In this document: positions 1 through 64,000 of the stretch, in pieces
Position numbering within the stretch: position 1 is the first letter of the stretch
Layout of the letters: the number at the start of each line of letters is the position of its first letter
Assembly (NCBI GenBank): GCA_022605405.1
Contig: JABYQQ010000004.1
Location: forward strand, 310,001 to 374,000
Direction of reading: 5' to 3'
From: Earliella scabrosa
Lineage: Eukaryota; Basidiomycota; Agaricomycetes; Polyporales; Polyporaceae
DNA length: 64,000 nucleotides
Translations under genes and position numbers: made by a program
The notes under the pieces: generated by a model
The model's input: only the letters and a program-made list of their open reading frames with translations
What the model was told of the DNA's origin: nothing
Databases searched by the model: none

Positions 1-381
1 TCCCTAATGCATGCACAGATCTCATCGCACAGGGTATGGCTGAAAACCCGAAATGACCAACACCTACACCAGTCCGGTCATCGGTATTCAGGTCCTGAGT
101 CCTCTTCGCTGAGGGCGGAATGTGGTCAGGGCACTGGTTTGACTTGCTACGCCCCCATGTCGTGTCGTTCGGAGGCAGACACAGGCAGTGGTATGTATGC
201 TTATGTGTCTTTGCTGCAATGCGACCAGTGTGGTATACTCTACTGGTTAGAGTGCGGATAGTACACGGGATTCCTCGGATACTGGGCCACGGCTGGATGG
301 TGGCCCTAGGGAGCCGCATGGTTGTACGAGAACAATGCGCTGCCGTCTGTGAAAGAAGGACAATAAATCAAATACACCTTC
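1..381. other. Non-coding 5' flank, no gene recognised
   Basis: Short open frames are present but none resembles the FunK1 N-terminus expected just upstream of the first kinase. The block seen in the other copies (FVYQHRTF ... FDWT) cannot be found here. The window edge prevents saying whether more of the gene lies further out. Confidence 0.5.
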
Positions 382-2498
382 TTGTACCTCGCCGATTATC
401 GTACGCTTTGTGTGGACACGGACGCAGAGAAAGTTGACGACACCAGCCGACGGTCGTTGGGATACGACCCAACCGCCACGCTCGCATCCGACAAGGAGAT
501 AGAGCTGTTCAAGGCCATGGCTCGCGACAACGCTGTTCCAGCAGAGGTGCAGAAATACGTCACGGACGCGACAGAGGGGTCATGGCCCCTCTACAAGCTC
601 AGCGTCGTGACGTCGAGCCTCACCGCCGAGGACAGATTGACCACTGAGGACGATCCTCAGGCCAAGGCCCGGGTTGAGGCGGAAACCAAGGCCGATCGGG
701 AGGTCCATTCGTTCATCGTCGGCCTCCCGCAATTTGCGGCTGACGGACTCATCGGTCGATGCACGAGGGGCTATGTCGCGTTCCAGTTGCTTCCCGGGAC
801 TCCGAAAGAGGGTCGACTGTGCTACCTCAAGGACTGCTGGAGAGCTTGTGTTCCAGGACGGACTCGTCCCGAACATGCCATCTACGAAGTCCTGCGCGAA
901 CACAAAGTCTTGAACGTTGCAACGCTGATCTGTGGCGGCGACGTTTGCAGCTCATTCGGGCCCGGCGAGCTCATCCCGCAATGCACCCGGGTAGATCGAC
1001 TGTTGTATACCAAGGACGGTAAACGGCCTGTTCCCCGCGTGCATTATCGCATCGTCACGGAGGAGATAGGCCTTCCGCTCCGAAGCTTTAAGAACTTCAA
1101 GGAGCTGTCGTCGGTCATGATGGGTGCCATCTCGGGTGAGCGCACCCCGTTGTGTTCAAATATCTCTCAGTCTTATAACTCCACCAGGTCACTTTGACGC
1201 TTGGGAAGCGGGAGTTCTTCATCGTGATATCAGCGCGGGCAACATCATGATTAACCCTCACACTCGTGAGGGCTTCTTGATAGACTGGGACCTAGCGCGT
1301 TACGTCTCGGAGCTAGGTATAGGTGCCGTGGAGCCTGATCGTTCGGTATGCACTCTGAAAAACTTCGACGAGATTGATCTCTCACAAGTTGTTCATCACA
1401 CAGGGCACTTGGCTATATCGTTCCGCACTCAGCCTTCAGTTTCCAAGGAAACCATACCGAGTCTCCGATGATCTGGAGGCTTTCATTCACGTCTATCGAC
1501 ACGTCGTCCTCCAGTACCACCCTACGACTACGCGAGATCTCGAGCTCCATGTGAAGAACACTTACGAACAGGCCACCCCCGCGAAGGACGGGATCATGGT
1601 TGGAGGGGATACGAAGTTGGCGCAACTTCGTAACCCCAGGCCGCCCTTCGCTGCTGTTAACAATCCCTGGCTCCAGAGGATCCTGATGGAACTTGCCAAG
1701 GGATGCGCCGAGTCCTACGTGCCGATTGATATTGATTTCATGGAGGCAACGTATGGTGTCACAGACTCCGTTCAGCTCGTCAGCTCCACTCCGGTAGCTG
1801 CGATCGAAATTCGCTGTGACAACGACACAGCGCAGCGCATGAGGAAACAGGCTGCCCCGCGGGTTCCTCAGCATCTTCCTGTCGCATCTCCCCCTTCCAA
1901 TGCTCCATCTCCCAGCTCGGATCCCTGTCAAGTCAACGGTTACCTGTCTTCGCATATCTATCTCTATGAGACGTTCTCCCTCCACCAGGCCGCCCCCGAC
2001 TGTGACGACAAAAGCGCGGATCAATTCGAAATCCAGCGCCGCCGCGCTCTCAGCAGTGTACAACAGCGTCCAAGCCTCGACTATTCATACCTTTCTCAGT
2101 CTGGCACTTCCGACGACTGCCTACGAAGTTCGAAGGACGGTAGCTCTCCCTTCGATGCACGGTTCACAACCTTCCCGCTCCGTCCTCCTCCAGCTTCACG
2201 TTCGATGGAGTCCTACCTCTCGAGGTTCAAAATCCCACTGAGCCAGCCGCGTGGGGACGCAGATGCCGTCGGGGGCAACGCTATTCAGCCGGGCCCTTCT
2301 AGGCACAGCCTGCGACGCGTCCCTCGGTTGGAGTCTGATCGTCCGAGGCGTTCACATCCTAGAATCTCCTCTAGAGGTCCCTCCCCTGACGCGGCCTTGC
2401 TGAAGCGTGCGTGGCGTATGGTTGACTCTGATTCAGAGCCGGAGGCCACGTCTGCCAATGACTTCGACGGAGAGCCTGCGGCGAAGCGTCGCGCTTGA
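382..2498 (+). pseudogene. FunK1 fungal protein kinase, copy 1, 5'-truncated
   Basis: This is a FunK1-type (Pkinase_fungal) serine/threonine kinase. Three exons are supported: about 382-1135, 1188-1345 and 1404-2498, with introns of 52 and 58 bp at the same positions and phases as in copies 2 and 3. Visible motifs are the ATP lysine in CYLKDCW, the catalytic loop HRDISAGNIM, and LIDWDLAR in place of DFG. The C-terminus carries a conserved block starting DPCQVNGYL and a basic end, AAKRRA. Similarity to the paralogues begins only near VDDTSRRSLGYDPTA (about position 430). The N-terminal 190 or so residues are missing and the first in-frame ATG is 517, inside the conserved region. The catalytic core is unbroken. 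It is probably a pseudogene unless an upstream exon lies outside the window. Confidence 0.75.
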
Positions 2499-2932
2499 TT
2501 AGGAGGATACAGCGCGCGGTCAAGTAGAGGCTGATGTGCCAACGTTGTTCGTTTCTCCTCGTTGTTTGTGGGATTGTCAATGTATTCTTGGTTTGGTTGT
2601 CCGGTAGGGAGTTGCAATGGAATCTGGACTTGGTATGATCTCAAACTGAGATGGTGACTTCTCCTAGCAAGAGCTCTTAGATAGCTTCGTTGATAAATCA
2701 AACCACCCATTGCCCAGTCGGAAGCACCTACCTTCCTAAACGGGTTGCTTAAGTAAAGTTTGGGCGCCCAACATATAGACGGTCGCAGTCACCTTATGTA
2801 AGCGCTACGTTTGTGTGCTATGATACCACTCCATCCCGCTAACCAACCAACCGGCCCTCATCTCTTTCAATACGCTCTGATACAGCCAGACTTTGGGCAC
2901 AACTCAGGTGCAACCTTGCAAACTCAGTAACG
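2499..2932. other. Intergenic, FunK1 copy 1 to copy 2
   Basis: No gene seen. It should hold the 3' end of copy 1 and the promoter of copy 2. Confidence 0.5.
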
Positions 2933-5865
2933 ATGACTTCCCGGCTTTCCCTGGTGGCCGTGAGCTTCATACTCAACGAGATTCCGGGAGCTGGACCAAC
3001 AGACGAAGATCGGCGGAAGTTCCATGTGCCGTCGGGAATTGAAGAACCCAGTGACAAAGACGGGATATGTCTTCAATTAGTGAGTCGTACCCATCCATTC
3101 AAACCATCCATAAGTAATGGTCCATTCAACCCGAGCTCTAACCTCTTGTGCAGTCGCAGTCTGCTGCGTCGGTCTTCAAAGCGGCAGGATGGACTAACTT
3201 TCAGTTTCTCATCCATCCACCCCTCAAAGGTGCCGAAGAATGCCGCCACGACAACACTGTCACCGGTTACGACGGCGGCATCTACCTGGACACTCCAGGA
3301 ACGAACACTGCAATCGAAGAAGGCGTGACAATCAAGCAACGAAGCGCGGTTGGGGACTTCCTCGAGTTTGGCAACTGCTTGTGGCATCATGTAGTCGTGC
3401 GGGCTTTTGTGAATGATGGGGTCGCAGACTCGGCTTTCCACTTCCAACTGGATGACGATGCGCCGGATGTGGCGGATGCTGCCTCCGAGTCAAGGGGTCA
3501 CGTCTCTCCTCAACATTATGATGCGCCTATTGCACCAGGTCCGTGATGCCTTTGCGACTAAATACCTCATTTCTCACTTGGAACACTACAGGCGCGTCCT
3601 CGTCAATCCTCGATACTACTCGCATGCCGGCAACAGCCAGCGAGCACTCTCGCAGCGGGTCATCCGCTTCCGATGACGAGGAAGTTCGACATCCCTTCCT
3701 TCGACATGCGAGCAAAGGCAACGAAGCACTGGTGCATCTTTGGAAGTGCATGCGGGAAACTTTCGTCTACCAGCATCGAACGTTCTGCTACTCAATATGC
3801 ATCTGTCAGAAGATGTGTCGGCTGTTGAAGTTCGACCACGCAGGTGCCTTCGTCTCCACTGCGTTTGACTGGACGGACGCAGGTTCTCCCTTGCACACGT
3901 TCCTCTGGAAGCTGGCACGAATGGACAACATGTCACACCTCGGCTACGATCCAACAGCCGCTCTCGCGTCCCCTACCGACGCCAATCGTTTTGTCAAGAT
4001 GATAACGAGTCCCACGGTACCCGAGGAAATTCAACAGTACGTCCAGCGAGCTACGTCGGGTTCTTCCCCCATCTACAAGTTACGCGTCACATCTTGTCCT
4101 GCGACCACGAACGAACGGCTTCCGGACGACCCGGCAGACATTGTTGCTCCTGAGGCCAGGTCCACACCGTTCCCGCAAGAACTGGAGACTCACGAGCTCC
4201 TCGTTGGTCGTCCCCATTTCGCCGGACAGGACCTCATTGGTCGATGCACTCGAGGGTACGTGGCGTTGCGATTGGGTGCCAACCCAGACGGCAGCGAGGA
4301 TACCCTATGTTTCCTGAAAGACTGCTGGCGATCTTACGTTCCTGGCCGCACTCGTCCCGAGCATCTCGTGTACGAACGTCTGCACAGCCGTAACGTGAAG
4401 TACGTTGCGACACTCATCTGCGGCGGCGACGTCGGCGGGCCATTGGCTCAGATGACGCAAGTTCAAGCATACCTCTTCAGAGACAATCCCGCCCTCCGGC
4501 CCGTTCCGCGTGTACACTACCGACTCTGCACCAAGGAGATCGGCATACCGCTGACCGAGTTCCGGGACTTCGGTGAGCTTGCAATGATCTTCGTCGACGC
4601 GCTGAAAGGTGTGCATCCCTGCCCCGTAGTCAGTGATTCGCGCTTCTAACCTCTCTTAGCTCACTACACGGCGTGGCAGTACGCTGGAGTCCTACATCGC
4701 GATATCAGCATCGGGAACATCATGATCACGCCTGTCACTCGGCGAGGATTCCTAATCGACTGGGAGTTGTCGCGACTTGCCATCGAGCTCGAAAGTGGCG
4801 CTGTTGAGCCAGACCGCTCAGTAAGTCTCATTCAGACCTGCGCATGGCATTGTATGGTGCTTATCATACCATTCTTAGGGGACATGGCAGACGCGTTCTG
4901 CGCTGTTCAAACGGTATCCGCGCAAGCCGTACCGCCTTTCCGATGATCTCGAGTCATTCGTCCATGCGTTCACATACCTCACCCTCCGCTTCCATGTCAC
5001 CACAATTTTTAACCCGAGGTACTTCGCGCAGTACACGTACGAGAGTCTCGGAACGGTCGACGGCCTCAGAATTGGAGGCCACGCGCAGCTATTGCAGTTC
5101 CGGTGCAAGACAGCACCTTTCGAAGTAATTGGGAACCCTACTCTCCAGCACGTCCTGGACCTGCTGGCGGAAGGTTGTTACACCTCCTATGCGGACGTCG
5201 ACCACGATCGTGCAAAGGAAGTGTATGGGGTATCCTGCCCAACTGTGACCGCCCCAAAGGCGACCGGAGAAATATTCCACCTCAAGAAGGACTGGCTCGA
5301 TGATATTCTAGCACAAGACTCGGACGACTCCGACTCCGCTACAGTCCCCCAGCCCGCCCCAGTTCCCGCGCCGCAAGCGGAAGACGCAGACCCATGCGTG
5401 ATCAAACACGGCTTGCTGGCGATGCACAAGAGGCTCAATGACGTGTTACGGTATTTCCACGGACGCTGCATCCCTCAAGACAAATGCCCGGATCTGTTTG
5501 CTCAGGAACGGGGTCACCTAGTAGCCCTCTTGGAGACGGTCCCTCGCGATCATGGTAGTGATATAGCCACTAGAACAACACCGACGACTTCCCACCATGA
5601 AATACGTCCCTCACCCGCCACGGCGACATCGCATGCGGCCTGTGACGCGCGCTCCTCCCCACGTTCACCTCACATTTCCCCCACTCCCGCTCCCATTCCT
5701 TTCCCAAAACCGCACTCGTCGTCCACGGATCCGGCCATGATGGCTACCCGCTCATCTCTCGAGCGATCTTCCTCCAGGAAGCGCGGGCGCGAAGACGATG
5801 ACGTCGAACAATCCCAAGCGGCCTCTGCTGATCGAGTTGAGGGGTCGAAGAAGCGTCGCGCCTAG
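2933..5865 (+). CDS. FunK1 fungal protein kinase, copy 2 (complete)
   Basis: Five exons: 2933-3079, 3154-3538, 3592-4608, 4660-4820 and 4879-5865. All junctions are GT-AG, phases fit, and the total gives 898 residues. The start ATG is supported because the first exon (49 codons) matches the first exon of copy 3 in length and junction (LQL versus PKL). The N-terminal regulatory half includes FVYQHRTFCYS and FDWTDAGSPLHTFLWK. The kinase core shows CFLKDCWR (ATP lysine), HRDISIGNIMI (catalytic Asp) and LIDWELSR (metal site, DWE instead of DFG). The C-terminal extension has the shared DPC block and ends in SSRKRGREDDD and KKRRA, like a nuclear localisation signal. It is the only complete FunK1 copy in the window. 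The substrate is unknown. Confidence 0.88.
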
Positions 5866-7222
5866 CTTGTCTAGACATAGTGGCACGCGAGTACTGTATG
5901 TCGTGGATTGCCAGTGACTTGAGTTCCCGCCCACGCACATGACATGAAAGTTAACCCATCTCCCCTGAGTCGCCCGTCTCCAATGCCTCACATGGTTTCT
6001 CTATCCACTACTTTCCAACCGTTTGTGTTGAATCTTCAGTTACACTTTGCATTTTTGTACAATGTCTACGTAGGGCCTTAGGCCAGCAATACAGGGAATA
6101 GCAGCAACTCAGTCCGCGGCGGCGTACACGCTTACTCGGAGGTACAAGGAGTCGGCTATGGTGACCTCTGCTCAGTGCCGTGATTACGCACACACGACAT
6201 CCGAGCCTGAGCTCTGCTCGAGAGCCCTCAATTGGGGCGCACCCGCTCCGCTCCGAGCACCCCGCCGCGCAAGTTTGAGCTTTGACTATGGACAGCTCGC
6301 GAGACAGGCACTCCTCACACACAGAGACGCAGCTGCAGATGGGAGTGTACACGACGACGAGACAAGTAGCGAGGGGACAAGCAGAGATGAGAGATCATCC
6401 AGGAAAGCAAAGCGCAGACGTAGGGCAACAACTGCTCGACAGCGGAGAACTACACGTATGGGGAGCAACAGGACAGGCGAGGGATAGGTGGCAGGGGAAG
6501 ACGAGACAATTCATAGAAGGAGGTAAGTACGATGGTATGCCAGGCAGTGGAGGCTGTGCCACCACAGTGTACTTGATCGGGAGCCCGGGCCGAAAGTGAG
6601 CACGTTAACGCCCGCAACCGCTGTGTTCGAAGGAGGTTCGAAGGTTGCAAGTTGAACTCAGCGGGCGTCCTTAGTCCACCACTCCGTCCACGACGACACG
6701 CCGCGTCCTCAGCGACCCATTGTTCCTTTGTGTAAGTCAGCGTCTGGATTGATGGGCATGCGGCTGGCTGACTCGTCCACAGACCAAGTACCGCGACGCG
6801 CGTCCATTTCCACTCAGCCGGAGGATTGCCACGGCCACCGCGGTAGGTCCGTGCTAACATCATCGTGGCTCAGTACTTATCGGGAAAACAAAGCTACCCT
6901 AATTCTTGATAGATCAACCCCCTAGTTACATCGCACTGGTACGTGGTCGATCTAGTACCTCTCGTCTCTCACCGTGTCTAACCACCCTGGTGGCTCTCTC
7001 GACGCCGTCTCCAACCCTTTCCTTGATCCGGACCCCCATCGCTTCCATGCAGTCCCCTTTGGCGAGGCTTACGAGAGCCTTCAAGCTGAAGAACCCGCGC
7101 CAGAGTCGAAGCTATCATCGCACTCAACCCCCGCTAAGCTTACGCTCTCCGGCACCAATCACTTCGCCTACCGTCGGAAGCTAGGAAGAGCTCGCGGACC
7201 AAGTCTTGTGAATCAAACCGGG
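5866..7222. other. Intergenic, FunK1 copy 2 to copy 3
   Basis: About 1.36 kb with only short unrelated open frames. An open frame runs upstream of the chosen copy 3 start but has only a GTG at its beginning. An extra 5' exon for copy 3 cannot be excluded. Confidence 0.45.
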
Positions 7223-10152
7223 ATGGCCTCTTGCTTCCATCAACTCCCCATCGACGTCTTCTCGAGCCGCGTCCCCGGCGATCTGCCCTCGGCTGAACAA
7301 CGCAGCAAGTTCGTCTCCACTAGTGTCAAGGGTGCGCGAAAAGAGAGTGATATCAGTCCGAAGCTGGTAAGATCATTATACCGTGTTTATCTGATGCCGG
7401 CGTTGATGAAGACACAGTCTAGTGTCATCAACTCTGTCTTCGATGTCGCCGGGGTGACCCACCTACGTTACCTCGACACCGCCTCTCACAGAGCAAAGGA
7501 TGGCGACGATGAAGACACTGCGACCTACAATGATGGCGGCATCTACTGGGTGGACAGTGAACTCGCGCGGTCCGCCACTAAGCTTTCCAGCGAAAAGGAG
7601 AAGAAGAAGAAAGGGAAGGGCAAGAAGAAGGAGGAAAAGGAGGCGCACGCCGAGGACGGAGCGGAACATTCGGTGGAGGCGGGAGTGGAGGCCAACGCAG
7701 AGACCGGTTCGGAAGATCAGAGATCCCATGTCCGAGGACGTCGGTCTTGGCACCACGTTGCTGTGCCCTCTGAGACCAAGTTCAAGACGAATGCAGCGGC
7801 ATTTTACTTCCACGAGCGCCAGAAGGAGCCTGAGCAACAACAGATTAACGTTGAGTCTGCCGCCAACAAAGCACCTCCACCTCATGACACACGAGGTGAG
7901 AGACTATCTCGTCGTTTAGGTCTCTGTTCTCATGATGTCTTAGATTGTTTCGCTGCTGCAGACGATGACTTCTTCGCTGAGGGCGAGGTTCCCGAGCTTG
8001 ATCTTCCAGAACTCTCCGCCATGTCCAAAGACGTTGCGTACTACCTTCGTCGCTCGCAAGAGGGCGCGGAGGGTCTTGGCCAGCTCGCGGAGTACATGCT
8101 CAACGTCTTCATCTACCAGCACCGGATATTTTCCTTCTTCATATACGTTCTTCGCAATCGTTGTCGTCTCCTTCACTTCGAGCGGACAGGATCTTACGTT
8201 TCGACGCCCTTCGATTGGACTCAAAACACCTCGTACTTGCATGACTTCGTGTGGAAGGTAGCGCATATGGAGAAGGCCCAGCTGGGATGGGATCCGACCG
8301 CTACCCTCGCTTCCGATACCGAACGCGCCCAGCTCGAAGCCCTGATCACCGCCAAGAAGGTTCCTCCGGAGATCCAGGAGTTTGTCCGGAAATCAACGGA
8401 GAACTTGTGCCCTATCTACAAGCTCAGTATAACGACCGTGAAGAACTCTCTGGACGGTCGGTTTCCCGACGATCCGGACCCTGTGCCCATCGACACGGTT
8501 GATCCGGAGTCCGTCGAAGAGACCCATGAATTCATCGTCGGTCGCCCACACTTCGCTGCCGAAGCTCTCATCGGTCGATGCACGAAGGGGTACGTTGCTC
8601 TCCAGTTGGTTCCCGGAGGACCTGGTCGTCTCTGCTACCTGAAGGACTGTTGGCGGGCCCACGTCCCGGGACGGACTCGCCCGGAGCATATCGTCTACGA
8701 ACGGCTGCACAAGCATCGCGTGCCCAATATCCCGACGTTACTGTGTGGCGGTGACGTTCGCAGTCCCCACTTCGATGAGACTCAACCACCTCGTCTGCAG
8801 CTCACCGAAGTCGACCAAGTCTTGGCGATCAAGGAGGGCCAGGGCAGACCTGTTCCACGCGTGCACTACCGCATCGCGACCGATGGTGTCGGCCTTCCGC
8901 TCCGAAGTTTCAGGAGCTTCAGGGAACTTGCGTTGATTATTGCTAGTGCCATCCGAGGTGAGTGCACGTGGTATTGTAGATGTCCTTCTCTGACCTGCTC
9001 CGTAGCTCACGGCCATGCATGGGAACATGCGAAGGTTTTGCACCGGGACATCAGCGTCGGCAACATCTTGATCAACCCAGTGACCAGACTAGCCATCTTG
9101 ATCGACTGGGATCTGTCGAGATTAGCATGCGAATTAGGGGTTGGGCCTGTGGAGCCGGATCGTTCGGTAAACACATTCTTGCTCTCCCAGCGACATTCAC
9201 TGATGCTTCAAGACAGGGCACATGGGTCTATCGTTCAGCTCTGTCCCTTCAATATCCGCGAAAGCCGTACCGAGTTTCCGACGATCTCGAGTCCTTCATC
9301 CACATCTACCGCCACTTGGTCCTTCGGTATCACGCCACAGACACAGAAGACTACAAGATGGAGGTCAAGGACACGTACGAGCAGGCCGTACCCGGTAAGG
9401 GGGACATCATGATCGGTGGCAAGCTGAAGATGGCGCAATTGCGCATTTCCGAGTCACTGTTCGAGGTCTATGGAAACAGTGATCTCCAGACGGTGCTCGA
9501 TGAGCTGGCTAGGGGATGCTATAGCTCCTACATCAGGATCAAACCACGTGAGATGCGGAGGAGGTATGGGATCCAGGAGGAGTGTGTGACCGAGCTACCA
9601 GTGCAGGTTGACGCTAGCTGGCTGGAACACGTCAACAGCGCCGGGATGGGTCAGACTCAACATCGAGCCTTCCCTTCGGACTCAATCCAGGCATCTCATG
9701 CTACCTCGACCATCCCTCATTTGCCGTCGCAGACTCCAACCGTCCCCGATCCCTGCGAAGTACAAGGATACCTGGCCTCACACGACCTGGTTTGCGCCAC
9801 CTTCGAGATGTACAAGGAGTTCCCCCCTCGTGCGGACAAGATTGCCGACCAGTTTGAGGTCTTCCGCAACAATGTCCTGTATGAGGCTAGCACCCGCCGC
9901 ACCCTGGACTACGAGGATTTGTCGCGCTCTGGAGTGTCGCTGCACATGCTTCATGAGTGGACCCGATCTCAGAGCCGTGATCATCCCGGTCATGCAGCCT
10001 CATCAAACTCGGTTTCAAACAATTCTCCGATCCCATCCCGGTCTCCCGTCCGACATACAAGCTCCACCCCTTCGGTTCCGGGCCTCAGCCCCAGTGAAAA
10101 CTCGCTCGTTTATGTTCGCTTAATCTTGTTATTATCGGTTATAAGTCGTTAG
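7223..10152 (+). CDS. FunK1 fungal protein kinase, copy 3, C-terminus replaced by transposon
   Basis: Exons 7223-7366, 7418-7895, 7944-8957, 9006-9166 and 9217-10152 give 910 residues. An alternative acceptor at 7961 for the third exon is possible. The first three introns (51, 48 and 48 bp) are multiples of three without stops. A lysine/glutamate-rich insert (about KEKKKKGKGKKKEEKE) lies in exon 2 and is absent from copy 2. The kinase core is intact: CYLKDCWR, HRDISVGNILI, LIDWDLSR. The conserved C-terminal block DPCEVQGYLASHDLV is present. From position 10091 the reading frame enters a transposon and picks up a foreign hydrophobic end, ENSLVYVRLILLLSVISR. The original basic tail is stranded at 11178-11357. 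The kinase could still be active but lacks its nuclear-type tail. Confidence 0.8.
10091..10118 (+). repeat. Left terminal inverted repeat
   Basis: The outer 14 bases are identical to the reverse complement of 11163-11176; the inner 14 match at 10 positions. Confidence 0.85.
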
Positions 10153-11148
10153 TATTGGTATGAATTCGTTTACCGTGCTCACGAGAACCGAGATGCGCTT
10201 GGGCGCTTCTAACTTTTGACATGTTTCGCGCTGTCGGCGACGTCGCTCGACATGTGCGGAGCCTCTGCCGTCCGCGCCCTTGCGACACTGACTATGCGTC
10301 TGCCCGCTTGCGCCGGCGTGCCTGTCGCGTCCATCCGCCGTCCGCTTCACTCCGCGCGCCAGTGCCTCTCCCTCCGTCCGCTCCTGCCTCTGCGCCGCCG
10401 CGCCCCCATCAGGCGCCCGTCTGGTCGCGAGCCCCTTCGCGCTCGCTGTTGGTCCTCTCCCGAACAACGCTCCACATGCCCTCTGCCCTCCGGCTATTTA
10501 CGTCACCCTCAGGCTCTATCGATGGCGGCATCGTCTCTCTTTCCTGGACCACCACCATCTCCCCTGGGCTCCCCGCGACCCAGCCCGCTCGCGTTATCCC
10601 CCCGCCGCCGGCCGGTGCCATTGCAAGAGGTGATAGCGGTGAGTTTTTTCTCAACTCGTCTGTCTCATATACATGGTGAGTTCCACCGTGGTCACCTCCG
10701 TATTCCCTCCTTGCGCTTGCGCTGCTTTACGTCCTCGTCACGGTGTACGGCGACGACTATGGTAAGGCGACTACTATGGTAAGAACAGCACGAGGTAAGC
10801 GCGGTCCGAGTTCTTTTGACTACTCTGTGGGACTAACTTGTCTTGCTAGAGCATATCCTAGGTGCGTGCCGCGCTCTTCACAAATGGCGCGTACACTAAC
10901 TGTTCCATAGCGCGCCTATGTGGGCAAGGGTGGGCACGTTCGTGCGACGGAATACCAGGGCAAAGCGATAACATACGCGATGAAACGGACACTTACGAGG
11001 GTGCCGTTTGCCCTCGTTTACTCTCGTTTATGGCGGGCGCTCGGATATACGAACATAATACGAGATTCTCGTATATTCGACCACCTCTCGTATTATTCTC
11101 GTTTAGCTCCAAATAATACAGGGAAAAACGAGCGTAAACGACACTAAA

Positions 11149-11176
11149 CCAACGTATACGACCGAGTTTTCACTGG
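11149..11176 (-). repeat. Right terminal inverted repeat
   Basis: Partner of the repeat at 10091-10118, immediately followed by the target duplication GCCTCAGCC. Confidence 0.85.
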
Positions 11177-11177
11177 G

Positions 11178-11357
11178 CCTCAGCCGTCAACACGCATCGC
11201 AACGGCTGCAGCGTCCAATCTTGCGACAGGCAGGAAGCGTTTCCGGGAACTTGACGACGATTGGATTGACCTAGAGACTGCTTCCTCCAACCCTTCCGAC
11301 CGGGATGAACCAGCTGCTCGAAAGCGTCGCACTGCGTTGCCACATCCGGGTGCGTAG
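11178..11357 (+). pseudogene. Severed C-terminal tail of FunK1 copy 3
   Basis: One frame here reads a FunK1-like tail containing GRKRFRELDDDW and ARKRRT and stops at 11355-11357. It closely parallels the end of copy 2 (SRKRGREDDD ... KKRRA) and copy 1 (AAKRRA). It starts directly at the far target duplication of the transposon. Joining the two flanks through a single GCCTCAGCC puts this tail one frame away from the upstream exon. A small indel or an unrecognised intron must therefore also be involved. Confidence 0.75.
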
Positions 11358-12495
11358 CATCCCGTTGCCTAGGATTTGTCTCGATAGCAGTGTCCCCTGT
11401 ATTTCTCTGTATATCACTCTTTTACTAACTAACCAATGTATGCGATGTTCCTCACATTCATATTGAACGATGTCGGAGCACTACGTGATGGACCCGAGCG
11501 ATCGGGGATCCGGTCCGAACCAACTAGGCGGACACGTGGGAATGCACGCGACCATATTCGAAGGTTCTGCCAAGGTTCTGCATGTCACTTCAACTTCAAC
11601 TGTTACCAACGGTACTAAAAGTCCTACTCGGCGCTGTGTTCACCACTGCATGGCCTAAACGCGAGATGTTCGATTTGTGGGATGAGCAGTAGTCATACGT
11701 CTAACATCTTGGCAAACCGCCTAAATACTGTTGACTCCCCGTAGACTTGCAGGCGGCCACGGGTACCCGACATCAACTCCAGAGCTTGATCACGAAGCTG
11801 CGAGCCTTCACTTGGTCTGGGTCTGCGTTGCTACTCGTACCGACTCATTTCCTCTCATTTCATTTTCCAACAGTACAGACAACCTCTAATATCCCGACGA
11901 CCGGACGTCTCCGATCGCGCAATCCATGACCGCTGGCATGTGAGTGCAACCAGAAGCTGTCTGTCCTATTCTGAAGTGTATGACAGCTGACTTCGTCAAC
12001 CAATGAACTGACAGGGTAGATGACAAAGCTGCGCCCCGTTGGAGCACGTTGTCCCCTCAGGCTTCCTCTTCAACACCCTTCTATCTCTCTATGAGGTGAT
12101 GCGGTTTACGTCGCTTGTGAACTCGCCAAAGCACCCGAGATACAGGATCCTTCGACTGGCCAGTTTCTTAACCCAGTTACTCTGATACGGTGCCATACCG
12201 GTCTCAATATCAGGTATCTTGACCTATCTTGACACTTTCTCCAGAGAGAAAGTACCATCTGAATACTACAGTCCCAGATATTCGTCCGCAGATACGCTGT
12301 GTCATCATTGATTGGGCGAGAGGAAATGCTCCGCTTTCAAGAAGCCTCGCGTTCCCATCGCCGAGTGCGGCCTTACGTACGTATCCCGCCCGATTTCATG
12401 ATCCTCGTCAATAATACACGAGCATCGTAAGGACACCTTACTTCCGCGGGCCCGCAGGGGTCATATCTTCCCTCGTCATGGACTCGTGCAGTGCC
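11358..12495. other. Intergenic between FunK1 copy 3 and P450
   Basis: About 1.1 kb without a recognisable gene. Only short frames with no family likeness. Confidence 0.5.
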
Positions 12496-12501
12496 TATAA
12501 G
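12496..12501 (+). promoter_or_regulatory. TATA-like box of the P450 gene
   Basis: TATAAG stands 59 bp before the P450 ATG at 12560, a plausible core promoter distance. Confidence 0.4.
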
Positions 12502-12559
12502 AACCCCCGCGGGGCAGACTGGCGATTCAAGGCCAAACTCGAATCCGTATTCTCTTAAT

Positions 12560-14998
12560 ATGCCTTTCCAGCCTTCTTCCATCGCTCTCTGCTGCGCTAT
12601 CGCCGTGGTCTTGCTGGTCGTCCGGGTCCTACGAGGCCGCCGAAGTTCTTTGAGCAAGCTCCGTGGTCCTCCTTCGCCCTCGAAGGTGCTCGGTACGTGT
12701 CGCTGAGATGCATGTTGGTGCTGTGAGGTAATATAACTCCATCTATGCTGCTACAGGGAACGAATATGAACTGTTCCACCAGAAGGAGACGGGTTCCCTC
12801 GACTTCCGATGGATGCGCGAGTATGGGTCCACTTGGCGCACCCGTGGTTACTTCGGTGTAAGTGCTCTCAATATGCTACCCGTTGCACATTCAGCTGACC
12901 TCCATACTTCAGGCTGATCAGATTATGACGGCCGATCCCAAGGTATGCCGCTCGAACACTGTACCGGTCACCCATTTACGCTTGTCTCGTCATTGTAGGC
13001 CCTTCAGCACATCCTGCACAAGTCGGGCTACAACTATCCGAAGCGCATGGACATGAACCACATGACTTGGCTCTCGCTCGGTCCTGGGATTCTCTGGAGC
13101 GAGGGTGAGTCCCATATTGGCAATCAACCCGACGAGCTGAGGGAGCTTACCGTCGATTGGTCAAGGTTCTGTGCATCAGCGTCATCGCAAGGTCATGAAC
13201 CCGGCCTTCAGCGCTCAGCAGTTGCGTGCATTTGTCCCCTTGTTTCAGCGCACGACGAGCAAGGTATGTGTGCAGCATATTGGCCATTATCTCTCTACAA
13301 ACTCACGCCATGCATTCAGGTCATTGATAAGTGGCGTACGATGATTACCGAGAAGCCGGACGGTCTAATCCTGGTGAATAAATGGCTCGCTCGGTCCTCG
13401 CTCGACATGATCGGCGAAGGTATGTTCTCACGAATTCGTACGCTCTGATCTCGCTCAAGTGATTACGTCCTTTACGTAGCTGCTTTCGACTACAACTTCG
13501 GAGCGCTCGACGACCTCGACAACCCGCTTGCGAAGGAATACAGCACCATCAAGTGGGTCTTCTCTCCGCCCTGCTCGGATTTCATAGAGCTGATAATTGG
13601 ACTGCTTGTCTCAGCACGGACACTCAGCTCTATCCCGATGCCATGACGATGTTCTACCGCGGACTCTGGATGTACACCCCCTCTGCACTTCTGAAACTGA
13701 CGAAATATTCCCCTGGCACGGTATTCGCTCGCCTCCGCAGCCTCAACGCCAAGTTTGCCGCAATCGGAAAGCCGCTGTACGACTCCAACGCAGTCGACGG
13801 CATCTCTCCCCGCGAGGGCAAGAGAGACGTCATGAGCGTGCTCAGTAAGTCTGGCGCCTCGTCTTCATTCATCATCGTACCGCTCTGACGGCCTTGTAGT
13901 CAAAGCGAATGCGTCGGAGAACGAACGCATGCGCCTCGGCGAAGAGGAGGTGATCGCGTAGATGCACCACCTCACCATCGCAGGGCAGGAGACGACCTCC
14001 AGCACGCTCAGCTGGATGCTCTACGAGCTCTCCAAGCGCCCCGACTACCAGGCGCGGATGCGCGCGGAGATTCGCGAGGCGCGGGCTCGGGTCATCGCGC
14101 GCGGTGACACAGACTTTACGTTGGAGGATCTGGACGGGATGAAAGTGACGCTTGCTGCCATCAAGGTAAGTCATCTTTCTGAGTGTGTGCGCTGTTGGTT
14201 GACGTGATGCGGGTTTAGGAAACGCTCCGCTTCCACCCGATCGCGTACCACCTCTGGCGCGTCGCTGCGAAGGACGACGTGATCCCACTATCTGACCCTG
14301 TGATTGGCAACGACGGGACGGTCGTGAACGAGGTGCCAATCTCAGCTGGGCAGGCAGTTATTATCTCCATTTGCGGTTACAACCGGTGAGTCCGATTCTC
14401 AGTCTGTGGTCCAAGGTGCAACTGAGCGAGCGGTGCGGCGCAGGCTGACCCACGTATGGGGTGAGGATGCCGACAAGTGGGACCCGGAACGATTCTCCCG
14501 CCTTGATGCGGAGAAGCAGGTCAAGGTTGGCGTATATGCAAATCTGTGCGTTGCTCAGGCTCGTTCGTACGAAGCAAAGGTACTGACACCTACTATGAAA
14601 CATAGGATGTCGTTCTGTGAGTATATTCAGTCGTCGGCGAGCTTTTCTGGGTCTGACTTTGCCTCAAGCTGCCGGACTGCGCGCGTGCATCGGGTGAGTC
14701 TCTCAAGCCGCTATCGCGGTCGACGCACAGACTGATCTTTGGGTCCTTTCAGGTGGCGATTCGCGTGAGTGCTGCCGTATATACATGCGTCTGTGTGCTC
14801 ATCTGACTGCCAATGTGCGATCGCAGTATGTACCAGCTTCAGGCAGTCTCCGCTGAGCTTCTCGAGACCTTTGAATTCTCTCCGCCGAAGGACAAGCAGC
14901 ACATCAACCGTGCACCCGGAGGTGTGATGATACCCATCGTCGAGGGTAAAGAGGAGATGGGCTCCGCGATGCCTCTTCGCGTCTCACTGGCACAGTAA
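12560..14998 (+). pseudogene. Cytochrome P450 monooxygenase with one internal stop
   Basis: Fifteen exons fit with consistent phases: 12560-12692, 12757-12857, 12913-12942, 12999-13104, 13166-13263, 13320-13419, 13480-13552, 13615-13844, 13900-14165, 14219-14385, 14444-14545, 14606-14616, 14669-14693, 14753-14764 and 14827-14998. They give 541 sense or stop codons. Family marks in order are an N-terminal membrane anchor (about residues 8-24), HQRHRKVMNPAF (C helix), AGQETTSS (I helix), ETLR (K helix ExxR), DPERF, and the haem loop FSAGLRACIGWRFA with the cysteine ligand. Only one defect is visible. Codon 311 is TAG (13959-13961) in EEEVIA-stop-MHHLTIAGQETT, where relatives usually have a glutamine; one C-to-T change explains it. 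Everything after the stop is still coding, so the loss is recent or a sequence error. Confidence 0.85.
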
Positions 14999-15751
14999 AT
15001 TGCTTAGCAGCATGGTACACGATCTCGACCGAAACCAATGCAGGTCTGCCGAGATGCTGTTCTATACTTTGAACCGTTGTGATGCAGCCTGTTGCACACT
15101 ACTCAGTCCCTCCGAATATATCATTTTCATCTCCGAAGAGCCTGACGAGGTGTCATGGTTAACAGGGCTACGGAGGAAGTCGAGCTTACGATCGTGAGAG
15201 TCGGCCCCGAACCACGATCTGTGTGCGAGACTACCCATACAGGCGAGACTGTACTCCTGGCAAGTCTCACGTATCGCGTAGGATACCAAAGTGCTCAGTA
15301 AGTGACATGCGTCATGGTAATGAGGTCGGTGAGATGGAACCATGCTATTCACTGTACCATCTGGACAAATGTGTAACGTGTAACATCCAACGGCGCTGGG
15401 CCTAATACGAGGCTGGGCGACGTACCCGTTCAACCATGTCTTGGTTGCGGAATACTCTCGCGGCTCGACCGTGTGGAGCGTGGAAACTGCGGTACAACTA
15501 TAATAGCCTTGACACAATGCTGTGTTCGGAATACCGCGGCGTTTGACATTCGGTGTAACGAGATGTACGCAGAAGAGGGCAACGGCGGGGTGATCTAAGA
15601 CCGAGTAAAGCGACAAACATACTCATTCAACCGTGATCTGACAACACGCGACCACCAATATGGATAAGACGGGCAATATCACGGGGGCCATGCATTGATA
15701 CATATACAAGAGTGAAGACAGTCCAACATTCGTAGATCTCTCTATGTATCG
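14999..15751. other. Intergenic, convergent 3' flanks
   Basis: No gene supported. A 184-codon minus-strand frame has no family likeness and no sensible splice context. Confidence 0.5.
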
Positions 15752-16432
15752 TCACTCACTATTGAAAGAGTTGGTATCAGAATGATGGATGATAGTTGGG
15801 CTCTGAACGCACCGATACATCTCATACCACTTCGGCATCTGATCCCCAAGACCCAGCCTCCGCCTCACACCCAAGACGTCCGCCTTACGCAGCGCCACAG
15901 TTTCCGATGCCTTGCTGCTGTTGTCCCTGAGGGCGAACACATACTGGAACTTGGTAGAACCAGGCTCTGGGTCGATAGGAAGGAGGGTGTCCTGGACGCG
16001 CGGGAGAGAACGGAACTCGTGGTAGATCATGCGGGGGATGATTTCGCGGCTGACTTTCTCCATGATCGTGAGTTCTTCCGCGGCTTCTTCAAGGGGCAGA
16101 GACGATAGGTCGTCATCGTACAGCTCCTGGTAGTAGTACTTCGCCCAGCGGAGGCGGCAGGGGAGGTCAAGGATGAATCCATACACGGCAGTAGGATCCC
16201 TTCCTGCGACTATGCGCATGAAGTAATAGTCGTCGATCGGTGCTGGTGTGGAAAGCAAACGCTTTGTGGAGCGTTTTGCAAGGGCTGATGTTGAGGTTGC
16301 TTGAGCAGGGAGGGTGTTCGATGATTCGGCGGAGGGCTGGTGAGAGCCCTCAGCTGCCGAACTCGTAGAGCTGTTCGTCTCCGGAGGAGGCGTAGCGAGG
16401 GCACTCGGAACCGGCGTCGCCAATTCTGACAT
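15752..16432 (-). CDS. Unknown conserved protein A (paralogue of 20700-21314)
   Basis: Not recognised. The start is the ATG at 16432 (MSELATPVPS), chosen because the open frame further upstream lacks an ATG. The N-terminal 65 residues are rich in Ser, Thr, Ala and Pro. They are followed by a folded-looking region with GRDPTAVYGFILDLPCRLRW, a helical acidic stretch (LPLEEAAEEL), SLPRVQDTLLPIDPEPG, YVFALRDNSSK and RRRLGLGDQMPKWYEMYR. This part is highly similar to the protein at 20700-21314. A 54 bp GT-AG intron (15759-15812) near the 3' end is in frame, so the stop is the same spliced or unspliced. No signal peptide or membrane segment. Function unknown. Confidence 0.65.
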   Translation of the reverse strand: MSELATPVPSALATPPPETNSSTSSAAEGSHQPSAESSNTLPAQATSTSALAKRSTKRLLSTPAPIDDYYFMRIVAGRDPTAVYGFILDLPCRLRWAKYYYQELYDDDLSSLPLEEAAEELTIMEKVSREIIPRMIYHEFRSLPRVQDTLLPIDPEPGSTKFQYVFALRDNSSKASETVALRKADVLGVRRRLGLGDQMPKWYEMYRCVQSPTIIHHSDTNSFNSE

Positions 16433-16729
16433 GATACAAATGAAGAATGCGAAAGTGGGCGGGGACAGTTCGAGGAAGGGACAGAGGTGGTGGTGGAAGA
16501 GGAGGGGTCGGTGTGGTGCATGCGCAAGAATATCAACCAACACCTGAAGCGCCGATCGTTACGTAACGTTTCATTGTTCACTTTCATTCGCTGAATGAGC
16601 GCTTAACGCCCTTCGATTGTTCCGTTCTTTCGTACAGGATGGCGCTCGAGAAACTCCATTGTTCGAATACTATATCAGTCTGTTCTCCGCGCTGCAGCTC
16701 ACCATGCGCCCCTCCTGAAACCTTCCACC

Positions 16730-18711
16730 ATGCCACCACGTAAATCGACCAAATCCAAACCCGCCAAACCCGACACATCTGCCAAACCCGACAAATCTGC
16801 CAAACCCGACAAACCTGCCAAACCTCAGCCTGCCAAACCAGCCAAACCTGCCAAACCTGCCGCCAAACGAGCCAAGTCCGGCAAGTCTCCCAAGGCGCAT
16901 CCCATCCCTCGCCCTACCGAGCCGTATTGCACCAGCGAGTGCGTCCGTGACACCATCAACGCAGCCCATTGTACTTCGCTCAACCCGCGTAACAAGGAGA
17001 GCGACTGGTACGCTGCGCATCACTATACATTGGCCGACTTGGTCGCTTTCACCTTCGAGGAGGGGTCTCTGTTCGTGCGCCAGCAATTTGACCTGTGGCT
17101 GTCGAAGGCGACTCTCGACTTGAGGAAGCTTTCTGAGAGCGCTCGTGAAGCGGCTATGAACATGGCCGACTCGGACGACGGTTGGTCAGTCGGCGGAGAC
17201 AACCTTGCAGACGAAGCACCACCAGAGGAGGAGAGTACCACGGACGTGCTTGCCGCTCTGCGCGACGATCCCAACCCCTCCGGCCAGATGCTTCTCCTGG
17301 ACGATGACAAGGAGGAGTTGGACGACGGTGACGATGGTGACGAACGATGGGATGACGCTGCAGCTGCCCCAGCAAACAGAGCGAATGTCCTTCCAGCTGA
17401 GGACGACGAAGATCTGCCTCCTCTGATAGATGCGGACGTGGAAGAGGACGATGGCTACTGGTGTGAACCTGAAGGAGGTGAGGACGAAGAATATCGTGAG
17501 GCAGATGAGGACGACGGTCACCAGGCGGATGACGAAGGTCTCCCAATTGAGCAGGATGTTGAGGAAGGTGGTCGGGATGGCGCTCCTGAGCGCCATGACA
17601 CGCGTGACTCCCAGGTGAATATCGAGCAGCCCGTAGGTCACGGTGGTGAGGATGACATCCACGCTCCTCACGGCCGTGCGGACGGCGGCCCTCAGGGTGG
17701 CGACGACCAGGATCAGGGGGAGGCCAGTAATCATCGTGACGACGAAGGGGTTGGTGGTGAGTCTTCCGCTCGTCTACACACGCGAACGTAGCATGCTGAC
17801 TCAACGTCGCTCACTGCTATGTAGCGCCGCCGCCGCTCAGGTCTCTGAGAGGCCGAACCTTGAAACCAATAGGACCAAAGGACAGACTCCCATCAGCTCT
17901 TCTGTCAGATGCCACTCGTTCCGCGCTCGCGTCCAGAGTGACGTTCACTAAGCAGGATGAGGATAAAGCTGTGAAGCACATGGCCCAGCGTGAGCGATTG
18001 GCCAAGAAACCGAGAGGTTCGTCCACCCTTCTATTTAAAACCGTCTTCTCATCTCATCCCAAAAACCCACTAGATGCGCGTAAAGCGGACGAGTCGTTTT
18101 CGTCGGTTCACACCGTCTCCGACGGCAAGGCCGCAGCCTCCTTCCCCGACATGATCGTTACTCACATTCACACCGTCGCAAAGCCAGAGCCTGAATCCGA
18201 AACGGAGAAGCATGCCTGGCGTCTTCGACAAGCCCGCAAAGCGAGGCACAACTGTAACGTCCTCATCGAGGAGATCAAGCCACCTCCAAGCCGTAGGGCC
18301 CGAGGGGACATGCTCAAGAAGCAGATGAAGGAGCGCTTGGATATGGCTCAGGCACAGGTATACAAATACGCGCTAGCGTATTTCGAACGCGACAGAGCCG
18401 CCGAGTCCGTCATCACCATGGCCGCGGCGGGCCCCTATTGGCGATCGATCCTGGTGACTCGCAAACAATGTCTTCCCCCACCCCCAGAGGAGGGGAAGAG
18501 TGCTCAGACTGCTGCGCAGTTGAAGCGGAACTATCTGAAGAGGTTCTCAGCAGCTCCGATCTTCCGCCTTGGTACCCCGCAGTCCGACGCAGCTCTCACC
18601 AAGATGCGAGACACCACGCTCATTCCGCTTCTCGAGAACCATCACTGGTATCCGATGCAGCTGCGGAACCGTCGCTGGGAGGAGGAAGATAATAACGCTC
18701 AGATGGAATAG
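16730..18711 (+). CDS. Unknown protein with PAKP repeats and acidic centre
   Basis: Not recognised. Exons are 16730-17756 and 17825-18711, with phase 1 joined by a 68 bp intron (637 residues). A second 57 bp in-frame GT-AG intron (18017-18073) may also be removed. The N-terminus is a lysine/proline/alanine tract of repeated AKPDK and AKPAK units (residues about 8-55). Next comes a globular block with EPYCTSECVRDTINAAHC and WYAAHHYTLADLVAFTFEEG. A long Asp/Glu/Gly-rich acidic region follows (about residues 140-340). The last 280 residues are basic and helical, with LKKQMKERLDMAQAQVYKYAL and a C-terminal MQLRNRRWEEEDNNAQ. The strong charge segregation suggests a nuclear or nucleic-acid-associated protein, but that is inference only. 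Confidence 0.65.
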
Positions 18712-19108
18712 ATGTGTTTCGACCGCTCCAGCAGAGTGCGTTCGTTGTACGTTACAGAATGATGAGTCGGAACCCCGTGGTGATCAACAATGTAGTACTT
18801 CGTCTAATAATCTATATGAATATCTGGTTCTCTGTACGCTCGTGCCTTGAATACCTTCCATACTGCCACCATGACATGAGTTTGTAACGTCGGAGTCCGG
18901 GATAGCCTTGCGTGTTCCCATCGGTTTCCCTTTTATGCACGACAGGTTCACGAGCATCACGTTAGCGACATGTTCTCGGTGTTGAAGGCAGCTGAAGTGC
19001 TGGCTGGCTCGCGGTCCCCAACAGGAGTGCCAAAAGTGAGGACAATTACTGGGATCCTTCCAGCCCCTGTCTCGCACGAATAAAATCATCTGACCGCTGT
19101 GCTGAGCG
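18712..19108. other. Intergenic
   Basis: About 400 bp, no gene seen. Confidence 0.5.
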
Positions 19109-19526
19109 ATGATGATCCTCGTCGGCGCTGACGGTGCGTATTCGCGCGTCCGCCCGCTGGTGTCCCCCGCCATGCCCATCTACTATAACTTCACCAACGC
19201 AAAGATCTCCATCACTCCCAAAATTACCACACGTCCCAACATGAAGGACATCGCCGAGGCCGTCGGAGGCGGCAGCACGTACGTAGCCGGGGATAGCAAG
19301 CGGCTCGCATTCCAGCGGAACACCAGCGGCCGCATCCGCGCGTACACCGCACTCGCCGACTGAATGACTCCACACGACTCAGCCCAGCGAGGCCAGGAAG
19401 GCACTGCTCGAGATGTATGAGGGCTGGGCGCCGTGGATGTGCAAGTTCATTGAGAACTGCGACGACGAGGCGATCTGCCATCGCGCCTTGTATCACCTCC
19501 CAGTTGGCCATCACTGGGACCACGTC
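19109..19526 (+). pseudogene. FAD monooxygenase fragment
   Basis: Internal piece of a gene closely related to the monooxygenase at 23730-24920. It begins with LVGADGAYSRVRPLVS, the FAD/NADPH-contacting DG motif. It continues through TTRPNMKDIAEAVGGGSTYVAGDSK with RNTSGRIRAYT, then breaks at a stop (19361-19363) after a small deletion. In another frame it resumes with ARKALLEMYEGWAPWMCK and ends abruptly after HHWDHV, where similarity to 24612 stops. No N-terminal Rossmann part and no C-terminal GDAAH part are present. It is a clear truncated pseudogene, but it keeps the correct reading frame where the other copy is frameshifted. Confidence 0.8.
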
Positions 19527-19704
19527 CTCGCGTTGCTCTCAGTAGGTTGCGCGCCATGCTCTCCGCACCCCCTTACGAACGATCTATAGATCACAATTCC
19601 CAACACCAACGCAAGCTCTTCACAGCACCGTGCGTCTGCTTTCCCGGGCCGGTATTCTGGCGATTCGTTCTGAGTCTCCGTACACTGACTATTGCCTTGA
19701 TCAT

Positions 19705-19971
19705 GGCAGACTCACTTGTATCCTTGTCAACCGATTACTATTGAAATTACAAGCCGCAGAACATTTCACACACAAGAGATCCTCCCGCAGCTCCAGTATG
19801 TCACTCGGCGCACTGGCATCCGCCTCTGTCCCTCCCTCGTCAGATTCGGTCTTCTTCCACCGGATTGTGGGGTCCATCGGGTCCGCAATCGAGCCCGACG
19901 TGTATTCATCACGACCTTTGAGCATCGAGGAAACGAGCAGCGACGAGAGCGTTAATCAGGATGGCCCCTGA
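19705..19971 (+). pseudogene. C-terminal exon fragment, DUF6533-like membrane protein
   Basis: The frame reads LTCILVNRLLLKLQ, a serine-rich spacer, then RIVGSIGSAIEPDV and an acidic serine-rich end. This is the usual tail of agaricomycete DUF6533 seven-helix proteins (LTxILVSRFLLxLQ ... GSIGATIxP). The seven-helix region itself is not recognisable upstream, so only the last exon survives. The call rests on my memory of the family pattern. Confidence 0.5.
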
Positions 19972-20699
19972 CACCGTTGAATTGGGAAGCATGCCAAGTA
20001 GACCCACTGTCAGATGCTTCAATGTGCAACGACACCGATGTTGGCAGGTGTATGGACCGTGGAAGTCGATCATAAACTACAATGTACCTCCTATGGTGTA
20101 TCTAGAATCACTATTCTTGCGCCCGGACGTGGTCACGATCGGAGGAGTGAGGCGTTGCAGAGGCATGGGTCGTCGTAGTGAGTACGCAGGAGACCAGAAG
20201 CGGCATTGAGCACGGCCGCAGCTCGCAGTAAGCAAAGGGACATCGCGATATCCAACGAGGTCGTCTCGCTGTAGGCTGTCCTCTTCTGGAGCACTTACAT
20301 GATCCAATCACGATACTAGCCAGTAGCACGATTACCCGACGAGTTCGCCATCTGCATCGGCTACTGGTTTCGGCCCATGTGCACGAGCGTGCGGCATGCG
20401 CGATGGAAACCATTTACTTACACGATGTCGGCGCGCTCCTTGCTACCATGTCAATCGGCGACGAGGGATTGAAACCCATTGAAGGCAGTTCAGACATGAC
20501 ATGAACCTGCAGGCGGGGGGAAGACAGCCGCGAAAAGAGATGAGATGTGTAACAAGGAAGAAGATATGCATTGATAAATATACACAAACGAGAAGCTTCC
20601 GACATCACGCACACCACGCCCTCGGCATTTAAGTTCCCTGGCATCGGCGATCGTTACTCACTGTCGGACGGGTCAGCTACAAGAGCTCTGACAGGGACG
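19972..20699. other. Intergenic
   Basis: About 730 bp with no gene. The last part is the 3' flank of the minus-strand gene that follows. Confidence 0.45.
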
Positions 20700-21314
20700 T
20701 CAGCAAACGTACCGGTACATTTGATACCACTTCGGCTTCTGATCCCCAAGTCCCAGCCTCAGCCTCACCCGCTGGATGTCCGAGTTGCGAAGTGGCACCG
20801 TCTTCGACTCCTTGGAGCTGTTGTCCCTGAGAGCGAATACGTATTGAACCTGGGTGGCTCCGGGCTCGGGGTCGATAGGAAGGAGGGTGTCTTGGACGCG
20901 GGGAAGAGAGGGGAATTCGTAGTAGATCATGCGAGGGATGATGGTGCGGCTGACTTGTTCCATCAACGTGAGCTCCTCAGCGGCTTCTTCGGTCGGCAGG
21001 GACAGCACGTCGAACGCGTACACCTGTTCGTGGTAGTACCTAGCCCAGCGGAGGCGGCAGGGCAAATCAAGGATGAAACCATACACAGCGGTAGGATCCT
21101 TGCCGCCGTGTATGCGCATAGCACAATATCGCTCGAAGGAAGGTGGCAAGGGAGGTATACAAGTCCCAGGACGCTTGGCTGGTGGTTTCGTAGCTGGTTT
21201 TGTCGAGGCGCCATGATCCCGGCCTGGCTGTGTAGAGGTTTCCACGGAGGGGGTGAGAGACGCATCCACAGCGGGTTGTGCGACAGCCCCAGGGGAGCTG
21301 GCGGAGTCAGACAT
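20700..21314 (-). CDS. Unknown conserved protein A' (paralogue of 15752-16432)
   Basis: Not recognised. ATG at 21314 (MSDSASSPGAV). A variable, proline-rich N-terminus is followed by a core almost identical in pattern to 15752-16432: GGKDPTAVYGFILDLPCRLRW, SLPTEEAAEELTLMEQVSR, SLPRVQDTLLPIDPEPGA, YVFALRDNSSKESK and RLRLGLGDQKPKWYQMYR. A donor (GTACGT) right after MYR suggests a terminal intron like that of the paralogue. Spliced, the protein would end almost immediately after MYR. The two copies sit about 5 kb apart in the same orientation, each upstream of a monooxygenase copy. Confidence 0.65.
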   Translation of the reverse strand: MSDSASSPGAVAQPAVDASLTPSVETSTQPGRDHGASTKPATKPPAKRPGTCIPPLPPSFERYCAMRIHGGKDPTAVYGFILDLPCRLRWARYYHEQVYAFDVLSLPTEEAAEELTLMEQVSRTIIPRMIYYEFPSLPRVQDTLLPIDPEPGATQVQYVFALRDNSSKESKTVPLRNSDIQRVRLRLGLGDQKPKWYQMYRYVC

Positions 21315-22069
21315 CGATGTTGAGAAGGGTGATAGACGTGGTTGTGGTTGTGGTGCCGGTACCCGAACAGGCTCTGAAGCTCAGGCCGTTGTCCCGAAGA
21401 CAGATTGAATTTGATGATGGGTCTGATCTCGGGGTCTATCGAAACCAAGGTTCTCCTCCTGGAGGCGCAGAAGCGAATTTGGTCCAGGGTTCGGGGAGGA
21501 GGAGGAAGCCTTGCACTCACAGGGACTGGCGGATGTGATCGGGAGCCCCGGTCCGTGCCACGTGGGCATCAAGCGCTTACTCTATGTCCAGCGCTACCTG
21601 GGACCCTTGGACCGATTCCGAACCACGTCGAGTTCGTTGAGGTGGGAATGGCCACCCTGCCACCAACGCATACTATGCTGAGGAGCATGGCTATTCGATG
21701 GTTCTCCGAAGTAAGTCAAAAGAGCTTTCTCGGAGCGCCGTCGTTTGCAATGCCTGACAAGGCTCCGCGTCGACAAGCAACTCATCGAACCATGAACTTC
21801 TGGTGAGTGGGCCATAAGTGATCTCAGTATGGACTACCCACTGATTTCATGAAAGTCAGAGACATTTGCGTCTGTTTTTGAAGAGGCAGGCTGAACCGAT
21901 CTGTGCCTTCTCTTGAGTCATTACCACCACCCGGGCCGTCACACGAAGAGATGGATTCTACGGATAGTGTCACTCATGGTGGCGATTGTCGATATGACGC
22001 TGGGTTGGTCATGGCTGTCACAGGACTCCCTTGAGAGGAATACGGCACGACAAATAGTTTTCCGATTCT
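21315..22069. other. No gene recognised
   Basis: A 133-codon plus frame (21405-21806) has no family likeness. I see nothing I can support here. Confidence 0.4.
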
Positions 22070-22725
22070 CCAGAAACCACAGCTAAGCCGACTCCCTTGG
22101 CGCCACATCGTCGCGCCTGTCAATGTCATTGTCCGGGACAACACGCGCTGCTCTATTCGAGGAGGATGACACGCAGGCTGAGGAGGAGGAGCTAGCTTCC
22201 GCGGCGTCAACTATGTACGGTGAGTTACAGCGTGCTTGCATACATCATCTCTCTCATCGCAGAAAAACTGTCTAGAGACGTCTTCCTCGCATATCGGAGG
22301 CACGCGACGAAGGGTATCATACGCTTGCGAAGATTGCAAAGTACGTGCTGGCCATGTTCACCCATCACCATCGAACCTTCTGCTACGCCATCTACGTCGC
22401 GTATACGATGTGTAGATTTCTTTACTTCGACCGCAGCGGCGCATTTGCCTCCCCTCCATTCGACTGGACAGTCACCGCCTCGCCTATACACACCTTGCTA
22501 TGGAAATTTGCCCACATGCAAGATCACCAATGGGGCTATGACCCAACGGCTACGCTCGAATCAGGATATGCAGCCCGACGCTTCAGGGACATGGGTACAG
22601 GTCCGAGCGCACGTCCAGAGGTCCAACAGTACCTACTTTGCGATATCAAGTACGTATCCCACTTACAAGTTGCGCGTAACAGCGGGTTCGACGACATCGG
22701 ACGAAGGATCGCGTTAGCGAGATGA
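22070..22725 (+). pseudogene. FunK1 kinase fragment (N-terminal half)
   Basis: A frame reads VLAMFTHHHRTFCYAIYVAYTM, then CRFLYFDRSGAFASPPFDWT, SPIHTLLWKFAHMQ and WGYDPTATLESG. It matches the pre-kinase region of FunK1 copies 2 and 3 (VYQHRTFCYS, FDWT, LGYDPTA). Upstream an acidic segment (about 22150-22215) ends at a GTGAGT donor. The frame is lost after about 22660. The kinase core (lysine, HRD, DWD) is absent, so this is a broken fourth copy, 12 kb away from the array. Confidence 0.75.
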
Positions 22726-23729
22726 TGGAGCATCTGGAGGGGCCTGAGGCTGAAACGGCATCTGCTGCTTGTACCACTCCCCAACACGTCAAGCTACTGG
22801 AAGTGCGGGTAAGTACTCAGTCATGCGAGTCCGACTCGAAATGCTTTTCGTCTAACCATGCACAACTTGTAGAAGGGTTCGAACTCTACGACAAGTACGA
22901 GATTGTCCTCAGGGAGAACATGGGGTTCGGTCCGCCCTATTATCGCCGCCCCGACCACTGCTCAACGAGACTCCAAGTCTTGACTCCTTCTGTGAAATAT
23001 GGTCAATCACTTGCCAGCGTCCCTGCGCATATCGCTCGGATCGATGTTGACTCCTCTCTCGATCCAACTTCGGGCTTCTTGGCCAGGGAGTACAGAAAAG
23101 TAACGGCTGAACATGACTCGCGGATGGTGACCCCTCGCGCGCGTGTTCCTACTACGCATCGAAGCTGCAAAATACGTCCAACTAGATCCCCTTGACCACG
23201 GAGCCCCACGCTTGAGCGTGTCTGACTCGGACAGCTCTCGTTGTGAGTCAACACTTTGCCGATGATAGCGCAGTGATCAAGGGCACTCATCACAGGGTGC
23301 ACGCTGCTTCGACTGCACCGACCGATCCCTGCCGAGAACTCGTCAGCCCTTCGACAGTTGGTAACGAGTCGGAGCGCTGGAACTGGAGGTTTGGTACGGT
23401 GCCAATTTGGTCCGAGTCGTGAACGCGCAACCGCGGTGGCGCAAGTCCCACGGGTGCCGATAGTTCCTCTAAGTTAAAGTGCTGATACAGCGTTGACAGC
23501 TTCCGCGATGCGGTCGGATGGACAAAAATACCTCCCGATATGCAGCATGTAGCCGAGGCCGATAGCATACGTGCGTCTTGAAGTCTAGGGCTACTTCCAC
23601 GTATATAATCGAGGACCAATCTGCCCCCACAGCACTCGGCGCGCCACACAGCATTCGAGTGAGTACTTCTGGGCCACATAGTACGATCTGATAACTTACG
23701 TGCTAGCCTGTGTCCGGGCCTATCAGACC
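22726..23729. other. No gene recognised
   Basis: A 157-codon plus frame (22722-23195) continues after the FunK1 fragment but shows no kinase or other family motif. The last 500 bp would be the monooxygenase promoter. Confidence 0.4.
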
Positions 23730-24920
23730 ATGACTTCCACTTCTGCTACTCGGCCCCACATCGCCATCATCGGCGGCGGACCAGCAGGTCTCGTCCTCCT
23801 CCTCACCCTCCACCGTCGCGGCATCCCTGCCACCCTCTACGAGCGCGAAGCCGGCTTCTCCTCCCGCTTCCATCTCGGCGGCACCCTCGACCTCGGGTAT
23901 CTGAGCGGCCAACGTGCGCTGCGCGAGAATGGGCTCGAGGAGGCCTTCAAGAAGCATTCCAGGCCCGAAGGCGAGGAGCTCAGGGTATGCGAGAAGGACG
24001 GGAACGTCCTGCTCTACCACTCGGGAGACGAGCACAAGGATCCCACAGATGTTCGCCCCGAGATCGACCGCAGCGACTTGCGCAAGATCCTCCTTGACGC
24101 TGTCCCTGGAGAGTCCGTCCAGTGGGGATACGCCCTGGCCTCCGTGCGGCCCCTGGGAAATGGCCAGCACGAGCTCGCCTTACGAACGGCACGACCGTGG
24201 TTAGCGACATCCTTGTCGGCGCCGACGGGGCGTATTCGCGCGTCCGCCCGTTGGTGTCCCATATACTATGGGCTCACCGGTGCAGAGATCTCCATCAAGC
24301 CCGAAGTCGCCGCTCGTCCGGACATGAAGGATATCGCCGAGGTCGTCGGGAACGGCAGCACGTTCGTGGTCGGTGACAGCAAAATGCTCGCGTTCCAGCG
24401 GAACACCACCGGCCGCATCCGCGCGTACGCGTGGCACACCGCACCCGCCGCCTGGGTGACTCCAAGCGAGCCCAGCGAGGCCAGGAAGGCGCTGCTCGAC
24501 ATTTACGAGGGCTGGGCGCCGTGGATGCGCAAGTTTATCGAGAACTGCGACGATGAAGCGATCTACCATCGCGCGTTGTACTACCTCCCTGTCGGGCATC
24601 GCTGGGACCACGTCTCCGGGGTGACCCTAGTCGGGGATGCTGCCCATCTCATGGGCCCTTTCGCGGGTGCAGGCGCGAACCTCGCTATGCTCGATGGCCT
24701 CGAGCTCGGCCTAGTGCTCGCGGAGGCCATCTCCGAGGGGAAGGAGGCGGAGGAGAGGGAGGCGGCCGTCGCTGCCTGGGAAGGCAAGATGTTCGGCGAT
24801 GCTGGGTTGGTGGCGGACATCACGATGGAGAACTACAAGGCGGTCGTGGGTCCCGACGGAGCGAAGGCGTTCATCAAGAAAATGATGTCCATGGACGAAA
24901 GTGTTAGGCAGTTGGCGTAG
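23730..24920 (+). CDS. FAD-dependent monooxygenase with internal compensating frameshifts
   Basis: Intronless, 396 residues from the ATG at 23730. It is a flavin monooxygenase of the aromatic-hydroxylase/TetX type. The N-terminus has the dinucleotide-binding GxGxxG (AIIGGGPAGLVLL) and the Glu of YERE. RSDLRKILLDAVP and the C-terminal FAD loop VTLVGDAAHLMGPFAGAGANLA are present. Between about 24181 and 24261 the translated frame reads an unrelated string (TARPWLATS ... ARWCP). The next frame reads the expected TNGTTVVSDILVGADGAYSR with the conserved DG motif. A one-base loss near 24180 and an 11-base loss near 24261 (compare 19172-19185) restore the frame afterwards. The gene therefore looks open but has probably lost a cofactor motif. 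Substrate unknown. Confidence 0.8.
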   Translation: MTSTSATRPHIAIIGGGPAGLVLLLTLHRRGIPATLYEREAGFSSRFHLGGTLDLGYLSGQRALRENGLEEAFKKHSRPEGEELRVCEKDGNVLLYHSGDEHKDPTDVRPEIDRSDLRKILLDAVPGESVQWGYALASVRPLGNGQHELALRTARPWLATSLSAPTGRIRASARWCPIYYGLTGAEISIKPEVAARPDMKDIAEVVGNGSTFVVGDSKMLAFQRNTTGRIRAYAWHTAPAAWVTPSEPSEARKALLDIYEGWAPWMRKFIENCDDEAIYHRALYYLPVGHRWDHVSGVTLVGDAAHLMGPFAGAGANLAMLDGLELGLVLAEAISEGKEAEEREAAVAAWEGKMFGDAGLVADITMENYKAVVGPDGAKAFIKKMMSMDESVRQLA

Positions 24921-25679
24921 ACATCCGCATGTGAATCGGTGGCTCCGGCTCCTTTCTGATGCGTTTGTATCACTGTGTCCGACAGCGTAGCCTGTAATGC
25001 GAATGAATGCCATATATCATGTATGGAATAAGTCAGTAATTGCATCTGAATGAGGCTGAGCACTAGCCTGGTCCCATGTCAGCATGCTGTTCTGGAGTAC
25101 TGCCCGGCGTATGAGCGATTGAAGTTGCCATAAACGCGTATGAGGTAGAGAATGGGGCCTGAAGAGGATAGCTAGGACAAGATCATCAGCGCTGCTAGTA
25201 CTAAAGACATCCAAGAACGCACCATATCTCACCGATCCGATTCCTCGACCTCTTGCTTGATGTGAGAGGGTGAGAATAGCGTGTGCCCAGCCGTCCTGCT
25301 AACCGAATCATCACCCTCCAGCAAACAGCAGGTATACGCACCCATACATCGCCACGGGCACCACATGCATCATGCAATGAAGATATATGTCTTGCTGCAG
25401 GTATGTGAGGTGGTATGCTAGGTATGCGGGTGAAACGATCCTGGATCCTATCCTGGTGCGACAGAACAAAACAAACGATAATTATCAACGGCTCTAACAT
25501 AATACATGTGCAGACCATAGCGTGCAAAGAAGACGTGCGACGAGCATATGCGAGCAGAAGGAGAAAGAAACACAGCGCCGCGTGCGGAGAGAATGAATGA
25601 AGCAAGTGCGAGTAGAAGAAGACATGCGAGGTGTAGCTGATTCCATCGTCTATCGATCTATCCATGGCGTGGGCAGGGG
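24921..25679. other. Intergenic, convergent 3' flanks
   Basis: About 760 bp between the ends of two convergent genes. A long minus frame is the probable 3' UTR of the next gene; no separate gene supported. Confidence 0.5.
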
Positions 25680-28600
25680 TCATGACATATCCGGACCTGC
25701 TGTCCGTCGGGTATCGTCCGTCTCCTGCATTGCTGCAGGGCCGAACTCCAATGATGGCGGCTGAGAGGGCAGCTCTGGCGCTCTCGAGGGCGAGGGCGAG
25801 TCGAGGTAGGCCAGATGCGAATCTTCGTCGTCGTCGTCCTCCACCGGGGAACCTTCGTCGACCGATATCACGACCGAAGTCTCCCTTTCTGGCAGTCCAG
25901 GGGCCGGCGTTGCAATCGCTGCTGGTGCTGGTGCTGGGATATCCACATCCACACGCGCAGCCTCTTCCGAGACCGCCTCAGGAGCGAGTTCCGCTCTCTG
26001 AACCTGCTGCGACATCTTCCGCCTCTTCTCGCCCACCTTCCAGATCACATCCTTCAGCTCCTGCACGACCTCGCCCCCGGGACCCCACCTCTCCCTCCCC
26101 ATGCGCTCCTCGAGCTCCGGGTCGGCCAGCGGCGCCGACGCAAGCGGCACCCCACTCGCCCGGCGCGCCTTCATCAACTTGAGACGCTCCTCGCGCGACA
26201 GCTTCGACCGCGCACGCGAGAACGGCGCGCCGGCCCCGCTCTCCGCCTCGAACACCTGCTCCGCGCCCTGCGGCGGCAAGTGCTGCGACGATGCCGTCAG
26301 GAGGAGGTGCGCGCTTGCGTCATCAAGCTCATGTTCATGCTCGTGCTCGTGCTCGCGCGCGAACGAGAGCGCGAGCCCCAGCCCTGAGCCCGACTCGCCG
26401 GGGTGGACGTGCGGTGAGACGGGGCCCTTCTCGGACGACTCGCTCCCCGAGTCGTGCTTGAGTCCGGGGGTGTTCGGCGACGCCTCGTCGTCGTCCACGG
26501 CCTCGGCGAGGGAACGCGGCGCGAGGATGTCGAGCAGCCGCTCGCGGCCGCGCTCGCACTCGCGCAAAGCGAACCCGAGCTCCTTCCGGAGGCGGTCGTA
26601 CGCCTGGAACGCCGGGTGGTCCTGAACGGACGGCGGGGCGGCGCCGTCCGCATCCGCGTGGATCGTGGGATTGCGCATTGTCGCGATGCACTCTTCGATG
26701 TGCTCGCGCGCGTCGTTGAGCGCTGTTGAGATTGCGTCGATGTGCCCCGCGAGTCGCGACATGTTGCTCGGCATGGGCGCGAAGGACAACATCTCGGCCA
26801 TAGAGCGCGCAGGGACGTACCCTTGTCGGAGGGGCGACGTACACCGCCCGCTTTTGCTGCTTTCCTTGCTATGAGGAGTGGGTGTGTTGCCGCGAGGGGG
26901 TGTTGGGTGCTCGTCCTTCATGCGACGCTTCTCCGCGTCGTCAAGCGCATCGAGGAGCCGCGAAGACGCATCCGAGAAGGTGCTTGAGAGCAGCGCCATG
27001 ACCGAGCGCACGTTCTCCCAGTAGGAGTCGTCTTCGTCCTCGGAAAAGCGGAGGGCAAGAAGATGCGAGCACGAGTATCGCTTAGATGAGAGCGCACCCT
27101 GAAGAGCAAGATGGAGGCCTGATAGCGATAGCGGATGCCGAGTGGTATGCACAGGTGTCAGTCGTGAAGCCGACGCGATCGTCGGTGACAGCAGGGTTGG
27201 CGGAGGGGTGGAGTGCGTAGCGAGTGCTTGACTGGCACGTATGGGGGAACGAGGAGGGGTGTAGCTGGGAGGAGGCAAACCGAACGATTCCAGCCCTGCG
27301 GACTTTCGTTTCCGCTGAAGTTCGAGCGCTGCGGCCCCAAAGTATCCCTTGGACTCCAGTTCCTCCTCATCCGCATGCTCTTCCTCTTCGAGGACCTCCA
27401 ACCTTTCGGGCAGTGGACTTGGAGGTCTGGGGCTGACGGGGGCACTGAAACTTGCGACCTGGCCCGCTGTGGCTGGAAGGGGTTGGAATAACGAGAGCAC
27501 GTCCGAGCGACGATTTTGCTTCTTGCGATTGGCCAAATGGGAGGTCGGACTGCCTGCGAGCGCAAGCGCGGCGTATGACCCGTTCCAAGTGGCACGCTTA
27601 TTCGCGTTCTGGCTTGGAAGGGAGGAAGTGCGCTGTCTCCACGTTCCAGACGGATGCGAGAAGGGCCGCATGGTGGTTGAGGTGGACGATGGGGAGCGCT
27701 GTTTGTCCGGTAGCGCGAACGTATGGCGTACAGGAGAGGGGGGTGCGTACATCTCAGCAAGGTGAGTGAGGGAAGCGGGGTCCGTGAGGGCGGAGAGTAG
27801 TTGCCTGACGTTGTCGCATTGTGTCTGGGTGGTGTGCAGAGACGATTGGAGCGCAATTCGTAGTGCAGAAGAGGGAGCTTGTGGACTTGTGGGACCGTAG
27901 AAGATACTACAGGGTTCATGTCAGTGTGAAATGTCGTCCGGTAGTGTTGAGGACATACCTCCGCTCCTCGCTTTCGATAAGCAATATTGCCTCGTTGACT
28001 GCCGAATCCCACACGTTCCCCGCAGATATCAGCTCGTTCAGGGCTTCCAGGGTCTGGAAGGGGTGAGCTTGAAAACGCATATACAGAACTGAAACTACTC
28101 ACCTGTGCTGTGGAGTTGTGTTTCTCTGCGTCGGCGTTTACAACGTACCTCACATAGATAGCGGCACCTAATGGTATCAATGCAATAAAGAAGGACCCGG
28201 TTGATAGTACAATGACAGCAAGGGAGAGGAGCGCGACCGGGATTTGTGGTGCGAGGGCGTTCGGACTGGACGTTACTTCCGGAAATCGGTTATCAGGTCT
28301 TGAGCTTGAGGATATGTGCCCGTCGTCGCTCGCACCCGCACCATCATCCAGCTTGCCTGGTAGCTCTGGGGTGAACGACCTTCGGATGGCACTTGTAGGT
28401 GCCGCGGCGAGGGAGGAAGATAATAGTGAGGATGAGATGACGTCGTACTTGAACCGTTCCGCGAAGGTGTTCTCATGAGATGTACATGACGAGGATTGCA
28501 GCAGCTCGTTCGCGATCTGGAATGGAAGGGAGACGCATTAGCGATCCATCATGCAAATAGAAACGGCAAATCGGTTCGTGTGAGAATACCAACGACCCCG

Positions 28601-29227
28601 TACGCGAGCCGCAACAAGCGCTCCACCACCAGCCGTTCAACCTGGTGTACGGGGATTTCGTGCGCATGCGGTCATGCGGATGACGGTCCCTCTAGGCTTG
28701 GGGGCTGTGTGGTGGAAGATAGTGCAGACCCGCGGCGACAATCGTCGGCATTGCATATTCCACCGCCCGGAGAGCCGAGTGTCATGCAGTTCGCGTCATG
28801 CCACGGAGCTGCGCATGTTGACGGGAGGTGAGAGTGCATGCAAACGGCCCTTGGGGTGCTGGTAGACCACAGTTCCTGGCCGTGACAGCAGGGATCCAGT
28901 CGTCTCCCTCCGCGAGTCCACCGTCTCCTCATGCGCACACGACGACCAACGAAACGCTGCAAGCTGAGTGCATTGGTGCTCACCTGTATCGCCCTGACTA
29001 CAAAAGATGGGAGTTGAAGGTCTAGTGGTGGCGAGTCCTCGTCGCTGTCTAACGAGTCGTCTTCCTCGACCACGAAATCTGGCGAACCGCCGGGCATGGG
29101 CTCCGCGACTTCTCCTGTGTCTACACGCATCACAACGTTAGCCCACACGCACATAAGCACAGCAGGAGACAGACGCACGCCGAAAGTACTCCTCAAGAGG
29201 ATGCTGGTCGAAGAGGGGTTGCGCCAT
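25680..29227 (-). CDS. Large membrane-anchored protein, possibly Inp2/vezatin-like
   Basis: The start is ATG 29227 (MAQPLFDQHPLEEYFR). Exon 1 is 29179-29227, exon 2 begins at 29120. Sure later exons are 28103-28516, 27959-28053 and 25680-27906; the exons between 29000 and 28520 are uncertain. Order: acidic N-terminus (VVEEDDSLDSDEDSPP), then AERFKYDVISSSLLSSSLA. A hydrophobic segment (IPVALLSLAVIVLSTG, then SFFIALIPLGAAIYV) comes next, then helices. The tail of about 740 residues is disordered and rich in Ser, Pro and Glu, with a DVIWKVGEKRRKM helix and an EHEHEHEHEL repeat. The layout recalls fungal Inp2/vezatin proteins, peroxisomal receptors for myosin V. That match is from memory of the pattern and is tentative. 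It is divergent from the acetyltransferase at 29652. Confidence 0.6.
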
Positions 29228-29651
29228 AGTAAGGAATAAGTCAATATAGTGTGTGTGTGTATTCTTAGCGAGTTCCGAGTCGTGAGAGGATCGTTATGGT
29301 GCAAGCGAGAAAGAACGAGCGGCGGCAGTGAGACGGATGAGACAAGAAGCTGCAGAGCGCAAGAGACGGCTGAGCAGGACGGGACGGGACGGGCGACACG
29401 ACAGTCGAAGCGGAGCACTGGGAACTTGGAACGCGACTGCAACCGCTCAAGTCCTCTGTCACGCCCGCCCCAGCAACCGCCCGCCGTCACACATCAGTCC
29501 CGTGTCACAGATAAGCCGTCACGGTGTCACAAACCCTCGCAAGCGAGCCCGGCCCGAGTCTGGGCCGGGTCCCCGTCTCGTCATTGCGCCTTCGTCAATT
29601 CATCCTCGTCCGTGTCCCTGACCACGACCATCGACGCCGACGACCGTTGAC
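29228..29651. promoter_or_regulatory. Shared divergent promoter region
   Basis: 424 bp between two divergent starts (29227 minus, 29652 plus). Contains a GGGAC direct repeat near 29380 and pyrimidine-rich stretches before the plus start. No TATA box recognised. Confidence 0.4.
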
Positions 29652-30140
29652 ATGGCGGCACAACCGAACGACCTCCAGCTTTGCCGCATACATTCTCCCG
29701 ACGACGAGAACGTCGCAAGAGTCCTCACGCTCTCGAATGCCATCTTCAACGCCGACGGGTCCACGAAGCACGGACAACTCGCGTACTGGCGCAAGCAACT
29801 TGCTCACCCGTCCTCGCTCATCGTGTATCTTGCGCCGTCGTCTGCGCCTGATACGCCAGTAGCGTTTATCTTCGTCACCCATCGCGTGCACGATTCCCCG
29901 CTGAGGAGTGGTGCGACGGACTCGGTCCACATCTGGCTTGCGGGTGTCTTGCCGGAGTGGAGGAAGGGCGGGTGCCTGGGGCGGATGGTCCGTGAAGTGG
30001 ACTGTGTGGATGAACTCACTGTTTGCACGTTTCCTTCGCGGTACCCCGATATGTGGAGGTGGTTGAATGGCAGGGGATGGGTCCAAGAACGTGAGCTTGC
30101 GGACGGAAAGATCATGCTGAGTCGTTCCAGAGGCGGCTGA
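29652..30140 (+). CDS. GNAT-type N-acetyltransferase
   Basis: Intronless, 162 residues, ATG 29652. Resembles GCN5-related acetyltransferases, which move an acetyl group from acetyl-CoA to an amine. HGQLAYWRKQLAHPSSLIVYLA is followed by the central strand PVAFIFVTHRV. SVHIWLAGVLPEWRKGGCLGRMV corresponds to the acetyl-CoA loop region (usual R/QxxGxG/A; here RKGGCLG). The end is YPDMWRWLNGRGWVQERELADGK, the usual final strand pair. Substrate cannot be told. It lies head to head with the large membrane protein. Confidence 0.65.
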   Translation: MAAQPNDLQLCRIHSPDDENVARVLTLSNAIFNADGSTKHGQLAYWRKQLAHPSSLIVYLAPSSAPDTPVAFIFVTHRVHDSPLRSGATDSVHIWLAGVLPEWRKGGCLGRMVREVDCVDELTVCTFPSRYPDMWRWLNGRGWVQERELADGKIMLSRSRGG

Positions 30141-32003
30141 GAACTCGCGGCGGGTGCGTCCCTCTCCAACGTTCTGTTGCTCGTCCGAATTTTCCGGAGG
30201 TGGTCATCGTTGTCCGAGTTACAGCATCCGCCATCTGGTAGGTCCGCAGCAGAATTCGCTGTCCATGATCTGGAGCTTATGGTCGAAAGGTTCGATATGG
30301 GGTTGTCTTGTGGAAGGTTCAGGCACCAGGATTGTGTTTTGGTGAGTCTGCTGCTTCGGACGCTAGTTGGGGTAGCTCACCTTGGACCTCACAGTACTTC
30401 TGGCATGTTTCGTAGGATAGTTATGGAATACAACTCCTCCGCCGGTCCCCTACTTGACCGCCGAATTCCAAGGGTCAGGACACATGTCAACCGCCCGAAT
30501 GATTCTCTGCAATCCACAAGTCACCCGAGTCTCACAACACCCATCTTACCTCCGAAAACGAGCTCCGTGCTGGACCTGACCATTCAACAACACACTTCTC
30601 TAGGCAATTGTCGTGATGCCCGCACAAACATCCGGCTGGCCCCCTCAAGTGCGAACTCCGCTCAATATTGCGCTCCGCGGACCAGTGTACCGCATCCGCG
30701 CCGTTCCCGGTCTATCCCCATACAATCCGCGCGCCTCACATACAACATCAGCATTCATCATTTGTCTGTGTGCGTAAACTATGATAGCCTGTCCCTCTCC
30801 TCATTTAAATGGGCTGACATGCAGGGTGTCAATCGCGCTGGTACGATCGCGGGGACCACAGCAGGCTCCAACGTCATCAGCCCACCGGCGACTATCCCGC
30901 AGCAATGAGCGGTGCGCTCGCGACTTCAAGATTCCTGTCTGTCCAACGTCGGGTCAATGTTCCCCGGATTGTTGTCGTAGCGGGCACACACGGATTGCAG
31001 TGGCGTGAGCGCAGATGCTCCATTAGACACGCAACGCGCAGGCACAGCGAAACATAGAAGAACGTCCGCGAGTGGATCTCCCGCCTCTGCGGCCCTGCGC
31101 CCAACCGGGATTCTGCGGAGAGATCGTCTCAGGTGCACGTGTAATGTTTTCCGCGGTACGTCAATGACAATGTCATACGACCACGAGCGCGGCCATGACT
31201 CATGTCTCGGCAGGAGCGAGCTCATGTTCTCGGTCGTCTAGCCCTCTCGGCTTTTGAACTTTCGGTAACCTCGCTTCGCGCAACCTTGGACGCTTGGGCG
31301 TGCCCGCAGCCCAACAAACCTTGCAATACACCGGTCTCACAGCTCCGCTAGTGCCCCAACGCCACCATTTTTGCCCATCGCCCCAGTCTCCTGCAAAATA
31401 ACGCCACGATGGTAGCACGGCGATAGGGAAGCGATGCCTAGTCTGCGCCGTGGCACGCATCACGATCATGATATCCCGGAGTTCAAGTCCGATGCCGGTA
31501 CCCTCCCCAAGCACCCCCAACACGAAGTCTAACTCTATTCTTCAACACGCGACGTCGGAGATGCGAGACCCTCCCCCTCCTCTGTCCATACCCCCAACTT
31601 TTCCCCTTCTCTCCCCGCTGCGCATCATCTTCTGGCCCCCGACTCCGCGTTCCGCGTCTCGGCTTGGTCCCTCACATCCTTCTGAACGTTTGGACCCCGG
31701 TCGGGCTGATCCCCGCCGCAGCGCGCCCGATAGACGATGGTGACGTCCGTCCGTGGGTCGTGGCATGCAGGCATTTCGGAGTGGGGACTCGGACGTCATG
31801 CCCTCGACACAGGCCCGGCACCGGCTACCGAGGACCTCTGCGCAGGCACCCGGCCTCCAGACGGCACGCGTCCATGTCCACGTCCAACGAACCACGGAGG
31901 TCGAATGGCACGGAGAGCTTAGAGGAGGCCGGTGCCCAGAAACGTGTCACCGCGGCCGGTCACAAAACTCGCTGCCGCCAACCAGACGCTGTCGTGTCGC
32001 GTC

Positions 32004-32021
32004 ATGCGCATGCGCATGCGC
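32004..32021. repeat. Short tandem repeat (GCGCAT)n
   Basis: About three perfect copies of a six-base self-complementary-type unit. Confidence 0.7.
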
Positions 32022-32094
32022 TCATCATACGCGCACCGCGTCTGCTCCCCGTGTCGGCGCGCCAGATCTGCTGCGGGGGTGATGTTCGTCGGGC

Positions 32095-32120
32095 CTTCCA
32101 AAGTTCCAAAAGTTCCAAAG
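32095..32120. repeat. Short tandem repeat (AAGTTCCA)n
   Basis: Three near-perfect copies of an 8-9 base unit. Confidence 0.7.
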
Positions 32121-32821
32121 TCGGCCTTCGGTGTCGGTGAGCGCAACCTTCTTCTCTTGGCTCGCCGAAGTCAGACGTACTCGTTCACTGACTCGTTGAC
32201 CGGGGCGTACAGAGCTCGTCCCCGCGCACCCGAGCCGCCCCGCCCCTGCCACCTGCCACACCCACATTCAACACTCAATGGCCGATGTGGGGCACTCTCC
32301 GCCCTCCTACGCTCCTCCGTCTACCGGTCGCCGGTCACCAGTTAAATTTCATCCCCACCCAGCTGGGCCTCGTCCTTCCCATGCTCGCCGAACTCCCCTT
32401 CCCCCCTTCCCCCGGTAACTCACCTGCTCCCCGCGCGTAGCCTCGTGTCTCGTGCCAACAATGAAGATGAAGATGCACGCGCTCCTCATCTACAGGTTCC
32501 CCTCATCCGCACTGCGTCCGTCCAAGCTTCAAGCTTCAAGGGGTGTTCGCCATCGACAGGCCCCGCCCCGCCCCAGTCCATGCCTGTGCCTCGGCCTGCC
32601 CGACTGCCCATCATAATTGTGGAGTGGCGCTCGGTTTCGGGCGGTACCACATACCACGGTGACGAAGCGGCCACAGGAAGGGGAACGGGGGTCCCTTCAT
32701 TCACGGCGCACGTAGCCGTCCAACCCGTCCAATCAACCGCACACGTCCCGCGTGGACGAGCGATACTCAGCTCAGGGTCCCGCCTTCGCGACGAGCAGAC
32801 CCTGATACCCGGACACCTGAG

Positions 32822-32842
32822 CATTGAACATTGAACATTGAG
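32822..32842. repeat. Short tandem repeat (CATTGAA)n
   Basis: Nearly three copies of a seven-base unit. Confidence 0.7.
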
Positions 32843-35555
32843 CGGCTGCATCCCGCTCGAGGGGCGCTCATGCGGCATCTCACTACGGACGACGAGCACG
32901 GGGCCGCGCTGCGCCCGCAACTCGTACCTGGTCGGCGGTGGCGGCGGGGGCACTCCAAAGATCAGGGCACTCCCTGTGACTGGGGGATGCCGGTATGTGT
33001 GCGTGTGTGGTGTGTCGGTCGCGTTATGTCCGGGCCTAAGCCGCCTTCGGCCGTGGTGTCTGTTTCCGTGTCTATGTACACGTCCCGCGCCTTCTCGCAG
33101 CACCCAATCGTCACCGCGATCGCGCACCCTTAGCATGGAGATGGCGCGATAGTGAAGTGGTAGGCAGGACAGGGCATCCTTGACCGTGCCTTGCGGTTGA
33201 ACCCGGTGGTTCTAGGATCGGAGTGGCGAGAGGGGAAGGAGTGGACGGAGAAGGCACGGAAGGCGCGGGGTAGGGTCTCGTCCCAGCCTCCGTCCCCGTC
33301 TCTGTCTCTGTTTCCGAGGCGTCGTACGCACGCGGAGTCCGAGGTGGGCGTCTTGCCATCACCAGTAATGCGCGTTGGCCTGGGCTGATCTTATCGCAGG
33401 CGGGCTGAATGGGGAACAAACAGCACGCTATCATGAGTCGTGATGTGGGACGGCTCTGGCACATCCATTCATTCGCGTGTGCAAGGCACGTCTCAGCGTC
33501 TACGAAACAATGGTATACAGGGATTGAGCAAGAAGCCAGTTTCGCGAAGCGTGTGGCATGTCGAACTTCTCCTTTGCGCGGCAGTCTCCTGCTTACAGCT
33601 CAGGCGTTCTGTCGCGCGATCGGCAATAAGACAGACTCCGGACATGCCTGCCCTAGCAAAACTCAAACACAAAGCGGACGCGCGCATGAAGCGCGGCAGC
33701 GGACAGCGCGCTCGCCCGCCGCTGCGACCTTGCCCACATCTCGCCTGTCGGCAAGCCTGAAGTTTCCTTTCCCTCGGGGCGGTTCGGGACGGGTTCGAAA
33801 TTCGACTTCGACATGTTCAATGAATGGAGGGGCCCCCGGTGTCGTAAAATTATGACACGCATTCAGGATACCGGCGCCCGGCGCGCTTTCGGTGTCTGAG
33901 TTAACCTTGCGTAGTCTGGGTGCAGAAGAGAAGCAAGGAGGGGAACGGGGACGGAGGTGATAGACGGATAGACGCGAGCTGGCATGGGGTCATGGTCGGT
34001 GCGCTCCGAGGCGGCCCGCCCGACGATCCTCCTGTAGATGTTTTGTGAGTGTCGTACTACTGTGCAGGCACTGCCGTCTGACAGACTCGCCTCGCAGCAG
34101 TGTCGTATCCCGCGGTTCATAACTCAATCATGTACTTGCACCAGCATCGCGAAGAGAGCTCGGACCAAGCCGAGCGAGCAGTGTTTGCCATGTCCGCAGC
34201 TCTCCGAAGCACGTTCTGCGGTCGTGGGTGCAGCCGGCAATGGAAGGTGACGTACGGCTGACCTCATCCGTCCATCGATGCCATCGCGGCGGTGGCAGGC
34301 TGCCGTGAGCGTGGGGTAGTACCCTGGCCTGCCTCGTGTGTACTCACCCTCCGCCCAAGGTACGTAAGCACTCCAGGCGGGCCCTCCGTCTCCCCAGCCA
34401 GCCCTTCCCCGCACCTGCCCCCCGCTGACGTCTCTTTGTGCCAGATATGGGCCTGTCAGCCTGCGAGGCCCGATCGCCAGCCGCGTTTACGTACCGTCCA
34501 GCCCACGGCGGACAGGCCAGGGCTCGCGCTCTCGTTGGCTGCCAGTCCGTGAAGCGTACTCGGAGCCGTGCCGCGTGTCCTCCGCTGCAGATCGTAGTGG
34601 CGCACCTGTCGCTCCCCGCCTGTTCGGCTCGGGGCACGTTGAGTGTACGAGCACGGATATCGGCTGCGGGGTCGAAGCGTCATGGTCAACATTGATAGAC
34701 TTCTACAGCTCGCGATCGGACACCTCCGCCCCTGTCAGCACATTCAATTGTAGATCGGTCCCGATCTGGCCCCCTCTCCGCTCTCACTCGCCAGTCCGCC
34801 TCCCACATGAATATTGCTTTCCCGTCTGCTTTGAGGCCGCCGTGCTCAATATCGAACCCCGTCGCCCATTGCGGTCAGTTCGCGTCCGTTGCGGCTCTCT
34901 CCGCATTCCCGCGTTCGTCGTGTTCGTCCTCGCGTGGGGTCCGATATCGCATGCTCTCATGTCCGCTCTCCAGACTACTGTCCTTCTCCTTCTCTTCCTG
35001 TCCTCGGAGAAACCCGCATCACAATCAGTCCCAACCGCGCACCTCATTCCAGGTCACGATGGGCGACTGTGGGACTCCCCCTGCTCCGGCAGGTTATCGC
35101 GCTTGCACCATTCGTCCTTTGCGCATGCAGGGTCGCACTACCGTGGCGGACCACCTGGACACTCCTGCCTGGCACAGACCCATCTCCGGAAAAAGGTCGA
35201 GGTACGCGCGATTTGAGGGTGCCGGTCGAGGGACTTCCGAGGTGGGTTGAGCAAGCACGCTCCGTCTGTTCGCGCACTGACGCACATGTCTCGATCGCAG
35301 ACGTAACTCGAGCGCGCACCTTTGTGGTGATCTCGTGGCGGCGCAGCCATGCTCGGTTTAGGGGATTCGGCATACTGAACGCCTCGCCACCTGACGTATC
35401 AGGCGCCTGCCGCGCCTGACATGGGTGGGAATTCCACGCGACGATCGTCGCTCGAACATTGATCAACCCGCGCGCTACATGTGTACTGATCTCGCGTCCG
35501 CAATCCTGAGCCAACGAGCGCCACTAGCACCAGTACTGCTCCTAGTGCTGGTGCA

Positions 35556-35577
35556 ATCGACATCGACATCGACATCG
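35556..35577. repeat. Short tandem repeat (ATCGAC)n
   Basis: About three and a half copies of a six-base unit, just after an imperfect inverted repeat containing CTAGCACCAG and CTAGTGCTGGTGC. Confidence 0.7.
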
Positions 35578-36136
35578 TGATACTCAACGCACGCCTGGCT
35601 TTTCCGAATCGTCCCGACGGACGGATTAGTACTCGCCCACGCGCATGTGTTTTCCAGCTGCGTCAGAAGAGCGTCCACTGTATAGTAAGTACTAATAGAG
35701 TTGCCACGGAGAGTCCCTCTTTGATCTCGAACCTGGCTTCTTCCATCGACGAGGGTGCCCCTCGGCCAGCCTCGTGGGGTGCATGGTGTGCGCTGATCTC
35801 CAGATACGGGCATTGCACCTCTTAATCGCGTCGGAACCACCTTCCTCGGCCCTTACCTACTTCAAGTGCTCAGCTCCGACTCCGACTGCCGCCCGTCTAT
35901 CAAGCTCACCCGAGGCCGAGCGCAAGGTCGATCGAGTTGGACGCGGCTAAAGCTACAAGCAGCCGACGAAGTAATACCGTACGCTCAGAGTTGAGTAACT
36001 TCTGACTAGCCTCTTACTATACCTACTGAGTTGTAACTCACCCACCATCACGCTGTTCGGCATCAGACCCCAAATCCAATCATGCATCGATACTCGAGTC
36101 GGACTGTCGGAGTATGATTTGTGACTTCCAATAAGT

Positions 36137-36166
36137 AGTCCGAGTAGGTCCGAGTCTGTCCGAGTT
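36137..36166. repeat. Short tandem repeat (GTCCGAGT)n
   Basis: Three degenerate copies of an 8-10 base unit. Confidence 0.65.
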
Positions 36167-39044
36167 CGAGCTTCCAAGTCGGCCGTCGATCGCTCGGTGA
36201 TGCGCCCAATGCGCCTCCGATCGCTCTAGTAGCTATAGGCTCTAGTAGTCACGACATACATCATACATACTTGTTGAGTCGGCGACCGCGCGACTCAACA
36301 GCGGACGACCGTCGAGCTTCTTCACTGCGGGCCGTCGGCCGAGCACACTGCTCACAAAGTCTGACTCTGACATGGGGGTGGGGCGAGCGGCGGCTAGCCC
36401 GTTTCGAGCCGTCGACGCCGGCGCAGATGTCTCCATGCTGTCGGGTCGCGCCTCTCTCCCGGTTCTAACCAGGCTTCGGGGTGGACAGATGCGCCAGTGT
36501 CGACGTCAAATAACGACCATCCACGCGAGCGCGTCCAGGCGCCAGGCTGGTGGAAAGTTCAACATACACTTACAGCGGTCGAATGTACATACATATGTAG
36601 GTGGGATCCGGCGCAGCGTCAACATTGGACATGTGCACTCTTCGCGGAAAGCGGGGAGCCGGCGGTATCGCGACAGCCACCGTGATGGGCCACCGTGATC
36701 ATGACCGGCGTGCCCAAGCTGATGGACAATCAAATTCAAGCACGATGCCGCCGACTCTGACTCCGAGGGTCGACCTGGGGTCGAGCGACTTATTAGCGCA
36801 TCCTAAGCCTGGTTTGAATGTACATACATAGTAAGTGCTCAAAGTTAGGACGCTCAGGTCACAATGATGATATCACGACGGGTCTGGCAGTGGGAGGCAA
36901 CATTGACTGTATGTAAGAGAGCCGACCCGCCCACGCGATTGAATCCGGGTGAGCGGGGTGAGCGACAGCCGGCGGAACATGCGAACGACGAACGTCGATG
37001 CCGGCGGCTTCCACACTCTTCCACACTAGAGGCCCTCGAGTCTCTCAGGACGTCCCCGCGTCCACACGCGCACACAGGGAGCACAAGAGAGCACATCGCA
37101 TATGATGCGCACCATCAATGCGGACGGACGGGACCTGACTATTGAAGCCAGAAGTCTGCCCGTCCATATGGCAGTCATAGCGCCCGATGCTCGTCCCGAC
37201 CTTGGAATTCCAGCCCGGAATTCGCGCAACGTCGAGCGTCAGGTTCTCGCAAGAACCCCAGGGCATCATGCATCAGGTCCCAGATGGCAGATGGCGAGAA
37301 GCGCGAACCTGCGAAGCCTGGCTTCCCTTGGAGTGCGAAACGCTGTTTAGTATATACTGTATCATGCACGCGGCTAGCTTGAACGGTGTGCGCGCGCGGG
37401 GCTAGAAGCGCGCCTGCGTACGTATGCATTGCCGGATTCGTGCTCTGCGCTGTCACGGTCGCGGTGGAGCGGTGCTGCATACCGTAAAGGCGTAAGGCCT
37501 AGGGCGAGTATGTATGGCGAGCGTGAACACGCACGGTGCCAATGTGCCATGGGATCTCGGGGCTGTCGGGCGAGGATGTCCGGATCCGAGGGATCAAGAT
37601 TCAATGCCACCGTTTGGTGTTGACAATGACAACGACAACGTTACCTGTGGGACTCTGGGACATGCATCTCCATCTGGAAAGCCTCGGCCTTGGGGGGAGT
37701 TCGACAAGTATGCCCTGTGAACCAGGTCATGACATCCGCATACGCGTACGTATATACTTATGTAGCATTGGGTCTTGGATCTGTCCGCACGACACGTCTA
37801 CTACCCTCCACTACCCCGCTGCGCGTATGTCAGGGGTTGCTTCTGTTCAAATTCCCACCCCGCCCGATGATGCCATTCGTGAGAAGTGCGAAGACATTGA
37901 CCCCACCCATGTTCAAGTACAACAGACCAGCGATGATACGCGCATTACGAAAGCACTCTGCGCGGCCGGACCTCTCGGAGGAGCTTATGGCAACATTGAT
38001 GAGCAGCGAGCAGGCTGCGCAGTGCGCAAGCAGACCAATATCCCATAAATGTGAACGCACCTCGCCCCGGACTGCTTGTGATCCCTACTTACTTGTGATC
38101 GTGAGCATATCAATATCAACGCCACGCGGGAACACACGCAGTCAAATTCGAGGCCGTAACAGGAGACGGTTGCAGGCCGGGCGCGACATGAGGCCGACTG
38201 TTCGCAGGCCGGGATGCCTCGCCTGGGAGGACCGTGCATGTGGCTCGCTCGCAGCCGGCGGCACCCCTAAAGTTCAGCGACGCGTGAGGCACATACATGT
38301 ACCTCACATGTACGCAACAGCTCAGATGCTCGCCGGCATGGATGCAACTTGACAAGAAGACAGGATGGCGGGTGAGGACGGTCCGGCTGAGCTCAGCAGT
38401 TGCGCGACCCCCACCACCACTGCTATACGACGCGTCCTATGCCCGAGTGTGCGCTCAGCCAGGCTGGAGCCCCGTCCGCGCTATCCGTCACGCGTCAGAA
38501 TCTATCTGTGTGCATAGGCGGATGAGGACCACTAGTCGGTGCGGGGGCTGAAAACAACTCATGCCATAGAGCAAGGAGCCCGACTTCGAGGCGGCGCACC
38601 GAGCTAGAATGAGGACTCTTGCAACTTGGCAATACTCGAGATATATGCAGTCACTGCAGCTGCACCCTACCTTCTACTTACTCGACGTCCGCGTCAAGCG
38701 TGCCTGGAGACCCGGGGAAGAAGCAAGAACGTCATGCATTCATGGCGCCGTGCACCGCTAGCCAATCAACAAACGCGCACAATACTAGCGCTCGTAGGCC
38801 GGGCGCTCCGAACCGGGTTGAACGCGGAGGGAGGGATGGACGAAGTTCGAACCCGCCCGGGGCGCGGTGCACGTCCGAGAAGCTCAAGCTCGGGTGCGCA
38901 GGGCTCTGTCGAAGCAGTCGAGAAGGCTCGAGGCTCGCAAGCTCGAGATCTCGTGCTAGATATATGCGGCAGCTACGCATATCCTGCATACGGTGCCTCC
39001 CGGGTGCATAGCATTCAAGTGGACGGGGTACTACTAGTTGTGCT

Positions 39045-39067
39045 CGTACTTGTACTTGTACTTGTAA
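39045..39067. repeat. Short tandem repeat (TACTTG)n
   Basis: Between three and four copies of a six-base unit. Confidence 0.7.
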
Positions 39068-39992
39068 GTGCCAGTGGCACCTCGACCTGCACGTCCGCGC
39101 GGCATCGACCGGGCGTGAACGTCACGAGCGCTGCCCACCGCGAGTGTCCGGAGGAGCGTGGCGAGGAATGGCAAAGGTGGTTCCATATGCGAAGGTAGGA
39201 GACCCGCGCGCCGGGATGCGCTCAACGTTCAACGCTCAAATGCAGACGGATGATACAGGTGCTCCACCGCGCTTGCTCTGTCCAGGGCGATCATGAGCTG
39301 GCCACACCGTACTCGCTCTTTACCTATGTATAAGGCCGGCGACGCGGATCATCATGTCATGGCGTGATAGCATAGGATCATGAGAAGATGACATGCACAC
39401 CTTCGAACCCGCGTCGAACTTCGAAGGCCCACGCCGCACGACTATGTAGGCGTCTGTGAACGCCCCCCGGACGCATCGGCTCCCATAGTCAGACTGGTGA
39501 CCCATCTCGGAGTCGCGCGCGATCTCAGATGCACTGATGCAGGCAGTCGCCGACGGCGTGCGGCGAACAGCGCAAGTACGTATGCGTTTGAGCCTTGACC
39601 AGAAGGCGTGAAGCTACGCTTGAAGCTTGACCGCTGACGTGCACGGGAGAGCCTGAACGTTTGAACGTTGGACGCGATGCGCGAGACCGGGGGTTCCGAG
39701 GGCCGGATCCGGGGCGGCGTCACTGTTAGCATTACGGTTAACGTTAGCGCAGTGCTTGCAGTCCGTTTGAGCCTGGCCAGTCGTGCATTTGCCAATGTCG
39801 TGCATCACGATCAGGCGTCGAACGTTAACGTTGACAGCCCGTACGTATGCGACCGGACGGGGAACAACGTCGTGCGCGCGCTGGACGCACGGAGGGACGT
39901 ATGTACACGGACGTCGGACAGCGAAGCACCGGCGACGAGGAGGAGCGCAGCTGGGTTGAAAGCCCGGAGCGAGCGCAGCTGCAGAACTTTGG

Positions 39993-40028
39993 GGACAGGC
40001 GGGCAGACAGGCAGACAGGTAGACAGGC
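39993..40028. repeat. Short tandem repeat (GCAGACAG)n
   Basis: Four degenerate copies of an eight-base unit containing GACAGG. Confidence 0.7.
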
Positions 40029-41379
40029 CGTGTGTGCGCCGGGAGCTGGGGGCGGCGATATTCTGGGAAAGCGACGGAGGGGATTACGGCGCCTGCGCAG
40101 TTGGTCCTTGTGCTTCCGCGGGCTGGAGGGGTGGCTAGGTCTGAGGCCTGAGGTCACGGACCCACGCACGGTGAATGGGCGGTTCGGATAAGTGGACGTC
40201 GTGATGTCTGGGTGTGCGCTCAGAGTCATGGCATTCGCAAGGTTCCGGCGTGCAATTGAGATGGTGAGCGGTACGTGCAGGTGGCTACGTGTATGGCGGG
40301 CGTTGCGTATCAGAGGCAAGAGTTGAAGCGGAAGATGGCCGGGAGTGGCCGGTGTTGAGTTGGGGCCTCCATCGGCCGCGGTTGGATGAGCGAGTACGGC
40401 ATTGGGCGATTTCGGAGTTGTGGGCGGCGGTGCTGGTGGACTGTGGACTGTTGTTGTGAAACTGGTGTTGGGCCGCGGTGTTGTGCGAAGGATGTGTCGC
40501 CTCCTCCTCGGATGGCAAGAGGTACTCGAGAGATGCGGCGAGATTCCATCTTTGGCGATCACAACGCATCGAGAGTCGACCGCGACGGGGTCCGATTGCA
40601 TGCTACAGCCGCAGCGTCGGGCGAAGCTGGAATGGGATCGGGATGCTGGTACAAGGTAGCACGGGCGGCTGAGGCGGCACGGAGAGAGGATCACAGAGAT
40701 CACGCGGAATATAGAGTCTCGCGGCTGAGATCTATCAGAGCTGATTTGAGGTGGACTTGGCGGGCGTGTGGCCAGGGCGTGCGTGCGGACGGACGAGGAG
40801 GATGAGAGCCCCCGGATTGGAGGGGGCGTGCTCGCAATCAGCTGATGGGCGGTGTGTGATTCGGATGGAGAGAGCAGCCGAGGCGAGGACCTCGAGATGT
40901 CATGGCGTATAGGCTATTAGGCAGGATAGGCTATTAGTGTAAGTGGACTGGCTGGAGAACTGCTGGAGAGAAGACGGGGGCGGGGACATGGCAGGAAGAC
41001 GAGTCGGGCGACGGAGGAAGGCGGGCGCTGGGAGCGAGATTGGAGCCGGGGAGGAACGAATACGAGAAGAGGTGTATTTGGGCGTGTGAGAAACGCAAGT
41101 CCGACGAGGGATCCGGCCACGGCGGGATGACAGAGAAGAGCCGTGCTAGAACCGAACTCGTCGGCCTCTGCCTGCTATCGGACACCCCCAGAGCCTCTGC
41201 AGAAGGCCCCAGAGCTGGGTCTGCACGGGGCCCGGCAGCGTATGTCGCGCTATGTTTTGGGCTGGCTGGGAGGGCCGGAGATATGCGAGCGGACTGGGAG
41301 CGGGGCGTGAATGGAGGAGATGGGAGGGGATTGGATTGGACGGCGAGGACCCCCGAATCTAGATTTATTTCCACCACAC

Positions 41380-41691
41380 CTCCGGACGCGCTCGCGCTCG
41401 CATCCGCATCTCTGGCTCGCCTCGCCTCTTCTCTCGCCCTCCCAGATCTCCCTCTCTCCTCTTCCGTCCCGCTCTTCTTCAGCAGCCTCGCCTCTGCTCG
41501 CCCTCCCCCGTCCTCGCCTCCCTCCACGCCGCCCTCCTCGCCCTCCGCGACGTGCATGTCCGCCACCCCCGCCACTGCGCCCCCGTGACCCACCCGTCGC
41601 GCCCCTCCTCCACCTCGCCCTCCGCTGCACGCCTGCTGCCTGCCTGCCTCGCGTCTGCATGCTGATCGCCTGATTGCTGCACACCATTCTC
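41380..41691 (+). promoter_or_regulatory. Pyrimidine-rich leader of the HSF gene
   Basis: The plus strand turns strongly C/T-rich directly before the ATG, as is common at fungal transcription starts and 5' UTRs. A frame open on the minus strand here is a by-product of this composition. Confidence 0.5.
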
Positions 41692-44600
41692 ATGGACAGC
41701 TCCTCCTCCCACTACTCGCACACCATGTCCTCCGCAGACGGACCCTACTCCCAGCAGTCCCAGTCCCAGCAATGGTCACAGCAGTCCCCCTCCCACCTCC
41801 TCCCGCCACCACAGAACCAGTCCTCCTTCCCCTCGCCCTCGTCTCCCGCCTCCTCCCTCAGCGAGCAGACCTACCCCTCCTACTTCCCCTCCTCCTCCCA
41901 GCAGTCCTCCCAGTCCGCCATGACCGAACCGCTCTCCGATAGACCAGGCGACAAGACCGCCCTCTCCCTCAATCTCTCCTCCCTCTCCGTCACCTCCCCC
42001 ACCAATCTCTCCCCGATCAATCCCTCCCCGCATCCCTCCACCCATGCCAGCTCGCATGTCTCGCCCATCACCCCCATTAGCCCCTCGGGCAACAACCTCG
42101 TCGCGCACCATCACCCACATCATCCCCACCATCCCCACATCCAGCAGCCCTTCCAGTTCGCCGCCCCAGATCAGGGCATTCGCTACGACGAGCACTACGA
42201 CTCCTACGGCAAGCGACTCACCAGCTCGCGATCCTCGTCTTCCTCCGAAAAGTCCGTTCCCCGCAAGCGCAGCTACACCACCCTCGCGCCCCTCACCACT
42301 TCCGTCGAGGAGACTCCCTACGACTTGAACGAGAACCCGAACAGCGCCATGTACGACGACGTCGACAGCATGTCCTATGGCCCCATGGACACGGAGGGAA
42401 GCCCCATCGAGGGCAGCAACTCGGGAGGTGAGCAGGACGAGCAGATGAAGCCGATGGAGGGTCAGGTGCCCACCCCAAACACCACGCTGCACTCTGGCGC
42501 GCCGCCCTCCTTGGGCGTGCTCAACAAGCCGCTCGGCACCAACAACTTCGTCACAAAGCTCTATCAGTGAGTACCACCTTTCTCCCCGTTCTCTTGCTGC
42601 GCCCTGCCTTCTTCTCTCTTTTCCACGACCATCTCCGGGATCGCGATCCGCGCTCGCCGCACTGTTGCGGCTCTGCTGGGCGCGGTGCGCGCGCCACGAG
42701 GCCAGCGTGAACGCCACGTTTTGCCTCGCGCTGCAGCGCGCGCGAACGGCGGCATGATCTGCACGGCTAGCGCCCACTACCCTGCAGGGGTCCTGTCGCG
42801 TTCCAGGTATGCTGGAATGGAAGACGGCCAGGGTGCGCTCTACGCGCGATCTTTTTCGCTGTCGGAGCAGCCACAGACGGATCCGAAGATGATCGGGGCT
42901 TGTGCGCGACTGCAAGGTTAACTATGGTCGCGCTTCCCGGTGCCACCGCGTAGATCCACTCCGCTGGGACTTCGACTCGGACCACTTCATGACCTCTTTC
43001 CTTTCCCGTATTCGATGCGTTTCAGGTGTTCTCTAGATCATGCTGTTGTCATCGTTTTACTATTCTTCAACGGGTTCTCTTCCTTTCTTCATCTCGGAAG
43101 TGCTTGGCGAGAGCTTCGCGCCGGGGATAGCATTCCGGTTCTTTAGACTCGCGTCGATCTCATTGCTGGCGGTAGAGTACTCGAGTGGTGGAACTTCTGT
43201 CCGTTCCAGATCTCTGTCGGACCTGTGTTCCGCGCCGTTGGAACCTATACCGCCACGTTCGGCATAGTTCCTAGTTATACATATCTTCGGAGCTTTCGGT
43301 CCATCCGCGCACTTGCTGACTTGCGTATGACGTATGTGCACACAGGATGATCAACGACCCAAAATCCTCCCAGTTCATTAACTGGACTGAGCTCGGGACC
43401 AGGTAGTTACCCAACTCTCTCACCGTCTCCACGTGTTCCCACATCTCCCCGCTAGCTTTGTCGTTTCCAATGTCGGCGAGTTCAGCCGCACCATCCTGGG
43501 CTCGCACTTCAAACATAACAACGTGAGCCGTCACACGCGCCTCCGCTGGCTTCTTCCGCTGACCATCTGTGCAGTTCTCCAGTTTCGTTAGACAGCTGAA
43601 CATGTACGGCTTCCACAAGATCAACCGCGTAAGCCAGCGTCTTCCTCCCTGCTTCAAGTGGATGTACCTTGGACTCATGGGGCGTAACAGACCCCGCGCG
43701 CCCAACGCACGTCAGCGGACGTGCAGACATGGGAGTTTTCCCACCACAAGTTCCTTCGTGGTCGCCCTGACCTCCTCGAGGAGATCAAACGGAAGGCGCT
43801 TGAGCCCGATCCGTCCCTAAAGCACCGCGTCGAGCTTCCTGGCGAGGTCGCTGCCCAGCTCGCGCAGATGCGCGACGACAACCGGCGTCTCATGGTCGCG
43901 TTCCAGCAGGAACGCCAGAAGGTCGACCGGCTTGCCCACGTCACCAAGGCCATGTACGATATCATGCTCAAGACCTACGGCAGTACGTCCTCTCCTCTAC
44001 TTGCCGCTCGGACTCTGACGCTCATCTGCTCCCCGTCACTCAAGTGCCGGTGCCGTTCCCGACTGACATCCTAGATTCAGGCGAGAGCCCAAACATCTAC
44101 GTGACCTCGCCCCAGAGCTCCGCCCCACAGACGTCGCACTTCCCCTCGCTCTCCTCGATCCAGACGAGCAGCCTGCACTCGCTGCACTCGATCAGCCCGA
44201 GCTCGAGCCCGACCGCGCCCGACTTCCCGTCGCACACGCACACGCCGCACACGCTCTCCCGCCAGCACTCGTACCAGCACATCCCGTACGACGGCGGCCT
44301 GCACCACGCGCACTCGCAGTCCCACCACGCGCCGCATCACGCGCACCACCACAGCCAGCAGCACCACCACACGCTGCGGTACGACTCTGCGGCGATCGCC
44401 ACGCCGCTCCCGCCCTCGCCGGGCCCCGGGCCGATGGACTACGACGAGCGCGTCGGAGCGAAGCGCCAGCGGACGACCCCGGGCTCGTCCGGGATGCCGG
44501 GGAGCGCGGATGGGGGCGCGGGGCCGGGGAGCGCAGGGGGCGCGGGGACCTTGAAGAAGGGCAGTCGGGCGCGGAGCGATAGCGCGCCGCTCGGGTACGG

Positions 44601-44820
44601 GCTGACGAGCTGGCCGCAGACGCGGCCGCGGAGCGGGAGCGGGCTTGCGCCGAGGGGCGTGGCGGGGCTCGGGGGTGTTGGGGGGATCGGGGGGATGGGC
44701 GGGAGTCAGCCGCTGAATGGGGGGAGGAGGGAGGAGGTTGCGAATATTGGCTCGTTCTCGCGCGGGGGGCAGCTGCCGATGCTGTCGATCCCGTCGATGA
44801 CGAAGCAGCCGTCGAGCTGA
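41692..44820 (+). CDS. HSF-type transcription factor
   Basis: Six exons: 41692-42566, 43346-43402, 43456-43522, 43575-43628, 43691-43982 and 44045-44820 (706 residues, phases consistent). The N-terminal 280 residues are Ser/Pro/Gln-rich. The heat-shock-factor DNA-binding domain follows: NNFVTKLYQMINDP, FINWTELGTSFVV, and the recognition helix region FSSFVRQLNMYGFHKINR, ending in WEFSHHKFLRGRPDLLEEIKRK. A helical, probably coiled-coil oligomerisation segment comes next (VAAQLAQMRDDNRRLMVAF). The C-terminus is disordered, with a His-rich tract and glycine-rich stretches. It binds DNA in the nucleus, probably as a trimer. Whether it is the general Hsf1 or an Sfl1/Mga1-like member cannot be told. 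Confidence 0.9.
42567..43345 (+). other. 779 bp intron within the HSF DNA-binding domain
   Basis: Donor GTGAGT at 42567 and acceptor CACAG before 43346 join LYQ to MINDP in phase 2, exactly as the conserved domain requires. Nearly all other introns in the window are 45-80 bp. Confidence 0.8.
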
Positions 44821-46498
44821 GAGTTCCCCGACCCCGTCCCCGAGAAACCCCAAAAGCGGCGCGCCGTGGTGCGCGCGAGGTTCTGCCCTTGTCTCTGTGA
44901 CCCGTCTGTTCATCCATCCTGTCCCATTCCATTCGATTCCGTCTCTCGTCATTCCATTTTCCTGTGTACGGTCGTTTGATCCGGTGCTTTCTTGGACCTT
45001 TGCCTGTGTACCTCATACGGCCGGCCACTGCGCTGCTCCGGTCCCCTTCCCCCCTGCTTTATGCTCTTTTGTCGTTTGTCGTTCACGTTCATCGTTCATA
45101 CCCGTTCCGTCCCCCCGGTTGCGGTTTCTGGCTCCCCTCCTCATCCTCATCCAACTGCTGTCCTTCTTTTGTGTCCTTGCGTTGCTCTTGTCCGCGTCCG
45201 TGTCCGTGCCACCCCCGTCTCGAGAGAGTCGTCCCCATTTTGTTTCGTGCTCCGTCGTCCATGCGCATGTACACACCACACACCACACACACCACACACA
45301 CCACACACACCACCACACATACATCATACACATCTCGCCTGCGTTCCACACACTTTCCCGTACTTCCCCAGCTGTATCACCTACCTACCTACCACCACCC
45401 GCACCCGCAGCGGTGTCGTCGGCGCGCACGACCGAGCACCTGTCCACACACGTACACTGTCCCAGTCACATCCACGCTCGTTTCCCCTCGCACGCTCCTT
45501 CCGTCCCTCCTCCATTCCTTTCGTTGCGTTGCTCTCATCCTCGATCATCTCTTCTGGTTTCCGGCTCCCGGCTTTGACGGACTTTGGGTGTTTGGTTTGC
45601 AGATGGTTCGCGCGTTTTCTTCGCTGCTCCGGTTTACCTCCGAGCCCCGCCCCCCTGCATCCCTTCCGTTGCGAATCCTGGATCTCTTCGACGTCCATCC
45701 CATCCATCCTTCCGGGTTTGGCCTCCGCGCTTCCGCTGGGGGCCGGCCCGTCGTTTCGTATACCTTCTTCTCTCCACCTCGAGCATCTTCATCCCCCAAC
45801 CACAACACAACACAAGAACTCACCCTGACCCCCCTCGAACTCTTCCCCATCTGGTTCCTGCTTCGTCCCCACCCCTCATCCTTCCGCTTCGCTTCAGCTT
45901 CAACTTCATTTTTTTCCTGCTTCCGTTGCCTTGCCTGCTGCTCATCGTGTTCCCCGATCTATAGACGTGTATCATCACCCGTGTCACCGCGACCATCTGT
46001 GTCTGTGCCCAAGAACGGCCTGTCTCTCCACCCCCGCCGCACCGTAGCTACAGATATGTATGTGTGCAAAGCGGTTTGTGTGTGTGCAGTGGAGAGTTCT
46101 TGAAGTTGCGCTGTCAGGTTCTTTCGCTCGCTTCTCGTTGGTGTGACGTCATTGATGCCGGACTGTTCCGTCGTCGCGCGCGTTTCTCTGAATGTTTGAT
46201 CCTCAACCATGTACGTAGTCTCTCTCACCGGCACCCAGCCAACAAATACTCAAGTTCAACAGCGACACGCGCGTCTGAGCCTAGATGTCCAGTCTAACTG
46301 TCCAAGTATAACGCCTGACGTTGACAGCACCCAATCATACTACTCAGAGGCTGATGTTCCCTGCCGCCCGCCCGTGTGTATGTAATATGAGTACATACGT
46401 TCTCCCACTGGCAGCAGGGCTCGCTCTTACACTCTAACTAGGTCATCGACGCTACGTTGCTCAGTAGAGAGTGATTGAAGAGTTCGTCCTAAGCCGCT
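44821..46498. other. Pyrimidine-rich non-coding stretch after HSF
   Basis: The first 1.2 kb is strongly C/T-rich on the plus strand, so three overlapping plus frames stay open for up to 379 codons. The encoded Ser/Pro/Leu/Arg strings look like composition artefacts. It is probably the HSF 3' UTR and a following promoter region. Confidence 0.5.
45270..45322. repeat. (CACACACC)n microsatellite
   Basis: About 50 bp of CACACC and CACACACC units. Confidence 0.85.
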
Positions 46499-48955
46499 AT
46501 GACGTCGGACGAAACGAAGGTATGGCTGACCGCACTAAACCTGCTTTGTCGCCAATACTTATCTGGCGCGGTATGGCGTAGGACTCGATACACGACCCCC
46601 TGCGCTCTCAACACGATAGTGCGGACTTGTCGGGTACCAGGCGCAAGGAGAATATCGCTCCTCGCAGTAGCAAAGCCCAATGCACTGAGTCGAACGAGAC
46701 AAGCGGTAACTCTTTGGATGCTGGTCTTGACACGTCACAGCTGTTTAGTCGAGAGGTAAGCACGACGCGTCGAATCCTCGTGGCTTCGCACCATTCTGAC
46801 GTTTGCTTTTGGACTCTGATGGGTCCAGGAAATGATATCGCTGCTCGCGGAAACGCTTGACAACAAGCACTCTGCAGAGGCACAAGCCAAAGCATGGGAG
46901 GATACCGCCGAGGTAGTCAAGCAATACAGCGACGAGATGGTGCAGAGATGGAACAGAGAAATTGACGGGCTGCTGACCTATGTATGCCTCGTTACACCTC
47001 ATCTCGCCTTAGATGTGCGCTGACACCGCAATCGCGGGTTACTCTAGGCTGGTCTCTTTTCTGCAATTGTCACTACGCTGAACGTAGAGACATATCGGCT
47101 GCTACAGCGGGACCCATCCGATCAGATGTCCGCCATCCTCGTGCACTTATCGTCCCAGCTGGCCGGATTCTCTGTCAACCCCTCCTTCATCAATTCGACG
47201 CAACCTGCTTACGCCGCGACGTCTGTCGATCCACCATTCAACGCACCTGCATACGCCGTGTGGCTGAATGTCCTCTGGTTTTCAAGTCTCATACTCAGTC
47301 TCTCATCCGCATTCCTCGGCATCATGATTAAGCAATGGCTCGGAGAGTACAGCACCGGGCTGTTCGGGACCTCTCGCGAGATCGCCCGCCGTCGACAGTA
47401 TCGTCTGCGGAACCTCATCAAGTGGCGCGTCTCGGCCGTCGTAGCCGCCCTGCCTATCCTCCTACAGTTCGCCCTCGTGTTCTTCCTTATCGGACTCCTC
47501 CTGTTGCTCTCCAACCTCAACCACGTCGTCGCGGCCGTGTCCGCAGTGCTCGTCGCGCTCCTGCTCGCATTCACGTCCTGTGCGGTCATCCTTCCGGGAG
47601 TTTGGGCGGGATGCAGCTACGTGACGCCGCTGTCTTTCGTAACTTTCATCGTGTGGGAGAAGATCAAGTGGCAGTTGGGGGGTGTTCGATTGGTGCGAAG
47701 CCTGCTTCGTGCTGCAATCCGCATCATATCCTCGTCTATGGCGTACATTCCCCCCTGCAATTGCAGATCCCGATGGCCAACGCCGCAATGAAGCTTCACT
47801 GCTTGATGGACGAGCTCTCCTTATCCATTCCATTGGTCTGGGGAGGTCACGAGCGGGTGCACGCCACCAAACAGGCCGACCAGCTGGACAATGACACAAT
47901 TGCGACGGCCTACACTGTCACCATGGATGCTGGCTGGCTCGATGTGGCCGCGGTGTGCCTCGCGGATTGGTACTACCCGGACTTCTCCAGCTACCACGAC
48001 CACGTCCACACTGTCATCAGCCAGCATTGGGGAACCGGATCCAGCCTCTGGCCGAAGGAGGTCGCGAACTCGTATCTGCAGTTCGCCCATCGCGTCATCC
48101 AGAGCTCCATCGTCTATGGTCGGCCGTGGCGGAAAACAGAGGCGGTGCTGAACAGCCTTCTGGATACCACCCACAGCGGGATCCATCATACACTGTTGCA
48201 GAACGCCGAGATGGACTCAAAGGAGGGCCAGATAGACAGCCTTCTGGGAACCGCGGCGATCATCTCAATGGGTTCCGAATCTGAGCTGTCGCAGAGAGCC
48301 TATGCTCTCACCTCTGCCCTGCTTGCACGGCACAGCCAGCAGTGCAGTGCGGCAGCTCTCAAGATCGGTGGGTGTTCGGAGTTCTTTGACGAGACTGACG
48401 TTCGTTGTGCTGATACACGTTATGAAAGGTATATCTTCCATCGGCCACAAAATGCACATGTGCTGCAACGATCTGATCGAGGCGGATATGTCCTCTCCCA
48501 AGTTCCACTCTGCTTTCACCGTCTTGTTCGACGCAGTGAAGGTCTCGCTATTCTGCGCTGCACGACCCTTCGTTGATCCTGCATCCTCCAATGCTCTTGC
48601 CGTGATCTCTCATGCCGAAAGCACGCTTGCGTTACTTCAGAAGCTCCTCCGCAGCGATCTGTGGAAGCTCATGTGCAACATGCCCGAGCACCCAGAGCCA
48701 GCGAGGGGCACTGTTTCGTATGAGATCAGCAGCATCATGGTGCCCATTCTATCTTTACCTCGCTATGCACATTGTCTCGGCATGCTTACACCGCAGTTAA
48801 TCGCATGCCTGGAATACGGACTCGTTGATTTTCCCTCGGCTTCTCGACATGTACGAACGCCCGGGATCTCGTGGGATCGCAGGACAGCTGCTGTGTATCA
48901 GTGCAAGGCTGGAATACAACAGCTTCGGGACAGTACGCGGTCAAGTACTATTTGA
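46499..48955 (+). CDS. DUF6535 membrane protein
   Basis: Six exons: 46499-46519, 46582-46755, 46829-46981, 47048-47692, 47767-48367 and 48429-48955 (706 residues, phases consistent). The DUF6535 signature is clear: AWEDTAEVVKQYSDEMVQRW, then TYAGLFSAIVTTLNVETYRLLQ, VWLNVLWFSSLILSLSSAFLG and MIKQWLGEY. Two more hydrophobic segments follow (VVAALPILLQFALVFFLIG and AAVSAVLVALLLAFTSCAV). The C-terminal 370 residues are soluble and helical. This family is widespread and multi-copy in agaricomycetes; its function is unknown. Two alternative starts are possible because exon 1 codes for only seven residues. Confidence 0.85.
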
Positions 48956-49207
48956 GCTACTTGTAACCTTAGCATGTCCATCAGTGATCAGGTCTACCAC
49001 CGCACTTCATGTTCTGGGATGTGGTTAGCATGACAGCCCGACTAAGCGCGCCAAAAGAGGTCGGCGAGCGGACCGGAGAACGGGCCTGACCTCCGGGCGT
49101 CTGAAGTAAGCGTTCGAAAAGTGCCTGCTCACAAACTGCCACCATATTCTTTGCTGCTCTCATCTCCCCAGCGCGTGTGCTCAAAACAACTCCCTTTTAC
49201 ATTGAAC

Positions 49208-50120
49208 ATGCCTCACAAACGCGCCAAACGCTCCGTACGCGAGAAGAAACGCTCCGAATCGTATGTAAGCCATCAGTTTCCTCACCGATTACAAGGCCGT
49301 GACTGCGTGCGACAGAGGGAACGACATCGCACCTGGCGCAAAACGGATGATTGAGAACGAGGAAATCCCAAAGAGCGTCGCGCGCGTGTTGAACGCTGCA
49401 CGGATTCAGCAGGAATATGCCGAGAGGAAGCGGAAAGCCAGAGAGGAGGAAGGGGCCGGCCCGTCTCGCAAGAAACGCAGGAAGGATGGTACTGCTGCAG
49501 AAGGAGACGGGCATGATGATGGAAGGAGTCATTTGCGCATCATGCCTGGAGAGTCAATGGCGCACTTCAACCGGTACGTTTTGCAGTATCATTTCCTTCC
49601 GCATCAGCCCCGTCTCAAGCCCGAGATCTCGTCGTGTTCTTGCAGGCGAGTCGAGGATGCCATGCGCCATTCCGTGAAAGAAGCTATCCAGACGTCTTCT
49701 GCGCGCATGCGGCAAGTGCGAAAAGAGGAGCTTGTGGAGAGCACCGATGCCCGTCCGTCTGCTGCTGCGAAGTCGCAGTCGAGGAAGGGCTCGACGAAGG
49801 AGACGTCCGAATCTGAGGACGACGACGGACGAAGTCGTCAAAAAGCGAGGAAGACTGAAGACAAGCCGAAGGACTTCGAGAAAGTGTCCACCTCTGCACC
49901 AAAACGTCTGAACGACATCGTACAGGCACCGCCGGAGATTAAGAAGCTCCCACGAAAGGCGAAGAAGCTCGCTGCTCAGAGCGGACTGCAGAAGGGTGGG
50001 GGTACGAAATCGTTGAGTGAGGGAGTGCTGTCCATGGCGCAGAAGGCGATGCTGGAGGGGGAACGTGAGAGAGCAATCAGGTTGTATCGGGAGATGAAGA
50101 AGGGGAAAACGTCAGTGTAG
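49208..50120 (+). CDS. Small basic, probably nucleolar protein
   Basis: Exons 49208-49260, 49316-49573 and 49646-50120 give 261 residues. The last intron (72 bp) is in frame, but splicing it joins AHFNR to RVEDAMRHSVKEAI cleanly. It starts MPHKRAKRSVREKKRSES, a lysine/arginine-rich beginning. IPKSVARVLNAARIQQEYAERKRK and several further KR clusters follow, and it ends with SEGVLSMAQKAMLEGERERAIRLYREMKK. The composition resembles small conserved nucleolar or ribosome-biogenesis factors, but I cannot name the family. A GTGAGT...CAG pair just after the stop suggests an intron in the 3' UTR. Confidence 0.7.
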
Positions 50121-51577
50121 TAACGTTTCTGGTGAGTACCTCTCGTCATGTTCTCCGAAGGTCAATCTAAACCATTTACGACAACACAGATGTGTGCCCT
50201 TTTGCCCTGCATATGCGACCCTGTGAGCGAACATCGGATCTCAGGATCGTTGTTCAATACATCGAGAACCGGTCCCCAATGCCCGAAGACCGGATTTCGT
50301 TGTCTTCGTATGATCTCCAGCCCAAAGGAGTCGCATTCAGTCTACATTATTACAATACGCAATCTCTAGCGACGAGGAGCACGTAAGTATTGTATCATTC
50401 CACTTTTTGCTTTACACACGCTGACACGCATCGTTCGCGATCAATTCAGTGCCCGACACAAGGAACGCAGGTGGTGAATCACAGCCGTTCTTGCTCGTCA
50501 TTGTGTTTTGCTCATGGATCTATCTCACGGAGCAGAATGTTGAACCTGACTCAGTCATGCATTCTACTCGTCGGGATCATTTGGGCGGCGGCTGAAGCAC
50601 TCATTCGGAAGCGTCGTCAATTGCGCTGTCAAACGTAACATCGGGTCCAATACAGTCCGACTGGCTGCTTCCCTGCGCCCGCCCGTTGCTCGCGAGTTGA
50701 TCTGGACCACGACTAGTGAACAGTCCATTCCCCAGGCTCACCGTGCGTCGTGACACCGCCTGACCAGTGTGGCAGCTGGGCGGCCGCAGTGAGATGTAAG
50801 TGCGCGCGGGGCGCCCTTTCCTGGGAACTGCAAGTGCATGGTGTTGCAGGTTCTTCAGGCCGTTCGACCCGTTCGTGGTCAACAGCAGCTGATGCTTGTA
50901 TCGAACATTGTACTGAGCCATTTCAGCTGCACCTATCCAGCGGCTGTACCGGGCGCCATGGATCCGGTATTAGGTGCGGCGTCGGAGCGCTGTGTGTGCG
51001 CGGGACCTTTCTGCCGAATGGCCGGCGGTGTAGCATGTCCATCCATGCACCGGACTAGCTATGACAGCGTTTGAGTCGGAGCGACATGGCGACCGAAGAC
51101 CTGGTATATGCGCCTCCAACGTCCGCTTGCACAAACAGAAATCAAGTTGCCCGATGTATCACTGCATGTCACAAGGTATGCCCATACATACCCGGAGTTA
51201 GAACGTGACTACTGACGCCTCGGACATAGATGTGCATATGTATCGGCGTCCAGGCGAATACAGACGCAGTACTGTCCTGGCCGTACGGTGTTTTCTCTGC
51301 ATGTGAGGCATATTAGCGGCCTTCCGCAGTATCCTGGCTGTGGCCGGATCGTCTTGGCGGGTTTCGAGTTGACGTACAATGATGAAGGTTCAAGTACACG
51401 TCCGCCTCCCTGATCGTGGCAGAAACGGCAAGTGTTGTATGCACATGGACGCGGATATGGAACGCCGCGCTCCGTCTCGGCTCGGTTCCTCTGCACACCA
51501 GAGCCGGGTCGGGTACCGATGGATTCCTACACGGACCCGACCTGGGCTAGTAGCCCAGTAAGGTCTGAACGGCCAGC
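50121..51577. other. Intergenic, laccase upstream region
   Basis: About 1.46 kb. A frame at 50192-50386 between a possible acceptor and a GTAAGT donor reads smoothly (PMPEDRISLSSYDLQPKGVA) but cannot be linked to a gene. A TGCGCGC string at 50801 fits the metal-response element consensus TGCRCNC, a weak match in GC-rich DNA. Confidence 0.4.
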
Positions 51578-51584
51578 TATAAAA
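51578..51584 (+). promoter_or_regulatory. Laccase TATA box
   Basis: TATAAAA, 84 bp before the laccase ATG. Confidence 0.6.
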
Positions 51585-51667
51585 CTTGGTGAGTAGGCTA
51601 TCCACTCAGCATCCTCCCCACTGTCCCAATTCTCATCCCTGAGAACGAAACAGCGATACCGAGGACC

Positions 51668-53809
51668 ATGTTCATGCTCTCTTCCTTCCGCCGCCTGTCG
51701 TTGCTCGTCGTTGCAGCGTTGGCCTCCGGTAGCTTGGCTGCCATCGGCCCCGTCGCTGACCTGGCTCTCGTGAACGGGAAAGTCACTCCTGACGGCTTCA
51801 CTCGTGATGCGGTCCTCGCCGGTAACACCTTCCCTGGACCGCTCATCACAGGGAACAAGGTCGGTTTCTACGTCCATATATTGCCTTCTCCGCCTCACGT
51901 TTCCGCGCGCATAGGGCGACAACTTCAAGATCAATGTAGTGGACCAGCTGACGAACGAGACCATGCTCACCGCTACGTCTATTGTCAGTGTCTCTTCACC
52001 GTTCGGAACGAGGTTTTGCATAACTGATGAACTTGCGACAGCACTGGCATGGCATGTTCCAGCGCGGGACCAACTGGGCGGATGGCGGCGCCTTCGTCAA
52101 CCAATGTCCAATTGTTTCTGGCAACTCGTTCCTCTATGACTTCAGTGCGACCGACCAAGCTGGTAAGATCCTCGCAAATGGCGGCGGATGTGATGCTCAC
52201 ATTAGGACAGGAACGTACTGGTACCATAGCCATCTCTCTACCCAGTACTGCGATGGATTGCGCGGCCCTATGGTTGTTTATGACCAGCAGGACCCCCACG
52301 CGGCCCTCTACGATGTTGATGACGGTTCGTATAGTACACTGTGTAGGCATACTCAGGGCTGATCCCGATGTCTTCACAGAAAGTACGATCATCACCCTGG
52401 CTGACTGGTACCACACTGCTGCCCGTTTGGGTGGCAGACGGCCTGACTCGACCCTCATCAACGGTCTGGGTCGTTACTTTGGAAATCCCACGTCAGAGCT
52501 CGCGGTCATTAACGTCACGCCTGGGAAACGGTGCGTCGCGGCTCTGTTAGGCTGAGGACACGGGCTAACATAGCATGGCTCCCAGCTACCGATTCCGCCT
52601 CGTCAGCCTGTCTTGCGACCCCAACTACACGTTCGAGATCGATGGGCACGGCATGACTATCATCGAGACGGACGGACAATACACCGAGCCGCTGCCCGTG
52701 ACACAGCTTCAAATATTTGCCGGACAGCGCTACTCCTTCGTGGTATGTTCCAGGATCCAGCGTCTCACAGCCCTAGCATTGATGATGATATTGTTGAAGT
52801 TGGAAGCGAACCAGACGGTCGGAAATTACTGGATCCGTGCGAACCCGAACCTCATCGCCACAGGCGGCTCTGGATTCGCAAACGGTATCAACTCTGCTAT
52901 CCTCCGGTACGACGGAGCCCCGGACGCGGAGCCTACTTCCACCCAGAACGCAAGCCCCATCGTCCTTCAGGAGTTCAACATGCATCCTCTAACTGATCCC
53001 GCCGCTGTGAGTTATCTGCATCTCGTGTTTCGCTGTATAAGCCAAGCTGACTGGAAATGTGATACGTAGCCTGACGACAACGTCATGCCCATGACCCTCC
53101 AGGTCGGCTTCGTATGTATCCCCCACTCACGCTGATTGATTGTCGGTCTGACACTGCCATAGGCGGCCGGCAGCTTCACCATCAACGGCACCTCCTTCGT
53201 CAACCCCGATGTCCCGGTCCTCCTTCAGATTCTGAGCGGTGCTCAAGACGCACGAGATCTCCTTCCTCCGGGCAGCGTATACGGTCTTCCGGGGAACGCG
53301 ACCATCGAGCTTACCATCCCCGCTTTTGCTATCGGCGGGCCTCATCCTATCCATCTCCACGGCGTAAGCAATACCTACAGCTCTTGTTTCCGTCCCCATT
53401 GCTCATAATTGTCTGTAGCACGCGTTCTCTGTGGTTCGGAGCGCTGGCCAGACCACTAAGAACTTGGTCAACCCCGTCCGCCGCGACGTCGTGAGCATTG
53501 GATCCGGCAGCGATCAGGTCACGATCCGCTTCAGGGTGAGCACGATATGCTTCCCCAACTTCTGTACATTTTGATACGATTCTTTCAGACCGACAACCCC
53601 GGACCGTGGTTCCTCCATTGCCACATCGACTTCCACCTCGATGCTGGCTTCGCCATCGTCTTTGCGGAGGATGTTGCCCAGACTTCGGTCACAAACCCCG
53701 TCCCTCGTGAGTATTCATATGTTCTCCGGTCTGCGAGCCCCACTGACCGCGATGTGCAGAGGCTTGGTCGGAGCTGTGCCCTGAGTACATGGCCTCTTTG
53801 CAGGCATAA
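51668..53809 (+). CDS. lcc: Laccase (multicopper oxidase, secreted)
   Basis: Twelve exons: 51668-51859, 51915-51983, 52042-52162, 52211-52324, 52380-52530, 52586-52742, 52800-53006, 53070-53111, 53163-53363, 53419-53535, 53589-53706 and 53760-53809 (512 residues, the usual length). A signal peptide covers about residues 1-24, followed by the mature start [13 protein letters not shown]. All four copper motifs are intact: HWHG (L1), [20 protein letters not shown] (L2), HPIHLHGH (L3) and [15 protein letters not shown] (L4). The residue in the axial position of the type 1 copper is Phe, as in high-potential polypore laccases, and the substrate Asp in LADWYH is present. It oxidises phenols and lignin-derived compounds with O2 outside the cell. 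Exon 7 uses the acceptor just before LEANQTV. Confidence 0.95.
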
Positions 53810-54151
53810 GCTTCGGGCTGCTGGACGATAGGATAGTCATATTATTCACGGATCATAATCAAGAATTTCTTCATATGGCGGTATTTTATTGCTGTAATCT
53901 CCCCTAAAACTACAATTCATCATGCTGAACACCTGTCCCTCCTCACCGTGACCTGTCCTTCCTAGAAGCCGTCTTCTGGCAGACGGGGAGGAGTTTGTTT
54001 ATCAAGGACGCAACGCTACTGACAAAGATGATAACTCAAGAGCGTAAGTACAAGCGAGAGCAGCCAACACAACACGACGATATCAACCTGGAAGACGTCT
54101 TAGCAGCGGACGGTGGACGATCACGATCGCGTTGCTTACCTGGGCAACTGG
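53810..54151. other. Intergenic, convergent 3' flanks
   Basis: About 340 bp, laccase 3' UTR; nothing else seen. Confidence 0.5.
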
Positions 54152-54620
54152 TCATCCCCCAATCCGCTTGAACTGGTGATACCCCTCCTTTGCGACGGAG
54201 ACAGCGTCGTACACGAACCGTTCCGGAGCCAATTCAGTCCGATCGCGCAGGCGCCATCGAAGGGATATACCATTAAAGTTTGCGTGAAGTGCTTGAAAGT
54301 TAACGAGGGCATCCTTAGCAGACACGCGTTTGCCGGGATCCGCGTGTTTCATCGCGTCTACTGGGGATCGCAGCTTGGGCTCGAGTAACTCTGGGTAGTA
54401 CGCCTACATGCCGGAAAAATTCGGTGAAAGAAACACGTGCTTCCACTAACTCTCCTGCATACATGTCGCGCAACCCGTAGACATCAACCTTGAAGGCGTC
54501 GTAGGGGACGGTGGAGGATAGCTCCAGGACCTGCTGATTACGCCCTTTCCTACCTAGAAGCATAGGTTTCTCTCCTTTCTTGAACCGATGGGAGATCCCG
54601 AAGTCGATATAGAAGTACCA
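54152..54620 (-). pseudogene. Protein kinase remnant, module copy A
   Basis: Only the last two exons of a kinase related to 55062-56475 and 58660-59992 remain. The upstream piece reads VWYFYIDFGISHRFKKGEK, GRKGRNQ and SSTVPYDAFKVDVYGL. The last exon (about 54152-54400) reads SPVDAMKHADPGKRVSAKDA, APERFVYDAV and EGYHQFKRIGG and has no stop. The catalytic loop (HRD) and ATP lysine are gone; upstream of about 54620 the frame is lost. No TM-protein partner is found next to it. Confidence 0.75.
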
Positions 54621-55061
54621 GACGGGCTGCGCTCATGTCTTTCACGGTTGAGAGTGCCAGCGGTCATAGCGCGATCGTGTCCACACATCTTAAAGCTTGA
54701 GTTCCCGGTGATGTCTGGCCACCACAGCTGAGCGTGCATATCATGGGCCCTTCATGTTGTAGTGATCATTGCGCGGACTTGGGTTCAGCGTAGGAAGTGA
54801 TTGCACAAATTCTGAGATTGCCCGGCTATTAAGGGGATCAGCAATGAATCAACTTGGTACTCTCACCATACGCAGAGTGAGCTAGATGGGGGCGACGACG
54901 CTGACAGAGACGTTCTAACACACAGCTATTGCGAAAGCTACGAACGTACCGAGAAAGACTATACAGCACTATCGAAAGCAGAGCGTACTAAATCACGCTA
55001 GTCAGGCCACGCGAATGAAGTGAGGTCGGACAAGACCTACTAGACATTTCAACCCACCCCA
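54621..55061. other. Intergenic
   Basis: About 440 bp between the kinase remnant and kinase B. Degraded upstream kinase sequence may be included; no gene. Confidence 0.45.
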
Positions 55062-56475
55062 TTATCCCATGAAGCGCTTCAGGTGATATATCCCCTGTCG
55101 TGTCACGTCCACCACGCCGTACACGACACGCTCAGGCGTGGACTCCGCCCGTGGTGACAGTCGCCATCTAAGGGAAGAGTTGGCCACAGTGCTTCGAATA
55201 TCGCGGAACTTGACCAAGGCGCCTTCTGCGGATACTCTGGTTCCCGGATCACGTTCCCTCATCGCATTGACAAGGGGGTCCAGGAAAGCGAGCCCGTGAA
55301 ATCTCTTCACATATCTGTCGTCGAAACCATCATACCGTACGGATGGTGGATGTAAGGCGTACCTGAGTAAACTCCTTGTAATACAGATCTCCGAGAGCGT
55401 AGACGTCGACTTTGAAGGCATCATACGGTATTGTCGCTGAAAGCTCTGGCACGCTTTGGTTTCTTCCTCGAAGTCCCACGAGCATAGTCGAAGATCTGTC
55501 TGTAAACCGATGTGATATTCCAAAGTCGATGAAGAAGTAGCGGACTGGATGGTCGAGTCGAGCTAGGGGTGTGACTTCGCGCACGTTGTCGATGGAGTAT
55601 TTCAATCGGATTGGATGATGTCCATGAGGATACAGGGTTTGAGCATCCATCATGATATTCTGGGGCGCTATATCCCTGCACGTTGTCAAGTGTCCGCTGA
55701 TATGCTGCAAGGGGTCGCTATCCCGTAGAAAGTGGTACTCACCGGTGTGCGACACCTTGTGAGTGCAAAAAGACGAGACCCTAAGCAGACATGAGCGTAC
55801 AGTTGTGGTGCAAATGTCGAAACATACCTCCAGTGTCTGTTCGACGAAGTCAACGACCTCCTCGATAGCAGAGAATGGTGGATTGTTCATGGGGCGTAGG
55901 TAAGGTGTAACCACGAAAGAGAGGTTTGAGTCCGCGATGTCGTCCGGTATCACGTCAAGAACAGGAACACAGTGATTATGGGAATGCTGGACCCTGGTGA
56001 GAAACTGAGAAATCTCGATCTCAAGGCTCCCTTTCTCAACGGTCTTCAAGCAGACTAGGGTGTTGTCCTTCAGTCGTTTCGCGTCTAGGACGTGCGGTCT
56101 CTGTTGAGTCATTTCAGAGAGAATCTTAAAGAGGACTATGTCACAACTCACGTTGATGACGACCGAGTCTTCGCAGTAAGTCGGGTCCCGATTGGTGCCT
56201 TTCCATGACGGGGACCAGCTGGGGTGATAACGTGGTCGTAGGAGGTACCCGTGTTTGTGGAACATCCAGTAGCGGTCTCTCCAGAACACCTCAGCATCCA
56301 GCAGGTCATACGTTCCCTGCTCTGTCAGTGTAGCGTAGCCTGCAACATCTTCTGGAGATAGGTACGCATAGGCGGGCAGTGACTTGTCTTCATCCATGCC
56401 AGCCTCGATCCGAATCAAGGGGGTGTGATACTGAGCGAGCCTCAGTCTTAGTGACGTAAAAGGAGTTGAAGGCAT
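55062..56475 (-). CDS. Protein kinase B of the divergent kinase/TM module
   Basis: Five exons on minus: 56475-56152, 56100-55828, 55780-55743, 55675-55363 and 55304-55062 (396 residues). An alternative start is the ATG at 56397, nearer to the start used in kinase C. The N-terminus reads LPAYAYLSPEDVAGYATLTEQ and WRDRYWMFHKHGYLLRPRYHP. The kinase core has LVCLKTVEK (ATP lysine), EIEISQFL (helix C Glu), PYLRPMNNPPF hinge, GLVFLHSQGVAHRDIAPQN (catalytic Asp split by an intron) and FFIDFGISHRF (DFG). YDAFKVDVYALGDLYYKEF and DPGTRVSAEGALV close the C-lobe. All catalytic residues are present, so it should be active. The family is annotated only as kinase-like in agaricomycetes. It is divergent from the TM gene at 56908. 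Confidence 0.85.
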
Positions 56476-56907
56476 AACTCAACTTTACCCTCGAGGATGA
56501 ACGAAGAAACTGTGCTTGTAGCTCGTAGGTAGCTCGCAAACCATGTTCAAGTGCTGGAGGCGGCAAGGCGGCAGAAAGCTCGATCCACGTGGGCTTCCCC
56601 TTTATAGACTATGAGCGCCTGTCTTCCGTTTTGCACAGCCCAACCTCAACGTTGCGTCCGCGCTGCGCCGCTGACCCTGCCGTGATTTGCATTTCGACCT
56701 ATGAACCCAGCACGCCTCATGGATCAATTGCCTCGTGCATTGAGTATGCTTGTGCGACCTAAAAGCACGTATCTCGCAAGTGTTTGGGCCTTCCTGGGGC
56801 CTTCCCTGACTCTCGTCTTGTGCCACTCTCACCCTCCACAACCGTTCCTCTTCCTAAACAGCTAGAATTACTGTGCTATTATCACTTCACTGGTGGTTGC
56901 TGCAGAA
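56476..56907. promoter_or_regulatory. Divergent promoter of module B
   Basis: 432 bp between kinase B and TM protein 1. A C/T-rich run precedes the TM gene ATG. It holds the conserved 19 bp block at 56708-56726. Confidence 0.55.
56708..56726 (+). promoter_or_regulatory. Conserved block CAGCACGCCTCATGGATCA
   Basis: Differs from 60321-60339 at only two of 19 bases and lies at nearly the same distance (182 versus 178 bp) before the TM gene ATG. The flanking sequence is much less alike. Confidence 0.6.
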
Positions 56908-58003
56908 ATGGCGACTCCTTACGATGTGCTAGGCGTCGTCTCACTGGTGCTCGCGATCCTCACAACCATACCGTTGGTCCGTTGGATCAACGGCAAACTC
57001 CCCAACTCGCGCTTGACGTACTTCGATGAGATTGTAAGCGGCACAGAGACGCTGCTGCTTTCTCTCGAAGAAGACGAGATATTCTCGAAACCCGAAACCG
57101 CGGCTTACTACCGACAGAGGCTACGTAGGTCAGTCGCGCTCCAATATCTGCTATAGAACTCTGGCCGATCCTCTTCGTGCCTCAGAGTATGCGAGGACGC
57201 CAAACAGCCTAGATGGTCGACATACCAGGCCACGACGACTATGAAGCAGCTACGCGGACTGTTCTCCGGTCTGTCGAAGAAGCTTGCGGATCTGTGCGAT
57301 GAAGCGCTGGAGTTGCGGGCCGAGATCTCTGTACGCAACACCGTATAGTGTCTTGGTATGGTGCTGACTCCCTTGGTCCCAGACCACCGCGACCGACGAA
57401 CGTAAACGGCTGCTCGCAGAAGGCTCCTTCGAGCAGCCTTCCGAGGAGAAATACGGTGCGTGTCGCGGATCTCTACTCCCGATACCCCATGAGCTGATCG
57501 TACCAGCCATACCGTTTCCGAGAACCCAGTGCTCGCTGGCCGTCAAAGTGGCACGGTCTTTCTCCGCCATACTTCCACGAGTTCATTCCGCTACTACTCG
57601 TAGCGACTCGAATCCCTCATGTTTGCCTGAAGTCAAAGGCAATGCGGAACCAGTGCTCCCAACTATAGCTCCCCACGCCAGCCCCCATCGTAGTATTGCT
57701 GGTGCTCCTGATGCTTCTCCATGCAAGAAGAGACATCACACAGATCGATTCATTCGTCGGAGCAAGCGATTCAACACGACTCGCCGCTACTTCTCGCCGT
57801 CCATAGCCCAGATGGAGTACACCAAGCCGGGCGTGCTACGGAACGAGGAATTCAGGCGTGCGCTCCGCTCGCGCACAGTGGACAGCGTCTCGTCCACAGC
57901 CACTCTTGTCTCAGATGATGCGTCTCCTTTACCCGACGTGGGCGTGCTGGGAGCTGGTGCAGACGCGGACCTGCATCGTAGTCTGACACTCAGCTCTCTT
58001 TGA
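56908..58003 (+). CDS. Single-TM protein 1 of the kinase/TM module
   Basis: Exons 56908-57128, 57186-57330, 57383-57455 and 57582-58003 (286 residues, phases consistent). An N-terminal hydrophobic helix (VLGVVSLVLAILTTIPLVRW, about residues 6-25) is followed by RLTYFDEIVSGTETLLLSLE and the helical KQLRGLFSGLSKKLADLCDE with LELRAEIS. The tail is disordered and holds the basic conserved motif KKRHHTDRFIRRSKR and then YFSPSIAQMEYTKPGVLRNE. It looks like an endomembrane or plasma-membrane protein with a cytosolic helical region and basic tail. No known family recognised. Paralogue of 60517-61687 with the same four-exon structure; exon 2 is 145 bp in both. Divergent from kinase B. Confidence 0.8.
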
Positions 58004-58659
58004 TATACAGATCGGGTGATATTCTACCCATTCTCTTTGTCGTCGCGTCAATGGGCGCGCTGTCTAACATGCTACATCATCCTCATATTTAGCATCACAT
58101 GTTGCCTCTCTGTATGCTCCCGCATGATACTCTTCGGACGTCTCCTCGCTCGATATGCTTGTTGTATGTAACGTGGACTGTGATCTTTATTACCTGGTGC
58201 ACGCCTTCTCCAGGATCCTGGCACGCGTACAGATCACTGAATAGAGAAGCGGAGGAAGACGAAGTGTGCCAGCACTCTGTTCCACAAGTCGAGGGTCCGC
58301 ACTTGATGTGCCTACGGGTGTACACACCAAGGCTTAAAGAAAGCACCACAGGCATATACATACCTTTGTCCACGGAGACATGCTTCATGCGAACGGAGAT
58401 GGTCACTTGGGCCTGTTCAGCCACTTTCTTCTCGTCTCCTCATATCTTTCGCCCGCTCCTATAGGGGAAGCTAAGTTCCGGGTACAGGTCGAACGTCGGC
58501 GGGGGACGGGAACTTGAACAACGATCGCATACAATACGACAACAATCGAGAGCTGTGTATAACGGTAGCAAATGAGAGCACTCCACACCAACTATAGCTC
58601 TGTCTCAACACAACGGGATAGACGTAGCACACAAAGGAGGAACTCACAGATATAGTAGG
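58004..58659. other. Intergenic, convergent 3' flanks
   Basis: About 650 bp between module B and kinase C; nothing recognised. Confidence 0.5.
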
Positions 58660-59992
58660 TCAGCCCATAACCCGCTTCAAGAGGTTGTATCCCTCCCTGG
58701 CGACAGCCATGGTACCGTAAACGAAGCGCTCTGGAGTCGTCTCCGTTTGGGCGCGCAGCCTGGAACGTGAGGACTTGCTGCCGACGTTCCTTGCCAGTAT
58801 GTCTTGCAGCATGGCCACCGCGCCCTCCGCAGTCGGCCTCTCGGATGGGTCGACGCACTTCATCGCACTGACGAGTGGTTCCAGGAAGTCGAGGCCGTAG
58901 AATTTCTAGACGATTCAGCGGTCACTCGAACAGGTGTGCATGGCATGGAGGGACAGTACCTGCATGAACTCCTTCGAGAAGACGTCTCCGAGGGCGTAGA
59001 CGTCGACTTTGAAGGCGTCGTATGATTTGGTAGACGACAGCTCCGGGACGTCCTGATTCCGCCCCCTCCGACCAAGGAGCATCGGAGAGGAACCTTCGGG
59101 AAAGCGGTGCGATATACCGAAATCGATGAAGTAGTAGCGTACCGGGTTGTCGATTCGAGCTAGAGGATGAAGTTCGCAGACGTTGTCGACAGAGTAGTCC
59201 AACTGGACCGGATGATGTCCTTGTGGATACAGAGGACGGCCATCCATCATAATGTTGGGCGCAGCAATGTCTCTGATAGTAATCGTTTGATGGAAGGTCG
59301 GAAGGTCGGACGCACGATGCGAAGTTGGTTCCTTACCTGTGAGATATCCTTTGCGAGTGTAGAAAACAGAGACCCTACAGAATTCTTAGTAGGTCTCAGT
59401 GGCAATCAAAACATCGCTTACATCAAGAGTTTGCGTTATGAAGTCGACGACCTCTCCGACCGCGCCAAAAGGTGGACTGTTCATTGGACGGAGATACGGC
59501 ATCACCATAAAGGACATGTTGACGTCGAACGGGTCCGGGATGACCTCGAGGAGTGGGACACAGTGGTTTCTTGCGTTCTCGATAGTTGATAGATACTGAG
59601 ATATTTGAATTTCCTGGCTATGTGACTTTGCACGCTTGAGTGTAACCAGCAGGCCGTCTCGTTGACGAGTTGCATCGATTACATGTGGGCGCTGACAAGG
59701 GACCATGAGTCAGCTAGCTACCAGTTGTCTGCAGCCATGGACGCACGTCTATCATGACTGAGTCTTCGCAATGCAAAGGATCCAGATTCGTGCCCAGCCA
59801 AGACGGCTTCCAGTCTGGATGATACCGGGGTCGCAATCTATACCCCCAGGCCTCTAGCTCCTTGTACCGGTCTTTCCAGAAGATCTCAGCGTTAATGAGA
59901 TTGTATGTTCCGCGTCGAGTAATCTCAGCATATATGTCAGCTTGTTCTGGGGAGACATGTGCATATGCTGGCAGAGGTCGGGTCGTAGTCAT
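58660..59992 (-). CDS. Protein kinase C of the divergent kinase/TM module
   Basis: Five exons on minus: 59992-59747, 59691-59422, 59374-59337, 59272-58960 and 58905-58660 (370 residues). Exons 3 and 4 are 38 and 313 bp, identical in length to kinase B. Start ATG 59992 (MTTTRPLPAYAH). The core reads LLVTLKRAK (ATP lysine), EIQISQYL, PYLRPMNSPPF, then GLCFLHSQRISHRDIAAPN across an intron, YFIDFGISHRF and YDAFKVDVYALGDVFSKEF. The end is PERFVYGTMAVAREGYNLLKRVMG. All catalytic residues are present. It is head to head with TM protein 2 and was duplicated together with it. Substrate unknown; the TM partner is a candidate. Confidence 0.85.
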
Positions 59993-60516
59993 TGAAGGCG
60001 TCCGGATGTACTGCAAAACCGTATAATTAGCTAACACATGACAAGTCCTACCTGTTATGAGGCAGTACAGCAGCATATAGATATCTACCTCAGAGAGAAA
60101 GACGACCGTGCCGAGAGACGTTCACAAGAGGGAGTGGTAGTCAAACAGACGCAACTTCAAGGTTGCTTCCTGGTTTGGAGGCGAACGCCCGGGCGTAACG
60201 CACGTGTTGTCGAGACGCCCGATTAGGCAATAACGTACCGCACATCGTACTCACCGCCACTCATCCTCTGTGAGGTTCTGGGCCGGGTCACGCAGTACGT
60301 GTTGCTGGCCAACCCCTTCAGCGCGCCTCGTGGATCAGAGGTATGCCTTGAGGCTTCAGAGTGTTTTTGAGGGTATAAGCAGGGAGCTGCTCGCCACTCA
60401 TTCACCCCTCCTCGGCTCTTCCCCACCACTTTCTCCACATCCCCAGCCTGCAGAGCCTTGCCACCACTGCCCATCTACCATTTCTTGTAGTCCCAGCGCA
60501 CACTCTGAGAGGTATA
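59993..60516. promoter_or_regulatory. Divergent promoter of module C
   Basis: 524 bp between kinase C and TM protein 2, with a C/T-rich run before the plus ATG. A possible short intron (GTAGGA ... TTGCAG) lies in the kinase 5' leader near 60005-60050. Confidence 0.5.
60321..60339 (+). promoter_or_regulatory. Conserved block CAGCGCGCCTCGTGGATCA
   Basis: Partner of 56708-56726, 17 of 19 bases identical, 178 bp before the TM gene ATG. Confidence 0.6.
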
Positions 60517-61687
60517 ATGCCGTTTGTGCTTGAGCTATTGGGGTTCATTCTCTCGATCGCTGGCATTATCGGGATCATTGCGACTATTTTGGACTGGATC
60601 CGAGGCATTCTACCCACTGCCCGGCTCCAGTACTTTGATCAAATCATAATCGAGACAGAGGGCTTTCTCCAGGCACTTGGAGAAGACAAGATCTTCTCTA
60701 ATCCGGAGACTCTCGTACACTTTCGGGAGAGACTTTCCACGTACGTCACGGCGCCAGTGATCCTTTTGTCCTGGGGTATACTGTTATGCTCACCGTTCTA
60801 CACAGCGTGCGCGACATGGCTGAACCTCATAGATGGGCTACATACTGCGCAACGTCTACCATGCAGCAGGTTGCTGGTCTATTCAATGGACTGTCGAGCA
60901 ACTTGTCCAAGCTCTGCAACGAGGCAGTGCGACTAAGGGCAGAGATATCGGTATGTGCACACCCCACCATCCCTTGGCTCTTCGCCGACTGGCAGTCTGG
61001 ACAGACTACTGCGACATCCGAACGAGATGCTCTACAGAGCGACGACCATGTCGACGCGCCGGCTGCGACCGAGTCCCCTCAACGCCCTGCAACTCATAGT
61101 GTCGAGCGTGAGCCCTCACTGGATGCGCAGACTGGTACGTGACATGCACGTCTCTATATATCCCATCCCCTCTGACCGTCTCCGCTTCAGGGACAACAAT
61201 ATGTCCAAACCCTGCGCATGTTGATACTACTCCGTGTGCTGTCGTCCCACCTCCCCCGTCACACCCGCCGGATCGGGTCGGAGTCGCACAGAAGAAACGA
61301 CACCACACCGAGCAGTTCCTCCGTCGGAGCAGACGCATCCTTACATCGCGCTCCGATCTCTCCCGTCCCCTCGCCCAATTAGAGCACAGCAAGTGCGGCA
61401 TCACACGCACCGCCGAGTTCAGACGCGTCGCACGCTGTCTCACGGATGACAGCGTCGCGTCGTCCTCCACCTGCGTCTCCGACTATGACCCGATGGATCC
61501 CGGCGCGCGCCTCTCGTCCGACAGTGCGGACGAGGACGAGGGCTCTCCGCCGATCACCAAAGATCAGATCTTACCCACCTCGCACCATCGTGCGTCCAAG
61601 AGCAATACTCAGAGGCGGCCGTGGCTCCCGCCATGGTTACCTTGGCCTATCCCTGTGCGGGGCTTACATCCCAACCGCGCTGCATAG
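60517..61687 (+). CDS. Single-TM protein 2 of the kinase/TM module
   Basis: Exons 60517-60740, 60806-60950, 61005-61134 and 61191-61687 (331 residues). The N-terminal membrane helix is LLGFILSIAGIIGIIATILDW, then RLQYFDQIIIETEGFLQALG, EPHRWATYCATSTMQQVAG, LFNGLSSNLSKLCNEAVRL and RAEIS. The tail has the conserved KKRHHTEQFLRRSRR motif and SRPLAQLEHSKCGITRTAEF, then an acidic serine-rich part and a Trp/Pro-rich end (RRPWLPPWLPWPIP) that TM protein 1 lacks. All four exon boundaries agree with TM protein 1. No known family. It is divergent from kinase C. Confidence 0.8.
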
Positions 61688-62323
61688 TACGCAGGCAAAT
61701 GCGTCTAGATTCCGCATCACAGCGGTGTCATGTTCTCGCCCATGTTGCTCCTCACGCGCCAGAGCAACGACCTGGTGACCGTCCTCGCTATCCTCAAGCG
61801 GATGCATCTCTCTCTTCATCTTGTAATGGTATGGTTCTTGTGCAGCTCACGTGTCTCCGAGTCGTGTCTTCGTCATATAGCATGCTCTCATCTATCGTTC
61901 TTCGTTGCTCTCGGACACTGTTTCATCCCTTGTTCTGTACGCCAGCATGTGCATCGCATCTGTATGTATTATCGCAATCGCAAAGTCGTTCCAAATGAGT
62001 ACTGCCTGACACCGGAGCCGTGAATGTCTCGGCTTCAATGCGAATGTTGAAGACCCGTGCTAGTGTTACGAGCAGCGAGCGTAAGGGAGGGAACACGGCG
62101 ACATTCATGCAACGCGACTCTCCACTGCTTGCGATTAGCGAGACACGGTGTACATGCAAACGATTATCGCACATACATTGTATGCGGTCCTGTACTACTA
62201 TTCGAGAGCCTGGAACGAGGTATACATACTGGTACAACAGAGTGACGATCGCAGTGACATGAAGCATATACAGATAGACAATGTTCGAGCTGTAGATGAG
62301 CTGGAGGAGTGTCCATGGAACAC
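61688..62323. other. Intergenic, convergent 3' flanks
   Basis: About 640 bp, nothing recognised. Confidence 0.5.
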
Positions 62324-63800
62324 TTAGCCACGGCCGCCACAGCTACCCTGACCCGACCACGTCCCCTGGGTTGGAGGATTGCCCCAACCACCCCTCCCAC
62401 CTCTCCAACCCCATTGATTCGGCGCACCTTGAGGGTCCGGGCCCCACCCGCCCTGGCACGGCCCATTTCCCCACTGCGCGCGCGCGCCCGGCCTCCCCAT
62501 CCCCCTCCCCCTCCCCATCCCCATGCTAGCCGCCGCACCCGCCTGATCAAGGTGCGTATCGACCATCTTCTCGATATTCTTGGCTTGCGTCTCGACATAC
62601 TGGCCAAACGCCTTCCCCTGCGTCTCGAACAGCCGCCCAAGAGCCTTGAAGAATCCCCCCACGGGCGCGGGCTCCTCGACGCGGTCGAGGCCGCTGATGC
62701 CGACAAGGACCTTGCCGTGCTTCGTGCGGACGAGGCAGCGGTCGCTCGGATCGTCAGCCATCTGGTTGATCGGCTTTGTGGGGATAACGGGGGGCTGAGA
62801 AGGGGAGGCGCTGCAGACGACGACGGTCTCGCGGTCCGAGGCGCGCAGCGTGCGCGTGCGCGCGGCGAAGGCGGGGAGGAACTGCACGGAGTTGCTGCAC
62901 CGGGTGTTGAAGACGAGCGGGCCCTCGAACGTCGGCGGAAGGAGGACGACGATCTTGCCTGTTGGGGACATTAGGAGGCGCGCGGTGAATAGCGTGCGGC
63001 AGGCGGGTACGCACCATGCTGTGTTTCGACGTGGAGGTCGAGGCTGCGCCCGGGCTGGACGTCGTGCTGTCAAGGTCGCGATCAGCGACTGCGGAGGAAT
63101 GGCGAGACAGGTGGACAGGATGTGTACGTACCACGTCAATGTTGATGCGCCCGTGATTGCTCGACGCTATGATCCGTGCGGGCACCCTCTCGCCGGGCTG
63201 AGGGGGCTGCTGCGCGACGACCTCGATGTCGAGGTTCATAGCGCCATGGCGGGTGCGGAAAGTGGCGTTGATGTCTGTCTTGGTCGAGCTCTTGCCCCAC
63301 ACGTTGTCGCGTTTCCGACGTAGCCGCCTGGCTATACTGAGAGACGGTGTAGGCAGGCGGGGATCTACGAGGAACGTTCCTGGATAGCACGATTGGGTTC
63401 AGCGGCGGATGAATTGTAACGGATGGGTCATGAACAGTAGTCGGGCACTTCGACCGCCGGATACTCCGGCTGTATACGGAAGCGAGACATACCTGAGATA
63501 GCATCATGTTTGGAGAAGAGCTCAAAGTGGTTGACTGTCTGAGCGTTCGCGGGTCGGAAGACAGAAGTAGGAGTTCCGCTCTGAGGAGGTGGAGGCGATT
63601 GAACCCTACTCGAGCTAGGGCGAGGAGAGTAGGGTGGAGGCTCGTCCGTAGGGTGCTGTGATGCGTACTTTGATGAATAGCCCATCCTTTGTACCACGTA
63701 CCACAATTATTGCTTGACGTACCTGATCGCCAGTGTCCTTCATCGGTACAGGAGGTGCTTTCAGCTCCTCAAACGGTGTGTCCGGGTTACTGATGATCAT
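62324..63800 (-). CDS. DUF7330-type protein with RGG/Trp-rich tail
   Basis: ATG 63800 (MIISNPDTPFEELKAPPVPM). Several exons; the exact junctions near 63720, 63495-63380, 63130 and 62990 are approximate. The proline/serine-rich N-terminus (PPPYSPRPSSSRVQSPPPP) is followed by HFELFSKHDAISG, GTFLVDPRLPTPS, RTRHGAMNLDIEV, then ASSNHGRINIDV, LDLHVETQHGKIVVLLPPTF, GPLVFNTRCSNSVQFLP and VRTKHGKVLVGISGLD. These are repeated short beta segments with HG/NG turns, as in the DUF7330 domain of basidiomycetes. A helix (FGQYVETQAKNIEKMVDTHL) and a Gly/Arg/Trp/Gln-rich tail (GRGRGMGRPGAR, GWRGGRGGWG) end the protein. Function unknown; the tail suggests RNA or protein contacts. Confidence 0.65.
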
Positions 63801-64000
63801 CTTTTTTTTATGAGGGTCGCCTGGAGGAGCGCAGTCGGCGTGTGGTGGTGACGGCAGGAGCCAGGTTGTGCGGGTATGGAAGGGCGCAGCTTTGGAAGCT
63901 ATTTAGGAGACTGCGGAGAACACATGTTCGTGCTTTTGGCAGGCTGCGCGCGTGCCGGGGAGCTGACGCACAGCTTCCGCGTTTGTCTTCATACGGCTGC

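What the first reader, a model, noticed from the sequence alone, without database searches (positions are those of the whole stretch)
54152..61687. Duplicated divergent kinase / single-TM protein module, possibly an undescribed signalling pair
Seen: kinase B (minus) with TM1 (plus) and kinase C (minus) with TM2 (plus) are two head-to-head pairs in tandem. Exon boundaries agree within each family (kinase exons of 38 and 313 bp identical; TM exon 2 is 145 bp in both). Both kinases keep the ATP lysine, HRD and DFG. The TM proteins share a membrane helix, a helical ELRAEIS region and a basic KKRHHT motif. Inference: duplication and maintenance as a pair suggests a kinase and its membrane-bound partner or substrate.
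Basis: partly seen in the sequence, partly recalled or inferred. Interest (0 to 1): 0.82.

Follow-up and report, generated by a model that had tools for sequence, protein, structure and literature searches.

The report
Kinase genes with head-to-head partners
In this wood-decay mushroom, genes of one unusual kinase family often sit head to head with a small partner gene of one of two unnamed families, a pattern that suggests, without proving it, that kinase and partner work together.

Summary
The window, from a genome whose TM1 protein is identical to an Earliella scabrosa protein, carries two head-to-head pairs, KB/TM1 and KC/TM2, with exactly the exon lengths quoted. A third, 3'-truncated kinase (54152-54632) is unpaired.

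The pairing reaches beyond the window. The TM family also faces both C2 paralogues and, on weaker evidence, one C5 kinase: five of five TM genes found. A second family (N), not shown to be related and without a membrane helix, faces four C1 kinases: four of four found. Of 33 kinases read, 9 have a partner (5 TM, 4 N) and 24 have none detected. In Lentinus tigrinus a TM3/4-type protein and a C2-type kinase lie on contigs of identical length.

The partners match no Pfam family. TM proteins are predicted N-out/C-in single-pass proteins with a helical bundle and a disordered tail; purifying selection acts on them. Kinases keep catalytic residues but show no glycine loop.

A recurrent inherited kinase-partner module is supported. 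That the partner holds, or is phosphorylated by, its kinase is inference (0.5). Expression, binding and adjacency in other species were not testable.

The parts
55062..56397 (-). Kinase KB, 370 aa; exons 56397-56152, 56100-55828, 55780-55743, 55675-55363, 55304-55062
   Evidence: Gene model with GT-AG introns; 100% identical to P0006 over the local alignment
56398..56907 (.). 510-bp region between the KB and TM1 start codons (presumed shared promoter)
   Evidence: promoter function is inference
56908..58003 (+). Partner TM1, 311 aa; exons 56908-57128, 57186-57330, 57383-57455, 57507-58003
   Evidence: Gene model, identical to P0001, C8Q76DRAFT_715004 Earliella scabrosa
58660..59992 (-). Kinase KC, 370 aa; exons 59992-59747, 59691-59422, 59374-59337, 59272-58960, 58905-58660
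   Evidence: Gene model; PF00069 at 8.1e-10; no identical protein among the 120 rows listed of 1072
59993..60516 (.). 524-bp region between the KC and TM2 start codons (presumed shared promoter)
   Evidence: promoter function is inference
60517..61687 (+). Partner TM2, 331 aa; exons 60517-60740, 60806-60950, 61005-61134, 61191-61687
   Evidence: Gene model; no identical protein returned
56708..56726 (+). 19-bp element, 17 of 19 identical to 60319-60337, about 199 bp before the TM1 start codon
   Evidence: E 0.29, weak except for the matched position
60319..60337 (+). Counterpart 19-bp element, about 197 bp before the TM2 start codon
54152..54632 (-). 3'-truncated third kinase fragment, unpaired; not part of the module
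   Evidence: profile positions 228-370 only

Best explanation
This is one case of a recurrent two-gene module: a soluble, probably active but divergent protein kinase and a small helical partner transcribed away from a shared intergenic region of about 0.5-0.8 kb. In the window's clade the partner is a single-pass membrane protein lying N-out/C-in, with a helical bundle and a long disordered tail in the cytosol, where it would tether its own kinase and/or be its substrate. In part of the C1 clade the place is taken by another, non-membrane partner (N). Shown: gene structures, head-to-head order at nine kinases, purifying selection on kinases and TM genes, conserved catalytic residues, conserved tail blocks, same-length contigs in Lentinus tigrinus. 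Predicted: topology, fold, disorder. Inferred: shared promoter, co-expression, binding, phosphorylation, membrane role.
For: Five of five TM genes and four of four N genes are divergent from a kinase. N came out of a position-blind comparison of the non-kinase frames of the kinase loci (read properly only). Start-codon gaps are similar: 510 and 524 bp in the window, about 500-800 bp for the other TM pairs as sliced, 500-628 bp for N measured to the kinase profile start. Whole-genome searches with seven TM-family members and two N members found no other convincing copy. All 4 kinases of the KB/KC/C2 clade are TM-paired. TM exon 2 is 145 bp in four of five models, 139 in the fifth; N exon 2 is 103 bp in three of four. 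NG86 dN/dS: KD/KE 0.147/2.0, TM3/TM4 0.306/1.73, TM1/TM2 0.534/3.06. Charge after the hydrophobic helix exceeds that before it in 7 of 7 TM-family proteins. TM1 residues 1-134 are predicted helical, block pLDDT 73-95. Lentinus P0004 and P0014 share a contig length. Kinase and TM-partner distances correlate, r 0.88, reached by 5 of 720 relabellings. No membrane segment in 118 of 120 kinase relatives.
Against: 24 of 33 kinases read show neither partner. Linkage may descend from ancestral neighbourhoods. TM5 stood at E 0.66 before it was added to the profile and rests on architecture. TM and N were not shown to be related (hhalign probability 0.3-0.6%), so one common mechanism is assumed. Intergenic regions of the C4 pairs share only short words with C2 and C5. 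Tail Ser/Thr content is 16-20% in the six full-length TM proteins, and the TM2 tail has no net charge. No expression, interaction or phosphosite data; glycine loop not recognisable.
Confidence: 0.5

Rival explanations
1. Linkage by descent only: neighbours were duplicated together and nothing separated them; they share no function.
For: The TM pairs are related by duplication, with roughly congruent trees. 24 of 33 kinases have neither partner.
Against: Synonymous divergence is high or saturated, so the adjacency is old; it survives at three places, with a MITE-like inverted repeat inserted in one intergenic region, and on same-length contigs in Lentinus. TM genes are under purifying selection. 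A second family holds the same position beside other kinases, which one ancestral neighbourhood does not explain unless N and TM are very distant relatives.
Confidence: 0.2
2. Co-regulated but not touching: a bidirectional promoter turns both genes on together and they act at different steps.
For: Head-to-head order with gaps of about 0.5-0.8 kb at nine kinases; a 17/19 element at matched positions in the two window pairs.
Against: The element is weak (E 0.29) and not found at that position in the C2 and C5 pairs. No expression data.
Confidence: 0.18
3. Cell-death or nonself module: the TM protein is a membrane-disrupting executor of the HeLo/MLKL type held or triggered by the kinase, as RIPK3 triggers MLKL (recalled analogy).
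Against: No HeLo, HeLo-like, Goodbye or MLKL row in Pfam for eight TM-family sequences, two of them partial. No Foldseek match at E 0.001. The Z rows lie in the range the tool calls common for helical bundles, and the best ones leave helix 1 out. The N partners have no membrane helix. NLR genes nearby were not looked for.
Confidence: 0.08

Closest known systems
Protein kinase superfamily, Pfam PF00069
   Same: KC matches at 8.1e-10; Lys, Glu, Asp, Asn, DFG and PE in 32 of 33 members read.
   Different: No recognisable glycine loop; the Pfam match starts at profile position 96; a conserved family-specific N-terminus (RPRY.P.W.PSW region) precedes it.
Kinase-like proteins of Polyporales (unnamed expanded family)
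   Same: 1072 relatives at E 1e-20 or better; the named ones among the 120 listed are from genera such as Trametes, Lentinus, Fomes, Daedaleopsis (that all are Polyporales is partly recalled).
   Different: The names shown mention no partner gene.
FslK, fungi-specific kinases near tyrosine kinases (PMC3937382; abstract, part 1 of Results, section 9 read)
   Same: Expanded in Agaricomycetes; most members have no other domain; PF07714 is listed for many of our relatives.
   Different: FslK are said to hold all kinase subdomains, ours show no glycine loop. No FslK sequence was compared. No partner gene in the parts read.
HeLo / HeLo-like / basidiomycete MLKL-like domains (PMC9815663, passages)
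   Same: N-terminal helix and helical bundle; basidiomycetes; expanded.
   Different: No profile match; predicted as hydrophobic helix plus bundle with a long disordered tail; kinase is a separate gene.

Membership tests
Protein kinase superfamily | Catalytic Lys, Glu, Asp, Asn, DFG, PE | tested here: met
   32 of 33 members; L025_p3769 lost Asp, Asn and DFG
Protein kinase superfamily | Glycine-rich loop | tested here: inconclusive
   No GxGxxG seen in KB, KC, KD, KE; no structure of the kinase made
FunK1 (Pfam profile; name recalled) | Match to the Pfam profile | tested here: not met
   Not listed for KC up to E 10
FslK (PMC3937382) | Falls in the FslK clade next to tyrosine kinases | not tested
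   No FslK sequence fetched; PF07714 scored 21.5 bits for KC, below its cut-off of 23.1
HeLo / HeLo-like / Goodbye-like / MLKL_NTD | Match to a Pfam profile of the group | tested here: not met
   No such row up to E 10 for TM1, TM2, P0003 (=TM3), TM4, TM5, P0004, P0005, P0002
HeLo / HeLo-like / Goodbye-like / MLKL_NTD | Four-helix bundle fold | tested here: inconclusive
   TM1 residues 1-134 helical; no Foldseek hit at E 0.001; VIA rows in the common range
Single-pass membrane protein (TM family) | One hydrophobic helix with more positive charge on one side | tested here: met
   Hydropathy 1.62-2.65 and more positive charge after it in 7 of 7; insertion itself not shown
Single-pass membrane protein (N family) | One hydrophobic helix | tested here: not met
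   Maximum 19-residue hydropathy 0.58-1.52 in four models, of which N3 and N4 are incomplete
RIPK3-MLKL-like pair (recalled) | Executor carries a pseudokinase domain in the same chain | tested here: not met
   No kinase domain in the TM proteins
RIPK3-MLKL-like pair (recalled) | Kinase phosphorylates the executor | not testable with these tools
   No proteomic data

The most novel reading that the evidence does not exclude
A previously unnamed modular signalling or defence system of polypore fungi: each clade of one expanded kinase family has its own head-to-head, fast-evolving partner (membrane-bound TM or soluble N), and matched phosphorylation of the partner switches a response such as regulated cell death or self/nonself control.
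Probability: 0.1. Interest if true: 0.85.

Novelty: new variant of a known kind. Interest (0 to 1): 0.55.

Why it matters
A kinase family with 1072 relatives at E 1e-20 or better has no substrate or input named in the titles and abstract starts that my ten searches listed. Two partner families in the same head-to-head place give concrete candidates, with nine natural pairs to test specificity by swapping. None of the partners tested matches a Pfam profile above its cut-off, and TM2, TM4 and TM5 were not returned as public proteins, so annotation may hide more pairs.

Tried and rejected
Misreading mended: I first took the shared non-kinase frames (59 of its 65 matches shown) for kinase ends and local duplications. 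On re-check four of them proved to be the N family, each divergent from a C1 kinase. This raised the functional reading from 0.45 to 0.5, lowered linkage-by-descent from 0.25 to 0.2 and the cell-death reading from 0.1 to 0.08. Other rows are kinase C-terminal exons, duplications on C5 and between the two C2 loci, or overlapping frames.

Fusion of kinase and TM partner: none of the 120 listed kinase relatives matched the partner profile (best E 2.8). Two of 120 carry a hydrophobic segment of their own (P0043, P0063; possibly gene-model errors).

Unpaired TM copies: whole-genome searches gave seven weak places: C15 (E 0.109), C3 (0.16), C16 (0.034), C23 (0.134), and C11, C1 and C7 (0.899 each). 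C15, C16 and C23 were scanned; C16 gave one 26-residue match to the exon-1 profile at E 0.0038, without a hydrophobic helix in its 36-residue frame, which I rejected. C3, C11, C1 and C7 were not read. These searches miss distant subfamilies (the TM1 query missed TM3-TM5), and profile scans covered kinase loci, the window and three extra loci only. Frames cut at the joins of 10-kb pieces may be missed.

N and TM as one family: hhalign probability 0.3-0.6%, E 0.09-0.21, so not claimed. A further weak N match (E 1.8) lies 677 bp upstream of kinase L029_p6848, not counted. My third N3 exon ran into a stop and was dropped from the argument.

Structure: only generic helical matches. The P0004 model (mean pLDDT 49.8) was too weak to search.

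Literature: ten searches listed no paper that by title or start of abstract describes such a pair.
Full report
What is in the window. Kinase KB (minus, 56397-55062) faces TM1 (plus, 56908-58003), and kinase KC (minus, 59992-58660) faces TM2 (plus, 60517-61687); all introns are GT-AG. The quoted exon lengths are exact. TM1 is letter for letter a protein named from Earliella scabrosa, a polypore, and KB equals P0006 over the local alignment. KC and TM2 were not returned as public proteins (120 of 1072 rows seen). The finding's left edge, 54152, belongs to a kinase fragment covering profile positions 228-370 only. A 300-nt repeat spaced 3597 bp fits tandem duplication of the pair.

The TM pair elsewhere in the genome. 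The kinase family has clusters on C1, C2, C4 and C5. I fetched 16 stretches, 15 around kinases. A profile of TM1 and TM2 alone found TM-like exons divergent from both C2 kinases (E 2.5e-6 and 3.3e-5) and a weak candidate (E 0.66) in the same geometry beside one C5 kinase. Models TM3, TM4 and TM5 share the hydrophobic helix, LP, GLS and intron positions; exon 2 is 145, 145 and 139 bp. TM3 equals public protein P0003. The C2 kinases KD and KE have the same 38- and 313-bp exons.

A second partner family. N1 to N4 share a PW...YH..KG core (two-by-two profiles match at E 2.4e-7) and a 103-bp second exon in three of four. All four are divergent from a C1 kinase, with start codons 500-628 bp from the kinase profile start. 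Genome searches with N1 and N4 returned only these four places. The N proteins have no membrane helix and no Pfam match over a cut-off (N1, N2, N4); N3 and N4 models are incomplete. Relation to the TM family was not shown.

Counts. Of 35 kinase hits, two partial ones (the window fragment and L030) were dropped before the tree, leaving 33. TM partners: 4 of 4 in the clade of KB, KC, KD and KE, 1 of 8 on C5, 0 of 21 on C1. N partners: 4 of 21 on C1. So 9 of 33 are paired and 24 of 33 show neither family. Conversely, 9 of 9 partner genes found are head to head with a kinase. Seven TM-family queries over the genome gave only the five TM loci and seven weak places, three of them read and rejected. 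The random-region control could not be fetched.

Other species. The protein database holds a TM3/4-type protein of Lentinus tigrinus (P0004) and TM1-type pieces from unnamed sources (P0005, P0002). The best-scoring Lentinus kinase, P0014, groups with KD and KE and is listed with a longest contig of 431,750 bp, as is P0004. That this value marks a contig is borne out in Earliella, where P0003 and P0007 carry 3,668,086, the length of C2. This suggests linkage, not distance or orientation. Four other Lentinus kinases listed lie on contigs of 426,790 (three) and 517,297 bp (one). In Daedaleopsis nitida a KC-type and a KB-type kinase share a contig length of 253,519 bp, so the tandem may be older than that split.

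Selection and co-inheritance. NG86 dN/dS is 0.147/2.0 for KD/KE, 0.306/1.73 for TM3/TM4 and 0.534/3.06 for TM1/TM2; KB/KC has dN 0.30 with dS saturated. Codon-bootstrap 95% ranges of the ratio are, for KD/KE, TM3/TM4, TM1/TM2 and KB/KC, 0.04-0.12, 0.10-0.26, 0.11-0.37 and 0.05-0.16, from 179, 197, 115 and only 10 usable replicates of 200, because dS saturates. TM dN is about twice kinase dN. For six TM pairs including Lentinus the trees agree except for one node (46% support), and distances correlate with r 0.88, reached by 5 of 720 relabellings; co-duplication alone would also give this. Selection on N was not measured.

What the proteins look like. The kinases keep Lys, Glu, Asp, Asn, DFG and PE in 32 of 33 members (the residue before Asp is split by an intron and was read only in spliced models) and show no glycine loop. 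118 of 120 relatives lack a hydrophobic segment. TM proteins have no Pfam family, and TM1 has no solved relative by sequence. Each TM protein has one hydrophobic stretch with more positive charge after it in 7 of 7, which by the positive-inside rule (recalled) puts the rest in the cytosol. AlphaFold2 makes residues 1-134 of TM1 helical and confident and the rest disordered (five sequences). The top structural rows are designed three-helix coils on residues 23-124, a range the tool warns is common. Tails differ by subfamily: a basic block with conserved Ser/Thr in TM1, TM2 and P0002, and an H.V.QV.LPV end in TM3, TM4 and P0004.

Reading. A soluble kinase that recurrently faces a small helical partner, membrane-bound in one clade and soluble in another, is most simply a kinase with its own adaptor or substrate; in the window the adaptor would hold it at a membrane. 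I give this 0.5. Rivals are linkage by descent (0.2), co-regulation without contact (0.18) and a cell-death executor (0.08).

Standing against what is known. The kinases belong to an expanded, unnamed group of kinase-like proteins; FslK membership (PMC3937382, parts read) was not tested. Ten literature searches listed no description of the pair. I call it a new variant of a known kind: a known enzyme class with undescribed, co-inherited partners.

Noticed in passing
window 54152-54632 (-): A third kinase fragment holding only the 3' part; over 91 nt it is 77% identical to KC and 63% to KB.
   Followed up: partly
C1 start codons at about 2347254 (+), 2351042 (+), 2525755 (-), 2549552 (-): The N family: four small genes, each divergent from a C1 kinase; a fifth weak match (E 1.8) upstream of L029_p6848.
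   Followed up: partly
L016 about 6469-6807 (between kinase KD and TM3): Two 70-nt inverted-repeat arms, 90% identical, about 200 nt apart: a MITE-like insertion in the shared intergenic region (799 bp as sliced, versus 498 in the sister pair).
   Followed up: partly
P0063 (Fomes fomentarius) and P0043 (Trametes sanguinea): Two of 120 kinase relatives carry a C-terminal hydrophobic segment: a membrane anchor in the same chain, or a gene-model error.
   Followed up: partly
L025 3769-4992 (C1): One kinase paralogue has lost the catalytic Asp, Asn and DFG and has a long branch: likely pseudokinase or pseudogene.
   Followed up: no
L019 1978-3313 and 6015-7198 (C5): A non-kinase segment duplicated beside the C5 kinases, about 81-100% identical per matched frame.
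   Followed up: no
window 52569-53831 (+): Multicopper oxidase exons (PF00394, PF07731), probably a laccase-type gene.
   Followed up: partly
window 62324-63163 (-): A frame with a DUF7330 match below its cut-off follows TM2.
   Followed up: no
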